NCBI GenBank assembly: GCA_018394295.1
Contig: CP074573.1
Coordinates: 372,001 to 436,000, forward strand
Direction of reading: 5' to 3'
DNA length: 64,000 nt
DNA from: Mycoplasmatota bacterium
Lineage (GTDB): Bacteria; Bacillota_I; Bacilli_A; Haloplasmatales; Haloplasmataceae
This document shows, in pieces, positions 1 to 64,000 of this stretch. Both the position numbers and the translations under genes were made by a program. Position 1 is the stretch's first letter. Each line of letters begins with the position of its first letter. The notes under the pieces are model-generated. The model was not told the DNA's origin. It saw only the letters and a list, made by a program, of their open reading frames with translations, and did no database searches.

Positions 1-293
1 ACTCAGTAATGAACCAAGTTACAAATTGCAATTAATAAATATCAAATACAATAGTCACATAAATCAGAATAAACCCAGGGTTGTGCCTTTGTCTTCTGGA
101 ATTTGAAGTGATTATCTCAAGGCACACTGAGTTAAAAGGACAATTATAATACATATTATTACCAAAAATTATATAATACATTTTTTACTTTTTCTCCAGT
201 CTATAAGTATATTAAAAAAACCATTAAATATAATTGAATTCGCTGCTTTTTATGTTAATATATATTTAATAGTATTGTACGAGGAGATTTATT
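1..293. other. intergenic region upstream of the BspA-like gene
   Basis: I see no convincing gene here. A hairpin-capable pair of arms, GTGCCTT near position 92 and AAGGCAC near position 120, encloses about 30 bases, but no T-run follows, so it is not a clear terminator. The last 40 bases hold the Shine-Dalgarno GAGGAG (281-286) of the next gene. The window edge cuts off whatever lies to the left. Confidence 0.4.
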
Positions 294-1424
294 ATGAGAA
301 AAATTTTAGTAATTATTTTTGTTAGTTTTTTATTCACGATTATTGTTGGGTGTAATGATTCAACAGACAATCAATACACTATAACATTTAATAGTAACGG
401 TGGAACAGAAGTGTCTTCAATCACTCAAGATTATAATACTCAAGTAACAAAACCGGATGACCCAACTAAAGCAGGATATGATTTTGGTGGATGGTACAGC
501 GATAGTGATTTAACACAAGAATATTCATTCACAATAATACCAAAAGAAAATATCACATTATATGCAAAGTGGATAGAATTTTCTACTGAAGGTTTTGAAT
601 TTACTGTAGCAGGTAATTATTCATTTTCAGTAAGTGGATATAACGGATCAGACACTAATATTGTGATTCCTAAATATTACAAAGGCTATATAGTGGATTC
701 AATAGGTTCTTATGCATTTAATGAAGCAACAAGTTTAACAAGTATAACAATACCAAATAGCGTAACAAAAATAGGTTCTTATGCATTTAATGAAGCAACA
801 AGTTTAACAAGTATAACAATACCAAATAGTGTAAAAACAATAGGTGATTATGCATTTAGCGAAGCAACAAGTTTAACAAGTATAACAATTCCAAACAGTG
901 TTGAAAGAATTGGACATAACGCATTTTCAATGGCCGAGAATTTAACAAGCATAAATGTTGATATTGACAACTCTCAATATAGTTCTAAAGATGGAGTTTT
1001 ATTTAATAAAAATCAAACATTAATTATTAAATATCCAGAAGGTAAAAAAGAAGACACCTATGTAATTCCTGACAGTGTAACAATAATAGGTCTTTATTCA
1101 TTTTCCATAGCAACAAGTTTAAAAAGTATAACAATTCCAAATAGTGTAATAAAAATAGATCATGGCACATTTGCATTTGTAGAAAGTCTATCGACGGTAA
1201 TATTTGAAAAAAACAGTCAATTAATAACAATACGTGATCTAGCATTTTTAGGTACGAAAAATTTAACAAGCATAATATTAACTGCTACGACTCCACCATC
1301 CATAGATGGTCTTTGTGTTTACAAAGATAAGTTAAAAATCTATGTTCCATCTGATTATGTTAGCCTTTATAAAACTGAGTGGAAATCTTATGCTAGTATT
1401 ATTTATCCAATTTCAGAATCTTAA
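294..1424 (+). CDS. BspA-like leucine-rich-repeat surface lipoprotein
   Basis: Predicted surface-anchored protein of 376 residues. The N-terminus is a lipoprotein signal: a basic start, a hydrophobic run, then a lipobox ending in Cys20 (TIIVGC). Residues about 28-93 match an InlB-type B repeat (Listeria-Bacteroides repeat, with NSNGGTEV and GYDFGGWYSD). The rest is a series of about 23-residue BspA-type repeats (LRR_5 family) with the pattern LTSITIPNSV-IG-YAF. In other bacteria such proteins mediate adhesion or host and particle contact; the ligand here is unknown. The start is supported by GAGGAG about 8 bases upstream. It is monocistronic. Three repeats are nearly identical in DNA, suggesting recent expansion. 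Family assignment is firm, role is inferred. Confidence 0.9.
   Translation: MRKILVIIFVSFLFTIIVGCNDSTDNQYTITFNSNGGTEVSSITQDYNTQVTKPDDPTKAGYDFGGWYSDSDLTQEYSFTIIPKENITLYAKWIEFSTEGFEFTVAGNYSFSVSGYNGSDTNIVIPKYYKGYIVDSIGSYAFNEATSLTSITIPNSVTKIGSYAFNEATSLTSITIPNSVKTIGDYAFSEATSLTSITIPNSVERIGHNAFSMAENLTSINVDIDNSQYSSKDGVLFNKNQTLIIKYPEGKKEDTYVIPDSVTIIGLYSFSIATSLKSITIPNSVIKIDHGTFAFVESLSTVIFEKNSQLITIRDLAFLGTKNLTSIILTATTPPSIDGLCVYKDKLKIYVPSDYVSLYKTEWKSYASIIYPISES
702..908 (+). repeat. three tandem 69-bp coding repeats
   Basis: Units 702-770, 771-839 and 840-908 each encode one 23-residue leucine-rich repeat. The first two are almost identical and the third has diverged slightly. The period is an exact number of codons, so gain or loss of a unit keeps the reading frame. 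Confidence 0.85.
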
Positions 1425-1457
1425 TGAGTTACAATTGATGTTTCATTTAACTTAAAA

Positions 1458-1643
1458 TTGTTTAATGAAACGTCTTTTTGTGAAGTTAAAGTGTTTGATG
1501 TAACAGATGATACGATTAGCTATCGTTCACTTTTTACTAATAAAATATTCACTAAATCTAACAATAAACCATGGAGTCAGCCTTTTGAGGGAGATGACAT
1601 GGTTTATTTTATTAATTCAAAAAAACAAATGATGATGATTTAA
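1458..1643 (+). CDS. possible small hypothetical protein
   Basis: An open frame of 61 codons starts at a TTG that has no clear Shine-Dalgarno sequence. The product is polar with no signal peptide, membrane segment or motif I recognise, and it ends in a run of methionines. It follows the BspA-like gene by about 30 bases in the same direction. It may be a remnant of a longer gene or a chance frame. I cannot assign a function. Confidence 0.25.
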   Translation: MFNETSFCEVKVFDVTDDTISYRSLFTNKIFTKSNNKPWSQPFEGDDMVYFINSKKQMMMI

Positions 1644-1860
1644 TTGGATTAAGAACAAATTAATTTTTATGGTTTGATCTACATCACACTACCCGGATAA
1701 TTATTGGTTTAGTGTTGAAAATATAAATAAATTAGGTAAGATTGCCATATAACAATTTCTTAGTTTACAACGAATATCACTTTTCAAAAAAATGTATTTA
1801 CAGTTAGTTCAATTTTGTTTATTATATTAAGGGTGTATAAAAAGATAAGGAGTTAAAAGT

Positions 1861-3411
1861 ATGAGCGTTTTAACAGTAAAAAATGTAACCCATGGATATG
1901 GAGCACGATCAATTTTAGAAGATGTTTCTTTTAGATTATTAAGGGGGGAGCATGTTGCCTTAGTTGGTGCGAATGGAGAAGGAAAATCAACATTTTTAAA
2001 TATTATCATTGGTAATTTAGTACCAGATGAAGGTATGATTGAGTGGTCTAGTCGAGTTAGTGTTGGTTATTTAGATCAACAATCTAGTTTAAAATCTGGG
2101 ACAACGATAATGGATAATTTACGTTTAGCCTTTGATCATCTATATAAATTAGAAAAAGAAATGTTTGAATTATATGAGAAGATGGCTGAATTAGATGACA
2201 TGGATAAGGCTTTAGAGGATGCTGCTGAAATTCAAAATATATTAGATAGTAGTGGATTTTATATAATCGATTCCAAAATAGAAACCATAGCTCGTGGTTT
2301 AGGATTAAGTGAAATTGGTCTTCAGACACTTGTAGATGAATTAAGTGGTGGTCAAAGAACAAAAGTATTGTTAACAAAATTATTACTTAAAAATCCAACC
2401 ATCTTAATATTAGATGAGCCAACAAACTATCTAGATGTTAATCATATTGAGTGGTTAAAAAACTATTTAAAAAATTATGAAAATGCGTTTATTTTGGTTT
2501 CACATGATATTCCTTTTGTAAATGAAGTTTGTAATCTTATTTATCATATTGAAAATTGTGAATTAACTCGTTATGTTGGTAATTATGATGAATTTCTACG
2601 TTTATATGAACTGAAGAAACGTCAAATAGAAAAGGATTATAATCGTCAACAAAAAGAAATTGAGCGTTTAGAAGATTTTATCGCAAGAAATAAAGCAAGG
2701 GTCGCTACTAGAGGAATGGCAAATAGTCGTGCAAAACAATTGGCTAAAATGGATATAATAGAGAAACCACGTCAAAAACCAAAGCCTATATTTTCCTTTA
2801 AAGAAGCAAGAACACCAAGTAGAGTTTTAATTGAAGCGAATGATTTAGTGATAGGTTATGATTCACCAAGTAGAGTTTTAATTGAAGCGAATGATTTAAA
2901 AGGAAAAAAAATAGCGATTTGTGGTGTGAACGGATTAGGAAAGTCCACATTATTAAAGACAATTCTTGGGATTATTCCACCTATTGAAGGATCAGTTGTA
3001 TTTGGAGATCATGTTATCTATGGTTATTTTGAACAAGAAGATCACAAAGATAACGCCAAAACAGCATTAGATGAAATATGGGATCTGTACCCATCACTAA
3101 CCAATCATGAAGTTCGTCAAGAATTAGCTAAATGTGGTTTAACAACTGATAATATTTTAAGTCCTATGAAAGTACTATCGGGTGGAGAAAATGCGAAAGT
3201 ACGTCTTTGTAAATTGCTTTTACGAGAGTTAAATTTACTTATATTGGATGAACCTACCAATCATTTAGATGTCGATGCTAAAGATGAACTAAAAAAAGCA
3301 ATTAGCGAATTTAATGGAACGGTTATAATTGTAAGTCATGAGCCTCATTTTTATGAAAGTTTTGTAACTGATATATGGAATGTAGAAAACTGGACCACAA
3401 AGGTTGTATAA
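1861..3411 (+). CDS. ABC-F family ATPase with a duplicated segment in domain 2
   Basis: A soluble protein of 516 residues with two ABC ATPase domains and no membrane segments, as in the ABC-F family that acts on ribosomes (translation factors or antibiotic-resistance proteins). Domain 1 shows Walker A (GANGEGKST, about residues 37-45), signature LSGGQ and Walker B (LILDEPTNYLD). A charged linker follows (about 245-310). Domain 2 shows Walker A GVNGLGKST, signature LSGGE and LILDEPTNHLD. AAGGAG precedes the ATG. Oddly, the start of domain 2 contains the peptide SPSRVLIEANDL almost twice, because a 35-bp stretch is repeated 51 bp apart. The second copy sits where the first strand of the fold just before the P-loop is expected, so activity may be impaired. 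Subfamily is not determined. Confidence 0.9.
   Translation: MSVLTVKNVTHGYGARSILEDVSFRLLRGEHVALVGANGEGKSTFLNIIIGNLVPDEGMIEWSSRVSVGYLDQQSSLKSGTTIMDNLRLAFDHLYKLEKEMFELYEKMAELDDMDKALEDAAEIQNILDSSGFYIIDSKIETIARGLGLSEIGLQTLVDELSGGQRTKVLLTKLLLKNPTILILDEPTNYLDVNHIEWLKNYLKNYENAFILVSHDIPFVNEVCNLIYHIENCELTRYVGNYDEFLRLYELKKRQIEKDYNRQQKEIERLEDFIARNKARVATRGMANSRAKQLAKMDIIEKPRQKPKPIFSFKEARTPSRVLIEANDLVIGYDSPSRVLIEANDLKGKKIAICGVNGLGKSTLLKTILGIIPPIEGSVVFGDHVIYGYFEQEDHKDNAKTALDEIWDLYPSLTNHEVRQELAKCGLTTDNILSPMKVLSGGENAKVRLCKLLLRELNLLILDEPTNHLDVDAKDELKKAISEFNGTVIIVSHEPHFYESFVTDIWNVENWTTKVV
2813..2898 (+). repeat. 35-bp direct repeat inside the ABC-F gene
   Basis: Positions 2813-2847 and 2864-2898 are identical over 35 bases and are offset by 51 bases (17 codons), so the frame is kept. 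This is best read as an in-frame local duplication, or a template switch that overwrote native sequence upstream of the second Walker A. Confidence 0.85.
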
Positions 3412-3420
3412 AAATAATTA

Positions 3421-3446
3421 AAAGCCCTGCTTCTTTGCAAGGCTTT
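3421..3446. terminator. hairpin between convergent genes
   Basis: Ten-base arms starting AAAGCC and ending GGCTTT, with one mismatch and a six-base loop, lie between two convergent genes. A-rich and T-rich flanks could let it work in both directions. Confidence 0.55.
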
Positions 3447-3454
3447 AATTATTC

Positions 3455-4891
3455 TTAATTAAGAAATAATGGATTATCAGTATAAAATAATGGTGCTGAG
3501 CAATAAAAGTTTACACGATTATCACTTACATTTTCATAATCAAAATCATTAGTATGAACGATATCATTTAAACAATAACAATAAGATATATTTGAACGTT
3601 CATCAGCATCTAAAATTCTTCCCCATACATTACGTTCATAAGAATAATGTTTAACTAGGTAACCATAGTCAGTATAAGTAAAGATATTTTTATATAATAG
3701 TTTTTCATTGATATAATGATCGATTGAAGCAATTTTTGTTTCAACGGTATTATAATTAATAGAAAAACGATGAAAAGTATTATCTACAATCATACTTGTA
3801 ATAACTGGTGTTTTATAGTAGGTTACAACCTTCTTTATGGGGCTAATATAAGTTTGATATTCAATGGATTTTACTTCTAATTCATCTGCGTGTGAAAACC
3901 TATTATAATAGGTTTCTTTTACCGTATCATTTGGCCATTTTTGAACGGAATAAAGGTTATGTAAAATAAATTGGTTTTCAGTATCATCATGTTTTTGTAA
4001 GCGAAATAATTCAGATGAGTCTTTCTTTACCACAATTTCTTTATTTTCGATTAAATTAGCAACAAGGTTATTTTCTTTGTTTATTTGCCTTATACCATCT
4101 TCATTAAAGACTTCATTAATATGGTTTGATGAAAATTCGATTTCATTATAAATGTTTTCAATCGTGTCTTTTTCTAGTATTGGGAGTAATGATAAATCTA
4201 TATCAGTGATAGATTTAATATCTTGTTTAGTTAATACATAAGTTGTTTTTTGCCGTTTTAATAATTGATTATTTTCATAGAAATATTTATGGTCAATATA
4301 AACAATTTGATTATCTTCTTCATTAATGACACCAAAAGTAATATTTTTATCTTTTTTAGTAGTTATGTTTAGAAGTTTTGGACAGGTTCCAATATCTTGA
4401 TGTTGATAGATTTTATTACCATACCAATCATAAAAAGAACAGGTTTCAAGACTTGGAGTTAAGAAATGATTGATATAGAAAATTTGTATATTTGCGATTA
4501 TGACAACAATAATGATAAAAATAAACGTGATTACTGTTTTCATTAAACGATTAAACTCTAAGAAGCTTCGTTCAAAATAATAAAAATATTCCTGAGAGAT
4601 ATTTTTATAAAAAGTAATTAAAAAATGAATGATAAATACTGATAATAATACGAGTGCTAATACTTGATAAAAATATATTTCATAGTTTTTTGGAGCTCTA
4701 TTTATAGGTCTGGAAAAGATAAAAATAGTTAAGATAATTAATAGGATCGTAACTTTAGTGCTTTTCATTGTTTCATATAATATTGACAATATTTTTTTTC
4801 CAGAAAATAAAGATTCTCTTTTTATCTTTCGATAATGTTTTAAATTATTTTTTACTGTTTTAATGTTTTTAAAAATAATAATCCCTCCCAA
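3455..4891 (-). CDS. membrane protein with large external domain, unknown function
   Basis: I do not recognise this 478-residue protein. It has a basic N-terminal 40 residues and then three hydrophobic segments (about 47-65, 75-97 and 118-140). A polar, Tyr/Asn-rich domain of about 330 residues follows with no motif I can name, and most likely lies on one face of the membrane. The start is uncertain. The longest frame opens with TTG at 4889-4891, but the Shine-Dalgarno-like GGGAGGG lies inside the first codons and no ATG or GTG stands at the normal distance after it. An ATT start or a later start at Met42 is possible. It is monocistronic and convergent with the ABC-F gene. Confidence 0.6.
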   Translation of the reverse strand: MGGIIIFKNIKTVKNNLKHYRKIKRESLFSGKKILSILYETMKSTKVTILLIILTIFIFSRPINRAPKNYEIYFYQVLALVLLSVFIIHFLITFYKNISQEYFYYFERSFLEFNRLMKTVITFIFIIIVVIIANIQIFYINHFLTPSLETCSFYDWYGNKIYQHQDIGTCPKLLNITTKKDKNITFGVINEEDNQIVYIDHKYFYENNQLLKRQKTTYVLTKQDIKSITDIDLSLLPILEKDTIENIYNEIEFSSNHINEVFNEDGIRQINKENNLVANLIENKEIVVKKDSSELFRLQKHDDTENQFILHNLYSVQKWPNDTVKETYYNRFSHADELEVKSIEYQTYISPIKKVVTYYKTPVITSMIVDNTFHRFSINYNTVETKIASIDHYINEKLLYKNIFTYTDYGYLVKHYSYERNVWGRILDADERSNISYCYCLNDIVHTNDFDYENVSDNRVNFYCSAPLFYTDNPLFLN

Positions 4892-5328
4892 CTTAGATTT
4901 ATTCTGTTGTTTATTACAATATTTTTATTGAGATATTTAGTAATAATAATATAAAAATAGAAATCAACATAATAAATTCCTTAACTAGTATTTATCTTAA
5001 GGGGTTTTTCTTTATATGTCAACATAATTTAATAAAAATTGAATGGGATATATACCTTTTACAGATCATAATATCGACATTTTTTAAGATTCAATAAAAT
5101 ATAAAGATCTTATTGTTTGAAAGTTAATTAGACACAGGACTATTCAAATTATAAATGGATTTGTGAAGTATTCGTTTAAAACTATTTGTTATTGGGTAAA
5201 GTAATGTTAGTAATAAAGAAAAACAACATGCAAGCATTATTTATAATCAAAATAATTTGTTTTAATAAGATATTTGTTTTATAATGGTAATAAGGGAAAA
5301 ATACAAAAATATGATTAGGAGAGAGACG
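4892..5328. other. intergenic region between divergent genes
   Basis: No gene is visible. An inverted repeat CCTTAA/TTAAGG near 4980-5002 is followed by T-rich DNA and could be a weak hairpin. The region must hold the promoters of the divergent membrane-protein and NYN-protein genes, but I could not single out a confident pair of promoter boxes. Confidence 0.35.
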
Positions 5329-6093
5329 ATGGAAAGAATATCAATCGCTATTTACATAGACTTAGAAAATATCAATAAAAATGTTGATATTAAAGAATTA
5401 ATGAATGATATCAGTTTACAGTATTCTAAAGAGGAATCAAAACCAGTATTCGCTGTTAAAATAGCATGTGGTAGAACACAAGCAATCACAAATTACAGAA
5501 GTCAGCTAGCTGAATTAAATTATGAAATAAGAGAAACACCGCATATTGCAAATAAAAAAAATCGAGCTGATTTGATCATTTCATTAGATGCATTTGAAAA
5601 GTTTTATATTGATCAACCAGATATATCATTATTTGTTTTTCTAACAAATGATTCAGATTATTCTGTTATTATGGACTTACTTAGAAAATATGGAAAAGAT
5701 GTTTGGTTAGTCACAAGAGAAGAGGATGCGAAAAGAGATATATTCCAAAATAGTACAGATAATATATTAATAATTACTGAATATACATTAGAAGATAAAG
5801 CACCGTTACAACAAAAATTATTTGGTGTAACAACTGAAATTGATAGAAGAGCTGTTTTAACCATGTTAAAAGTATTTAATACATTAGACCCAGATAAAGA
5901 ATATGAATTAGGTTATTTAAATAACCAATTTAATAAGCGGGATAACAGTATTAAAATGAAAAACACACAGTTTAAATCATTTAAAAGATTATATAAATTT
6001 TTAGAAGATCAATCTGTCATTAAAATTAAAAAAGAGAAAGGTGGAGATAAAGTTACTGATATAGATACTTCTAAAATAAAGGAAAATTTATAG
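5329..6093 (+). CDS. NYN-domain (PIN-like) protein
   Basis: 254 residues from the chosen ATG, which follows AGGAGAG by five bases; the frame stays open upstream to 5284 but without a ribosome site. Residues about 1-150 form a NYN (LabA/DUF88) domain, a PIN-like metal-dependent RNase fold. The expected acidic positions are visible in YIDLENI, RADLIISLD and LTNDSDY. Residues about 170-254 form a basic helical region that could be a winged-helix or OST-HTH-like nucleic-acid-binding module. NYN proteins are generally linked to RNA processing. No operon partner is seen, and IS DNA begins just downstream. Family is confident, substrate unknown. Confidence 0.8.
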   Translation: MERISIAIYIDLENINKNVDIKELMNDISLQYSKEESKPVFAVKIACGRTQAITNYRSQLAELNYEIRETPHIANKKNRADLIISLDAFEKFYIDQPDISLFVFLTNDSDYSVIMDLLRKYGKDVWLVTREEDAKRDIFQNSTDNILIITEYTLEDKAPLQQKLFGVTTEIDRRAVLTMLKVFNTLDPDKEYELGYLNNQFNKRDNSIKMKNTQFKSFKRLYKFLEDQSVIKIKKEKGGDKVTDIDTSKIKENL

Positions 6094-6212
6094 AGATATT
6101 CATTTATATTAGATTAGTGAAGGGGCTGTAAAAAAATAGTTTTTTAAAACTATGGAGCGATACTGAACTTACACCTGTCAAGTAGACAGAAACAAAAAAA
6201 GTAAAAATTTCA

Positions 6213-7400
6213 TTAAGCTGCTTTAAGATGGTTTCTATATTGAGTAGGGGCCATCTTATTTAATGTCCATTGATATCTCTTACAGTTATAATATCTCATA
6301 TAGTTATCAACAATTTTATATAACTCATAAAAGTCTTTAGCCTGTTGATAATCACATTCATCTTTGAAATGACCAAAGAATGTTTCCATTTTAGCGTTAT
6401 CAAGGCAATTACCTCTTCTAGACATAGATTGTATTATATTTAATTCTTTCAATTTATTTACATATGACGGATTTGTATAATGAACACCTTGGTCTGAATG
6501 AATCATGGTGTTTTTCAACTTTTTCTTTCCGTATTTCTTAACAAGTTGATCAATTATTTCAAGTGATAAATTTAAACTTAATCCTCTAGATAGCTTCCAA
6601 GCCACTATTTCTCTCGTACAAAGCTCTTTAACGACAGATAAATAATATCTTTGGTTACCATAGATTAAATAAGTTATGTCGGTCACAAATACAGTATCTG
6701 GCTCTTTAACATCAAACTGTCTATCTAATTTGTTTTCAAAATAATTGTGTTCCTTATTTGCCTGCATAATCCCTAAATAAGGGTTTACCTTACGTATTTC
6801 AGCTCGTATTCCATATTTCTTCATTAGTCTATAAATCTTCTTAGGATTCATGACAATGCCTTCATCGTTTTTTAAATCCATATTTATTCTTAAGTATCCA
6901 TGCTTCTTATTATGTTTTAACCATGTTTTTTTTATAACTACAAAATCAGCGTAATCCTGTTCTTCTCTTTTTTGTCTATTAGGTATTGTTTTAACCCACT
7001 TATAATAACCTGATCGAGATACTTCATAATATTTACATAATAACTCAATGGATATTTTAACTTGATCTTTTAATTTATGTATATAACGGAAAATATCTTG
7101 AGTAGGCTTAATTTTAAACTCATTTCCGCTTTGTTTCACTTCCTTTCCTAGCCTGTATTCTTTTTTTAATTCTTCATTTTCTTTTCTTAGGACTTCTATT
7201 AATTTCTCTTGGATCAGTACTTTTTCATCACTAGATAATTCTATTTCTTTCTTTGGTCGTCCTGATTTGCCATTTTTATTACGACCTCTATTTTTCTTAT
7301 AGAAGGATTCTTTTCCTTGTTCATCATATTGCTTTATCCACTTTAGTACATACATATCATTTTTATCTTTATTAAATGGTAGTTTATTTATTTCTGTTAA
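6213..7400 (-). pseudogene. IS3-family transposase, main part (DDE domain), disconnected by IS21
   Basis: About 395 codons of an IS3-family transposase. A helical segment with a basic, glycine-rich patch (NRGRNKNGKSGRPKK) and a leucine-rich coiled stretch precede an HTH_21-like region (LCKYYEVSRSGYYKW). The rve/DDE integrase core follows, with acidic residues in FVTDITYL, HSDQGVHY and DNAKMETFFGHFK. The N-terminal DNA-binding part lies 2.2 kb away at 9582-9754. The frame stays open through the junction into the IS21 tip (to 7421), but that extension is foreign. The catalytic core looks complete, while the protein as a whole should not be made. Confidence 0.85.
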
Positions 7401-7465
7401 TGTCAATATAAATTTCACCAATTTTGATTATGATAGATTCACCAATTATGGTAATTTACTCATAA

Positions 7466-8227
7466 TCATTTTTTATTAGGTTCAATACTTTCTATTTTAT
7501 CTTTAGTTCTGTATGATCTACCGACAATATTTATCACATGAGAATGGTGAAGTAATCGATCTAGAATGGCGTTAGCTAATACACTATCTCCAAATATTTC
7601 TCCCCATTTAGAGAGTGGTTTGTTTGTTGTTATAATTGTAGACTTTTTTTCATACCGTCTAGCGATTAATTGAAATAATAAATTAGATGATTCTGTATCA
7701 AGAGGTAAAAATCCAACTTCATCAATTACTAATACCCTGTATTTGGTGAAAAATTTTAATCTTGTTTCTAATCTGTTTTCTAAATGTGCTCGTTTAAGTT
7801 GTAAAATTATATCGTTACAACTTATAAAATAAGTACTTTTTCTTGATTTAGCTGCTTCAATTCCTATTGACGTAGCTAAATGAGTTTTACCAACCCCTGG
7901 AGATCCGATTAGAAGAATATTTTCATTATTCTCAATGAATTTTAAATATTTGAAATTTAATATTTCGTCTTTATTTATAGATGGTTGAAACCCAAAATCA
8001 AAATCATCTAATGTTTTAAGAAAGGGGAAATTAGCGACTTTAACACATGACGTTATTGCACGTTCTCGTTTAAAATTCATTTCATACTCTGTAAGTTCAT
8101 ATAACGAATCTACTATATTCTTTTCGCCTTTTGCGATAAGATTCAAATAAGAGTCGATATTGGCTCTAAAAAGGTTTAAATTTAGGGTTTCTAAGTTATT
8201 TAATAATTTATTATAATTATTTAACAT
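7466..8227 (-). CDS. istB: IstB-like transposition helper ATPase
   Basis: 253 residues, the usual IstB length. It is a DnaC/DnaA-like AAA+ ATPase that assists the IstA transposase. Walker A is GSPGVGKTHLA (about 104-114), Walker B is VLVIDEVGFLP, and the typical TTNKPLSKWGEIFGD and LDRLLHHSHV segments follow. The start Met sits downstream of a GAGGAGTA-type ribosome site. It follows istA on the same strand, inside the element. The gene looks intact even though its istA is broken. Confidence 0.93.
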   Translation of the reverse strand: MLNNYNKLLNNLETLNLNLFRANIDSYLNLIAKGEKNIVDSLYELTEYEMNFKRERAITSCVKVANFPFLKTLDDFDFGFQPSINKDEILNFKYLKFIENNENILLIGSPGVGKTHLATSIGIEAAKSRKSTYFISCNDIILQLKRAHLENRLETRLKFFTKYRVLVIDEVGFLPLDTESSNLLFQLIARRYEKKSTIITTNKPLSKWGEIFGDSVLANAILDRLLHHSHVINIVGRSYRTKDKIESIEPNKK

Positions 8228-8251
8228 CGCGTACTCCTCATCTTTCTACTA

Positions 8252-9459
8252 TTATCGTGTTATTTGATCTAATAATGCTAGATTTTCTTTTGCGATTTGA
8301 TCAATATCTAAATTATCATTTTTAATGGTGATACCAAGTGCAGCTTTATAATGGCTCTCATTATAATTAAATTTCTTGTTGGATATATTATGTATTATGA
8401 TTAAATCAGTGTTATAATAGATATAGAGTTTATCATCAATGGGTATCAATTTAACTCTTTTGTTTATAAACTTACTGGGTACAGAATATCCATTTCCTTT
8501 ATAATTTACAAGCAGTGTTTGCGGCACTGATTGTATATCTACGTTTTCTACGTAGGATTCTAACAGAATTTTGTTAGGTAAAGGATTTAGATATTCTTTT
8601 TCTTTTTCAAATAAGACACTCGGTGGTATATTGGTGGTTTGATTATTCTCTAGATTGACCTTGTTGTTTATCTTGTTCAATATATTGATCAGTTCCTCTT
8701 CATCTTCAAATTCACCATCATAAGGACGTAACCAAGCCAAGAATCGGTTAGCGGACTCATCTTTACCTTTTGTTTCTGGAGTCCTTGCCTTACATAATCT
8801 TATCGAAATTCCAAAATCCCGTTCAAATTGTTTTATTTTAGAATGTTTCTTTTTAGTTCCATTTGTGATGCTAACGACAGCTGACATATTATCCGTTAAA
8901 ATATGTTTAGGGATACCCCTAGATGATTTAATGTATCGATTACACAACGGATGAAGTCTTCTGTCGTTTTTGTTTTTGAATAAACGAATTTATGATACCT
9001 TGAGAATCCTAGAGTAGAAGTTAATACATTAAACTCAAATACTTCTCCGTACTTACTTATTAGTTTCATACTTTCTTTCCAATCTACTTGTAGTTGGTCT
9101 CCTGGCCTGGTTTCATATCTAACATGTGGAGTGGTGCTTTTAGGTATGGTAATATGATTATTTTGAGTATAGTGTCTAAAGGTTGAATATGCCGGTATAT
9201 TTTCATATTTATCTCTTAAATATTCATGAACTGCTTTCTTTGTTACGCCAGATTTATTCATCAAATGTGATATTTCTTCTTTATATTGATCAAATCCACT
9301 TTCGCGTTTTCTTGTAATCAATTTCTTTCCTCCATCTTCATAATATTTTTTAATAGTATGTCGGTCTAATCCATAGATTCTTGCTAATTCACTATAATTT
9401 GGTTTCATATCATACGTTCTCAATATATCTAACATTCCTAGTACATTTATTTCAGTCAC
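8252..9459 (-). pseudogene. istA: IstA-like transposase, frameshifted
   Basis: IS21-family transposase in two overlapping frames. The upstream part (9459 to about 8920) has an N-terminal helix-turn-helix region (ELARIYGLDRHTIKKYY) and the start of the DDE domain (LQVDWKESMKL). The downstream part (about 8920 to 8252) resumes with GIPKHILTDNMSAVV and holds the rest of the integrase core and the C-terminal domain. The two are out of phase at a run of four C on the + strand (8916-8919); one more base would join HLG to GIPKHILTDN. This is a disabling indel, or less likely a sequencing error. Confidence 0.88.
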
Positions 9460-9581
9460 TTTTTTTACCTCGCTTCAGTTCAACTGAAACTATTATACTA
9501 AAAAAGATAACCTAATTGATTATGTTATTACCAAAATTGGTAACTTTCTCATAATCAAGATTGGTTATCTTTATATTATCA

Positions 9582-9754
9582 TTAATAATTTCGAATATTT
9601 CCCTCATTGGATATCCTTGTTTTCTCATCTCTACAGCCTTAATCTTAAATTTAGGGGTATATTGAAGTATCTTACCTACCTTAAGCACATTAGGATTCTG
9701 TTCCAATTCTTGACGATGTTCTTTAATATATTCTTTAATACTTATTTTACTCAT
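9582..9754 (-). pseudogene. IS3-family transposase, N-terminal fragment
   Basis: About 57 codons from an ATG preceded by GGGAG encode the N-terminal part of the IS3-type transposase, including a helix-turn-helix-like stretch (KFKIKAVEMRKQGYPMREIFE). The frame then runs into IS21 DNA and stops at 9512. If the IS21 element and one TTAA are removed, this fragment meets the large fragment but one frame off. A 4-bp AAAT duplication at the join (near 7385-7395) would explain this, so the gene may have been damaged independently of the insertion. Confidence 0.75.
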
Positions 9755-9967
9755 TATTATTACTCCCGTCTTCAACTTTCTCTATTATAAAATAAAATAC
9801 CTACATAACCAACACTTTTTTATTTCGTGTCTACTATATAGGTATAATATCAATACAGCTCCTTTTTCTTTTTATAAAATATTGGTAAATATAGAAAAAT
9901 GCCCATTATGAGCATGTTTAAAAGGATTTTCAATGAAAACCCTATTTTCAATATTTAATTGTTTCAT

Positions 9968-11551
9968 TTATTGAATTAATCTTTTTTTCTTATTGTGATA
10001 TTTGTACAAGTTATATCCAGTAGAAACTAATAATAATTCTAATCTTACAGAATCCATACCTCTTCTTACTATTCTTTTGTACCAACGGTCGTATTTTATT
10101 ACTCCAAAGGTACCTTCAGATTGAATAGATCTATTCTTTCTTAATTCAATTCCTAATTCACTTTTTAAGTTATTCATAACCTCTTGGTGTAATGATGTTA
10201 ATTCCTCATTTAGTTTGATAATTCTATTCCCTTTTGATCTATGACATTCTGACCTAAGTGGACAATCAGTACAATCTTCACACTGATACAATTCTTCTGT
10301 TCGTCCATATTTATTCCCACGTACAGGTCTTGTTTTTAAAAAATGAAATCTTTTATTATTAGGACAGACTAGTTGTCCGTTCTCATCTTGTTTAAAATTA
10401 AAAGGTTTAAAAGGATTATTTATATATTTCTTATCTTCTGTTGACTTCTTATAAGTAGAGAATTTTTGATACAATTCTATACCATTTTCTTTACAATATA
10501 AGTAATTATTATAGCTCCCATATCCAGCATCACCAACAGGATAGGTGGGATATTTATAATAATGAGTTTTGAAACTTTCTATTAAAGGTTTGAAACAATC
10601 TGAATCTGAAGCATATTGAAATGCATCACAGACACTTATATATTCATCTGAAATACCTAATTGTATATTATAAGCAGGTATTAGTTGATCATTTCCCATA
10701 TAATCTCTTTTTACTCGCATAAATGTGGCATCTTTATCCGTTTTTGAATAACTATTTCGTTTATCACCACATGTTTGAATATGTTCTGCATATTCTTTTA
10801 ATTTACTTAAATACCGCTCTAATTTTTCATAATACCTTTGAGTATCACTCTTTCTTTTCCCTTTCCCATGAACAAATGTAGATAGATCTATTTTAAATCT
10901 ATTCTTGAAATCATAAAATATTGATTCGAAATATTCTATCTCATATTCTTCACGAGTAGAATAACTAGTCATTTCATAATTTAGAAAAGTACTGTTTATT
11001 TCATCTAATAAAATAGTTATCTTTCTATATAATTTTTCTCTATTCGTTGTACAAGCTTTCTTCCATATCCAAGTATATTTATTGGCATTCGCTTCAAACT
11101 TAGAACCATCTATGTATACAATATCAGTATTTACATTATCTTTGTCAAAGATATATTCATTAATATCATAAAATATTTCTTCAATACTACATTTTAAGTA
11201 ATTATTAATAAAATTAGAGAACGTCATATGAGTAGGAGTACTATTCTCGTCTCTTAATAAATGCATAAATCTAATATCTGTTTTACATAAAGACTCTAGT
11301 TCTCTTAAAGATGTGTAACCTTTTAACATAAAACCAAATAGTGTTACCTCTAACAAAGTGACTAAATTATAACCGATGCGACCTCTAGATTCTATTTTAT
11401 CGGTTATTAGGTACTTTTTTAAATTACATCCCTTCATTACCTCATCAAATGTATAGATAGGATCATCAAACGGAATAATTGTTTGAATTTCCAGTGGTAA
11501 AACTAGTTGTTTTAGTGTATAATTATTTGTATAATTTAGTACTTCAGACAT
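9968..11551 (-). CDS. IS1182-family transposase
   Basis: 527 residues, a full-length IS1182-type DDE transposase. The N-terminal DUF772-like region (GRIGYNLVTLLEVTLFGFMLKGYTSLRE is the start) is followed by an acidic site in VYIDGSKFEANANKY. A second lies in YPVGDAGYGSYNNYLYC. The cysteine cluster CEDCTDCPLRSEC comes next, and a C-terminal helix near RNRSIQSEGTFG supplies the expected glutamate. It is the only transposase in the nested set that looks uninterrupted, so this element could have moved most recently or could act in trans. Its start lies about 100 bp inside the right inverted repeat. Confidence 0.92.
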   Translation of the reverse strand: MSEVLNYTNNYTLKQLVLPLEIQTIIPFDDPIYTFDEVMKGCNLKKYLITDKIESRGRIGYNLVTLLEVTLFGFMLKGYTSLRELESLCKTDIRFMHLLRDENSTPTHMTFSNFINNYLKCSIEEIFYDINEYIFDKDNVNTDIVYIDGSKFEANANKYTWIWKKACTTNREKLYRKITILLDEINSTFLNYEMTSYSTREEYEIEYFESIFYDFKNRFKIDLSTFVHGKGKRKSDTQRYYEKLERYLSKLKEYAEHIQTCGDKRNSYSKTDKDATFMRVKRDYMGNDQLIPAYNIQLGISDEYISVCDAFQYASDSDCFKPLIESFKTHYYKYPTYPVGDAGYGSYNNYLYCKENGIELYQKFSTYKKSTEDKKYINNPFKPFNFKQDENGQLVCPNNKRFHFLKTRPVRGNKYGRTEELYQCEDCTDCPLRSECHRSKGNRIIKLNEELTSLHQEVMNNLKSELGIELRKNRSIQSEGTFGVIKYDRWYKRIVRRGMDSVRLELLLVSTGYNLYKYHNKKKRLIQ

Positions 11552-11565
11552 ACTTAAATTATACT

Positions 11566-11618
11566 AAAAAAAGGAACTTCATTCCAGATTTATTAATCTA
11601 GAATTTAGTTCCTTTTTT
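11566..11618. terminator. long hairpin at the IS1182 right end
   Basis: Outer arms AAAAAAAGGAACT and AGTTCCTTTTTT enclose a second paired stretch (ATTCCAGATT with AATCTAGAAT). It lies between the element tip and its transposase start. It probably stops transcription entering the element from outside, a common self-limiting device of insertion sequences. Confidence 0.75.
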
Positions 11619-11858
11619 GTTTATTGAGAGCTATTTATTTTTTACAGCCCCTTTTTTGTTATACTAAAAGTTATTAATATGGAATAATTACAAAACTATT
11701 TGCAGTTATCATATACATTAGCTGAAATAAGTATAAGGATTTAACTTAGAAACATGTAGTAACTTTTTTTTATCTGAAAGTCTATTTTGTTAGGAGTAAT
11801 GAAATTCTATACTATGATTAATATTTATCATATATAACTATAATATTTAATACAAAAT

Positions 11859-11886
11859 TTGACAAAAATACTTAAAAGTTTATAAT
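11859..11886 (+). promoter_or_regulatory. promoter of the helicase gene
   Basis: TTGACA (11859-11864) and TATAAT (11881-11886) are separated by 16 bases and lie 35 bases before the helicase start. Both boxes match the sigma-70/sigma-A consensus, so expression is probably constitutive. Confidence 0.75.
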
Positions 11887-11921
11887 ATAAGTATAATAAT
11901 GAAAAGGGTGGTAATATTGAT

Positions 11922-14900
11922 ATGAAAGTGGAAAAATTGATTATTAAAGGTAAAATCAATATTTTAAAAGGATTTTCAGAAGATGATTTTGAAAATTTAA
12001 AAAAATATTATATACCTATAATTAATATTCAGAAAAATGAATTTAAACAATATTTATATTACATTAACGATAATTGTAATGAAATTGTAATGAATTTACT
12101 AAAAGCCATGAGTGACAAGAATAATACATATATAATGCGATATGAAGAATTATCTTCAGTAATTAATAATATTGGTATTAATATGTTTACTAAGGTAGAA
12201 AATCAAAAAAAATTTAGAATTATAAACAATTCTTTAACTCCAAATCAATATTTTTATTTTTCTAATGAATTTGTATCTAATAATCGAACTCTATTAGAAG
12301 AATATATAGAGAAAGATATCTATAGAGATATAAATAATGAAGATGAATACAAATTAATTAGTAACATTTATAGTGATATAACCTATTATAAGAATTCTTA
12401 TTTTTATGCGTTTTCAAATTTAGAAGATATGTTTTCTGATATGGAAAAAATATATATTATTGATCAAGTTGATGAAAGTAAATTAGAGAAGACAAGTATC
12501 TATACAGATTTTATTGAATTAGCTAATGATACAAACAGTTACTTTATATTAATGGATAAAATTTTATCAAAATCCACAAATCTAATATATATAAGTTTTA
12601 AAGATAAGAAAGCAAGAAATGTATATGAAAAATATGTGAGAAAATTACCGAAAATATTTAGCGATATAAAAATTATGGTAGTAGATGATACAGAAAAAAT
12701 TAATGAAATAAAATATAGATTAGACATACTGGATATTTTTAGAAATTATTGGGGATCAAATTTTAATTTTAGAGAACTTGATTTTTATGATAATCCAGAC
12801 GATGATGAAAACTATAAAACAACAAAAAAAATATCTCAAGGAATGATTATTGAGGATATTATCAAACAAGCGGAAAGAGCATATTCAGGTGATGAGTCTT
12901 ATAAAGATATTTTCATAACAGCACCAACTGGGGCAGGAAAATCAGTATTATTTCAAATTTCTGCATTATATTTAGCAGAAAAATATCATAAAGTTACAAT
13001 TGTTATTTCTCCACTTATCGCTTTAATGCAAGATCAATTAGATGATATGAGAAATAAAGGGATTTATAATTCAACATATATTAATTCATCATTAACACAA
13101 ATTGAAAAGGAAGATAGAATTGATTGCATAAAAAAAGGTGAGATTGATATAATTTATTTAGCACCAGAAACTTTATTAGCTTACAATATCAAAAATATTA
13201 TTGGAGATAGAGAATTAGGATTATTTATTATAGATGAAGCCCATATTGTTACTACTTGGGGGAAAAACTTTAGACCAGATTATTGGTATTTAGGTAGTTA
13301 TATTAGTAGTATACGTAAGAACCAAAATCAATTCCCAATTTGTACATTGACTGCTACTGCAGTTTACTATGGACGAGAGGATATGTATGAAGAAATAACT
13401 TTGAGTCTGAATATGAAAAGAACAAGTACTTATTTAGGAAAAGTTGTAAGAAATAATATTTCATTTAATTATAATATAGATAAACATTTACTTGGAAGAG
13501 AAGAATACGAAAAAAATAAATTAATTCATATGTTAAAAAAAGTCGAAATCTCAAATAAAGAAAATAAAAAAATTTTAATATATTTTCCGTTCGCAACTCA
13601 GGTAGAAAAATATTATAATAAATTAAGATTGAAATTTCCAGGAAAAGTGACTAAATATCATGGAAAATTAAAAAAAGAAGAGAAAGAATTAAATGCAGAA
13701 GATTTTAAAAAAGGAAACAAGTTAATTATGCTTTGTACAAAGGCATTTGGAATGGGTATAAATGTTCCTGATTTTTCCAATGCTTATCATTTTGCATTAA
13801 CAGGTAATTTAAATGATTACGTCCAGGAGTTTGGACGTTTAGCTCGGGATTATAATATTCAAGGTCAAGTTATGATGAATTTCTTTGATAATGATTTTAA
13901 ATATATAAATCAGTTATTCGGAATGAGTATAATACAAGATTATCAAATAAAAGCTGTACTAAAAAGATTATATGATTTATACTTAATTAACAAACGTGAA
14001 CGCAATTTCTTGGTTACACCTAAAGATTTTGCACAAATTTTTATTAGGAATAATAAAATAGATGATGAAGATATTGAAAGGAAATTAAAAACAACATTAC
14101 TTTTAATAGAAAAAGATTCTCGAAATAGGTCTATTTTTCCTATGGTAATTTCACGACCAAGAAGTCTATTTACAACAATATTTTTGAGTATAATTAAAGA
14201 ATATGAAAATGATTTGTTGGATAGTAAATATGGTAGATATTTTAAAAGAGTATCAGATGGTAGAAAAAATTCCAAAGAATATAGAGGAAGATATAATCAA
14301 GAATGTTTTGTAAGTGATTTGGGAGATACATTCATATTTAATGCTAAAGAATGCTGGATTAATGAATATCCAGAATATAGTTTTGCTAAATTTAAATATC
14401 TATTATTGTCTGAAAAGGAAAAACTAGAAGGATTTATTCTAAAAGAAAAAATCAGTCAAAAGTACAGATTAGAAATAATATCTTTTACTCATGAAGTGTC
14501 TAAATTAAAAAATATACTATCAGATCATTTAGAAAAAGTTAATTCTATATTAGATGACTTTAAGGATAAAGGCAAAATGTTCACTATTGAGCAATTTAGA
14601 CAAAATTTAATTTCTAAAGGTTATTCTAATGAAATATCCTATTCAATTGCAAACTCATATATACCTTTTGTTAATATGAGCACAAATACACAAATGAATT
14701 TTGGAACATCAATATCTTTTAATAGAGACTATGAAAAATATCAAATTAAGAATAGAAAATATAATACTCTATTAAGAAATTTATTAACCAATAATGTTAT
14801 TAAATCTCGATTAGATAATTGTAATAATAAAGAAATAATAATTTACTTTAATATATCATCAAATAAAAATGAGATAAGGTTTTTATACCTTTTAGAAATG

Positions 14901-15173
14901 TTCGGTTTAATTAACTTTAAAATAAAAGGAGGAGATCAACCAGAGATATTTATACGTATAAATGAACCATTTAAATTAGAAAGATTAATTCAACCTAATT
15001 CTAACTATAGAAATGAATTATTGGAAAATGTTAAAACTAGACATAAAAATTCTGCTTTAATAATTAAGAAATTTATAAAAGAATTAGATAATGATTATTT
15101 ACGTTGGGATTTTATTGAAGATTATTATTTAGGTAAAGATGTATTAACAATAGCTTATAATAATGATAAATAA
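11922..15173 (+). CDS. RecQ-like superfamily 2 helicase, probable defence protein
   Basis: 1083 residues. The helicase core spans about residues 310-660: Walker A APTGAGKS (about 334-341), motif Ia VISPLIALMQDQ, DEAH box IIDEAH (438-441), motif III TLTATA (about 475), GMGINVPDF (about 610) and a RecQ-style motif VI QEFGRLARD (about 633-641). The first 300 residues and the last 400 match nothing I know; the C-terminal part is long and rich in Lys, Asn and Ile. It is far larger than housekeeping RecQ (about 600 residues) and lacks an obvious RecQ zinc or HRDC region. A GGTGGT-type ribosome site and a strong promoter precede it. The next gene, 29 bases on, encodes a PD-(D/E)XK-like protein. Helicase identity is sure, the defence role is inferred. 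Confidence 0.85.
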   Translation: MKVEKLIIKGKINILKGFSEDDFENLKKYYIPIINIQKNEFKQYLYYINDNCNEIVMNLLKAMSDKNNTYIMRYEELSSVINNIGINMFTKVENQKKFRIINNSLTPNQYFYFSNEFVSNNRTLLEEYIEKDIYRDINNEDEYKLISNIYSDITYYKNSYFYAFSNLEDMFSDMEKIYIIDQVDESKLEKTSIYTDFIELANDTNSYFILMDKILSKSTNLIYISFKDKKARNVYEKYVRKLPKIFSDIKIMVVDDTEKINEIKYRLDILDIFRNYWGSNFNFRELDFYDNPDDDENYKTTKKISQGMIIEDIIKQAERAYSGDESYKDIFITAPTGAGKSVLFQISALYLAEKYHKVTIVISPLIALMQDQLDDMRNKGIYNSTYINSSLTQIEKEDRIDCIKKGEIDIIYLAPETLLAYNIKNIIGDRELGLFIIDEAHIVTTWGKNFRPDYWYLGSYISSIRKNQNQFPICTLTATAVYYGREDMYEEITLSLNMKRTSTYLGKVVRNNISFNYNIDKHLLGREEYEKNKLIHMLKKVEISNKENKKILIYFPFATQVEKYYNKLRLKFPGKVTKYHGKLKKEEKELNAEDFKKGNKLIMLCTKAFGMGINVPDFSNAYHFALTGNLNDYVQEFGRLARDYNIQGQVMMNFFDNDFKYINQLFGMSIIQDYQIKAVLKRLYDLYLINKRERNFLVTPKDFAQIFIRNNKIDDEDIERKLKTTLLLIEKDSRNRSIFPMVISRPRSLFTTIFLSIIKEYENDLLDSKYGRYFKRVSDGRKNSKEYRGRYNQECFVSDLGDTFIFNAKECWINEYPEYSFAKFKYLLLSEKEKLEGFILKEKISQKYRLEIISFTHEVSKLKNILSDHLEKVNSILDDFKDKGKMFTIEQFRQNLISKGYSNEISYSIANSYIPFVNMSTNTQMNFGTSISFNRDYEKYQIKNRKYNTLLRNLLTNNVIKSRLDNCNNKEIIIYFNISSNKNEIRFLYLLEMFGLINFKIKGGDQPEIFIRINEPFKLERLIQPNSNYRNELLENVKTRHKNSALIIKKFIKELDNDYLRWDFIEDYYLGKDVLTIAYNNDK

Positions 15174-15202
15174 ATATTTCTAATTGATAATAGGAGTTAT
15201 TG

Positions 15203-15916
15203 ATGAAAAATTTGAGAAATAGAGACCATATTAGTGAACATAATATTTCTAATTATTTAGATAAATATTTTTATACAAAGATTAAGGAAATTGGTACTAA
15301 TATAGAGCAAATTAAACGAGTATATACTAAGGAAGAACAACTAAAAGGTATAGATGTTAAAATAATACAACAATCTGGTAATATTATTTCAATTGACGAA
15401 AAAGTCGCGACTAATTACAATACAAAATTATCTAAGTTTGCTTTTGAATTAGATTCATATCAGTTTAATAGACTTGTACCAGGATGGTTAGTATCTGAAA
15501 ACAATACTGATTATTATTTGCTTGGTTGGATAGATGTGATTGAAGACTTAGTTGAAAGTGGTATAAAAATAAAATCAGATACAGTTATTAACGAAGAAGA
15601 TATTAATTATTTAGAGTTATTATTAGTAACAAAGGAAACGATAATTGATTTTTTGTCTGATAATGGGTATGATGTTAATTATCTAATTGAACTTACTAAG
15701 GATATTAGACATGGTAAAAGGAAATTAGACCGAAATAGATATTTGTATAAAAATGAATATGATAATGGAATTAGGGATTTTCACTTCACTATGTCTGGAA
15801 CAAAAGTAGAAAATCCATTAATGGTTAATATTAGAAAAGAAAAGTTAATAGAGTTAGGTAATAAACGACTATTTATAGTTGATAAAAATGGTGTTAAAGT
15901 TAAGAAATTTGAATAA
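15203..15916 (+). CDS. putative PD-(D/E)XK nuclease, partner of the helicase
   Basis: 237 residues from ATG 15203, which follows AGGAG by six bases; a TTG just before is also in frame. I do not recognise a named family. Residues 40-115 look like a PD-(D/E)XK fold: an early glutamate region, GIDVK with Asp51, then a strand ending in IDEKVA (Asp65-Glu66-Lys67), then a helix and the paired segment WLVSENNTDYYLLGWI. This spacing is typical of restriction-like nucleases. The C-terminal half is basic and unassigned. It is co-directional with the helicase, 29 bases apart, and ends at a strong terminator, so the two genes form one transcription unit. Nuclease assignment is by motif only. Confidence 0.65.
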   Translation: MKNLRNRDHISEHNISNYLDKYFYTKIKEIGTNIEQIKRVYTKEEQLKGIDVKIIQQSGNIISIDEKVATNYNTKLSKFAFELDSYQFNRLVPGWLVSENNTDYYLLGWIDVIEDLVESGIKIKSDTVINEEDINYLELLLVTKETIIDFLSDNGYDVNYLIELTKDIRHGKRKLDRNRYLYKNEYDNGIRDFHFTMSGTKVENPLMVNIRKEKLIELGNKRLFIVDKNGVKVKKFE

Positions 15917-15944
15917 AAATCCGCGATTTTTTTTCGCGGATTTT
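15916..15944. terminator. bidirectional terminator
   Basis: Ten-base perfect arms AAAATCCGCG and CGCGGATTTT flank a T-rich loop between the convergent nuclease and methyltransferase genes. A and T tracts on both sides allow termination in both directions. Confidence 0.9.
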
Positions 15945-15995
15945 GTTAATTAACCTTTCATTAAAACAATTCTTTATCTATAGATTAATCGATTA

Positions 15996-17228
15996 TTACT
16001 CATTATTCTCATTTTCAATTATATCATTTAATGTTAAAGATAATTTATTTACTATACCAACAACTAATGCATTTCCCATAAAGAAGAACCTTTTTCTATC
16101 AGTTATATTAACTGCACATTTAGATGGATTAGTCCAATTGTCAGGGAATCCATTTAACCTTTCACATTCAATTGGAGTTAATAAACGTAATTTACCGTTT
16201 TTTATATCTTTAATAACGTGGGTACTTCTATTAACAGATGCTTCGCTAGTTAATATTGTTCTTGCAGGTAAATCTACTTTATCAGGGAATGACATACCAC
16301 CCTCTGAATAGAAATATTCAAAGCCATTAGCGTCTACTCTTTTCTCTTTTTTTGCACCTTTCATAAACTTAAAACGTTCAAGTTTATTGGAATCTTTATC
16401 AATAAAGTATTTATTATCAACTTCTGTCTCTAAAATATCCCTTAATGGAGTTATCTCCCTCTCAACGGGTTTTGTATCAATTGTTACAACTTTTCCACTA
16501 ATCATAATACCTGAATTATAAAATTGTGATTTAAAATTATCTGATACATCTACTAAATCCTTATAATATGAAATATCAAATTGTATAGGTTTCTTTTTTG
16601 AGTTATAGGATGAGTTTAATTTAAATTGATTATTAAAGAAACCTGTTTCCACAATAATCTCTTTACGTTCTGATGTAGCTATTTTTTTATAATAATTAGT
16701 TGAATTGAGTGATGCAAACATAAAAACTCTACGTCTTCTTTGAGGAAAACCATATTCTGCAGCATTTATTACTCTCCATTCTAAAGAGTAGCCTAAATCA
16801 TAAAATGTTCTAAGCATAATCCCAAAATCTCTTCCCCGTTGTTTAGATGGAGATTTAATTAATCTATCTACATTTTCAAGTAAAACGAATTTAGGTTTTT
16901 TAACTTCAAGTATTTTTGCAATATTCCACCATAAGACACCCTTTTTACCTTGTATTCCTTCAGCTTTTGTTCTTGCAACGGAGTAATCTTGACATGGAAA
17001 TCCTCCTACAAGTAATGTATGATCTGGAATTAAAGATTTATCTACTTTATTTATGTCTTCATTAATAACATTTTCATGACCAAAATTTGATATATATACT
17101 TCATAAGCATGTTGAGCTTTTGTAGCTGGTTCCCATTGATTTGCCCAAAGGGTTTTCCATCCATTTTTTTCAAGACCAAGTCTAAATCCACCTACTCCAG
17201 CAAATAACTCTATCATAGTTCTTTCCAT
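15996..17228 (-). CDS. DNA (cytosine-5) methyltransferase of a Sau3AI-like R-M system
   Basis: 410 residues from the ATG at 17228, which follows GGAGGAG; the frame opens upstream at a TTG without need. It transfers a methyl group from S-adenosylmethionine to C5 of cytosine. Motif I is ELFAGVGGFRLGLEK, the catalytic motif IV is GGFPCQDYSVA, motif VI is LLENV, motif VIII is QRRRRVF and motif X is GNALVV. A target-recognition region lies between about 190 and 330. It is divergent from the restriction gene with about 120 bases between starts, a layout that allows shared control. By analogy with Sau3AI its target should be GATC with the cytosine methylated; that is inference. Confidence 0.93.
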   Translation of the reverse strand: MERTMIELFAGVGGFRLGLEKNGWKTLWANQWEPATKAQHAYEVYISNFGHENVINEDINKVDKSLIPDHTLLVGGFPCQDYSVARTKAEGIQGKKGVLWWNIAKILEVKKPKFVLLENVDRLIKSPSKQRGRDFGIMLRTFYDLGYSLEWRVINAAEYGFPQRRRRVFMFASLNSTNYYKKIATSERKEIIVETGFFNNQFKLNSSYNSKKKPIQFDISYYKDLVDVSDNFKSQFYNSGIMISGKVVTIDTKPVEREITPLRDILETEVDNKYFIDKDSNKLERFKFMKGAKKEKRVDANGFEYFYSEGGMSFPDKVDLPARTILTSEASVNRSTHVIKDIKNGKLRLLTPIECERLNGFPDNWTNPSKCAVNITDRKRFFFMGNALVVGIVNKLSLTLNDIIENENNE

Positions 17229-17347
17229 TGATACTCCTCCAATATTTGTCAAAAATAATCATATATTGTATACTATTGTTACATGTTATTATACTATAAA
17301 TCTTGTTTAAGATCAAGGAAAATAATTATATTTTAGGGGTGGTAAAA

Positions 17348-18718
17348 TTGTTATATGATAAGAATGATATTCAGTCTATATTTAGTTATGCCAAAAGCCT
17401 TGAAGGAAAAAAATTTAAAGATGTTGGATCAAATCCAGTTCTTTTTAATAATACAAAAGGTGGATTAGGACAATTTATTGAAGAGGAGTATTTTGGGTAT
17501 AAAGTTAATTCTCGATCAGAAGCAGATTTTTTTGAAGCTGGATTAGAATTAAAAGTTACCCCTTACAAAACTAATAAAAATGGTACAAAATCTGCTAAGG
17601 AACGTTTAGTTTTAAATATTATTAATTATATGGACGAAGTAGAGAAGTCCTTTGATGAAAGTTCATTTTGGACTAAAAGCAATAAAATTCTATTAGTTTT
17701 TTATGAATGGCTAAAAGATGTCTCAAAAGAAGAATATGAAATAAGAAAGGTACTATTATTTCAATATCCTGAAGAAGATCTAATTATAATTAAAAGAGAT
17801 TGGGAAGAAATTAACGAGAAAATAAAAAATGGACTAGCCCATACAATTTCAGAAGGAGACACCCTTTATTTAGGTGCGTGTACTAAAGGTGCCAATAAAA
17901 ATAGTTTACGACAACAACCAAATTCCAATATCTTAGCAAAACAAAGAGCCTATAGTCTGAAACAATCTTATATGACATCAGTATTAAATAAATATGCTTT
18001 TGGAAGTAATACATCTGAAAAAATAATTAAAGATTATAAAGATATTCAATATATATCACTAGAACAATACATTTTAGGTAAATATAGTAAATATTACAAT
18101 AAAAGAATTGATGATTTAAAGCAACAATTTAATATTAAAGGTAATCCGAAACAGTATGTTTACATGATTGCTAGTAAAATACTGGGTGTAAATAATATAT
18201 CCAAAACTGAAGAAATAGAAAAAGCAAATATAAAGATTAAAACAGTGAGATTGGAAAAAGATGGTCATATAGAACAAAGTATGTCGTTTCCAGGTTTTAA
18301 ATTTAAAGATTTGGTAAAGGAAGAATGGGAAGAATCAACATTAAGAACAATGTTTTACGAAACTAAATTCTTAATTTTCGTAACACAAAAAAATTGTAAG
18401 GGTGATTTAATATTCAAAAAAGCACTATTTTGGAATATGCCAATCGAGGTTTTAGATGGACAGATTAAGGATACATGGCTTGAAACGGTTAGGATAATTC
18501 AAGAGGGTGTTAAATTAGTGAATAAAAATGGGATGATATATAACAACCTGCCAGGTATAAAATTTAATGGTATATGTCATGTGCGTCCGCATACTAGTGT
18601 ATCATCATATGAAAAAGGTAATCCTAATGCTGATGAACTACCAGATGGTAGATGGATGACAAAGCAGTGTTTCTGGTTAGATAGAAAATATGTAAGAAAG
18701 TTTTTATTACATGAATAA
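17348..18718 (+). CDS. Sau3AI-like type II restriction endonuclease (MutH-like)
   Basis: 456 residues from TTG 17348, placed after AGGGGTGG; the frame is open to 17303 but without a ribosome site. The N-terminal domain is MutH-like: GQFIEEEYFG, Asp60 in EADFFEAG, then Glu67-x-Lys69 (ELK), followed by KERLVLNIINY, a stretch I associate with the Sau3AI family. Length fits Sau3AI (about 490 residues, a tandem of a catalytic and a MutH-like regulatory half). Sau3AI cuts GATC, so the same target is expected. The cognate m5C methyltransferase is divergent next door. Confidence is high for the family and moderate for the exact site. Confidence 0.88.
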   Translation: MLYDKNDIQSIFSYAKSLEGKKFKDVGSNPVLFNNTKGGLGQFIEEEYFGYKVNSRSEADFFEAGLELKVTPYKTNKNGTKSAKERLVLNIINYMDEVEKSFDESSFWTKSNKILLVFYEWLKDVSKEEYEIRKVLLFQYPEEDLIIIKRDWEEINEKIKNGLAHTISEGDTLYLGACTKGANKNSLRQQPNSNILAKQRAYSLKQSYMTSVLNKYAFGSNTSEKIIKDYKDIQYISLEQYILGKYSKYYNKRIDDLKQQFNIKGNPKQYVYMIASKILGVNNISKTEEIEKANIKIKTVRLEKDGHIEQSMSFPGFKFKDLVKEEWEESTLRTMFYETKFLIFVTQKNCKGDLIFKKALFWNMPIEVLDGQIKDTWLETVRIIQEGVKLVNKNGMIYNNLPGIKFNGICHVRPHTSVSSYEKGNPNADELPDGRWMTKQCFWLDRKYVRKFLLHE

Positions 18719-18749
18719 AATCAAATTGATTTTTTGGAAAAAGTGATTT

Positions 18750-18842
18750 TTGGAACAATACCAATTTTATGAAAAATATATTCCTAATACTGGGAAAATA
18801 TTAGATATAGGTTTTGGATCTGGAAGAGATAGTATATATTAG
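18750..18842 (+). pseudogene. remnant of a class I SAM methyltransferase
   Basis: Thirty codons between an in-frame TGA and a TAG read as a truncated methyltransferase: YEKYIPNTGKILDIGFGSG contains motif I (the SAM-binding GxGxG loop), followed by RDSIY and a stop. Everything after motif I is gone. It follows the restriction gene by about 30 bases and is probably debris of another gene in the island. Confidence 0.65.
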
Positions 18843-18864
18843 AATAAGTACTAAGTAAAAACAG

Positions 18865-18894
18865 TGATACTGTAAACCACAGTATCATTTTTTT
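18865..18894 (+). terminator. rho-independent terminator
   Basis: Perfect nine-base arms TGATACTGT and ACAGTATCA with a five-base loop are followed by seven T. It ends transcription from the restriction gene and its methyltransferase remnant. Confidence 0.9.
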
Positions 18895-19037
18895 ATTAAT
18901 CACTAATGATTGTAAAAATATGACATATTATGTTGTTTGTTATAATTATTAAAAAATTTAAATATATGGATATTTATTTGCTTTTATTATATAATAAAAG
19001 TAAATAAGGGAAGTATAGTTAAAAGGGGAGAAAACAT

Positions 19038-20510
19038 ATGGATGTGGGAAATCGTGATTTTCATTTTTTAATAAATAACCTCTTTTGTGAGTATACAGAG
19101 AACTTAAATGATGCAAATGATTACTTAGAAGAAATAAATGGTTTAGAAACAAGTAGTTTGTTAGAAGAATTTTATAAAAAATATATCGTTAATTTAATTT
19201 GTTTAAATCTTGAAGAATATGAAATAGTATATGAAAATGCGAAAGCATGTTTATCTATTTATAAAAAATTAAATCAATCAGATAGAGATAGTTATAGTAG
19301 TGAATACTTATTTTCATACTATTATGTAATTTTTCTTAAAGAATATTTTGAGAAAAATGATCAGATTGAAAATGAATTATTAAATTTAAAAAAAGAAATT
19401 CAAAAAGAAGAAAAAAATGAAATATTAGATGATTTATTAAGGAAAATTAATCTATATCTCTTAACTATTTCAAAAGAAAATGAATTTATTACAGATGATA
19501 ATATTAAGGACTTTAGTTTTGATGATTTTACATTTTTATGTGAAAAAACAGCTTCTAATATAGTAGGTCAAAATAATAATCATGATATTGATTTTCTAAG
19601 TCATTATACGAGTATTGGGAATTCTTTTAATATTTTGGAACACAAAGAATTATGGGTCACAAGATACGATTTCTTAAATGATAAATCTGAATTTAAATAT
19701 ATCAAGAATGTTTTATCAGAATTACGTGATGATTTTAGTCTACAAGAATTATTTGATGATATTGAAAAACGATTTATAATAAACTCAATTGATATTATAA
19801 TAAGAATTATTTCTTATTTTCATGGAGAACTGCCTTACAATAAACTAAATGAAGATGAAAAGAATCTTATTGAGAATTATAAAAACAAATACTATTTTGT
19901 TTTATCGTTTTCTAAAAACCAAGATTCTCTCCCTTTATGGGGAAATTACACTGATTTTAATGGTGTTAATCTTTTATTAGACAATAAAAAACTAACAGAT
20001 ACTTTCAATAATCAAAATCAAGAAGATTATGATCTATTGTATTTTATTAATACAAACTCAAAGAAAGAGCTATATTCAACCTTTTATTCTGGTGAAGTAT
20101 TATATGATTTAAAAGAAATAAAGCGTATTTTACTTAAAGATTTTAGGAAAGCATTAGACTTACATAAGAAAAAGGCGAACTTTATTAGAGAATCGGTAAT
20201 GACGCGTATACTCATTGAAATAACACTATTAAGAAGATTACTTGTAAAGATTAACTATTTTTCTAGCGAAGAAGAATATAGATTTGTATTTGCATTAGAT
20301 GAAGCGTTATATCATCAAAAAGTTAATTTTAGATGTGGAAAAGACAGCTACATTCCTTATATAAAGATTCCAATAACATTAGATAATATAGAAAAAATAG
20401 TTGTTGGACCAAGAAATAATTCTGATTTAGTTGTAAAAGGATTTGAAGAATATAAGACGCATAATAAACTAAATTTTAAGGTTGTTAATTCTGAAATTCC
20501 TTTTAGATAA
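19038..20510 (+). CDS. DUF2971-family protein
   Basis: 490 residues; AGGGGAG precedes the ATG. Residues 1-170 are a helical, Glu/Tyr-rich region, perhaps TPR-like. From about residue 187 the DUF2971 pattern appears: FLSHYTS (His189-Tyr190), LWVTRYDFLNDKSEF, then YFVLSFSKNQDSLPLWGNY (about 290-308), SSEEEYRFVFALDE (about 408-421) and a closing strand IEKIVVGPRNN. DUF2971 proteins are often found in defence islands and their activity is, to my knowledge, not settled. The His-Tyr, then aromatic, then Glu-rich order recalls ADP-ribosyltransferases of the H-Y-E class, but this is a guess. It stands alone after the R-M genes. Confidence 0.75.
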   Translation: MDVGNRDFHFLINNLFCEYTENLNDANDYLEEINGLETSSLLEEFYKKYIVNLICLNLEEYEIVYENAKACLSIYKKLNQSDRDSYSSEYLFSYYYVIFLKEYFEKNDQIENELLNLKKEIQKEEKNEILDDLLRKINLYLLTISKENEFITDDNIKDFSFDDFTFLCEKTASNIVGQNNNHDIDFLSHYTSIGNSFNILEHKELWVTRYDFLNDKSEFKYIKNVLSELRDDFSLQELFDDIEKRFIINSIDIIIRIISYFHGELPYNKLNEDEKNLIENYKNKYYFVLSFSKNQDSLPLWGNYTDFNGVNLLLDNKKLTDTFNNQNQEDYDLLYFINTNSKKELYSTFYSGEVLYDLKEIKRILLKDFRKALDLHKKKANFIRESVMTRILIEITLLRRLLVKINYFSSEEEYRFVFALDEALYHQKVNFRCGKDSYIPYIKIPITLDNIEKIVVGPRNNSDLVVKGFEEYKTHNKLNFKVVNSEIPFR

Positions 20511-20588
20511 TATAAATAAATAATTTATCACTTGGTATACTAATATAGAGGTGTTTTTATGAGTGATAACAATAAGGAGGACAAACCT

Positions 20589-20729
20589 ATGACAGCCAAC
20601 ACAGTAGAAAAAATTCTAAAACAAGATCAGGATATTGTAAAAGCCTTAAAAGAAAAACCAAAGAGTAATTATGCACAAATGTATAAGAAAATAATAAAAA
20701 ATAAAAATAGTGATTCTATTAAGAAATAA
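20589..20729 (+). CDS. small protein of unknown function (46 or 56 residues)
   Basis: A short, lysine-rich, probably helical protein with no motif I know. Two starts compete: ATG 20559 behind GAGGTG gives 56 residues, and ATG 20589 behind the near-perfect AAGGAGGA gives 46. I chose the second because of its ribosome site. It is followed by a rho-independent terminator, which supports real expression. It lies about 80 bases after the DUF2971 gene and could be its accessory. Confidence 0.55.
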   Translation: MTANTVEKILKQDQDIVKALKEKPKSNYAQMYKKIIKNKNSDSIKK

Positions 20730-20754
20730 TATAAAAAGGGTCTTTAGTATAATT

Positions 20755-20787
20755 AGGTTACTAACTTAAGTTGGTAATCTTTTTTTA
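20755..20787 (+). terminator. rho-independent terminator
   Basis: Arms AGGTTACTAAC and GTTGGTAATCT pair with G-U wobbles around TTAA and run into seven T. It closes the small-protein gene. Confidence 0.75.
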
Positions 20788-20835
20788 TTATGATTAAATT
20801 AAAACAAAATACTATTTAGATGGGGATAAAGTAAA

Positions 20836-20961
20836 ATGGGACGAATACTCTTATTTATTACTATGGAACATAATGGATTTAGGTATAACAAAAATGATTA
20901 TTTCTACACAAGAAATAACTTTGAGGATATAATTGAAATAAGTAATAGATTTGTAGAATGA
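20836..20961 (+). CDS. possible small protein or gene fragment
   Basis: Forty-one codons from an ATG with a weak TGGGGAT-type ribosome site. The peptide is aromatic- and Asn-rich (FRYNKNDYFYTRNNFEDI) and looks coding rather than random. I know no family. It may be a fragment, since degenerate DNA follows up to 21100. Confidence 0.3.
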   Translation: MGRILLFITMEHNGFRYNKNDYFYTRNNFEDIIEISNRFVE

Positions 20962-21105
20962 AATCAACTTATGAATATGATGCTTGAGGTAATTTGTTGT
21001 TAAGCATATTGAATAACTCAAATGGAGTTATGGGTTAACAGACTATAAACTTTATGGCAAAATTGAGACATGTTAAGAAAACAATACTAAAAGAGGTGAT
21101 ATTAT

Positions 21106-21779
21106 ATGATTTTACAAATTTTTGCTAATGTACCAGAGGATGTTGATTTATACTTTAGAATTAATAATCATGAGGAGCTATTGAATATTGATAATCCCTT
21201 AGAAACTGTAACTTTAGAAAAAAATGGTGAATATCAAATATATTTTTATCAAAAGAAAGCATCAAATAAGTTTTCTATATTTAGATTTTTCCTCTTTTTT
21301 TTACTTCTGTTATCCAAGGGGTTTTTCACATTTTACTTCTGAACACTGATTCAAATTGGTGGAATCGTATTAATCCTTATTGTATAAGGGCAGAAATAAC
21401 TACTAAATTGGTTAATGATACGAAAATAATTGTAAAATACAAGAAATCCTATTACAACGAGTCTTCTGATACATGGATAAAGCCAACGTTTATAGTAAAT
21501 TCTGATGATCAAGCAAATATCGAGTACTTGCCAAATCCCTTTGATTTTAGAAAACAGTATTTTAATTTTGTAAAAAAGTATGTATCAATAGCTAGTATTG
21601 GATTTATATTATTTTTAATATTGTTATATTCTGCAATAATGAAGAATGACTTCATATTCATTTGCATAATGGTATCATTCATTTTAATTTTAATATTTAT
21701 TATTTTTTTGATTTTTTTAAAAGAACATAAAAGAATGAACAAACTTTACAAGTCTTTTATGAAAAAAAATCAAAGCTAG
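21106..21779 (+). pseudogene. membrane protein gene frameshifted at a poly-T run
   Basis: Two halves of one gene. The first (from ATG 21106, after AGAGGTGAT) is a 50-residue polar domain followed by the start of a hydrophobic segment, and it stops at 21340. In the next frame the hydrophobic segment continues (SVIQGVFHILLLNTDSNWWNR) and leads into the second half. That half has a polar region and two membrane segments (about 21586-21720) before a basic tail. The switch lies at eight T (21295-21302); nine T would give one protein of about 224 residues. It could be a broken gene, a phase-variable tract or a sequencing error. Function unknown. Confidence 0.65.
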
Positions 21780-21908
21780 ATAATAAACAATAATCTAACC
21801 TCATTAACCTTGAGTTGGCTTTGGTCAGGCTCTTACTTTTGTGCAATTCAAGTCGATTACTTGGTGATTATAAAGTGGGTACATACGTTTTATGATTGGA
21901 GGATATAA

Positions 21909-22181
21909 ATGTTGAATAAGCATCCTAAATTTCGATTACTTTTCACATTGCCTTACTTATTTATCGCAGTAATATTCTATTATCAAAATCCTTCATCTTT
22001 GTCAGTTAAAATATTTATTATATTTATTATGCTTTATGCATGTTATATTTCTTTAGTAAAAAGTGGTCTGTTAAAAGATAAATATGCTTATTCAATAGAT
22101 AACTATAGATTCGATACATTTATGATCTTTTATGGATTTTTAGTAACAAATAAAAATGGTGGGAGTGATTACTCATACTAA
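21909..22181 (+). CDS. small integral membrane protein
   Basis: Ninety residues, start preceded by GGAGGATATAA. Two hydrophobic segments are visible (about residues 10-26 and 33-51), with a short polar tail ending GGSDYSY that contains a third, weaker hydrophobic stretch. No family is recognised. It follows the frameshifted membrane gene and precedes a terminator, so the two may have been one unit. Confidence 0.6.
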   Translation: MLNKHPKFRLLFTLPYLFIAVIFYYQNPSSLSVKIFIIFIMLYACYISLVKSGLLKDKYAYSIDNYRFDTFMIFYGFLVTNKNGGSDYSY

Positions 22182-22201
22182 ATAATATAGAACCAATGAA
22201 G

Positions 22202-22233
22202 ACTAAATCTACAATCTGAGATTTAGTTTTTTT
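22202..22233 (+). terminator. rho-independent terminator
   Basis: Arms ACTAAATCT and AGATTTAGT around an eight-base loop, followed by seven T, just after the small membrane protein. Confidence 0.85.
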
Positions 22234-22364
22234 ATTATAGATTGACTAAACAATTAAAAACATGTCATTTTTTAGCGAAAATTGGTAAATAAAAGAGATT
22301 TTTGATAGAAAAAAACTAATTATTCGTTTATAATCAAATTATAATAAATAAAAGGAGAGATAAT

Positions 22365-22769
22365 ATGTTAGTTGAATTACTTCAAAATGGTTATGGAAAT
22401 GAACAGAAATTAAATTGTGCACAGAAAATTTTATTTGCATCAAATGAAGCATTTCAATTAGGGTTAAGTGATGATGCACTTAGTTTAGCTGGTGGTTTTG
22501 GTGGCGGTATGGCAATTGAAAATAGTTGTGGCGCTTTAACAGCAGGTGTAATGGTCTTAAGTAAACTATTTCCTGGTACTGATGAAGACAGTAAAACCCG
22601 TCTACGTTCTTTAACTAAAGAATTATTAACAACTTATGAAGCTAAAATGGGACATATTGACTGTGCTCCATTAAAAAAAGAGTATAGAAATGACGAAATT
22701 GGATGTAAGAATATAATTATTGAAGCAGCTAAAATACTAGAATCAATTGTTGAAAGAGAATTAAAATAA
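22365..22769 (+). CDS. C_GCAxxG_C_C family protein
   Basis: 134 residues with the full cysteine pattern of this family. There is a first Cys in LNCAQKIL (Cys19), then NSCGALTAGVMVLSKLF (the GCAxxG-like core, here CGALTAG), then HIDCAPLKKEY and EIGCKNIII. The cysteines suggest a metal or redox cofactor; members often accompany redox enzymes and their function is poorly known. AAAGGAGAG precedes the ATG. It is monocistronic, closed by its own terminator, and lies just upstream of the purine operon leader without clear functional link. Confidence 0.88.
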   Translation: MLVELLQNGYGNEQKLNCAQKILFASNEAFQLGLSDDALSLAGGFGGGMAIENSCGALTAGVMVLSKLFPGTDEDSKTRLRSLTKELLTTYEAKMGHIDCAPLKKEYRNDEIGCKNIIIEAAKILESIVERELK

Positions 22770-22776
22770 TATGTTG

Positions 22777-22818
22777 AAAAGGATGTAAATTAATCGATGG
22801 TTATTTACATCCTTTTTT
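22777..22818 (+). terminator. rho-independent terminator
   Basis: Arms AAAAGGATGTAAAT and ATTTACATCCTTTT around a 12-base loop, then T-rich DNA. Confidence 0.9.
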
Positions 22819-23190
22819 CTTACCATATATATAATTTGATTAATTATAAATATTGTCTATTTTTATATTATAACAAGCTACTTCTGGAAAATTAAATTCA
22901 GTTATTGCTTATATTGATCTTTAGGATTGATTGGTGAAAAATTAAAGTTTCTTGATAAGAAATTAGATGCTATTGATTATCATTAATAAGGCGAAGTTCT
23001 TTCAATGAAAAGGTTAACCAATCTAATCATTTTGAAGTATTAAAAGAAGACCAAACGGATGCTCCATAATATCAATGGTGGACATCATGCCTGATAATAA
23101 TTACTCTATGATATAAATAACTGGAAATTATAATTAATTAGCGCTATCATATTGAAAATGATAAGATTATTAGGTAAAATAAGAGAGTAC
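22819..23190. other. intergenic DNA, perhaps decayed coding sequence
   Basis: No intact gene. Short stretches between 22970 and 23100 translate plausibly in shifting frames with several stops, which suggests an old, decayed gene that I cannot identify. The promoter of the purine operon should lie in the last part, before the first riboswitch. Confidence 0.3.
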
Positions 23191-23255
23191 TCGTATATCA
23201 TCGATGATAAGGATCGAAAGTCTCTACCCTAAAACCGTAAATTTTAGGACTACGA
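23191..23255 (+). promoter_or_regulatory. guanine riboswitch 1 (purine operon leader)
   Basis: A purine-riboswitch aptamer: P1 TCGTA/TACGA, the conserved cores GAAAGTCTCTACC and ACCGTAAATTTTAGGACTAC, and P2/P3 with conserved loops. The specificity base in the final GGACTA is C, so guanine or hypoxanthine is the expected ligand. It precedes a terminator, so ligand binding should end transcription. Confidence 0.92.
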
Positions 23256-23285
23256 TTATGACTTTTTTGTCATTTTTGTAAGTTA

Positions 23286-23310
23286 GAGCATTCGATTGAA
23301 TGCTTTTTTT
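23286..23310 (+). terminator. terminator of guanine riboswitch 1
   Basis: GCATTC/GAATGC with loop GATT and seven T, about 33 bases after the aptamer. It is the expression platform of the first riboswitch. Confidence 0.88.
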
Positions 23311-23404
23311 GTTTTAAAAGAGCTTTATCGTCTAAATGAAAGGAGATTAGGTTTAGTAGTTAAACTATTAAAATTCTAATTAAATTTACTTATTCATATT
23401 TTTT

Positions 23405-23470
23405 CTCATATAATATCGGAAATATGGTCCGAAAGTTTCTACCTGCATACCACAAATAAGCAGACTATGA
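23405..23470 (+). promoter_or_regulatory. guanine riboswitch 2 (tandem)
   Basis: A second purine aptamer: P1 CTCATA/TATGAG, core GAAAGTTTCTACC and a P3 stem CTGC/GCAG followed by GACTAT. The specificity base is again C, so guanine type. Its P3 and loop 3 differ clearly from riboswitch 1. It lies 150 bases after the first and directly precedes purE. Confidence 0.9.
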
Positions 23471-23492
23471 GAGAAGTTTTTTAAGCATTGAT

Positions 23493-23530
23493 GCGTAAAC
23501 TTCTTGTAGGTTTACGCTATTTTTATTTTA
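23493..23530 (+). terminator. terminator of guanine riboswitch 2
   Basis: GCGTAAAC/GTTTACGC arms and a T-rich tail end immediately before the GGAGG ribosome site of purE, so this is a transcriptional off-switch for the operon. Confidence 0.85.
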
Positions 23531-23540
23531 GGAGGAAAAC

Positions 23541-24020
23541 ATGATAGGAATTGTAATGGGTAGTTCTTCTGATTTACCAACAATGGTTAAGACAAAAGAA
23601 ATATTAAATCAATTTGGTGTTAAATATGAAATGAAAATTATCTCAGCTCATCGAACACCTGAGTTACTCTTTGATTACGCTAAAAGTGCATTAGAAAGAG
23701 GAATTAAAGTTATTATTGCCGGTGCTGGTGGCGCTGCGCATTTACCAGGTATGTTAGCATCTCTAACAACCGTCCCTGTCATTGGTGTACCAATTCAATC
23801 TAAAACGTTGAATGGAATAGATTCACTTCTATCCATTGTACAAATGCCTAGAGGAGTTCCTGTTGCTACTGTTGCGATTGGAGAACATGGCGCAGTTAAT
23901 GCAGGACTATTGGCTGTTGAAATCCTAAGTATAACAGATGATTCACTTAGTGAAAAATTAACCTTATATAAAAATGAAATGAGAGAAAAAGTATTAAAGG
24001 AAAGTGACTTAGATGAGTAA
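23541..24020 (+). CDS. purE: N5-carboxyaminoimidazole ribonucleotide mutase PurE
   Basis: 159 residues, the usual length of class I PurE. It converts N5-CAIR to CAIR in the IMP pathway. Visible signatures are GSSSDLP at the N-terminus, IISAHRTPE, and the glycine-rich [11 protein letters not shown] followed by VIGVP. First gene of the pur operon; AGGAGG precedes the ATG and the second guanine riboswitch terminator lies directly upstream. It overlaps purK by eight bases, consistent with PurK feeding N5-CAIR to it. Confidence 0.97.
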
Positions 24021-25122
24021 AGTTATTTTACCAGGGAGTACCATTGGGATTATTGGTGGTGGTCAATTAGGAAGGATGCTTGCTATTGCGGCCAAACAAA
24101 TGGGTTATAAAATCGCAGTATTAGAACCAACTAAAAATGGACCTTGCGCACAGGTTGCTGATTTAGAAATCAATGCTTCCTATGATGATCCTTCAGCACT
24201 TAAACAATTAGCTGAAAAAACTGATGTAATTACTTATGAATTTGAGAATATCCCAGTGAAAGCTATATGTAATCTAGAAAAATGTGCGTATATTCCTCAA
24301 GGGTATAGACTTCTTGAAATCTCACAAAATCGAGTAATTGAAAAAACGATTTTGAATGAGAAAGGATTTAAAACCGTTGATTTTGAAATTGTTAGTAATC
24401 AAGAACAACTTAAAGAAAAAATAGAGATTTTAAAATACCCTTGTGTTCTAAAGACAGCAACCGGTGGTTATGATGGAAAAGGACAAGTTGTTTTAAAAAA
24501 TAAGAGTGATTTAGATAAAGCGTATACTCTGCTTACAAATTCCTGTGTATTAGAAAAATACATGAATTTTAAAGGAGAAATATCTGCGATAGTGACCCGG
24601 TCAACAAATGGAGAAATCAAGGTCTTCCCAATTTCAGAAAACATTCATGTTAATAATATATTGTCTAAAACGATTGTACCGGCTAGAGTAAGTGCTATTG
24701 TTGAGAAAAAAGCAAAAGAAATAGCGATTAACTTTATGAAGACCTTTGATTTTTATGGGACAGTTGCGATTGAAATGTTTGTCTTAGAAAATGATGAAAT
24801 TTTAATCAATGAGATTGCGCCACGTGTCCATAATTCAGGTCATTATTCAATCGAAGCTTGTTTTACGTCCCAATTTGAAGAACATATTAGAGCGATTTGT
24901 GGGTTGAAATTAGGAAGCACTGAGTTAGTTCAAAAAGCAGTGATGGTTAATCTATTAGGTAAAGATTTAGAGAAAGTGACTGAGTTACTACAAATAGCTA
25001 ATTGTAAGGTTCATTTATACGGCAAAACCGGTGTAAAAACAAATCGGAAAATGGGTCATGTAACTTTTATCGGAACGAATCAAGAAAAAATAATAAACCA
25101 AGTAAAAGAAATCTTTGGATAA
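24013..25122 (+). CDS. purK: N5-carboxyaminoimidazole ribonucleotide synthase PurK
   Basis: 369 residues, an ATP-grasp enzyme that makes N5-CAIR from AIR, ATP and bicarbonate. The N-terminal nucleotide-binding loop is [16 protein letters not shown]-grasp features include [14 protein letters not shown], the VEKY-like VLEKYMNF and the metal-binding [18 protein letters not shown]. The ATG lies inside the end of purE, an overlap of eight bases that suggests translational coupling. Its length and motifs are normal. Confidence 0.97.
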
Positions 25123-25132
25123 GGAGAATAAA

Positions 25133-28100
25133 ATGGGAGAATTTCGTGTTTATGTTGAGAAAAAAAGTGATTTTCAGACTGAAAAAGAAGCACTGTTAAT
25201 TGATTTAAACGAAAATTTACACCTCAATTTAAAAGATATCCGTCTATTAAATATTTATGATATTTTTCATGTGACTAAAGATGAACTAGTGATTATTCAA
25301 AATCAGGTTTTATCAGAAAAAGTTACTGATCAAGTATATCATGAGATTAAATTACCAAAACAATATCTTGCGCTAGAATATTTACCAGGTCAATATGATT
25401 TACGTCAAGATTCAGCGGAACAATGTATTAAATTATTAATTTCCAATCAAGAAGTTATTGTGAAAACAGGAACGCTCATTTTATTTTATGAAGATGTAGA
25501 TTTAAATAAAATTAAGAAATATCTAATTAACCCTATAGAAAAAAGAGAAAAAGATTTACTAATTCCTTTGTATTTAGATGAAAATATTGAAGTTAAAGAC
25601 ATAAATAGTTATGATCAGTTTATTAATTATACGTTTGATGAATTAAGTTTATTTTATGAAAATAAAAAGCTAGCGATGTCTATAAAAGATTTAGCGTTTA
25701 TTCAAAGTTATTTCAAGGATGTTGAAAGAAGAAATCCAACCGAAGTTGAACTTGCTGTGATAGACACCTATTGGTCAGACCATTGTCGCCATACAACTTT
25801 TGAAACGATTATTAATAAAGTCACCTTTCCTAAAAATGATATGGGTTATTTTATTGAAGAAGTATTTAATGACTATATAAAAACAAAGAAAAATATAAAT
25901 GAAGAAAAAAAACCTATCACATTAATGGACTTAGCAACGATTTATGGAAAACAATTAAAAAAAATTGGAAAGTTAAATGATTTAGAAGTTTCAGATGAAA
26001 ATAATGCTTGTAGTCTTTATGTTGATGTAAATGTTAATGGAAAGATGGAAAAATGGTTGTTGATGTTTAAAAATGAAACCCACAATCATCCAACTGAAAT
26101 TGAACCATTTGGAGGGGCTTCAACCTGTATAGGTGGTGCAATTAGAGACCCACTTTCTGGACGTGCCTATGTTTATCAAGCAATGCGAATAACAGGGGCA
26201 GGGAATATTTTAGAGCCGGTTGATAATACAATCGAAGGGAAATTACCACAAAAGTTGATTTCAAAAAATTCGGCATTAGGGTATAGTTCCTATGGTAATC
26301 AAATTGGGTTAGCAACGACTTTTGTACGAGAAATATATCATGAGGGGTATAAAGCTAAGCGAATGGAAGTTGGCGCTGTTGTTGGGGCTGCGCCTTTAGA
26401 AAATGTTCGTAGAGATAAACCAGTTAGTGGCGACTGTATTATTTTATTAGGCGGAAGAACAGGACGTGATGGCATAGGGGGCGCAACTGGGTCAAGTCAA
26501 AAACATGATGAAACCTCAATTCAATCTGCTTCACAAGAAGTTCAAAAAGGTAATGCACCAACTGAGCGTAAAATTCAAAGATTGTTTAGAAAGAAAGAAG
26601 TAACTCAGTTAATTAAGAAGAGTAATGATTTTGGGGCAGGAGGAGTTGCTGTTGCAATAGGAGAGTTAGCACCTGGGGTTGAAATCTATCTTGATCAAGT
26701 GATCCTTAAATATAAGGGATTAAATCCGTTAGAGATTGCGATATCAGAGTCACAAGAGCGAATGGCTGTTGTCGTTAGTGAACAGGATGTTAAATCATTT
26801 ATTGAATATGCAAATGAAGAGAACCTTGAAGCAACCGTTGTAGCTAAAGTGACCAACTCAAATTATTTAGTGATGAAATATCATGAGAAAACAGTTGTAA
26901 ATATTAGTCGTGATTTCTTAAATACAAATGGGGTAAGAAATGAAGTTGATGTAATCATTCCTGAAATGAAGGATAAAAACATTTTTGATATAAAACAGAA
27001 GGGTTCTTTTAAAGAACAATTTTTAAATAATTTAAAACAAGATAACATTGCTAGTCAAAAAGGCTTGGTTGAAATGTTTGATTCTACAATCGGGGCAACA
27101 ACCATTCTTCTACCATTTGGGGGAAAATATCAATTGACAGAATCAGATGCCTCCGTTCAAAAAATACCAGTATTAAATGGAGAGACCACGACCTGTAGTA
27201 TTATGAGTTATGGATTTAATCCTTTTATTTCAAGTCAATCACCTTTTCATGGCGCAGTTTATGCAGTGATTGAGTCGATTGCGAAAGTGGTCGCAGTTGG
27301 TGGGGATTATCGTAAAATTCGTTTTTCTTTTCAAGAATATTTTAAAAAATTAGGAACTGACCCTAGAAACTGGTCACAACCTTTTCTTGCTCTTCTTGGA
27401 GCGTTTTATACACAAGATGCATTCTCTTTACCAAGTATTGGTGGGAAAGACAGTATGAGTGGTAGTTTTAATGAATTACATGTACCACCAACCTTAATAT
27501 CATTTGCGGTTTCAGTTGAAGAGGTAGACCAAATCATCTCACAAGAGTTTAGGGCACCAAATCATTATATTTATTTATTTGACTATGAGCAGGATAATAA
27601 TCAATTGCCAATGATTGATGAGTTAAAAACAAATTATAAATATATTTATCAAGGAATAAAAATGAAAAAGATTGTATCTGCTTGTTCCATAAAAATGGGT
27701 GGTTTAGCAGAAGCACTAGCGAAAATGAGTTTTGGGAATAAAATTGGGGTTGATGTAATAGCTGATATGGATCTATTTAAACCAAAATATGGGTCAATTG
27801 TGGTTGAAAGTACAGAAGAATTAACTGATTGTCAGGCGATTTATCTTGGAAAAACAACAGATGCTGAGATTCAAATTAACCAAAACTTAATCTCAATTGA
27901 TGAAGCGATTCAAGTAAATCAGAGTACTTATGATGGGATATATCCAAGGGTTAAACAAAGTAATAATAAAGACGTTGAAAATAGTGTGTTCAATTCTCCT
28001 ATCATCAAAAAAAGTAAATCACAAGCTAAACCAAAGGTTTTTATTCCAGTATTCCCAGGGACAAACTGTGAATATGAAACAGGGCGTGCTTTTCAAAGGG

Positions 28101-28822
28101 CAGGGGCTCTTGCAGAAACATTTGTATTTAAAAATCTAAATCAAGAAATGATTCATACTTCTCTAACTGAGATGGTAAAGCATATTAACCAATCACAAAT
28201 TTTAATGTTTTCTGGTGGGTTTAGTGCTGGGGATGAACCTGATGGTTCTGGTAAGTTTATCACAACAGTTTTAAATAATGAAATGGTTAAAGAAGCCATT
28301 GAACGTTTCTTAGATAAAGATGGATTAATACTAGGTATATGTAATGGTTTTCAAGCACTAATTAAATCAGGTTTATTACCTTACGGGAAAATTGGTGTTG
28401 TTTCCTCTGATTCCCCAACTCTTACTAAAAATGATATTAATCGACATGTAGCGAAAATAGTAAACACAAAAATTACTTCAAATAAATCACCTTGGCTTAT
28501 GAATATGTCTGTTAATAAGACTTATCAAGTGGCGATGTCTCATGGTGAGGGAAAATTTGTCGCAAGTGATGAAATGATTAAACAATTATTTAATAATGGT
28601 CAAGTCGCAACACAATATGTTGATTTAAAAGGACAACCTACGATGGATGCTAGGTTTAATCCAAATGGGTCTTATCACGCGATTGAAGGAATCACAAGTC
28701 CTTGTGGAAAAATATTAGGTAAAATGGGTCATTCTGAGCGAATGGTCAAAGGATTGTATAAAAATATGACAATTGATAAGGTTCAAGATATATTCACAAA
28801 TGGTGTAGGTTATTTTAAATAA
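25133..28822 (+). CDS. purL: phosphoribosylformylglycinamidine synthase PurL, large fused form
   Basis: 1229 residues from ATG 25133, preceded by AAGGAG (an in-frame TTG 18 bases earlier has no ribosome site). It converts FGAR, glutamine and ATP to FGAM. This is the single-chain form that fuses the PurS-like N-terminus, the PurL synthase body and the PurQ glutaminase. Visible parts are SDHCRHTTFE (about 215-224), the ATP/FGAR-binding FKNETHNHPTEIEPFGGAST, and a C-terminal class I glutamine amidotransferase with PVFPGTNCEYETG and nucleophile Cys1070 in GICNGFQ. This explains why no separate purS or purQ is present. Size matches clostridial-type PurL. Confidence 0.97.
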   Translation: MGEFRVYVEKKSDFQTEKEALLIDLNENLHLNLKDIRLLNIYDIFHVTKDELVIIQNQVLSEKVTDQVYHEIKLPKQYLALEYLPGQYDLRQDSAEQCIKLLISNQEVIVKTGTLILFYEDVDLNKIKKYLINPIEKREKDLLIPLYLDENIEVKDINSYDQFINYTFDELSLFYENKKLAMSIKDLAFIQSYFKDVERRNPTEVELAVIDTYWSDHCRHTTFETIINKVTFPKNDMGYFIEEVFNDYIKTKKNINEEKKPITLMDLATIYGKQLKKIGKLNDLEVSDENNACSLYVDVNVNGKMEKWLLMFKNETHNHPTEIEPFGGASTCIGGAIRDPLSGRAYVYQAMRITGAGNILEPVDNTIEGKLPQKLISKNSALGYSSYGNQIGLATTFVREIYHEGYKAKRMEVGAVVGAAPLENVRRDKPVSGDCIILLGGRTGRDGIGGATGSSQKHDETSIQSASQEVQKGNAPTERKIQRLFRKKEVTQLIKKSNDFGAGGVAVAIGELAPGVEIYLDQVILKYKGLNPLEIAISESQERMAVVVSEQDVKSFIEYANEENLEATVVAKVTNSNYLVMKYHEKTVVNISRDFLNTNGVRNEVDVIIPEMKDKNIFDIKQKGSFKEQFLNNLKQDNIASQKGLVEMFDSTIGATTILLPFGGKYQLTESDASVQKIPVLNGETTTCSIMSYGFNPFISSQSPFHGAVYAVIESIAKVVAVGGDYRKIRFSFQEYFKKLGTDPRNWSQPFLALLGAFYTQDAFSLPSIGGKDSMSGSFNELHVPPTLISFAVSVEEVDQIISQEFRAPNHYIYLFDYEQDNNQLPMIDELKTNYKYIYQGIKMKKIVSACSIKMGGLAEALAKMSFGNKIGVDVIADMDLFKPKYGSIVVESTEELTDCQAIYLGKTTDAEIQINQNLISIDEAIQVNQSTYDGIYPRVKQSNNKDVENSVFNSPIIKKSKSQAKPKVFIPVFPGTNCEYETGRAFQRAGALAETFVFKNLNQEMIHTSLTEMVKHINQSQILMFSGGFSAGDEPDGSGKFITTVLNNEMVKEAIERFLDKDGLILGICNGFQALIKSGLLPYGKIGVVSSDSPTLTKNDINRHVAKIVNTKITSNKSPWLMNMSVNKTYQVAMSHGEGKFVASDEMIKQLFNNGQVATQYVDLKGQPTMDARFNPNGSYHAIEGITSPCGKILGKMGHSERMVKGLYKNMTIDKVQDIFTNGVGYFK

Positions 28823-28834
28823 TGGAGGATATAA

Positions 28835-29563
28835 ATGAATAAAGAAAATTTAATTTATGAAGGTAAGGCGAAGCAAGTTTATTGTACATGTAATCCTAAT
28901 CAAGTCATTATCCATTATAAGGATGATGCAACAGCTTATAATGGAATTAAAAAATCAATTATTGACAACAAAGGTATTTTAAATAATGAAATTTCATCGA
29001 TTATTTATAAACTTTTAGAAAATCATGGGATCAAAACGCATCTTATAGAGAGATTAAATGAACGTGAACAATTATGTGAAAAAGTTGACATCATTAAACT
29101 TGAAGTGATTGTACGAAATATTGTAGCGGGAAGTATGGCAAAACGATTAGGGATTAAAGAAGGAACAGTGCTTGATGATGAAACCTATGAGTTATGTTAT
29201 AAGAATGATTATTTTGGTGATCCACTAATCAATGAAGACCATGCGCTCGCTTTAAAACTAGCTACTAAACAAGAATTAAATTTTATTAGAATTACTTCAT
29301 TAAAAATTAACCATATTTTAAAAATGATATTTAAAGAAATGAATATTAATATTGTTGATTTTAAACTTGAATTTGGTCGAAATGAAGCAGGTGAAATCAT
29401 ACTTGCAGATGAAATATCACCGGATACCTGCAGATTATGGGATATGGAAACAAATGAAAAATTAGATAAAGATCGTTTTAGACGTGATTTAGGGAATGTA
29501 GAGGGCGCTTATAAGGAGATATTAAATCGATTTAAAAGGAATGAGTTAAATGTCAGAAATTGA
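28835..29563 (+). CDS. purC: phosphoribosylaminoimidazole-succinocarboxamide synthase PurC
   Basis: 242 residues, the standard bacterial length. It joins CAIR and aspartate to give SAICAR. Signatures are IYEGKAKQVY near the N-terminus, KLEVIVRNIVAGS, FKLEFGR and LADEISPDTCRLWD. GGAGGATATAA precedes the ATG 12 bases after purL, and the gene overlaps purF by 14 bases. Confidence 0.97.
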   Translation: MNKENLIYEGKAKQVYCTCNPNQVIIHYKDDATAYNGIKKSIIDNKGILNNEISSIIYKLLENHGIKTHLIERLNEREQLCEKVDIIKLEVIVRNIVAGSMAKRLGIKEGTVLDDETYELCYKNDYFGDPLINEDHALALKLATKQELNFIRITSLKINHILKMIFKEMNINIVDFKLEFGRNEAGEIILADEISPDTCRLWDMETNEKLDKDRFRRDLGNVEGAYKEILNRFKRNELNVRN

Positions 29564-30950
29564 TTTATTTTATGAAAATAAAATGAACGAGGAATGTGGT
29601 GTATTTGGTATTTTCAATCATGAAAATGCTGGTGAATTAACTTATTATGCTTTACAAACATTACAACACAGAGGACAAGAAGGAACAGGGATTTTATCAA
29701 GTAATGGGAATGTTTTAACGCAAGTTAAAGGTGAAGGTTTAGTAAACCATGTCTATAAATCTGAAGATATTAAACGTCTTAAAGGCATTCATGCAATCGG
29801 TCATGTTCGTTATTCAACAAGTGGTGGAGGAGGTTTATTAAATGTACAACCTTTCTTGTTTCACTCACAAACAGGACAACTTGGTCTTTGTCATAATGGA
29901 AATTTAGTTAATACAAAAAATCTAAAAGGGTATTTGGAAAAAGAAGGAAGTATCTTCCAAACAACATCGGATACAGAAGTATTAGCACATTTATTAAAGA
30001 GACAAAAAGGAACCTTTATGGAAAGGTTGAAGGAATCACTTCTATATTTAGAAGGTGCATTTGCTTTCTTAGTTCTTTTAGAAAATGAATTATATATTGC
30101 TTTAGATAAACTTGGATTAAGACCACTATCCATTGGAAAAATTGGTGATGGCTATGTGGTTGCTAGTGAGACCTGTGCCTTTGAAACGATAGGAGCCACC
30201 TATATTAGAGATGTACAACCAGGAGAAGTCATTAAAATAAGTGATTCTGGAATGGAATCTCAGTTTTATTCATTAAACAATGAAACGCATATGTGTGCGA
30301 TGGAGTATATTTATTTTTCAAGACCGGATAGTGATATATTAAATGTAAATGTTCATACCGCTAGAAAAAGATGTGGAATTGAATTAGCGAAAGAAAACCC
30401 TGTTTTAGCTGATATCGTCATTGGTGTACCTGATTCAGGAATGAGTGCTGCCATCGGTTATTCAGAAGCAACACGGATTCCTTTTGAGATGGGGATAATT
30501 AAAAATAAATATGTGGGGAGAACATTCATTGAAGCATCACAAGCCCTTCGTGATCAAGGGGTGAAGATGAAACTAAGTGCTGTTCGTTCAATCGTAAAAG
30601 ATAAACGAGTGGTTCTAATTGATGATTCAATTGTACGGGGAACAACAAGCAAAAAGATAGTTAATATGTTACGACAAGCAGGTGCTAAAGAAGTTCATGT
30701 TAGAATTGCTTCTCCTGAGATTAAATATCCTTGTTTTTATGGCGTAGACTTTTCAACCTATCAAGAGCTAATATGTGCACAGAAAAAAACTGAAGAGATA
30801 GCACAATTAATTAATGCGGATTCACTTTCGTTTCTATCAATAGAAGGTTTATTAAATGCAGTGGGTAAAAAGGGATTATGTAAAGCATGCTTTAACGGTG
30901 ATTATCCAACCCATTTATATGAAAGACTAGAAGATGCGAATGTGGAATAA
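29550..30950 (+). CDS. purF: amidophosphoribosyltransferase PurF
   Basis: 466 residues. It catalyses the first committed step, PRPP plus glutamine to phosphoribosylamine. A 15-residue propeptide precedes Cys16 (EECGVFGIF), which would become the N-terminal nucleophile after processing. Other features are LQHRGQEGTG, VRYSTSG, the PRPP loop VVLIDDSIVRGTT and cysteines near CAMEYIYF and GLCKACF that fit the Bacillus-type iron-sulfur cluster. The start lies inside purC, so the genes are probably translationally coupled. First-step feedback by nucleotides is known for the family. Confidence 0.97.
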   Translation: MSEIDLFYENKMNEECGVFGIFNHENAGELTYYALQTLQHRGQEGTGILSSNGNVLTQVKGEGLVNHVYKSEDIKRLKGIHAIGHVRYSTSGGGGLLNVQPFLFHSQTGQLGLCHNGNLVNTKNLKGYLEKEGSIFQTTSDTEVLAHLLKRQKGTFMERLKESLLYLEGAFAFLVLLENELYIALDKLGLRPLSIGKIGDGYVVASETCAFETIGATYIRDVQPGEVIKISDSGMESQFYSLNNETHMCAMEYIYFSRPDSDILNVNVHTARKRCGIELAKENPVLADIVIGVPDSGMSAAIGYSEATRIPFEMGIIKNKYVGRTFIEASQALRDQGVKMKLSAVRSIVKDKRVVLIDDSIVRGTTSKKIVNMLRQAGAKEVHVRIASPEIKYPCFYGVDFSTYQELICAQKKTEEIAQLINADSLSFLSIEGLLNAVGKKGLCKACFNGDYPTHLYERLEDANVE

Positions 30951-30971
30951 ATTTTAGAAGGAGTATGACTT

Positions 30972-31997
30972 ATGAGTGAAGTTTATAAGAATTCTGGTGT
31001 TGATATTCATAAAGGCTATGAAGTGGTAAAGCGAATAAAAAATGATGTGGATAAGACAAAATGCCTTGGTACAATGGGAAGTATTGGTGGCTTTGGAGGC
31101 TTATTTGATTTATCAAAATTGAATATAAAAGAACCTGTTTTAGTATCAGGGACAGATGGGGTAGGAACTAAATTACTCCTAGCCATTATGTTAGATAAAC
31201 ATGATACCATTGGTGAGGATTTAGTGGCAATGTGTGTGAATGATGTATTAACCCAAGGGGCTAAACCATTATTTTTCTTAGATTATGTGGCGGTAGGTAA
31301 GAATGAACCTGAGAAAATTGCCTCGATTGTAAAAGGAGTAAGTAATGGGTGTCTTAAAGCAGGTTGTGCTTTAATTGGTGGCGAAACAGCAGAGATGCCT
31401 GATGTGTATGAAAAAGATCATTATGATTTAGCTGGTTTTACCGTTGGAGTTGTGGAAAAAAGCAAGATGATTACAGGAGAAAAATGTGAAGTCGGTGATG
31501 TACTCATTGGGTTAACCTCAAGTGGGATTCACTCAAACGGGTATTCATTAGTAAGAAAAATCTTATTAAAAGACCATCATTTAGATTTAAATCAACAGGA
31601 TGAAAAATTAAATCAAACGCTTGGAGAGGCCTTATTAACTCCTACTAAAATTTATGTTAAGCCTGTTTTAGAGGTATTAAAGAATATAGATGTTCATTCA
31701 ATGACACATATTACCGGTGGTGGCTTTGATGAAAATATCATTAGAGGACTTAAAAGTGGATATGGTGTTACAATTGATTGTGAGTCATTTAAAACACCAG
31801 AAATTTTTTCTTTAATTGAGCGCTTAGGTGAGATTCCTAAGCGGGAAATGTATCAGATATTTAATATGGGAATTGGGTTTATCTTAATGGTAAGTCCAAA
31901 TGATGTAGAAGAAACACTACGTATTTTAAAGGAAAATAATGAAGAGGCGTGTGTCATTGGGAAGGTAATTAAAGGCGAAGGAGTTAATCTAGTATGA
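30972..31997 (+). CDS. purM: phosphoribosylformylglycinamidine cyclo-ligase PurM
   Basis: 341 residues, normal PurM length. It closes FGAM to AIR using ATP. Visible features are [43 protein letters not shown] and [20 protein letters not shown] precedes the ATG. It ends overlapping the start of purN by four bases. Confidence 0.97.
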
Positions 31998-32578
31998 AAC
32001 GTTTAGCGGTATTTGCTTCCGGAAATGGTAGTAATTTTGAAGCCATCGCTAAATATAAAAATGAGGTATATGAGGTTAAGTTATTAATATGTGATCAAAA
32101 AGATGCTTATGCATTTAGAAGAGCTGAACGCTTAAATATTCCTTTTTATGTCGTTAATTTCAAAGATTATAAAGATAAGGCAAGTTATGAAACAGAAATA
32201 TTAAAGTATTTAAAAGAATATGAAATAGATTTTATTGCTTTAGCAGGTTATATGAGATTAATTGGGGATGTTTTATTAAGTGAATATGATAATAAAATAG
32301 TTAATATTCATCCATCCTTACTTCCTGCTTTCCCAGGACTTCATGCAATTGAGCAAGCAATTAACTATGGGGTTAAAGTAACTGGTGTTACGATTCATTA
32401 TATTGATGAAGCGATGGATAGAGGTAAAATTATTGCCCAAAAAAGTTTATCTATAAATAATGAGATGTCAATAGATGATGTTGAAAAGAAAATTCATAAG
32501 ATTGAACATTTATTATATAAAAAAGTATTAGAAGAAATCTTAAGAGGAGATAATAAAGATGAAAAAAGCATTGATTAG
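31994..32578 (+). CDS. purN: phosphoribosylglycinamide formyltransferase PurN
   Basis: 194 residues, the 10-formyltetrahydrofolate-dependent GAR transformylase. Signatures are [13 protein letters not shown] at the N-terminus, [13 protein letters not shown] and the active-site segment [19 protein letters not shown], followed by [20 protein letters not shown]-type overlap with purM and a 20-base overlap with purH point to coupled translation. The formate-dependent PurT is not present in the window. Confidence 0.97.
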
Positions 32579-34085
32579 TGTTTCTGATAAAACAAATATC
32601 GTTGAATTTGTTTCTGGATTAATATCAAATGATTATGAAATAATTTCAACGGGCGGTACCTATAAAATATTATGTGAGGCAAATCTTCCGGTAACTAAAA
32701 TTGAAGATTATACCCAGTTTAAAGAAATATTAGATGGAAGAGTTAAAACCTTACATCCGAAAATTCATGGTGGTATTTTAGCGATTAGAGATAATGATGT
32801 TCATAAAAAAGAAGTAAGTGAACAAGCCATTGATTATATTGATTTGGTTTGTGTTAATTTATATCCTTTTAAAGAAACAATCTCAAATGATAATTGCACA
32901 TTAGAAGATGCGATTGAAAATATTGATATCGGTGGACCATCAATGTTACGTGCAGCCGCTAAAAATTATCCTTATGTGACAGTTGTTGTGGATAATAGTG
33001 ATTATGATCTAGTTCTAAATGAAATTAAAACACAAAATAATACATCTCTTCAAACGCGTTTTGCGCTTGCAAGTAAGGTTTTCCGTCATACAGCTAGTTA
33101 TGATGCAGTAGTCGCTGACTATTTAACAAATAAAGAAGGTCTAGAATTTCCTGAACAATTAACTTTAACTTATGATTTAAAACAAAACCTTCGATATGGA
33201 GAAAATCCACATCAAAAAGCAGCCTTTTATGCAGCAAATGAAAATGCATATACCCTAACAAATGCGAAACAACTTCACGGGAAAGCTTTATCTTATAATA
33301 ATTTACAAGATGCTAATGCAGCCCTACAAATCGTGAAAGAATTTGATGAAGTTGTCGTTGTTGCACTTAAACATTTAAACCCATGTGGTGTTGGTGTTGG
33401 TAAAGATGTTCATCAGGCATTCTTAAAAGCATATGAAGGAGATTCGGTGAGTATCTTTGGAGGAATTGTTGCCACAAATCAAGTCATAAATAAAGAGGTA
33501 GCGTTAGAGTTAGTTAAAATTTTCCTTGAGATTATAATTGCGCCAGGTTTCACAGATGAAGCTTTAGAAGTATTAAAACAAAAGAAAAATTTACGTTTAT
33601 TAGAAGTTAATATGAATGAAAAGAAATCAAGTGAAATGCAGTATGTATCAATCAATGGTGGCTTATTAGTTCAAGAACAGGATTCATTATTATTAAGCGA
33701 TGAATTAACGGTTCCAACAAAGCGTAAACCAACTGAAAAAGAACTGGAATCCTTATTATTTGGTAATAAGATTGTTAAGCATGTAAAATCAAATGCGATT
33801 GTTTTAGTAAAAGATAATATGACAATTGGGGTTGGTGCTGGTCAAATGAATCGTGTTGGGGCAGCTAATATCGCAATTGAACAAGCTAAAGAAAAAGCAC
33901 TTGGGTCAGTGCTAGCATCAGATGCCTTCTTTCCAATGAGTGATACGGTTGAAGTAGCTGCGAAGGCTGGTGTTACTGCCATTATTCAACCAGGAGGTTC
34001 TATTAGAGATCAAGAATCAATTGATGCTTGTGATAAGCATAATATCGCAATGGTATTTACACAAATGCGACATTTTAAACATTAG
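32559..34085 (+). CDS. purH: bifunctional AICAR transformylase/IMP cyclohydrolase PurH
   Basis: 508 residues, the usual two-domain enzyme for the last two steps to IMP. The N-terminal MGS-like cyclohydrolase domain shows ISTGGTYKIL, GRVKTLHPKIHGG and DIGGPSMLRAAAKN. The C-terminal transformylase domain shows RYGENPHQKA, KHLNPCGVGVG and the closing FTQMRHFKH. AGAGGAG lies ahead of the ATG, within the end of purN. Confidence 0.97.
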   Translation: MKKALISVSDKTNIVEFVSGLISNDYEIISTGGTYKILCEANLPVTKIEDYTQFKEILDGRVKTLHPKIHGGILAIRDNDVHKKEVSEQAIDYIDLVCVNLYPFKETISNDNCTLEDAIENIDIGGPSMLRAAAKNYPYVTVVVDNSDYDLVLNEIKTQNNTSLQTRFALASKVFRHTASYDAVVADYLTNKEGLEFPEQLTLTYDLKQNLRYGENPHQKAAFYAANENAYTLTNAKQLHGKALSYNNLQDANAALQIVKEFDEVVVVALKHLNPCGVGVGKDVHQAFLKAYEGDSVSIFGGIVATNQVINKEVALELVKIFLEIIIAPGFTDEALEVLKQKKNLRLLEVNMNEKKSSEMQYVSINGGLLVQEQDSLLLSDELTVPTKRKPTEKELESLLFGNKIVKHVKSNAIVLVKDNMTIGVGAGQMNRVGAANIAIEQAKEKALGSVLASDAFFPMSDTVEVAAKAGVTAIIQPGGSIRDQESIDACDKHNIAMVFTQMRHFKH

Positions 34086-34096
34086 TAGGTGAGGAT

Positions 34097-35356
34097 ATGA
34101 AAGTATTAATTATTGGTAGTGGTGGGAGAGAACATGCCCTTGCATGGAAGTTATCACAAAGTGACCAGGTATCAGAAATTTTTGTAGCCCCTGGTAATTG
34201 TGGAATGAGTGATGTTAGTAAATGTGTTGATATCAAAGTGACTGATGTTGATCAACTAGTTTTGTTTGCGAAAACAAATCAAATTGATCTAACGATTGTA
34301 GGACCTGAACAAGCATTAGAAAAAGGGATTGTTAATGCGTTTAATAAAGCGAGTTTAAGAATATTTGGGCCTACAAAAGAGGCAGCATTAATAGAAACAT
34401 CAAAAGATTTTTCTAAACAGTTAATGAAAAAATATGGGATTCCAACAGCAGCGTATGAGACTTTATCTGATTATGATGAGGCTTTAAATTATATAGAAAA
34501 AAAAGGTTATCCGATTGTTATTAAGGTGGATAATCTAGCATCGGGTAAAGGCGTTATAATTGTACATAATAAAGAAGAAGCAGTTACTGCCTTAAATGAA
34601 ACACTGAAACAACATAAATTTGGTTGTAAAAAAGTTATAATTGAGGATTTTTTAGAGGGAGAAGAATTTTCATTAATGGCTTTTGTAAGTGGTGATAAAG
34701 TATATCCTATGGTCCTAGCACAAGATCATAAAAAAGCATTTGAGGGTGATTTAGGACCTAATACAGGAGGAATGGGCGCTTATTCTCCTGTTCCACAAAT
34801 ATCGCAAAAGGTAATTGATGAAGCAATCAATACTATTATGATTCCCTGTGCTAAAGCATTAGTAGAAGAAAATCGTAGTTTTGAAGGGGTATTGTATGGT
34901 GGCTTAATATTAACTAAAACAGGTCCTAAAGTGATTGAATTTAATGCTCGCTTTGGTGACCCTGAAACAGAAGTTGTATTACCACGGTTAAAAAATGATT
35001 TATTTGTCTTAATAAATGATTTATTAGATCAAAAAGACATTACACTAAATTGGGATGAAGAACAAACCATTGGTGTGGTACTTTCATCTATCGGTTATCC
35101 TCAAAAATATGAAGTTGGTTATGAAATAAAAGGGCTAGAATCATTAGAAAATGTCACGGTGTTTCACATGGGAACAAAAGAAATTGATGGTAAAATCGTC
35201 ACAAATGGTGGTCGTGTGTTATTTGTCGTCGGAAAAGATAAATCAGTTACAAAAGCACAAACTATTGTTTATCAAGAAATAAAAAAAATTAATTGTAAGA
35301 ATCTTTTTTATCGTAAGGATATTGGTTTTAAATTAATAGGAGGCACAAATGATTAA
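34097..35356 (+). CDS. purD: phosphoribosylamine-glycine ligase PurD
   Basis: 419 residues, an ATP-grasp enzyme that joins phosphoribosylamine and glycine. Signatures are [17 protein letters not shown] at the N-terminus, [34 protein letters not shown] and the metal-site stretch [19 protein letters not shown] precedes the ATG 11 bases after purH. Its last eight bases overlap purB. Confidence 0.97.
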
Positions 35357-36644
35357 TCGTTATGCAAGAGATGAAATGAAGAATATCTGGAGTGATGAAA
35401 ATAAATTTAAAACATGGTTAAAGGTAGAATTGTTAGCTTGTGAAGCTTGGTCACAATTAGGACATATTCCAAAAGAAGATGTGTTAGTTTTGTGGGATAA
35501 AGCTAAATTTGAAATGAAAAGAATAAGTGAGATTGAACAAGATACAAGACATGATGTCATCGCATTTACTAGAGCAGTAAGTGAGTCACTTGGTAATGAA
35601 AAAAAATGGGTTCATTATGGACTTACCTCAACTGATGTTGTTGATACCGCGTATGGTTATCAAATTAAGCAAGCTAATGATATTTTAAGAAAAGACTTAG
35701 AAACATTTATTAAGGTATTAAAAGAAAAAGCGATTCAATATAAACATACAGTGCAAATGGGAAGAACACATGGGATTCATGCAGAATTAACCACGTTTGG
35801 GTTAAAACTTGCTTTGTGGTATGAGGAAATGAATCGTAATTTTACTCGTTTTGAGCAAGCATGTAGTGATATTGAAGTAGGGAAAATGTCTGGAGCTGTT
35901 GGAACATTTGCGAATATTCCCCCCTTTGTTCAACAGTATGTTTGTGAGAAATTAGGCATAGAGGCAAGTAAAATTTCAACGCAAGTGTTACAGCGTGATC
36001 GCCATGCTTTCTATTTAAATGTTTTAGGATTAATCGCATCATCTTTAGAAAAAATGGCAGTAGAAATAAGACATTTACAACGAACGGAAGTAAAAGAAGT
36101 CGAGGAATTTTTTAATAAGAACCAAAAAGGTTCATCTGCCATGCCTCATAAACGTAACCCAATTGGTTCAGAAAATATCGTTGGTTGTGCTAGAGTAATG
36201 CATGGCTATGCTTTAACAAGTTATGAAAATGTTCCATTATGGCATGAACGAGATATATCTCATTCTTCAGCTGAACGGATTATTATTCCTGATGCTACGA
36301 TATTACTTGATTATATGTTAAATCGATTTACTAAAATTATTAAAAATTTAGTTGTTTATGAAGATAAGATGTTAAAAAATATTGAATTAACTAATGGAGT
36401 TATTTTTTCACAACAGGTTTTGTTAAAGCTCATTGAAAAAGGATTAACACGAGAAGAAGCATATGATTTAGTCCAAAGTAAGGCAATGATAGCTTATCAC
36501 AACAATCATGCATTTTTAGAAATATTAAAAGAAGATAATAAAATCACAAAACTACTTACCTTAGATGAAATTGATGATTGTTTTAATACCAACTACCATT
36601 TAAAAGCAGTTGATGAGATATATACTAGTCTAGGATTAGATTAA
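35349..36644 (+). CDS. purB: adenylosuccinate lyase PurB
   Basis: 431 residues, a fumarase/aspartase-superfamily enzyme. It acts twice, on SAICAR and on adenylosuccinate. Visible features are [34 protein letters not shown] and the superfamily signature [25 protein letters not shown] precedes the ATG, which lies inside the end of purD. It is the last operon gene; purA (adenylosuccinate synthase) is not in the window. Confidence 0.97.
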
Positions 36645-36981
36645 TATATAAGAGGCCTAGTTTCTAAATCCATTGATAATCTTCATTGGAAACAGTATAA
36701 TTTACTTGGAATATTTTAAAGGGAAGAATTTTTTTGATGGATTATACTAGTGGCTGGGTTTGTTTTTTGTCTTGTTTTCAAATTAATGTATTTTTTTATT
36801 AAATTAACATTGTATTTTAAGAAAAATAATTTACAAATTATTTTGGTTTGTGATATGGTTTATGACTATCACTAACATTATTTTAATTTTACACATAATA
36901 TTCACTATAGTATAAAAGTAATGTGTAATAGTAGGCTAAAACTTAATATTTTAAAGGAAACTGATATCAATTTATAAGTTG

Positions 36982-37091
36982 TTCTGCTGAAAATTAATTT
37001 ATAAATTAAAAAAGTAGATTTAAAATTATCTTTGATTTAAGTAAGTTATTCAGCAGAAAAAAGCTGATTAATCAAGTTGATTTCATCAGCT
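36982..37091. repeat. structured intergenic repeat A, copy 1
   Basis: Arms TTCTGCTGAA (36982-36991) and TTCAGCAGAA (37049-37058) are exact inverted repeats. A second hairpin follows (AGCTGAT 37062-37068 with ATCAGCT 37085-37091). The same layout recurs at 40780-40898, and similarity continues about 60 bases further right. It looks like a small non-coding mobile or MITE-like element, or a degraded IS end. Confidence 0.7.
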
Positions 37092-37248
37092 ATGTATTGG
37101 CCTGTCCTTTATGGATTAAATGGATAGTTTCAATCCTTGGATTATAGAACAGGTGGATTAAAAAATCTGAATTCAAAGATTATATTGTTTATCCTCTTGA
37201 TGTATCAATGATTATTTAAAAAATGTTATTAAATATTATATTTACTGT

Positions 37249-37272
37249 GCTGGATTCTTGAATCCAGCCTTT
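37249..37272 (+). repeat. hairpin repeat B, copy 1
   Basis: GCTGGATTC/GAATCCAGC is a perfect nine-base stem with a two-base loop, followed by CTTTTC. The second copy is at 61382-61405, with matching flanks (CTGTGCTGG before, CCAGCCTTTT after, and GTTGCTT about 40 bases later). It could serve as a terminator. Confidence 0.7.
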
Positions 37273-37492
37273 TCAATTTTATTTCACTTTGAATTGTTGC
37301 TTGAATTATATAAGTTACATATTCCAAACAGAACAAAAAGGTTTCCTGGTATTTTTTGACAATAAACTACAAAAATCGACATAATTCGACAAATATAAAA
37401 CTACATACAAGATATAATTATAATGAACTGGCCAGTTCTTCCTAAATGCTGATGGGTTAATTGGTGAAACAGGTGATATATTAGGGCATAAT

Positions 37493-38575
37493 ATGTATGC
37501 ATATGGGAAGAATAACCCGGTTATGATGGTTGATCCGAGTGGATGTTGGCCTAGTTGGGTGAAGAAAGCAGCTAAAGTAGCAGCTATAGTAGTTGTAGCA
37601 GCAGTAGTAACAGCAGCAGTTGTTGCATCAGCAGGAACAGCAGCTTGTGCAGTAGGAATAATAGCGTCATCGTTAGGAGCTTCAGCTACGGTTGCAGCTG
37701 CAGCATCAACTGCAACAATAATAGGTGCTTATGTTGTGGCTGGTGGAATTGCAGCAGCAGGAGTGAGTGATGCTGGTGAAGTAGTGACTGGTACAAATGT
37801 TATAAAAGAAGGTATTTTTGGAGGTGATGAAGATACTTATAATGATGTAAAAGCAGGATTATATATATTAGCTGCTGGAATAATAACTGCTGGAAGTATG
37901 GAAACTGGGAATTGTTTTGTTGAAGGTACACTTATTAAAACAGTTGATGGTGATAAACCAATTGAAGACATCGAAGTTGGTGATTTAGTTTATGCAGAAA
38001 GTCCTGAAACTGGCGAAAAAGGATTAAAACAAGTAGTAAGATTATTTAGAAATCAAACAACGGAATTAGTTCATATTAAAGTAAAAGGTGAGCAAATAAC
38101 AACAACTAATGAGCATCCTTTCTATGTACCTGAAAAAGGTTGGACAGCTGCCGTAGAACTTAGAGCAGGAGATAAACTAGTTCTTTTATCTGGGGAAATT
38201 GTTGTAATTGAGTTTGTAAAACATGAAATATTAGAAAATCCTGTCACTGTATATAACTTTGAAGTTGAAGATTTTCATACATATTATGTTAGTGAATTAG
38301 GTGTACTTGTACATAATACTTGTACACCAGGAAAATCTAAGAGATATTCACCAGAAAAAATTGCAAAAAAATATAATATTTCGGAAAATGACTTTCACAC
38401 ACAGGTTAAACCAAATATACTAAATCAAGTTAAACCAAAAGAATATTTAGTAGGAAGAAATCCAGATATTGCATTAAATAAATCAGGAGATATAGCTTAC
38501 CAAGGAGCAAATGGAAGAGGGTTTCAAGACACAGGGCTTAATATATATGATATAATAAGTCAAATTTATAAATAG
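37493..38575 (+). CDS. orphan Rhs C-terminal tip with Hint domain and toxin domain
   Basis: 360 residues from the ATG. The frame is open from 37427, where an in-frame TGA cuts off the rest of the Rhs protein, so this is a truncated 5' end. NADGLIGETGDILGHN, then YAYGKNNPVMMVDPSG, is the end of the Rhs core. An Ala-rich hydrophobic segment (about 25-125) follows. Next is a pretoxin Hint (intein-like) domain from Cys141 (CFVEGTLIKTVDGDKPIED), with TTNEHPFYV and a closing LVHNT at 274-276 where self-cleavage is expected. The last 85 residues (about 276-360) form the toxin tip, with YLVGRNPDIALNKSGDIAYQ; I cannot assign its family. The next gene is the likely immunity partner. Without the Rhs body it may be a silent reserve cassette. 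Confidence 0.82.
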   Translation: MYAYGKNNPVMMVDPSGCWPSWVKKAAKVAAIVVVAAVVTAAVVASAGTAACAVGIIASSLGASATVAAAASTATIIGAYVVAGGIAAAGVSDAGEVVTGTNVIKEGIFGGDEDTYNDVKAGLYILAAGIITAGSMETGNCFVEGTLIKTVDGDKPIEDIEVGDLVYAESPETGEKGLKQVVRLFRNQTTELVHIKVKGEQITTTNEHPFYVPEKGWTAAVELRAGDKLVLLSGEIVVIEFVKHEILENPVTVYNFEVEDFHTYYVSELGVLVHNTCTPGKSKRYSPEKIAKKYNISENDFHTQVKPNILNQVKPKEYLVGRNPDIALNKSGDIAYQGANGRGFQDTGLNIYDIISQIYK

Positions 38576-38587
38576 AGGTTTAAAAAA

Positions 38588-39052
38588 ATGGTTATATCAG
38601 ATTTAAATATTATATGTTTAAGGCAAAATGAAAAGCAAATGTTTAACAACTCAAAAGTTGGTATTGATGTTTTGGATTTAAAAAATACTGAAAAAAGTTT
38701 TTATGGAGATCATTGGAAATTATTAACCGCATTACAAGGGATCTGGTATTTTATATATCCACTCGATGAATTGAAAGAATATGATTATGAACATGGTTTT
38801 TTTAATATTGAACCTAGTAAAAAAACAAAATTTAAGTATTATATATCTTTATGTAATATGAACAAGGAATTACTTTCTTCATTACTAGATTTTTATCTAA
38901 GTTGCTCTCCAATAAAACAAGTTTGTTTTTTAGTTAGATTAGACTGGAATCCAGAAAATATTATATGTGGTACTATAAGAAAAAAAGACTTTTTAAGAAA
39001 ATTAGATCAAGGAAAATTACTCTTTAACAAAGCTTATATTTTACAAGAATAA
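38588..39052 (+). CDS. candidate immunity protein for the first Rhs tip
   Basis: 154 residues, no signal peptide or membrane segment and no family I know. It begins 12 bases after the Rhs tip with a GAGG-type ribosome site. Aromatic, acidic and cytosolic character plus this position fit an immunity protein that binds and blocks the neighbouring toxin domain. That function is inferred only from gene order. An sRNA-like terminator follows. Confidence 0.6.
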   Translation: MVISDLNIICLRQNEKQMFNNSKVGIDVLDLKNTEKSFYGDHWKLLTALQGIWYFIYPLDELKEYDYEHGFFNIEPSKKTKFKYYISLCNMNKELLSSLLDFYLSCSPIKQVCFLVRLDWNPENIICGTIRKKDFLRKLDQGKLLFNKAYILQE

Positions 39053-39186
39053 ATTTAGAGATTAGAAATGGATAATATTTTATCTTCTATGTTGTACTAG
39101 TTCAACTGTTATTGTTGAATCTAAGTTCAAAAAAGGGATAGATAATTAATTGTCATCTTTTAGTTAAAATATGAAGTTAAAAATAA

Positions 39187-39222
39187 GAAAGATCCAATTA
39201 TATGAACAATATTGGATCTTTC
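39187..39222 (+). terminator. rho-independent terminator
   Basis: Perfect 12-base arms GAAAGATCCAAT and ATTGGATCTTTC separated by 12 bases, followed by AAAATTTT. It closes the first toxin/immunity cassette. Confidence 0.75.
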
Positions 39223-39235
39223 AAAATTTTATTGA

Positions 39236-40033
39236 TATAAGTCTTATGTTTGGGGTCTCTTTTACAAGGATGTCGAAACAGGATGGTACTATCTGAATAG
39301 CTGTTATTATAATTCTGAGATAGGTCGCTTCATCAATGCGGATGATACATCAATATTATCAGTGACTCAAGGTGAAATATTAGGAGCTAACTAATATTCT
39401 TATGGTATGAATAATCCAGTGATGAATGTTGATGATAATGGTTATTGGCCTCACTTAAACAATTGGCAAAAGATTGCTATAGGAGCAGTTGCTTTGACTG
39501 CAGCTGTTGCAATAACTGTTGCTACTGGTGGAGCTGCTGCACCACTATTAATTGGAGTTGCTGTTTCAACACTGTCAGGTGCAGCCATTGAAGGGGCAAT
39601 CGGGTATGCAACCGGAGGAGAAGAAGGACTTAAAGAAGGCCTTGTTAATGGAGCTAGCGATGGATTCATGTGGGGTGGAATATTTGCATTAGGATCATCT
39701 GCCGTAAGCGCAGTAAAGGTAGTTAATCAAGCAAGGCAAGGAGTTACAATTGGGCGGAATATGAACAAGGTAAGGAGAGCAGCTATAGTATCTGAGACTA
39801 GTACGTATAAAGGGTTAAATTCCAAAATACATAATGGAATTAAGAAAGTTTTGGGTAAAGATATGGCAGATGATATAAGTTATTTACATAATAAAGCGTG
39901 GATAAATAACATGATGAAACTTAATGCAAACATATATGATAATGGGCTTTCCGGTGCTGCTCAAGCTGGAAGATATTACTCAATGGAACTTAGAATGGTT
40001 AGAAATTATGCAAATTATATTAAGATGTGGTAA
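39236..40033 (+). pseudogene. second orphan Rhs tip with an in-frame stop
   Basis: The frame from 39236 reads as Rhs core (DVETGWYYLNSCYYNSEIGR, FINADDTSILSVTQGEILGAN), then a TAA at 39392-39394 exactly where a hydrophobic codon is expected, then YSYGMNNPVMNVDDNGYWP. After this come a hydrophobic Ala/Gly-rich region with a glycine-rich GGEEGLKEGLVNGASDG stretch and a C-terminal tip of about 80 residues of unknown type (from about ETSTYKGLN). There is no Hint domain. A protein could still start at ATG 39407 (208 residues), which would keep the tip intact. 5' end truncated. The next gene is a candidate immunity protein. Confidence 0.75.
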
Positions 40034-40078
40034 AAAAGTTATCTCCAATGTTATTTTTACATATTGAAGGAGTACTAT

Positions 40079-40459
40079 ATGGATAGGAAACAAATTATAT
40101 TAAAAGAGTTTAGTTTTCTTAAAGAATATAACTTTAATTTTACATATGAAAATATTTCAAGCATTATGGATGTTTATAGGTTTGTATGTAATTATTCAAT
40201 AATTGAAATTGAATATGATATTCGTGAAAACTATATTAATTTTAAAATTAGAAATTCAGAACTTAAAACTATCTTGTCAATTTCATATGAGAGTTTAATG
40301 GTTAATGATTCAATGGTTTATATAAGTAAATTTGAAGACGAACTAAACGAAAATTATAGTGAATTACACAAAATTGGTTACTACTCATACAAATTATTTT
40401 TAAAACATATTAAAATATTAACGGAGTTTACTAAAAGGAATTTACACCTAATTATTTAA
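40079..40459 (+). CDS. candidate immunity protein for the second Rhs tip
   Basis: 126 residues from ATG 40079, which follows AAGGAG; an in-frame TTG upstream overlaps that site and is unlikely. It is a small soluble protein rich in Tyr, Asn, Ile and Glu with no family I can name. Position directly behind a polymorphic-toxin tip and a good ribosome site suggest immunity function. Its strong ribosome site implies that it is expressed even though the Rhs body is missing. Confidence 0.6.
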   Translation: MDRKQIILKEFSFLKEYNFNFTYENISSIMDVYRFVCNYSIIEIEYDIRENYINFKIRNSELKTILSISYESLMVNDSMVYISKFEDELNENYSELHKIGYYSYKLFLKHIKILTEFTKRNLHLII

Positions 40460-40721
40460 TTGCGTAAAAGTTTATTTCCCATTTCAGAACTACTTCCTCA
40501 TCTGATGGGGGTCTACTATTACGCAAAAACTCTATTTTCGCGTAACAGTAGCAACACGATAGTCCAAACACATCTTGTTTGTGGAAACAAGAGATTTGAG
40601 ATAGCAGCAATGTTGGTTACAGCAACATAATAAATATTCCCTGCTTTTGTATAAGAATTATTAAAATTGAGTCAATTTCAGTATTACATTAGCATCAACA
40701 TGATTATTTAATATAAAAATA

Positions 40722-40767
40722 TGTATCAACATGGGTATGACAATAGTAGCAACATGGGAATGTAACT
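40722..40767. repeat. repeat Y, copy 1
   Basis: A 46-base stretch starting TGTATCAACATGGGTATGAC and ending GTAACT matches 43292-43337 with only a few differences. The two copies lie on opposite sides of the IS21-type element. Confidence 0.7.
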
Positions 40768-40779
40768 TAATATCTTGGG

Positions 40780-40898
40780 TTCTGTTGCATAAAAATAATA
40801 TAAAAATGTAATTTCAAAAAATAGATATAAAAGTACCTTTGACTGAAGTAAGTTACACAACAGAAAAAAGCTGATTAATCAATTTGATTTTATCAGCT
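40780..40898. repeat. structured intergenic repeat A, copy 2
   Basis: TTCTGTTG (40780-40787) pairs with CAACAGAA (40858-40865), and AGCTGAT (40869-40875) with ATCAGCT (40892-40898). Compared with copy 1 one base pair in the outer arms changed from C-G to T-A on both sides, so pairing is conserved. The tip GGTTCTGTTGCA also resembles ends of IS6-type elements, but no transposase is present. Confidence 0.7.
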
Positions 40899-41022
40899 AC
40901 ACTAAATGTATTAGTTTGTCCTTATGGATCATATGCATAGTTTCAATTCCTTAGATTACAGAATAAGTATATAAATGTCAAGATAAGAATGTACATTTTT
41001 GATCATTTAATAATGTACATTT

Positions 41023-41772
41023 TTAATTTTCTTCGATAAAGTAATTTTTAAGTCGATAAGATTTACCTGTAATGTTAACTACATGAGCATGATGAAGAAC
41101 TCGATCAAGGATAGCGTTAGCTATTACAGGGTCTTTAAAAATATCATCCCAATTAGAAAAGTTAATGTTGGTTGTAATTATCGTACTTCGTTTTTCATAT
41201 CGTCTATCTATTAGCTGAAAGAACAATTTAGAATCTTCTTTGTCGATAGGTAAATAGCCTAGTTCATCAATAATCAATAATTTGTACTTGGTAAAATGCT
41301 TGAGTCTATCGTTTAAGCGATTTTCTAACTTAGCTTTCTTTAACTGGGCTATCAAATCATGACATTTTATAAAGTAAGTTGATATACGCTTCTTCGCAGC
41401 GGATATACCTATTGATGTAGATAAGTGGGTTTTACCAACACCACTCGTTCCCATAAAAACGATGTTCTCGCATTGATGGATGAATCTATGACTCTCAAAA
41501 TCTAATATTTGTTCTTTGTTTATATTTTCTTGGAAAGAGAAGTCAAAATCCTTCAATTCTTTGTAATGGGGGAATGCCCCTACTTTAACCATAGCTTTGA
41601 TCATACTAGCCTCTTTATAATCAATTTCATATGTTGTTAATTTAATAAGCCCATCAACGAAAGATAGATTATTTTTATTAATAAAGTTAATAGTATCGTC
41701 TAAATGATTTTTCATTTCTTTTAATTTTAAATATTCTAAATTTGCGATTAATTGCTCGTGTGCTGTTGTCAT
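41023..41772 (-). CDS. istB: IstB-like transposition helper ATPase
   Basis: 249 residues, full length. Walker A is GTSGVGKTHLS, Walker B is LLIIDELGYLP, with TTNINFSNWDDIFKD and LDRVLHHAHVVNITG. It supports IstA during transposition. The ATG overlaps the istA stop codon by a few bases, the usual coupled arrangement in IS21. Intact, although its istA is frameshifted. Confidence 0.93.
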   Translation of the reverse strand: MTTAHEQLIANLEYLKLKEMKNHLDDTINFINKNNLSFVDGLIKLTTYEIDYKEASMIKAMVKVGAFPHYKELKDFDFSFQENINKEQILDFESHRFIHQCENIVFMGTSGVGKTHLSTSIGISAAKKRISTYFIKCHDLIAQLKKAKLENRLNDRLKHFTKYKLLIIDELGYLPIDKEDSKLFFQLIDRRYEKRSTIITTNINFSNWDDIFKDPVIANAILDRVLHHAHVVNITGKSYRLKNYFIEEN

Positions 41773-43057
41773 TATTTATAACGTTCTCCTATCTTATTAA
41801 GATTTTCTTTTGCGAATTTTTGAATATCTTCATCATCAAAAGATAGAGTCATTCTGGCAATCTGTATATAGTGCTCCTCTAAATAATTCAACTTTTTACT
41901 ACTTAACGAGTGTATTGTCACCAAATTTGTGTTAGAATATATGTGAATTTGATTATCATATACCTGCAGTTGAAGTGTACGGTTCATATATTTAGGTGGT
42001 ACTGAATATTGATTACCCTTATAACTAATCATTGATGATGAGTTTACTTTCGCTGTTATGGTTTTAATCAAGTATAGATTTCTTATCGTGTCTCGTGGAG
42101 GGGACTGTAAGAAATCTTTTTCATTTTGTAGGCCAAATAGTGGAATCATATCATAAGCTCTATGTAACCTACTGTTTTCTCTGTTGTTTATTTCTTGTAC
42201 CTTTTTCACTAATTGTTCATAATTTAAATCACCACTATATGCTTTTAATTCATCTAGAATTTTCATAGGGGATTCAACCTTTGCTTTTGTATTTGGTCTG
42301 CCTGCGATACAGGGTTTAACTTCAAATCCATAATCATTAGCGAATTGTTGAAATTTATTATTTACTTTTCCTTTTGAATATTCAGTTCTTGGTACATCCA
42401 TTACTGTTTTCATATTATCAGTTAGTATTTCATGAGGTACACCACCAAATGCTTGAAATGCTTCGTCTATGAAGTTAAACAGTATGTCTTGAGATTTAGT
42501 TAATGATAATCTATAAACTCTAAACCTTGAGTAACTCAGTAATAAAACGAATATATTGATTGTGATGACTTCTCCTGTATCAAGCACGAAATTCATTGAT
42601 TCTTTCCAATCTAGCTGTGCTTGTTGACCTTTATCTGTTTCATAACGTATAACTGAAGGTGCTTTGATAGCACTTTTTTCTTTTGATCAAAGTACTCTTG
42701 AAATTCTGGTGTTTTACTTATATATCGCCTAAATGATGATTCAGCACATTTTAGTCCATAATTATCACTAAGATACTGCCAAAGCACTTTTTTATATTCA
42801 AAAACTTTTATTTTATCATTGAGTAAATCTTTAATTAAGTAGTAATAATCATCTACTATACTTGATCGTTTTCTATTTTTAGACTTCTCATAACCATTAA
42901 TGTACTTACTTATCGTTCTTCTATCAACATTTAACTCTCTTGCTAATCGACTTTTATTTACCTTTAAGTTTGTTGTTTCCATTAAATTCTTTAATACCTT
43001 CAAATCATTTAATTTCTGTATTTCTATATTAGTATCTATTTCATAGTTTAGTATCAT
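41772..43057 (-). pseudogene. istA: IstA-like transposase, frameshifted
   Basis: The first part starts at ATG 43057 after GGGAGG and has a helix-turn-helix (KSRLARELNVDRRTISKYING). It runs into a stop at 42611. From about 42680 another frame continues the protein (AIKAPSVIRYETDKGQQAQL, then DWKESMNFVLDTGEV) through the DDE core (PHEILTDNMKTV) to the C-terminal domain. The switch lies at a run of six T on the + strand (42674-42679). One indel there separates two otherwise well-kept halves. Confidence 0.88.
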
Positions 43058-43230
43058 AAGTTGTCCTCCCATTGATTAACTATGAAATTATACTATATTA
43101 ACTGTACATTTTAAAGTGATCACTTCTGTACATATCTATCTTATCATTTATATAAGTATCTTATCATTAATAGTTAGGCAATTAAGTATCATATTACAGC
43201 AATATAGATAATAAAAGTTTTAAGCATAAA

Positions 43231-43400
43231 CATGGTAATGACGACACAACAATGGTAGGGTGTGTTCAACTACTAAAAATACCATTAAAATTGTATCAAC
43301 ATGGGTATGACAATGGTAGCAACTTGGATACGTAACTCGAAATATGTATCAACTTGGAAATGACGGCACAACAAAGGTAGGGTGTGTCGAACTATTAAAA
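43231..43400. repeat. repeats X and Y right of the second IS21
   Basis: Repeat X occurs twice (43231-43278 and 43353-43400), each about 48 bases with the shared core GGTAGGGTGTGT. Repeat Y copy 2 (43292-43337) lies between them. The X-Y-X order suggests a decayed tandem array that the IS21-type element may have split, since another Y lies at 40722. I see no reading frame running through it. Confidence 0.65.
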
Positions 43401-44068
43401 TAAGAATAAGCCATTATTTATATCTATTCTAAGTTATGCAGTTTGAAAAACATATATAAGTCTAGATTATTACCTTATACAATAACAGGCAATTAATGAT
43501 GTCAATTGCCTGTTTTTTTTATATAAAACTTCAATTGAAGCTACTTACCTATACGGTTTGTTATTGTAGTATTTATAAATTTTCAGTAATTATATCTGTC
43601 TTATAGGGCTTGGCACATACAATGATATCTATTTCCTAGTTTCTTGTTTCGTTTTTACATCTTTCTGTAAATAAAATTTAGTATCCCTACTTATTTTTCA
43701 TTGAATTTTTGATTTAAATTACATTAGTTGATTGAATTAACTTACACTTAAATTTAATATCATTTATCAACATAATGTTGAATTTCTTTTGTCGTTTGCG
43801 TATAGAACAATGAACAGTATGTAGTTAGTGGATAAAAACTTAGTATAAGATTTAAATTACTGAAACTAGGACCTTAGATCTTAAATTCAAATTTTATATA
43901 TAAGTAATTTGATAGTATTGATTTATTTGTAGTTGTATAGGAGATAAACTTATTATCTATAAAGGTGTGATAGAATGAAATGTTTTACTATCTCTGTATA
44001 AATATCATGTATAATAACTTAAATTATATTGATTAATATATCTAATATAATATAAAGGGGAAAGATTT
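43401..44068. other. intergenic region with an orphan terminator
   Basis: Nearly 670 bases without a supported gene. A strong terminator stands at 43485-43520 with no coding gene in front of it on the + strand for 400 bases, so a small RNA could end there. The rest is A+T-rich DNA with frequent stops. Confidence 0.4.
43485..43520 (+). terminator. orphan rho-independent terminator
   Basis: Perfect ten-base arms ACAGGCAATT and AATTGCCTGT around a nine-base loop, followed by eight T. Confidence 0.85.
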
Positions 44069-44590
44069 ATGACAATTCAATTAAAGAAAGCACAAAGATT
44101 AATACAGTGGAATGTTCGGAAAATGTACTTACATTCTAAAAGAGTTCATCAAAAAAAGTGGATTGTAAAAAGAGGTGAAGTTTTCTTTGTTGATTTAGGT
44201 GAAAATGTAGGGAGTGAAGAAAATTAGATTAGACCATGTGTTATAGTTCAGTCAGATTCATATAATATTAAATCTCCTGTAACTGTTGTAGCTATAATAT
44301 CAAATAGTAATTTAACTATTCCTGATATTCAAGTTCCTATTTCAGGAACATATTATTATACAGAAAATAGTATTCATAAACAATTAACTGGAACAGTAGA
44401 TTTGGGTCAAATAAAAACAGTAGGAAAAGAAAGATTAGTCAGTAAAAATATCGCTACATTAACTTCTGAAATAGATGAAATTAATAAGAAATTATTAAAT
44501 GCAGTTGGTTTAACCTCAATTATAATAGCATATGAAAATAGAATTAAATCTCTTGAAGGAAAAGTACAATATTTACAGAAAAAAGAATAA
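44069..44590 (+). pseudogene. MazF/PemK-like toxin gene with an in-frame TAG
   Basis: One frame of 174 codons from ATG 44069 (after AAAGGGGA), broken only by TAG at 44225-44227. Codons 38-53 read RGEVFFVDLGENVGSEEN, and after the stop IRPCVIVQSDSYN, VVAIISN, TGTVDLGQIKTVGKERL. This is the MazF/PemK (PF02452) RNase fold, where a residue such as Lys or Gly normally fills the stop position. A 35-residue basic N-terminal extension and a coiled C-terminus are unusual. No MazE-like antitoxin is visible upstream. Probably inactive. Confidence 0.78.
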
Positions 44591-44594
44591 TCTA

Positions 44595-44623
44595 TTGACA
44601 CATTTCATATTATATATTAGAAT
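44595..44623 (+). promoter_or_regulatory. promoter of the tandem-hairpin RNA
   Basis: TTGACA (44595-44600), 17 bases, TAGAAT (44618-44623). Transcription should start around 44630, right at the first hairpin repeat. Confidence 0.65.
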
Positions 44624-44629
44624 ATAATT

Positions 44630-44728
44630 ACAGTTATGATAGGTTTGGCAACCTATCGGTAGATATATATTCAGTTATGACAAATTTGGCAATTTGTCGG
44701 TAAACCACCTTTTTAAGGTGGTTTTTTT
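44630..44728 (+). ncRNA. candidate small RNA: two covarying hairpins plus terminator
   Basis: Two 31-base units (44631-44661 and 44672-44702) share CAGTTATGA before and TCGGTA after a seven-base-pair hairpin with the identical loop TTGGCA. The stems differ (GATAGGT/ACCTATC against GACAAAT/ATTTGTC), yet both pair perfectly, which is strong evidence for RNA structure. A terminator (AAACCACCTT/AAGGTGGTTT, then T-run, 44702-44728) follows at once. With the promoter it makes an RNA of about 100 bases. I do not recognise it as a known class. It ends 145 bases before a ZIP transporter gene, so it is either a free small RNA or a metal-responsive leader. Confidence 0.65.
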
Positions 44729-44873
44729 ATATAGCATTGGATTCAATTTACTGGAATGTAAGTCGTAATGACTAATAAAATTATCCATTTGATAGATATT
44801 TTTATACTATTTGATAATTTAGTTTAAAAAGTATAAAATAGGGTTAATAAAATTAATGGAGGAGGGTTGGCAT

Positions 44874-45689
44874 ATGATCAATCAAACCGTTTTAATTGCT
44901 TTTGGACTTACACTAATTGCTGGATTATCAACAGGTATTGGGAGTTTATTAGCTTTATTCGCTAAAAAAACGAACACCAAATTTTTAGCTGTAAGTTTAG
45001 GATTTTCTGCAGGGGTTATGATATATGTTTCTTTTGTTGAAATCTTTTTTGAAGCACAAGATGCCTTAGTTATGGATTTAGGAGAAAGATTAGGTTCTTG
45101 GATTACAGTTATATCCTTTTTTGGTGGGATGGCATTTATCGCTATTATTGATAAATTAATTCCATCTGCTGAAAATCCTCATGAATTATCTAAGTTGGAA
45201 GATTTGGATGAACAAGATACTGAGAAAGCCCGTCATTCTAAACTTTTACGAATGGGTTTATTTACCGCATTAGCGATTGGAATTCATAATTTTCCTGAAG
45301 GGATTGCCACTTTTTTATCAGCATTAGAAAATCCTTCTATAGCGATTCCAATCACTGTTGCCATTGCGCTACATAATATCCCAGAAGGTATTTCAATATT
45401 TGTCCCAATTTATTATGCGACAGGGAATAAAAGAAAAGCATTTATCTATTCATTTCTATCAGGCATATCAGAACCAGTCGGTGCTATCATTGGTTATTTA
45501 ATTTTATATCCATTCTTATCAGATACTGTATTTGGTATTTTATTTGCTGGAGTCGCTGGTATTATGGTATTTATCTCATTAGATGAATTACTACCATCAG
45601 CGAGAGAATATGGAGAAACGCATTTATCTATCTATGGTTTAGTCGCAGGACAAATTGTAATGGCAATTAGTTTATTGTTATTTATATAA
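44874..45689 (+). CDS. ZIP-family metal transporter (ZupT-like)
   Basis: 271 residues from ATG 44874, preceded by GGAGGAGGG; an in-frame ATG 18 bases earlier overlaps that site. Integral membrane protein with about eight hydrophobic segments. The metal path motifs are [10 protein letters not shown] in one helix and [12 protein letters not shown] in the next, and an acidic loop (about residues 100-125) separates the halves. ZIP proteins bring zinc, iron or manganese into the cytoplasm; specificity cannot be told. The candidate tandem-hairpin RNA lies upstream. Confidence 0.92.
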
Positions 45690-45758
45690 TGACGTATAGT
45701 TATCTGGGTATCGTAAATGATAATTAAATATAGAAATGGTTTCTAAGGAGTTTTAAAT

Positions 45759-46919
45759 ATGCGATTAATATTTTATACAGGAAAAGATGGTGTAGGGAAA
45801 ACGAGTGTTGCTAGTATAGCATCAGTTCATTTATCATCACTTAAGTTAAAAACATTACTCATTAGTACGGATACTAATCACAGTTTATCACAGGTATTTG
45901 GTTTTCCAATTTATAATAAACCTACTCAGGTAAAAGAAAATCTATGGGCATTAGAAATAGATAATAAAAATAAAGATTGGGATATTATTCATAATTGGTT
46001 AAGAAGACTTATGAAATGGGAAAAATTAAAGGGTATCGCTACAGATGAAATCCCAATTATTCCGGGAATTAATCAAATACTCTATTTATTAGAAATAAAA
46101 AAATATCTATCATCTAATTTATATGATGTAATAATTGTTGATTGTGAGCTTATGGGAGAAGTGTTACGTTTACTAAGTTACCCTGAATTACTAGAGTGGT
46201 GGATAAAGAAGTTATTTCGAAACGAACGCTATTTATTAAAAATGGTTAGACCACTATCTAAAATTGTATCGTTTGGTTTTGAGGTACCGAATGAACAGGT
46301 AATGCATAGTAGTGAATATCTTATGAAGGAATTTATAGATTTACAAGAAATCATTTTAAATCAATCAATGACTTCATTTAGAATCGTATTAACACCAGAT
46401 AAAATGGGTATATATGATGCAAGACGTGCTTTTACTTATTTAAATATGTTAGGTTTTAATATAGATAGTATTATAATCAATAAAATACTTCCTAAAGAAT
46501 TGGAAACAGGATTTTTTTCAAAGTGGTATAAAAGCCAAGAACAAAATATTATAGAAATACAATCTAGTTTTAATCCACTTCCAATTTATCAAATTAAATT
46601 GATGGATTGTGAAATACAAGGAATTAAGCAACTAAATCAAATTTTAAATGAAGTATTTAATGATACTGACCTTTCACATGTTCTTTATAAAGATGATATA
46701 CAAAAGATATATAAAGAAAATGGGAAATATATTTTAGCGATTAATATTCCAGGTTTTGATAATGATGCCTTTCAAATAAGCAAAAACGATGAAGTGTTAA
46801 CGATAGAAGTAGGGTCATTTGAGCGTCTTGTATATTTACCAAGAATATTAAGAGGACGTTTAATTGAACAATCATTTTATAAAAATCAACAACTATATAT
46901 ACAGTTTAGAAATTTATAA
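45759..46919 (+). CDS. ArsA-like P-loop ATPase fused to an Hsp20-like domain
   Basis: 386 residues after a TAAGGAG ribosome site. The N-terminus has the deviant Walker A GKDGVGKTSVAS and the switch-like STDTNHSLSQVFG of the ArsA/Get3 family. The usual family stretch APTG is replaced by ELMG in VDCELMGEVLRLLSYPE. The last 65 residues (ILAINIPGFDNDAFQISKND, then VYLPRILRGRLIEQSF) look like the alpha-crystallin/Hsp20-type domain found at the end of some bacterial ArsA proteins. Only one ATPase domain is present. These proteins are thought to handle membrane proteins or anions; no arsenite genes are nearby. Role unknown. Confidence 0.85.
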   Translation: MRLIFYTGKDGVGKTSVASIASVHLSSLKLKTLLISTDTNHSLSQVFGFPIYNKPTQVKENLWALEIDNKNKDWDIIHNWLRRLMKWEKLKGIATDEIPIIPGINQILYLLEIKKYLSSNLYDVIIVDCELMGEVLRLLSYPELLEWWIKKLFRNERYLLKMVRPLSKIVSFGFEVPNEQVMHSSEYLMKEFIDLQEIILNQSMTSFRIVLTPDKMGIYDARRAFTYLNMLGFNIDSIIINKILPKELETGFFSKWYKSQEQNIIEIQSSFNPLPIYQIKLMDCEIQGIKQLNQILNEVFNDTDLSHVLYKDDIQKIYKENGKYILAINIPGFDNDAFQISKNDEVLTIEVGSFERLVYLPRILRGRLIEQSFYKNQQLYIQFRNL

Positions 46920-46994
46920 AAATGAATAAGAAATATTGTGTTGTTTAAGATTGTATTTTGTGGTTAAATGTAATACAATTAATATAAATTAAAA

Positions 46995-47160
46995 AAACTG
47001 TTTTGGCGTCATAAAGACTTAATAGGGAAGCAGGTTAAAATCCTGAGCTGTCCCAGCAACTGTAAACGAGTACGAAAAGATAACAACCACTGTAGATGAT
47101 ACGGGAAGGTATCTTAGTAGGATAATCCGTGAGCCAGAAGACCTACCAAATAGTTTGATT
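46995..47160 (+). promoter_or_regulatory. cobalamin riboswitch
   Basis: The typical core is present: AATAGGGAAGCAGG, then AATCCTGAGCTGTCCCAGCA and ACTGTAAACGAG, and at the 3' side GAGCCAGAAGACCT, which is the conserved B12-box end. It lies upstream of nrdD and is followed by a terminator that also covers the ribosome site. Adenosylcobalamin or a related form should turn off nrdDG. Confidence 0.93.
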
Positions 47161-47171
47161 TAGTTTCTCCT

Positions 47172-47263
47172 GGGGATGGGAATATTGAATGATACTAGGT
47201 TAGGTATCATGAGTTTAATCGTATTTTCTATCCTCCAGAAATTATATTTTGGAGGTTTTTTTT
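47172..47263 (+). terminator. terminator/antiterminator platform of the cobalamin riboswitch
   Basis: CCTCCAGAA (47232-47240) pairs with TTTTGGAGG (47247-47255) and eight T follow, directly up to the nrdD ATG. The 3' arm GGAGG is also the nrdD ribosome site, so folding blocks both transcription and translation. A competing pairing of 47172-47182 with 47225-47235 (11 pairs including G-U) would free that arm and act as antiterminator. Confidence 0.8.
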
Positions 47264-49363
47264 ATGTTTCAATCTGTAAGAAAAAGATCAGGAACCATTC
47301 AACCCTTTGATCAATCAAAAATTACATTGGCGATTATGAAAGCCATAGATGCAACGCATCTAAATTTAAATAAAGAGGAAGTAGAAGAATATAGTCAAAT
47401 TGCTACGCAAATTGTTTTAATTAAACTTAAGAAATCAAATTCTTCTGATATCCTTGAACTAGAAACGATTCAAAACTGTGTTGAAGATGCACTAATGGAT
47501 TTAGGTCTTAAAGATGTTGTTAGAAACTATATTCGTTATCGCTATCAACATGAAAACATGCGTAAAAATAAAAGTACCTATGTTAATGTCACAAAAATAG
47601 TCGGTGAATATATCTCTAAAGAAGATTGGAAAGTATATGAAAATTCAAATATGGATTATTCTTTACAAGGTTTAAATAACCATATCGTCTCAGAAGTCAC
47701 AAAGGATTTTTGGTTAAATCATATTTTAACAGAACAACAAAGAAAAGCACACTTAAATGGTGATATACATATTCATGATTTAGGGTTATTATCGACCTAT
47801 TGTTGTGGATGGGATTTAGAACAGTTGTTATTACATGGTTTTACCGGGGTTAAAAATAAAGTTCAAAGTAGTCCTCCAAAGCATTTTAGAACAGTATTAG
47901 GTCAATTAGTTAATTTCTTTTACACCTTACAAGGAGAGGCTGCTGGTGCTCAAGCAGTATCATCTTTTGATACCTATTTAGCTCCTTTTATTCGCTTTGA
48001 TAAACTATCTTATCAGCAAGTTAAACAAGCGATGCAAGAATTTATTTTTAATTTAAATGTTCCTACAAGGGTAGGGTTTCAAACACCTTTTGTAAATCTA
48101 ACCATGGATTTATCACCTTCATCTATCTTAAAAGATAAGCCAGTTATTATAGGAGGAAAATATTTAGAAAATACCACCTATGGTGAGTTTAGACATGAGA
48201 TGGACCTCATTAATAAGGCTTTTTGTGAAGTGATGACAGAAGGCGATGCTTCTGGTAGAATATTTACTTTCCCAATTCCAACCTATAATATTGACAATAA
48301 TATCGATTGGAATGATGAAGTCGTTGATTTAATTATGGAAATGACGAGTAAATATGGGATCCCTTATTTTTCTAATTTCATTAATTCTGATATGTCACCA
48401 GAAGATGCTAGAAGTATGTGTTGTCGTTTAAGACTTGATAATCGTGTCTTAAGAAAAAGAGGTGGGGGATTATTTGGTGCTAATCCTTTAACTGGAAGTA
48501 TTGGTGTTGTTACGATAAATCTACCTCGTATAGGTTATCTAGCAGATGATGAAGAAACATTTTACCGTCATCTAGATCAAATGATGGACATTGCTAAATC
48601 CGTATTAGAAATAAAGCGAAAAGTGATAGAAAAAAATACTTGTGATGGGTTGTATCCATATTCTAAGTATTATTTACAAGATGTGTATAATCACTTTGGT
48701 GAATATTGGAAAAATCATTTTAATACAATAGGTATAAATGGAATGAATGAATGTATTAGAAATTTTTATGCTGATTTAGAAGATATTACAACTAAAAAAG
48801 GACAGGCTTTTGCTAATAAAGTATTAGATTATATGCGAGATAAAATGGTAGCTTATCAAGAAACGGGAGACATTTATAACCTTGAAGCAACGCCTGCTGA
48901 AGGGACAGGGTATCGTTTAGCGAAACTTGATAAAGAAAAATATCCAATGATTATTACTGCTTCTGATAAAACGCCATATTACACTAATAGTACACATTTA
49001 CCAGTAGGCTATAGTGATGACTTATTTGAAGTACTTGATTTGCAAGATTCACTTCAAAGTAAGTATACTGGTGGAACTGTTTTACATGCCTTTTTAGGAG
49101 AACGAATTGATGACCCAAATCAAGTGAAAAAGGTTCTTCAATTAGTTTTTAATAAATACAAACTACCTTATTTATCAATAACGCCAACCTTCTCTATCTG
49201 CCAAGAACATGGTTATCTAAAAGGAGAACACTTTAATTGTCCACACTGTCATAAACCAGCTGAAGTTTGGACTAGGGTAGTCGGATTTTATCGACCAGTT
49301 CAAAATTTTAATAAAGGTAAAAAAGAAGAATATAAAGATCGTTTTGAGTATAGGTTGAATTAA
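47264..49363 (+). CDS. nrdD: anaerobic (class III) ribonucleoside-triphosphate reductase NrdD
   Basis: 699 residues from ATG 47264; the ribosome site GGAGG lies in the riboswitch terminator. It reduces ribonucleotides to deoxyribonucleotides with a glycyl radical. An ATP-cone (about 3-90, RKRSGTIQPFDQSKI) is followed by the ten-strand barrel. The C-terminal zinc site has cysteines in SICQEHGYL and FNCPHCHK, and RVVGFYRP carries the radical glycine. Length and order are normal. nrdG follows after two bases. The enzyme works only without oxygen, so the organism is at least facultatively anaerobic. Confidence 0.96.
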   Translation: MFQSVRKRSGTIQPFDQSKITLAIMKAIDATHLNLNKEEVEEYSQIATQIVLIKLKKSNSSDILELETIQNCVEDALMDLGLKDVVRNYIRYRYQHENMRKNKSTYVNVTKIVGEYISKEDWKVYENSNMDYSLQGLNNHIVSEVTKDFWLNHILTEQQRKAHLNGDIHIHDLGLLSTYCCGWDLEQLLLHGFTGVKNKVQSSPPKHFRTVLGQLVNFFYTLQGEAAGAQAVSSFDTYLAPFIRFDKLSYQQVKQAMQEFIFNLNVPTRVGFQTPFVNLTMDLSPSSILKDKPVIIGGKYLENTTYGEFRHEMDLINKAFCEVMTEGDASGRIFTFPIPTYNIDNNIDWNDEVVDLIMEMTSKYGIPYFSNFINSDMSPEDARSMCCRLRLDNRVLRKRGGGLFGANPLTGSIGVVTINLPRIGYLADDEETFYRHLDQMMDIAKSVLEIKRKVIEKNTCDGLYPYSKYYLQDVYNHFGEYWKNHFNTIGINGMNECIRNFYADLEDITTKKGQAFANKVLDYMRDKMVAYQETGDIYNLEATPAEGTGYRLAKLDKEKYPMIITASDKTPYYTNSTHLPVGYSDDLFEVLDLQDSLQSKYTGGTVLHAFLGERIDDPNQVKKVLQLVFNKYKLPYLSITPTFSICQEHGYLKGEHFNCPHCHKPAEVWTRVVGFYRPVQNFNKGKKEEYKDRFEYRLN

Positions 49364-49365
49364 CG

Positions 49366-50043
49366 ATGATTGGTGGAATTGTTAAATTTAGTCTCATTGA
49401 TTATCCAGATAAAATTAGTTGTGTCTTGTTTTTATCTGGTTGTAACTTTAGATGCCCCTATTGTCATAACCGTCCACTTGTTTTAAATCAAACTGATGGT
49501 GTTAGTTATGAAGAATTAAAACAATTTTTAGAAAGTAGAAAACAACAATTAGAAGGAGTTGTCATTACAGGTGGAGAACCAACCATCAATCCTAATTTTA
49601 TGAAAGTTATCACTTTAGCCAAATCATTAGGATATAGTATCAAATTAGATACCAATGGTACAAGGCCAGATGTACTTAAGGAATTAATAGATAAAGCATT
49701 AGTTGATTATATTGCGATGGATATTAAAACAACAACAAATTATTATCAACAGTTAACAAAATATAACAAGTCTCTTAATGGTATTTTAGAATCTATAGAC
49801 CTTTTACTTCATTCAACTATTGATTATGAATTTAGAACAACGGTTGTTAATAATTATCATCATTCATTAGATTTTAATGAAATTGGTTGCATGATAAAGG
49901 GTGCTAAGAAATACGTTTTACAAAACTATCGTTATTCAAAAAACCAAATTAAAGAAGAACAGTTATTGCCATTTACTAAGCAGAAACTAGAAAAAGCTAA
50001 AACAATTATGAATAACTATGTAAGTGATATCATAATAAAATGA
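49366..50043 (+). CDS. nrdG: radical-SAM activase NrdG for class III RNR
   Basis: 225 residues. It uses a 4Fe-4S cluster and S-adenosylmethionine to make the glycyl radical on NrdD. The radical-SAM motif CNFRCPYC lies at about residues 26-33, preceded by SLIDYPDKISCVLFLSG, and the SAM-binding GGEPT follows (about residue 68). The start is two bases after the nrdD stop, so translation is probably coupled. Longer than E. coli NrdG and of the type often annotated as a PflA-like activase, yet its position leaves little doubt. Confidence 0.93.
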   Translation: MIGGIVKFSLIDYPDKISCVLFLSGCNFRCPYCHNRPLVLNQTDGVSYEELKQFLESRKQQLEGVVITGGEPTINPNFMKVITLAKSLGYSIKLDTNGTRPDVLKELIDKALVDYIAMDIKTTTNYYQQLTKYNKSLNGILESIDLLLHSTIDYEFRTTVVNNYHHSLDFNEIGCMIKGAKKYVLQNYRYSKNQIKEEQLLPFTKQKLEKAKTIMNNYVSDIIIK

Positions 50044-50164
50044 CAAGACATAAATATTTGGGCAATATCATCCATCAAGTGGTAAATTTTTCATTTTTTA
50101 AAAATAATAAAAAGTAGCGTTTTCATCTTGAAATTAGATGAATAATAATATAGAATAGAGTAAA

Positions 50165-50235
50165 TATTCGTATATACTCGATAATATGGTTCGAAAGTCT
50201 CTACCCTAAAACCGTAAATTTTAGGACTACGAAAT
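50165..50235 (+). promoter_or_regulatory. guanine riboswitch 3 (guaA leader)
   Basis: P1 TTCGTA/TACGAA with core GAAAGTCTCTACCC and the GGACTAC end; the specificity base is C, so guanine type. From CTCTACCC to GGACTACGA it is identical in sequence to riboswitch 1 of the pur operon, while P1 and P2 differ. A long hairpin-capable stretch (50232-50280) and then a terminator follow. Confidence 0.92.
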
Positions 50236-50285
50236 ATTTAAAATGACATGTTTGTTTTTAATATGACATTTTAAATATTTCAAAA

Positions 50286-50313
50286 AGAGCATTCGTACTT
50301 TATGCTCTTTTTT
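50286..50313 (+). terminator. terminator of guanine riboswitch 3
   Basis: AGAGCAT/ATGCTCT arms with a nine-base loop and a T-run, 40 bases before the guaA start. Confidence 0.87.
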
Positions 50314-50354
50314 TATATTGAATTTTAACAAATTTATCTGATTTAGGAGGAAAA

Positions 50355-51893
50355 ATGGATTATAATAAAATCATTGTTTTGGATTATGGAAGTCAATACA
50401 ACCAGCTCATTGCACGAAGGATTAGGGAGTTTGGTGTTTACAGTGAATTATTTCCACATACTATAAAAGCTGATGAAATAAAATCGATGAAGAATGTAAA
50501 AGGAATCATATTAAGTGGTGGTCCTAATAGTGTTTATGAAAAAGATTCATTTGGGATTGATGAAGCAATCTATCAATGTGGAATTCCCATTTTAGGCATT
50601 TGTTATGGGATGCAGTTAACGACTCATAAATTTGGGGCAACAATCAAACGTTCAGTTCATCGTGAGTATGGAAAAAAATCAATAAACGTTGTTAATGAAG
50701 ATTCTAAGTTATTTCATCATTTACCGAAAACACAAACAGTTTGGATGTCACATGGTGACCAAGTGGAATCATTACCAGATGGTTTTAAAATTGAAGCTTC
50801 AAGCGACACTTGTCCTTACGCAGCGATTAGTTGTGAAGAAAAACAAGTTTATGCCGTTCAGTTTCACCCTGAAGTTCGTAATACAGAGTATGGAAATCAA
50901 ATATTAAGAAATTTTGTTTTTAATATTTGTGAAGCTGAAGCCAATTGGAGTATAGAGAATTTTATTGATAGACAAATCAAAGAAATAAGAAACCGTGTTG
51001 GTGATAAGAAAGTTTTATGTGGTTTAAGTGGTGGTGTTGATTCTTCTGTTGTTGCCATGTTATTACATAAAGCGATTGGAGATCAACTAGTATGTTTATT
51101 TGTTGATCATGGGTTATTACGTAAAGGTGAATCAGATCAAGTAATGGATACCTTTAGTGAAGGATTTCATATGAATGTCATCCGAGTTGATGCTAGTGAG
51201 CGTTTCTTATCTAAACTAGAAAATGTTTCTGACCCAGAGAAAAAACGGAAAATTATTGGTAACGAATTTATTTATGTCTTCGATGAAGAATCTAAAAAAT
51301 TAGGAGAATTTGATTTTCTAGCCCAAGGAACACTATATACTGATATTATCGAATCTGGAACGAAAACAGCTCAGACAATTAAATCACATCATAATGTTGG
51401 TGGCTTACCAGAAGACATGAAGTTTCAATTAATAGAGCCTTTAAATACATTGTTTAAAGATGAGGTTCGTGTTCTAGGAGAGAAATTAGGACTCGCAAAA
51501 GAAATTGTATGGAGACAACCCTTCCCAGGACCTGGACTAGCCATTCGTATTATTGGTGAAATTACCGAAGAAAAATTAACCATTGTTAGAGAATCAGATG
51601 AAATATTACGTTATGAAATTAAAAAAGCGAATTTAGATAAAGATATTTGGCAGTATTTTACCGTGTTATCAAATATGAAAACAGTTGGCGTTATGGGAGA
51701 TGTACGCTCTTATGACTATGCCCTAGGTATTCGAGCGATTACATCAATTGATGGAATGACTGGAGAATGGGCAAGAATTCCATGGGAAGTACTTGATCTT
51801 ATATCTAGAAGAATTGTTAATGAAGTAAATGGTGTCAATCGAATAGTTTATGATATCACATCAAAACCACCAGCAACGATTGAGTGGGAATAA
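50355..51893 (+). CDS. guaA: GMP synthase (glutamine-hydrolysing) GuaA
   Basis: 512 residues, normal length. It aminates XMP to GMP. The N-terminal class I glutaminase has GICYGMQ (nucleophile Cys about 80) and VQFHPEV; the ATP-pyrophosphatase domain has [11 protein letters not shown] (about 225-235), and the dimerisation domain ends in [19 protein letters not shown] precedes the ATG. It forms an operon with guaB under riboswitch 3, so guanine excess should stop GMP synthesis. Confidence 0.97.
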
Positions 51894-51914
51894 GAAAAGA
51901 AATGAGGTTAAAGA

Positions 51915-53387
51915 ATGAATAATTTAAATGGAAAACTAATGATTGAAGGTTATACTTTTGATGATTTATTATTAATACCTCAAAAGTCTTCAGTTGTTCC
52001 TTCTGAAGTTAGTCTGGTTACCCAGTTAACTAATACAATAAAGTTAAATATACCGATTGTTAGTGCTGCGATGGATACTGTTACAGAGGCTGAAATGGCT
52101 ATTTCACTAGCTAGACAAGGTGGAATAGGATTCATTCATAAAAACATGTCCATTGAGGACCAAGCACAACAAGTAAAAAAAGTTAAATTAAGTGAAAATG
52201 GAATGATTACATCACCAGTAACGTTAAAAAGAAATCAAACGTTAAAGGATGCAGATTACTTATTAGGGTACTATCGTATATCCGGTTTACCAGTCGTTGA
52301 AGATGATGGAACATTGGTTGGTATCCTAACTAATAGAGATTTAAAATATCGTGATGACCTTAGCTTGTCAGTTGAATCTACAATGACAAAACAGGGACTT
52401 ATTACTGCACCAGTTGGTACTTCTTTAGAAGAAGCGAAAGACATTTTACTTGAAAATAGAATTGAAAAACTTCCTATTGTTGATGAACAATTTAAGTTAA
52501 GAGGATTAATCACGATTAAAGATATTGATAAAGCGAAAGTATTTCCTAATGCAGCTAAAGATTCACAAGGGAGATTACTTTGTGGGGCTGCTGTTGGTGT
52601 TGCTCCTAATACATTAGAAAGAGTAGCCGCTTTAGTAGAATCAGATATAGATATTATTACAGTTGATTCAGCACATGGTCATTCTGAAGGCGTTATTCAA
52701 ACTGTAAAAGCGATTAAAGAGAAGTTTCCTCAACTACAGGTGATTGGTGGAAATATCGTCACTAAAGAAGCAGCTTCTGATTTAATTGATGCTGGTGCTG
52801 ATTGTGTAAAGGTTGGTGTTGGACCGGGTTCTATTTGTACAACACGTATAGTAGCCGGTGTAGGTGTACCACAAATAACTGCAGTTAACGAAGTATATCA
52901 AGTGTGTAAAGAGCGTGGTGTGACACTTATCGCCGATGGAGGCATTAAATATAGCGGGGATATTTGTAAAGCAATTGCTGCAGGTTGTGATGTCGTTATG
53001 ATTGGAAATTTATTAGCGGGAACAGAAGAATCACCAGGTGAAGAAATCATCTATAATGGTCGTCGCTACAAAGTATATCAAGGAATGGGATCTTTATCAG
53101 CGATGAAACGTGGTTCTAGTGATCGTTATTTCCAAGGTAATATGAAACAAGCTAAAAAATTAGTTCCAGAAGGAATCGAAGGACGAGTTCCTTTTAAGGG
53201 TAAATTAGAAGATCTGATTTATCAATTATGTGGAGGTCTTCGTTCAGGGATGGGATACTGTGGTACAGGAACCATTCAAGATTTAAAAGAAAATGGTAAA
53301 TTTGTTAAAATCACAGGCGCAGGTTTAACAGAATCACATACTCATGATGTAGATATTACCGTTGAATCTCCTAATTATACGAAATAA
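51915..53387 (+). CDS. guaB: inosine-5'-monophosphate dehydrogenase GuaB
   Basis: 490 residues. It oxidises IMP to XMP with NAD. The TIM barrel is split by two CBS domains (about 95-210, with [19 protein letters not shown] and [15 protein letters not shown]). The catalytic loop is [15 protein letters not shown], and [12 protein letters not shown], then [10 protein letters not shown], mark the phosphate site and flap. It lies 21 bases after guaA with a GAGGT ribosome site. A terminator closes the unit. Confidence 0.97.
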
Positions 53388-53395
53388 GTATATTA

Positions 53396-53445
53396 ACAGA
53401 TTTCTATGAAATCAGTTTCTGATTTTTAGAAATCTGTTTTTTTAT
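53396..53445 (+). terminator. rho-independent terminator of guaAB
   Basis: Arms ACAGATTTCTA (53397) and TAGAAATCTGT (53427-53437) with an inner hairpin (GAAATCAG/CTGATTTT), followed by seven T. Confidence 0.9.
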
Positions 53446-53546
53446 TTTTCTTTTTTTCTTATTATGTTATGATGTAAAAGATAAATAAATAAGATTATAC
53501 AGGTAAATAATAAGTAACAGAAAAATATGAAATGGAGAGATTATAC

Positions 53547-55157
53547 ATGCAACAAAAATGGTGGCATAAATCAGTAGTTTATCAAATATATCCTAGAAGT
53601 TTTAATGATACAACAGGTAATGGTGTCGGTGATATAAAAGGAATTATTGAAAAGTTAGATTATTTAAAGAATTTAGGGATTGATGTGATATGGTTAAGTC
53701 CTGTTTATCAGTCACCTATGGAAGACAATGGATATGATATTTCTGATTATCAAGCGATTGATCCCTTATTTGGTACATTAGAGGATATGGATTTATTAAT
53801 AGCTGAAGGAAAAATGAGAGATATTAAAATTGTTATGGATTTAGTTGTTAACCATACATCAGATAAGCATAAATGGTTTGAAGAATCAAGAAAAAGCAAA
53901 GATAATCCATATAGAGATTATTATATATGGCGTGATCAACCAAATGATTTAAGAAGTGTATTTGGTGGGTCTGCTTGGACTTATGATGAAAATACAAATC
54001 AATATTATTTTCATAATTTCGCAAAAGGACAACCAGATTTAAACTGGGAAAATCCTACGGTTCAAAAAGAGATACATCAGATGATAAATTGGTGGTTAGA
54101 ACGAGGGATTGGTGGCTTTAGAATGGATGTTATCGATTTGATTGGTAAAGAAATCGATAAAAAAATTATTGGTAATGGACCAAGATTACATCCATTATTA
54201 AAAAGTATGAATCAAGAAACATTTGGAAATTATGATGTTTTAATGGTAGGTGAAACATGGGGAGCTAATCCAGAAATCGCTGAGATGTTTAGTGACCCTG
54301 AAAGAGAAGAATTAAGTATGATTTTTCAATTTGAACATATGACAATTGATTGGGGACATTTAGGGAAATGGACACCAAAAGAATTAGATTTCAACTTATT
54401 GAAACAAATTTTATCCAAATGGCAAACAGATTTAGTTAAAGGATGGAATTCACTTTTTTGGAATAATCATGATCTTCCAAGAATTGTTTCTCGTTGGGGA
54501 GATGATAAAAATTTTCGAGTAGAAAGTGCTAAGATGTTAGCTATCATACTACATATGATGAAGGGAACCCCATATATATATCAAGGTGAAGAAATTGGAA
54601 TGGTGAATGTTAAATATGATCAGTTAAGTGATTATAATGATGTTGAAATACATGGGACTTATAAAGATATTGTAGAAGAACAACATAAACTTTCATATGA
54701 TGAATTTATGCAAGGAGTTTATGCAATGGGGCGTGATAATGCCCGTACGCCAATCCAGTGGTCTGATGAATCTCAAGCTGGATTTACAATAGGGACTCCT
54801 TGGTTAAAAGTTAATCCAAATTATAAAGAAATAAATGTAGAAAATACATTAAAGGATAAAAACTCTATCTTCTACACTTATAATAAGTTAATTGATTTAC
54901 GTAAAAATAGTGAATATAGCCAGACAATTATTCACGGTCAGTATGAGCTTCTATTAGAAAATGATCAAAATATATTTGCCTATAGACGATTTGATGAAAA
55001 TCATGAATTATTAGTTGTCGCAAACTTTACAGGTAATGAAGTTTCAATCCAACTTAATAATAGAGCACAAGAAATAATCCTATCTAACTACGAAGATTCA
55101 AATATAAATCCACATAGCTTAAGACCTTATGAAACATGTGTCTATAAAATTAAATAG
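53547..55157 (+). CDS. GH13 alpha-glucosidase (oligo-1,6-glucosidase type)
   Basis: 536 residues from ATG 53547, which follows GGAGAG; an ATG 15 bases earlier overlaps that site. It should hydrolyse alpha-1,6 or related linkages in small oligosaccharides in the cytoplasm, as no signal peptide is seen. The GH13_31-type features are WWHKSVVYQIYPRSF at the start, DLVVNHTSD, the nucleophile in GFRMDVIDL, the acid/base in MVGETWG and FWNNHDLPR. The C-terminal beta domain is short. It is monocistronic, and no sugar transporter or regulator is nearby. Exact substrate not predictable; trehalose-6-phosphate or dextran-type enzymes are close relatives. Confidence 0.92.
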   Translation: MQQKWWHKSVVYQIYPRSFNDTTGNGVGDIKGIIEKLDYLKNLGIDVIWLSPVYQSPMEDNGYDISDYQAIDPLFGTLEDMDLLIAEGKMRDIKIVMDLVVNHTSDKHKWFEESRKSKDNPYRDYYIWRDQPNDLRSVFGGSAWTYDENTNQYYFHNFAKGQPDLNWENPTVQKEIHQMINWWLERGIGGFRMDVIDLIGKEIDKKIIGNGPRLHPLLKSMNQETFGNYDVLMVGETWGANPEIAEMFSDPEREELSMIFQFEHMTIDWGHLGKWTPKELDFNLLKQILSKWQTDLVKGWNSLFWNNHDLPRIVSRWGDDKNFRVESAKMLAIILHMMKGTPYIYQGEEIGMVNVKYDQLSDYNDVEIHGTYKDIVEEQHKLSYDEFMQGVYAMGRDNARTPIQWSDESQAGFTIGTPWLKVNPNYKEINVENTLKDKNSIFYTYNKLIDLRKNSEYSQTIIHGQYELLLENDQNIFAYRRFDENHELLVVANFTGNEVSIQLNNRAQEIILSNYEDSNINPHSLRPYETCVYKIK

Positions 55158-55166
55158 GATATCCTT

Positions 55167-55202
55167 ATGATTCCTTTACTTAGATAAAGGAATCATTTTT
55201 TA
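55167..55202 (+). terminator. rho-independent terminator
   Basis: Perfect 12-base arms ATGATTCCTTTA and TAAAGGAATCAT with a six-base loop, followed by six T. Confidence 0.92.
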
Positions 55203-55543
55203 TTTAACCTGAACAAAATCGTATGATATTGCTAGCATAGTTTAATCATATGGTAATATTAAACTATCAATTATATGAGTGTCCAAGCTAAGTTTGGTAA
55301 TTTCATTATTAGTGAAGTTTTGTTAAAAACTAATTTTTGTAGTCATTGCAAATACAAGTTGTTTTGCTTTCTTAAAAATCTCTAATCGATGTTTGATAAA
55401 GTTCTATGATAGCGTTATTATAGCACTATATAAAGCAATAAAGTATTTCGATTTTTTACATATTTTGCCATTTATCTTGCAATATGAGTTTTTTATAGTA
55501 TAATTTGAATTATATAAGCGTTTTTATTTGAAAGGAGAAATTT
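55203..55543. other. intergenic region before the sulfur cluster
   Basis: No gene is visible in 340 bases; stops are frequent in all frames. A promoter (55477-55504) and the ribosome site AAAGGAGAA at the right end serve the reductase gene. Confidence 0.5.
55477..55504 (+). promoter_or_regulatory. promoter of the CoA-disulfide reductase gene
   Basis: TTGCAA (55477-55482), 16 bases, TATAAT (55499-55504), 40 bases before the start codon. Confidence 0.6.
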
Positions 55544-57241
55544 ATGTCAAAAAGAATTTTAATTGTTGGAGGCGTTGCTGGTGGGGCTTCAGTTGCTGCG
55601 AGAGTCAGAAGACTTGATGAACATGCTGAAGTGACAATGTTTGAAAGAGGACCTCATGTATCTTTTTCTAACTGTGCACTACCTTTTTTTCTAAGTAGAA
55701 CAGTTAAACAAAGTGATAACTTAGTTTTGATGAGTCCTGCTCAATTTGAAAAGCAATACAATATTAACGCTAAAGTTAATAGTGAAGTTGTCAAAATTTC
55801 ACCTGAAGAACATAAAGTTGTTGTCAAAGACTTAATATCGGGTGAAACTTATGAAGAGGAATATGATAAGTTATTCCTATCACCAGGTGCAAATCCTATT
55901 TTACCTAATTCAATTAAAGGAATTAATTCAAAACATGTATTCCCTGTAAGAAATGTTGTGGATATTGTGCACATCGATAACTATATTAAAGAAAATAACG
56001 TTAAAGATGTAGCAGTAATTGGTGGAGGTTTCATAGGCCTTGAAATCATGGAAAACTTAAAAATGTCAGGGATAAATGTAACACTTATTGAAGCTGTTGA
56101 TCAAGTTATGAGACCGCTTGATAAAGATATGGTTCAAATTATTCAAAAAGAAATCATTGATAACGGTGTTGAATTAATTGTAAATGATCCATTATGTAAT
56201 ATAGAAGAAGACAAAGTCATTCTTCAAAGTGGTAAAGAAGTCGAAGCTCAAATGGTTGTTGTCGCTATTGGAGTTAAACCTGAAATTAGTTTAGCTGTAG
56301 AAGCTGGAGTAGAATTAGGTGAAACTGGCGCAATCAAAGTGGATGCGAACTACCAAACAAATGTTAAAGACATCTATGCTGTTGGTGATGCAATTGAAGT
56401 ATATTCTTCATTACTTCATAAACCTACAAGATTAACTCTTGCAGGCCCTGCACAAAGACAAGCTAGAGGAGCTGCTGATCATATGTATGGTCGTACAGTT
56501 CAAAACAAAGGTGTTATTGGTTCAAGTTGTGTAAAAGTATTTGAATTAAATGCAGCTAATACTGGTTTAAATGAGCGTGATTGTATTAAAAACAACATTA
56601 AATATGATTTTGTATATTTAATTCCTGGTGATAGAGTTGGTATTCTTCCTACTGCTAATCCTATGCATTTAAAACTCATATTTGAAGTACCTACAGGAAA
56701 AATCTTAGGATGTCAAGCAATTGGCAAAGGAAATATCGTTAAAAGAGTTGACGTTATTGCAACTATGATTACCATGGGCGGAACATTAGAAGACTTAAAA
56801 GAATTAGAGTTGTGTTATTCTCCAATGTTCTCAACTGCTAAAGATCCACTTAACCATGCAGCTTTAGTTGCTTTAAATATATTAAATGGTGAATTCAAAC
56901 AAGTTAAAGTATCTAAAATTAGAAAAATTGTTGAGAATGGTGGATTTATTATCGACGTTAGAGAACCTCATGAATGGGAAAAAGGTCACATTAAAAATGC
57001 AGTGAATATTCCAATGAGTATGTTTAGACAAAGATTAGATGAAATTCCAACAGATCGCCCTGTTTATGTACATTGTAGATCAGCTCAAAGATCGTATAAT
57101 GTAGCAAGAGCATTGGGGCAATTAGGATTTGATAATATCTATAACATCTCTGGATCATTCATGGGAATATGTTATAATCAATATTTTGAAGATGTTTCAT
57201 TAGAAAGGGATAAAATTGTAACAGAATACAATTTTAAATAA
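55544..57241 (+). CDS. CoA-disulfide reductase fused to a rhodanese domain
   Basis: 565 residues. The FAD and NAD(P)H-binding part (1-440) starts with ILIVGGVAGGASVAAR, has the single redox Cys44 in SFSNCALPFF and a second nucleotide site VAVIGGGFIGLEIMEN, and AVGDAIEV binds FAD. The C-terminal rhodanese domain (about 465-560) has FIIDVREPHEW and the catalytic VHCRSAQRS (Cys511). Such CoADR-RHD enzymes reduce CoA or CoA persulfides and may handle polysulfide or elemental sulfur. The neighbour is a sulfur-compound transporter 18 bases on, which supports a role in sulfur assimilation or redox. Confidence 0.93.
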   Translation: MSKRILIVGGVAGGASVAARVRRLDEHAEVTMFERGPHVSFSNCALPFFLSRTVKQSDNLVLMSPAQFEKQYNINAKVNSEVVKISPEEHKVVVKDLISGETYEEEYDKLFLSPGANPILPNSIKGINSKHVFPVRNVVDIVHIDNYIKENNVKDVAVIGGGFIGLEIMENLKMSGINVTLIEAVDQVMRPLDKDMVQIIQKEIIDNGVELIVNDPLCNIEEDKVILQSGKEVEAQMVVVAIGVKPEISLAVEAGVELGETGAIKVDANYQTNVKDIYAVGDAIEVYSSLLHKPTRLTLAGPAQRQARGAADHMYGRTVQNKGVIGSSCVKVFELNAANTGLNERDCIKNNIKYDFVYLIPGDRVGILPTANPMHLKLIFEVPTGKILGCQAIGKGNIVKRVDVIATMITMGGTLEDLKELELCYSPMFSTAKDPLNHAALVALNILNGEFKQVKVSKIRKIVENGGFIIDVREPHEWEKGHIKNAVNIPMSMFRQRLDEIPTDRPVYVHCRSAQRSYNVARALGQLGFDNIYNISGSFMGICYNQYFEDVSLERDKIVTEYNFK

Positions 57242-57259
57242 AATTTTTAAGGAGGAAAT

Positions 57260-58501
57260 ATGAGAGGATTAAGTAAAAAGCAATTGATTGAGGTATTTGT
57301 TGGATTTGCGTTAATTGCGTTAGTGTTAGTTTTAGGTTATTTAGATGTTTTTGCATCTACAACCGTACTTGTTAAATGTTTAATCGGTATGGGATTAGGT
57401 TATGCATTAACAAGAGGTGACTTCGGTTTTGCAGGTTTATCAAACAGAGCTTGTAGAAAAGGATCAACAAAATTAATAAGAGCTTTAATGTTAATGTTCG
57501 TAATCTCGTCAATAATTGTTGGTTCATTTATAGTAAGTGGAGCAAGCCCAAGCTTGTGGGTTAATCCAATTACTTGGGGATTATTATGTGGTGGTATCTT
57601 ATTTGGTATCGGTATGGCTTTCTCAAGCTGCTGTGCAACTGGTGTTTTACAAGACTTTCCGATTGGTCTTAGCCGTGCATTTATCACATTAATTTTCTTT
57701 GGAATCGGTGTGTTCTTAGGATTCCCATTAATGAAATCTGATTTTGCACAAAACTCTTTATTCACCTCTGGGGATACTTATAAAGGTGTATGGTTCGTTG
57801 ATTGGTTCACTTGGGATGGAGCTAATGGTGTAATAGGTGCTATTCTTTTAACAGTTTTATTAGCTGCTATAGTTGGTTCTTTAGCAAAATGGTATGAAAA
57901 GAAAATTTCTAAAAAATTCCCTAATGAAGAAATCCAAGTAGAAGAAAAAGAATACACAACTTACCAAAGATTCTTAGTTAAAAAATGGTCAATGACTCAA
58001 ACAGCTCTTGTAATCTCATTATTATTCGGTTTATTATATGTTGTTACAAGTAAAGGATGGGGAGCTTCAACAGTTTATGGTAACTGGTTCGGATCTATTT
58101 TAGTTAAATTTGGTGTCAGTGCTCAATCATTAGTTGATTTTACTGGTAGATCAGAAGCATCATTCACTACTCCTTTATTCTCACACGCTGGATATATGCA
58201 AAACATTGGTATTATTGTTGGTGCCTTTGTAGGGTTATTATTAGCGGGTAATTTCGGTAAGATGTTCAAAGCTGGTTTAAAAATTAAACCTATGGAAATT
58301 TTATTATTTGCTGTTGGTGGTTTATTAATGGGATTTGGTACTAGATTATCTCTAGGATGTAACGTTGGTGCGTTATATACTCCAATCGCTAACTTCTCAC
58401 TAGCTGGATGGTTATATTTCTTCTTCTTATTTGGTGGAGGTTACTTAGGAAATATGATTAGAAAAGCATTCTACAAAAAAGTAGATTCAAGCAAACTTTA
58501 A
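57260..58501 (+). CDS. YeeE/YedE (TsuA-type) thiosulfate/sulfur transporter
   Basis: 413 residues, about ten membrane helices in two similar halves. The cysteine motifs that line the thiosulfate path in TsuA are present: SSCCATG in the first half and SLGCNVGAL in the second. A cytoplasmic charged loop (about residues 210-240) links them. AAGGAGG precedes the ATG, 18 bases after the reductase, so both are one operon. Import of thiosulfate is the best guess; other small sulfur species are possible. Confidence 0.9.
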   Translation: MRGLSKKQLIEVFVGFALIALVLVLGYLDVFASTTVLVKCLIGMGLGYALTRGDFGFAGLSNRACRKGSTKLIRALMLMFVISSIIVGSFIVSGASPSLWVNPITWGLLCGGILFGIGMAFSSCCATGVLQDFPIGLSRAFITLIFFGIGVFLGFPLMKSDFAQNSLFTSGDTYKGVWFVDWFTWDGANGVIGAILLTVLLAAIVGSLAKWYEKKISKKFPNEEIQVEEKEYTTYQRFLVKKWSMTQTALVISLLFGLLYVVTSKGWGASTVYGNWFGSILVKFGVSAQSLVDFTGRSEASFTTPLFSHAGYMQNIGIIVGAFVGLLLAGNFGKMFKAGLKIKPMEILLFAVGGLLMGFGTRLSLGCNVGALYTPIANFSLAGWLYFFFLFGGGYLGNMIRKAFYKKVDSSKL

Positions 58502-58526
58502 TAATATTTCAATAATCTAAAAATAC

Positions 58527-58563
58527 AAGCAAACCTTTGTATATTAAAAGGTTTGCTTTTTCT
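58527..58563 (+). terminator. rho-independent terminator
   Basis: Eleven-base arms AAGCAAACCTT and AAGGTTTGCTT with a ten-base loop, then T-rich DNA. A second hairpin (58600-58634, arms around CACTGAATTT) follows without a T-run. Confidence 0.9.
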
Positions 58564-58660
58564 TAAAAAATATTTCTTAAAAAATTGAAACAAAAAAAAA
58601 CACTGAATTTAACATTAAAAAATTCAGTATTGTCTAAAAAAAAGGAAAAAACCACTAAAT

Positions 58661-58774
58661 TATGGTATAATTTAATTTAGAGTACATCCTGTGAATGTAA
58701 AATATTCCACTTTACTCATTAGAGTAATCTATTAATATATAGTGGGTTGAAATCCACACAAAAAAGGGAGTAAG
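58661..58774 (+). promoter_or_regulatory. promoter and structured leader of the ABC transporter operon
   Basis: An extended -10 box TGGTATAAT (TATAAT at 58666-58671) predicts a start near 58678. The leader holds a small hairpin TACTC/GAGTA (58713-58726). It also has a strand GTGG (58742-58745) that can pair either with CCAC at 58707-58710 or with CCAC at 58754-58757, so two folds exclude each other. No known riboswitch class is recognised. Confidence 0.5.
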
Positions 58775-58822
58775 ATGCTTTTTTTATTATTTTTTGAATT
58801 AATGTTTTGTGTCAGAAGGTGA
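58775..58822 (+). CDS. 15-residue leader peptide
   Basis: ATG 58775 follows AGGGAG by four bases and encodes a hydrophobic peptide, MLFLLFFELMFCVRR. Its TGA stop overlaps the AAGGTGA ribosome site of the permease gene, whose ATG is five bases further. Translating the leader would thus control access to the next start. Length is too short for certainty. Confidence 0.45.
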   Translation: MLFLLFFELMFCVRR

Positions 58823-58826
58823 CTGT

Positions 58827-59588
58827 ATGTGGTTTAAGAAATTAATTGTTTGGTTGGTGGTTATATTCATTTGGTTCATCATAACCATTCCAAGTTTAAA
58901 TTTAGTAAGTGACGTTATTGTTCCTCCACCAAATAAAGTGTTTTTATCATTTGTTGAATTCTTAACTGATGGATATGATAGTAAATCATTTTTGAGTCAT
59001 ATAGTCGCTAGTTTTGGTCGATTGTTTTTAGCAATTGCTTTTGCTGTTATCACAGCTGTACCTTTAGGGCTTCTATGTGGTTATATTAAAAAAATTGAAA
59101 TTGTTGTTTCAACTATTGTTGAGTTTGTTAGACCATTACCTCCACTAGCATATTATATGGTCCTTGTGTTATGGTTAGGAATTGGTAATACATCAAAAGT
59201 TGTTCTATTGTTTATTGCTGCATTCGCACCAGTCTATATTGCTTGTGTTCAAGCAGTCAAACTTGTTAAGCAAGATCATATTTTATCAGCTCAAACATTG
59301 GGTGCTAATAAACTGCAGTTATTTACACATGTTGTATTCCCAAGTTCATTGCCAAATATCTTTACAGGTATAAGGACTGCTACAGGTGTTGCCTTTACAA
59401 CACTTGTAAGTGCTGAAATGGTTGCGGCTGTATCTGGGATTGGTTGGGTAATCCTTGATGCATCTGGAAAATTAAATTCAGAAATAGTATTTGTAGGAAT
59501 TATTGTCATAGGAATTTCTGCTATATTAATTGATAAATTTTTAATGTTTGTTGAAAATAAAGTTATATTTTGGAAAGGACAAGCGTAA
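58827..59588 (+). CDS. ABC transporter permease (taurine/sulfonate type)
   Basis: 253 residues from ATG 58827 (after AAGGTGA); GTG 58809 is an alternative in-frame start. An integral membrane protein with about six helices in the SsuC/TauC/NrtB family. Visible are GYDSKSFLSHIVASFGR, the EAA-type loop QTLGANKLQLFTHVVFPSSLPNIF split here as SAQTLGANKL and PSSLPNIFTGIR, and AVSGIGWVILD. First of three genes: permease, binding lipoprotein, ATPase. The sulfur genes upstream favour a sulfonate or taurine substrate over thiamine precursors or nitrate. Confidence 0.88.
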   Translation: MWFKKLIVWLVVIFIWFIITIPSLNLVSDVIVPPPNKVFLSFVEFLTDGYDSKSFLSHIVASFGRLFLAIAFAVITAVPLGLLCGYIKKIEIVVSTIVEFVRPLPPLAYYMVLVLWLGIGNTSKVVLLFIAAFAPVYIACVQAVKLVKQDHILSAQTLGANKLQLFTHVVFPSSLPNIFTGIRTATGVAFTTLVSAEMVAAVSGIGWVILDASGKLNSEIVFVGIIVIGISAILIDKFLMFVENKVIFWKGQA

Positions 59589-60583
59589 TGAAAAAAATTC
59601 AAGTTTTACTGTTACTCGCATTATTAACATTATTAGTAAGTTGTAAAGGAAATAAGCATGAAGTTAATATAGGTATATTAAAAGTGCCTAACGATGCTAT
59701 GCTTGCTAAACAAATGGGATTATTTGAGGAAAAATTTGGTGATTTAGGATATGAAGTTAATTATTTTATTTTTGATTCAGGGGTTGATGCAAATAAAGCC
59801 ATCGTTTCAGGAGATATCGACTTTGCTACTATGGGAAATATTAATGGATTAGTTGCTTTAGGAAGCAACTTAGATGCTGAACTTGTTTGGATTCATGAAA
59901 CTTTAGGTGAGGTTGAAGCCTTAGCTGTAAGAGAAAGTGTTGGTATTACTTCAGTTGAAGATTTAAGAGGAAAGAAAATTGCCACAACTTTTGTTTCTAC
60001 AGCTCATTATGTTTTACTTAACGTCTTAAAAGAGGCTGGAATTGAAGATGAAGTTGAATTATTAAATATGAAGACTAGTGAACTAACTGCTGCTTGGTTA
60101 CGTGGTGATATCGATGCAGCTTATACTTGGCAACCATCTTTAGGAACGCTTCTAGATAATGGTGGAAGTATCATAGTTTCATCAGAAGATATGATTGAAA
60201 AAGGTTATATGACTGCGAATGTTGAATTAGCTAGAAAATCATTTGCTGAAGAACATCCAGAATTAGTTACTACTTACATCGAATGCATGGTTGAAGCATT
60301 TGAATACTTCAATACAAATAAAAGTGATGCGATTGATAAATTAGCTACTGAATTAGAGTTAGATGTAGAAGAAATCACAATCGAAGTCAGTGGATCCATT
60401 TGGACAAGTTTGGAAGAAATGCAAGGGGATGAGTTCATCACTGAATACATAGATACCATGTATTCACAATCAGATTTCTTATTAAATCAAGACTTCGTTG
60501 ACAGAATTATCTCAAGAGATGAAATAGCTGTATTTATAAACAACTCCTATGCTTTGGATGTAAATAATGAAGAAAATAATTGA
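59588..60583 (+). CDS. ABC transporter substrate-binding lipoprotein (TauA/SsuA-like)
   Basis: 331 residues from ATG 59588, which overlaps the permease stop (TAATG) and follows AAAGGA. A lipoprotein signal ends at LLVSC. The mature part is an NMT1/SsuA-type periplasmic-binding fold: NIGILKVPNDAMLAKQMGLF, FDSGVDANKAIVSGDIDF, ATMGNINGLVALG, VRESVGITSVEDLRGKKIAT and RGDIDAAYTWQPSLGTLL. This layout is typical of taurine-binding TauA. In a Gram-positive cell it is tethered to the outer face of the membrane. Ligand not proven. Confidence 0.88.
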   Translation: MKKIQVLLLLALLTLLVSCKGNKHEVNIGILKVPNDAMLAKQMGLFEEKFGDLGYEVNYFIFDSGVDANKAIVSGDIDFATMGNINGLVALGSNLDAELVWIHETLGEVEALAVRESVGITSVEDLRGKKIATTFVSTAHYVLLNVLKEAGIEDEVELLNMKTSELTAAWLRGDIDAAYTWQPSLGTLLDNGGSIIVSSEDMIEKGYMTANVELARKSFAEEHPELVTTYIECMVEAFEYFNTNKSDAIDKLATELELDVEEITIEVSGSIWTSLEEMQGDEFITEYIDTMYSQSDFLLNQDFVDRIISRDEIAVFINNSYALDVNNEENN

Positions 60584-61334
60584 AATTGATCATATTAGTG
60601 TTGATTATGATTTGAATGAAGAAACAATAGGAGCTATTAATAATGTTTCTTTAGATATAAACGAAAATGAATTCGTTTGTATCTTAGGTCCTTCTGGATG
60701 TGGGAAAAGTACATTATTAAAAACCATTGCTGGATTTATTATTCCTAATAAAGGCCATATTTATATGAATAATAAGGAAATACAGAAGCCTGATAAATCA
60801 AGAGGAGTTGTTTTTCAAGAACCTAACCTATTTCCATGGTATACTGTTTTTCAAAATGTAGCAATTGGACCTAAATTTGACAATCGTTCCAAAAAAGAGA
60901 TTAATAATATCTGTGATAAATACTTGTCTCAAGTTGAATTAGAAGGATATAAAGATTCTAAAGTATTTGAACTTTCGGGTGGACAAAAACAAAGAGTCGC
61001 AATCGCTAGAACCCTTGCCAATAATCCTGAGGTCATTCTAATGGATGAACCATTTGGAGCGTTGGATAGCTTCACAAGAAAGAAAATGCAGATTATGATT
61101 AGAAATCTTTGGAACAAAAATAAGTCTAATATTTTCTTTGTAACTCATGATATTGATGAAGCATTATTGCTAGGAACTAAGATTTATGTTATGAGAAAAG
61201 GAGAAAAGAGTATCATTAAGAGTTATGATATAGACTATACATATAGATTACTTAACAATCCTAAAGAGCATGTAGTAGAGGAAGAAGGGTTCATAAAACT
61301 TAAAGAAGAAATAATAAGTTTATTAGAAGAATAA
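60567..61334 (+). CDS. ABC transporter ATPase (TauB/SsuB-like)
   Basis: 255 residues; the ATG lies inside the end of the lipoprotein gene (overlap 17 bases). Walker A is GPSGCGKST (about 42-50), Q-loop FQEPNLFPW, signature LSGGQKQR, Walker B VILMDEPFGALD and the switch histidine in FVTHDIDEA. It powers the permease and binding protein upstream. It belongs to the nitrate/sulfonate/taurine branch. The operon seems to end here. Confidence 0.92.
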   Translation: MKKIIEIDHISVDYDLNEETIGAINNVSLDINENEFVCILGPSGCGKSTLLKTIAGFIIPNKGHIYMNNKEIQKPDKSRGVVFQEPNLFPWYTVFQNVAIGPKFDNRSKKEINNICDKYLSQVELEGYKDSKVFELSGGQKQRVAIARTLANNPEVILMDEPFGALDSFTRKKMQIMIRNLWNKNKSNIFFVTHDIDEALLLGTKIYVMRKGEKSIIKSYDIDYTYRLLNNPKEHVVEEEGFIKLKEEIISLLEE

Positions 61335-61823
61335 AATATGATTCTGTTAAATGTTATTATTTAAATATTTAGATTTTCTGTGCTGGGTCTTAAGATCCAG
61401 CCTTTTGAATCTCATTTATAACTGTTGCTTAGTAGCGGTGTACATATCTGTAGTTATAACTCTAAGGGTTACTATCATGTGGTGAGAGTAATGATTTTCT
61501 AAAAACCCTCCAGTAGCTATGTTTTCTACAAAGGAAAGATAGTTAATATATTGACACAAAATACCATTAAAAATAAGATTCTTTTATTATCGTGTTATAC
61601 CAATAAAGTATATATTAATAAACAATGATATCTTAAAAAATTTAGATAATTATATAAAAAATTTCGGTATTTATGGTACAATTATAATGACCTATTTTAA
61701 GTAGAAATTTTTAAATGCTTAAGCATTCTTATATCATAATAAAAAGCTTTAGTTTTATTTTTTTAATATGATAACCATGTTATAATAATATGGTTATTAA
61801 TAGATTTTGGGAGGTTATTATAT
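61335..61823. other. intergenic region after the ABC operon
   Basis: No gene in nearly 490 bases. It contains hairpin repeat B copy 2 (61382-61405), which may end the operon, and then A+T-rich DNA. A TATAATAATATGG-like stretch near 61780-61795 could hold the promoter of the next gene, which has the ribosome site GGGAGG. Confidence 0.45.
61382..61405 (+). repeat. hairpin repeat B, copy 2
   Basis: GCTGGGTCT/AGATCCAGC pair with one G-U and a two-base loop, followed by CTTTTG. Flanks match copy 1 at 37249: TCTGTGCTGG or CTGTGCTGG before, GTTGCTTAG-like sequence after. Stem bases differ while pairing is kept. Confidence 0.7.
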
Positions 61824-62522
61824 ATGCAAAAGAAGGCGATACTCTATATAATTGTTAGAATCATTATGGGATTAATGTTTATTCTTAATGTGGTTGGTAT
61901 TTTTATCATTAAAGATGATGGTCAACAAAGTAGATTGGCATTTAATGCATTTCAATCATTATCATTAGTACTTGCTTCAACAATTCCAGAATTAATTGAA
62001 AAAAAGGGAAAATTAAATATCCCTGATTTCATGGAAGTTATCTTTATTATCATGTGTATATGTCATTTTGTATTAGGAGAAATAGGAAGTTTCTATATTA
62101 AATTTTCTTGGTGGGATTCAATGCTTCATACTCTTTCAGGGTCAATGATTGCTATTTTGGGATTTTCGATAGTAAACTCAGTTAATCAAGAAAAAAATAA
62201 TATGATTGTTTTTCCTATTTTTGTTGCTATCTTTGCTGTATGTTTTTCAGTTACAATTGGCGTTTTATGGGAAGTTGTAGAGTTTACAATTGACCATTTG
62301 ACTGGTTCTAATATGCAGCGGTATATGAATTCTACAACACTTGTACCATTTGAAGGAAGAATAGCTTTACTTGATACAATGAAAGATTTAATGCTAGATA
62401 CAATTGGAGCTTGTGTCATTTCTATTATTGGTTATCTCAGCATGAAAAAAGATAAACATGCATTTCAAAGATGGACGATAAAAAGAGATCAAATTATTGA
62501 TGAAATGAATAAAGCTAGTTAA
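61824..62522 (+). CDS. membrane protein, DUF2238-like (YjdF family)
   Basis: 232 residues with about six hydrophobic segments. Conserved polar spots inside or near helices fit the DUF2238 family: FSWWDSMLHTLSGSM, then VLWEVVEFTIDHL, and LLDTMKDLMLDTIGACV near the end, with several Asp, His and Glu that could form a site. Function of the family is not known to me. GGGAGG precedes the ATG. It is monocistronic and closed by a terminator. Confidence 0.75.
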   Translation: MQKKAILYIIVRIIMGLMFILNVVGIFIIKDDGQQSRLAFNAFQSLSLVLASTIPELIEKKGKLNIPDFMEVIFIIMCICHFVLGEIGSFYIKFSWWDSMLHTLSGSMIAILGFSIVNSVNQEKNNMIVFPIFVAIFAVCFSVTIGVLWEVVEFTIDHLTGSNMQRYMNSTTLVPFEGRIALLDTMKDLMLDTIGACVISIIGYLSMKKDKHAFQRWTIKRDQIIDEMNKAS

Positions 62523-62532
62523 TTAAAAATAA

Positions 62533-62587
62533 ATGTACTTTTAGAATAAGCATCGAAAAATGTTTAAAACTAAAAGTACTTTTTTAT
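62533..62587 (+). terminator. rho-independent terminator
   Basis: Arms GTACTTTTAG (62535-62544) and CTAAAAGTAC (62570-62579) followed by six T. Confidence 0.85.
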
Positions 62588-62612
62588 AATATAAATAAGA
62601 TTTGATTCCTCT

Positions 62613-62641
62613 TTGTCAAAATCTTAGGGATGTAGTATAAT
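62613..62641 (+). promoter_or_regulatory. promoter of glpK
   Basis: TTGTCA (62613-62618), 17 bases, TATAAT (62636-62641), 26 bases before the start codon. Confidence 0.75.
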
Positions 62642-62645
62642 ATAA

Positions 62646-64000
<1,355 letters not shown>

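Follow-up and report, generated by a model that had tools for sequence, protein, structure and literature searches.

The Sau3AI-type restriction-modification (R-M) genes in the stretch of Mycoplasmatota DNA analyzed here (64 kb, hereafter the window) are accompanied by a gene for a small nuclease-like protein and by a gene for a RecQ-like helicase, and the small protein probably belongs with the R-M genes rather than with the helicase. We read the whole, with moderate confidence, as an R-M locus of the Sau3AI type that includes an accessory nuclease, as yet unnamed, and beside which a defence-island helicase was acquired independently. The initial annotation had joined the helicase and the small protein in a two-gene helicase-nuclease module, but this pair did not co-occur outside the present genome in any locus found. 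The helicase was absent from the other small-protein loci (0/3), and the small protein was absent from the 11 other loci with helicases of PADLOC family C3a193 that were examined, one of which (L007) has a copy truncated by an IS element. Since the two genes were never neighbours in the other loci found, the pair is not a conserved two-gene system. The prevalence of both genes was assessed in sampled genomes, plasmids, phages, and viral contigs. The features of the locus are as follows.

11859..11886, forward strand: sigma-70 consensus promoter, TTGACA-16-TATAAT (12/12 consensus positions)
11922..15173, forward strand: RecQ-core SF2 helicase, 1083 aa, full-length member of PADLOC family C3a193 (profile matches)
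15203..15916, forward strand: PD-(D/E)XK-like protein of an unnamed family, 237 aa (ATG at 15203, stop at 15916; motif conservation)
15916..15944, no strand assigned: terminator hairpin with A and T tracts (-15.9 kcal/mol, z = -4.6)
15996..17252, reverse strand: C5-cytosine DNA methyltransferase, M.Sau3AI type (PF00145, 228 bits; TIGR00675, 253 bits)
17303..18718, forward strand: Sau3AI-family type II restriction endonuclease with a MutH-like domain (NF040973, PF02976)

Organization and transcription signals of the locus

The open reading frames agreed with the earlier description of a 1083-residue RecQ-like helicase followed, after a gap of 29 bases, by a 237-residue protein, and the strong promoter and terminator ascribed to the pair were both recovered. 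The promoter is the single perfect -35/-10 pair across the 64 kb window, where 0.24 would be expected by chance, and its position just 5' of the start codon is therefore unlikely to be fortuitous. The small-protein gene has its own ribosome-binding site (AGGAG). As the two genes are 29 bp apart behind one promoter, their co-expression is to be expected, and they are probably co-transcribed in the window. The hairpin lies between the convergent small-protein and methyltransferase genes, so that it can serve both, and it probably acts as a bidirectional terminator. The neighbours named at the outset, a Sau3AI-like R-M pair and a DUF2971 gene, were also confirmed. Transposase genes are located to the left of the helicase, the nearest being an IS1182-like transposase (9968-11551).

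The small protein and the Sau3AI-type R-M genes

The endonuclease scored 553 bits against NF040973 (curated cut-off, 300) and lies adjacent to the C5 methyltransferase, which identifies a Sau3AI-type R-M system. By analogy with the Sau3AI family, its specificity would be GATC. As in other Sau3AI-family type II systems, endonuclease and methyltransferase are intact and adjacent, whereas the window adds a third, PD-(D/E)XK-like gene that is convergent to the methyltransferase, an arrangement also present in another genus.

The small-protein family has four known members, of which the three outside the window share 26-59% identity with the one in it. The closest (59%) is encoded in G003, a genome from the same family but a different genus, and the others by a plasmid of Psychrobacillus glaciei (26%) and by a phage contig that has to be translated with TAG as Gln (28-31%). 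No homologue was found in several hundred other genomes sampled, and a single-sequence scan of genome contigs with the small protein yielded no relative. The alignment of the four members has 29 invariant columns, including E12, G49-I50-D51, D65-E66-K67, E82, and G94-W95. The restriction-like pattern D51...D65-E66-K67 pointed out in the initial annotation is thus fully conserved. The chance that four random columns of the 237 would all fall among the 29 invariant ones is about 2 in 10,000, a rough figure since adjacent columns are not independent. The invariance of D51, D65, E66, and K67 in four divergent members indicates that the small protein is likely a PD-(D/E)XK-type nuclease.

Searches of Pfam, NCBIfam, PADLOC, PHROG, and PDB sequences with the small protein returned no significant match, and a family-level search with the four members (maximum E of 10) gave no relevant Pfam or PADLOC match, HamA included. 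The only hits of a PDB profile search were weak and implausible (a repeat design labelled lysozyme, and a lectin). The AlphaFold2 model, built from a shallow alignment, had a mean pLDDT of 36.9, too low to corroborate the fold.

A DNA methyltransferase gene is located beside the small-protein gene in all four members of the family. In G003, the gene order is Sau3AI, C5 methyltransferase, small protein, and HNH_2 endonuclease. Methyltransferase and small-protein genes are convergent in both genomes (37 bp apart in G003, 79 bp in the window), and the HNH_2 gene of G003 stops 22 bp short of the small-protein gene, in the position held by the helicase in the window. Between the two genomes, the Sau3AI endonuclease is 63% identical, the methyltransferase 71%, and the small protein 59%, values that fit genes inherited together. 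Moreover, the Sau3AI endonuclease and the small protein occurred in the same two of eight genomes of the family, and neither was found in the other six. On the Psychrobacillus plasmid, the neighbours are a C5 methyltransferase 48-51% identical to that of the window, an NgoFVII-like PLD protein, and a BglII-family endonuclease. The phage-contig homologue shares a 4-bp overlap with the gene for an EcoRI-type adenine methyltransferase, and no other restriction gene was recognized beside it.

As four members are known, two of them in one bacterial family, the linkage of the small protein to R-M genes is drawn from few loci. In addition, none of 10 plasmid loci with M.Sau3AI-like methyltransferases (L035-L044) carried the small protein, indicating that it is not necessary to such R-M systems.

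The helicase and its relatives

The helicase comprises a core (residues 328-687) flanked by conserved N-terminal (about residues 1-300) and C-terminal (about residues 690-1083) extensions. The motifs TAPTGAGKS, DEAH, and QEFGRLAR were found. Over residues 328-687, the core scored 219.5 bits against the RecQ model TIGR01389, below the equivalog cut-off of 640.2 bits, and the protein does not qualify as a canonical RecQ. The profile of C3a193, labelled 'poss. alt. Cas3' in PADLOC, matched residues 41-1073 with 521 bits (profile positions 44-982 of 983), and helicase homologues share the same N- and C-terminal regions. The termini, called unknown in the initial annotation, are therefore part of a catalogued, uncharacterized family. 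The statement that the pair matched no nameable system is supported: the small protein has neither a PADLOC, Pfam, or NCBIfam model nor a HamA match. The helicase falls in the catalogued, though unnamed, C3a193. The structure model of the helicase, also from a shallow alignment, is usable for the core alone (about residues 300-650). A fold search with this model retrieved RecQ helicases over residues 260-660 and did not inform the extensions.

A single-sequence scan of genome contigs with the helicase found no relative. In the class- and phylum-level searches, two candidates were scored per genome, so that the counts of helicases are lower bounds. Defence islands and mobile elements repeatedly carried relatives of the helicase. 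Type I R-M genes are located beside the helicase in two loci (L006 and L019), and other neighbours are GmrSD-DUF4268 (L024), HNH_2 (L004), and a NERD/UvrD-like gene (L023). One locus (L025) has prophage tail genes as neighbours. In another (L016), a CRISPR-like array and a CARF/Csm6-like gene appear nearby, both being readings of the sequence that no model match confirmed. No CRISPR genes were recognized beside the helicase in the window.

Four relatives (L005, L006, L016, and L017) have a sigma-70-like gene immediately 5' of the helicase, whereas the window helicase, which resembles C3a193 along its length, has none. MzaA of PADLOC is matched by the sigma-like proteins at two of these loci, L016 and L017 (about 109 bits), and within the validated mzaABCDE system mzaA is described as a sigma factor (PMC9523054). 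A clade (support 97/100) unites the sigma-linked helicases, and four of its five members have the sigma-like gene. Within the literature library searched, no report turned up in which a sigma factor accompanies a RecQ-like helicase in defence. The idea that the window helicase lost a sigma-70 partner through IS1182 insertion is unsupported: this helicase lies outside the sigma-linked clade, and the sole strong sigma match in the genome resembles RpoD.

Comparison with known systems and alternative explanations

The arrangement in the window resembles the three-gene system CglI/NgoAVII and, for the pair, Hachiman (PMC4267653, PMC5737866, PMC12278908), although the domains that define these systems were not matched. 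CglI/NgoAVII consists of genes for a C5 methyltransferase, an endonuclease, and an SF2 ATPase (PMC4267653), and genes of the same three kinds are located side by side in the window. However, the nuclease of CglI/NgoAVII is a PLD enzyme with a B3 DNA-binding domain and its ATPase has a Z1 domain, whereas the window encodes a PD-(D/E)XK-like protein and a helicase with a RecQ-like core, the latter without conserved linkage to the small protein. HamAB of Hachiman combines a D-E(X)K nuclease with an SF2 helicase (PMC12278908), and adjoining genes for a likely nuclease of this type and an SF2 helicase are present here. Nevertheless, HamA is a DUF1837 protein and HamB is Ski2-like, whereas the small protein has no DUF1837 match and the helicase core is RecQ-like. 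The helicase shares with PsyrTA a RecQ-type core, but the match to the PADLOC PsyrT profile is limited to it (163 bits, residues 330-683), and the partner in the window is not a phosphoribosyltransferase-type antitoxin.

These precedents, HamAB (PMC12278908) and CglI/NgoAVII (PMC4267653), bear on the reading that helicase and small protein are parts of a single enzyme. In it, an ATP-driven motor would be coupled to a PD-(D/E)XK nuclease, either to sense damage or free ends in the manner of HamAB or to act as an ATP-dependent restriction enzyme in the manner of CglI/NgoAVII. The 29-bp gap, the common promoter, and the single terminator are in line with this reading. Exchangeable partners are also conceivable, as the small-protein gene is placed operon-like after an HNH gene in G003 and after a BglII-like gene on the Psychrobacillus plasmid. 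We consider this reading unlikely, given the lack of co-occurrence from either side (0/3 and 0/11 loci). In addition, HamB was not among the best 25 of the 27 PADLOC families matching the helicase, the small protein lacks a HamA match, and Pfam gave no match to Z1, PLD, or RE_NgoFVII in either protein. Since co-transcription is likely and a different nuclease gene precedes the small protein in two other bacterial loci, a module working like the known systems retains a low probability.

It is quite improbable that the small protein represents a new, methyltransferase-linked family of type II restriction endonucleases, with the Sau3AI, BglII-like, and HNH genes beside its homologues being redundant or later additions. 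The invariant catalytic-type residues would agree with this, as would the phage contig, where the homologue overlaps the EcoRI-type methyltransferase and no other restriction gene was recognized, but a recognized restriction enzyme is already present at three of the four loci.

The variation of the upstream gene could also mean that the small protein is a nuclease subunit shared among R-M islands with exchangeable operon partners, namely the RecQ-like helicase in the window, HNH in G003, and the BglII-like and PLD nucleases in Psychrobacillus, a reading that we regard as very doubtful. If true, the version with the helicase would constitute an undescribed kind of restriction machine, driven by ATP and guided by methylation. 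Finally, a Vsr-like nickase repairing T:G mismatches that arise from the deaminated product of the C5 methyltransferase is hardly credible: such a gene is often carried in C5 R-M loci, and a very short patch repair endonuclease is annotated beside the methyltransferase in two plasmid relatives (L038 and L044), but the small protein matches no Vsr model in PADLOC, Pfam, or NCBIfam, its 237 aa are well above the roughly 136-157 aa of annotated Vsr genes, and one homologue is paired with an adenine methyltransferase, for which such repair is not needed.

Proposed roles of the proteins

The reading that we favour, in which an accessory nuclease belongs to the R-M locus and the helicase was acquired separately, describes a defence island that would be built of separable modules, the R-M locus at 15203-18718 and the helicase at 11922-15173. 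In the first, the C5 methyltransferase would shield the recognition sites of the host, presumably GATC as in the Sau3AI family, and the endonuclease of the Sau3AI/MutH fold would cleave unprotected DNA. The small protein would most likely be a PD-(D/E)XK endonuclease or nickase of the same R-M locus, where it could add another restriction or nicking activity, or could process DNA within the bounds set by the protection that the methyltransferase provides. The helicase probably works without a partner, at the ends or forks of phage or plasmid DNA, and its RecQ core, intact motifs, and neighbourhoods suggest that it unwinds or remodels invading DNA. Neighbour shuffling may have placed it in one operon with the third R-M gene.

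Although a plausible two-gene defence system is thereby removed as unsupported, two sharper leads take its place. One is a rare, unnamed, R-M-linked PD-(D/E)XK-like family whose catalytic-type residues are fully conserved. The other is the widespread RecQ-like defence-island helicase C3a193, one clade of which follows a sigma-70/MzaA-like gene.

Helicase loci with a sigma-70-like gene

A sigma-70-like gene was found directly upstream of the helicase at several loci encoding members of the PADLOC helicase family C3a193 ('poss. alt. Cas3'), to which the RecQ-core helicase of the window belongs, and the helicases of these loci belonged to one clade:

L005:6466-11138, sigma-70-like gene and C3a193 helicase
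L006:6356-10799, sigma-70-like gene and C3a193 helicase
L016:6858-11148, sigma-70-like gene and C3a193 helicase
L017:2393-6630, sigma-70-like gene and C3a193 helicase

The sigma-70-like proteins from L016 and L017 matched PADLOC MzaA. The two genes possibly constitute an unnamed defence unit. Additionally, a DpnI_C-type winged-helix domain was present in the L005 member of the clade. At L016, the sequence adjoining the pair (L016:3136-6551) reads as a CRISPR-like repeat array plus a CARF/Csm6-like gene, and such neighbours perhaps explain the PADLOC label.

Other homologous loci

On a prophage-like contig, the C3a193 helicase at L025:7218-11515 was flanked by genes for a tape-measure protein and an ADP-ribosylglycohydrolase, an unusual position for a defence gene. 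At L019, the C3a193 helicase was accompanied by a type I R-M operon that includes a YgjP-like protease, and directly after them lay a gene (L019:10584-15650) for a 1688-aa protein whose single chain joins an exonuclease-like N-terminus to both RecQ-type and UvrD-type helicases.

On a phage contig in which TAG apparently encodes Gln, the small PD-(D/E)XK-like protein had a homologue that overlapped an EcoRI-type adenine methyltransferase; together they (L014:9968-11427) might represent a phage-borne R-M pair.

Other genes of the window

A 490-aa protein (19038-20510) adjoining the R-M genes had no PADLOC match; its C-terminal part matched DUF2971 as well as a functionally uncharacterised PHROG family (65 bits). 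Two overlapping ORFs of 231 and 187 aa (8252-9459), followed by an IstB-like ATPase gene, look from sequence alone like a single IS21-type transposase split by a frameshift.
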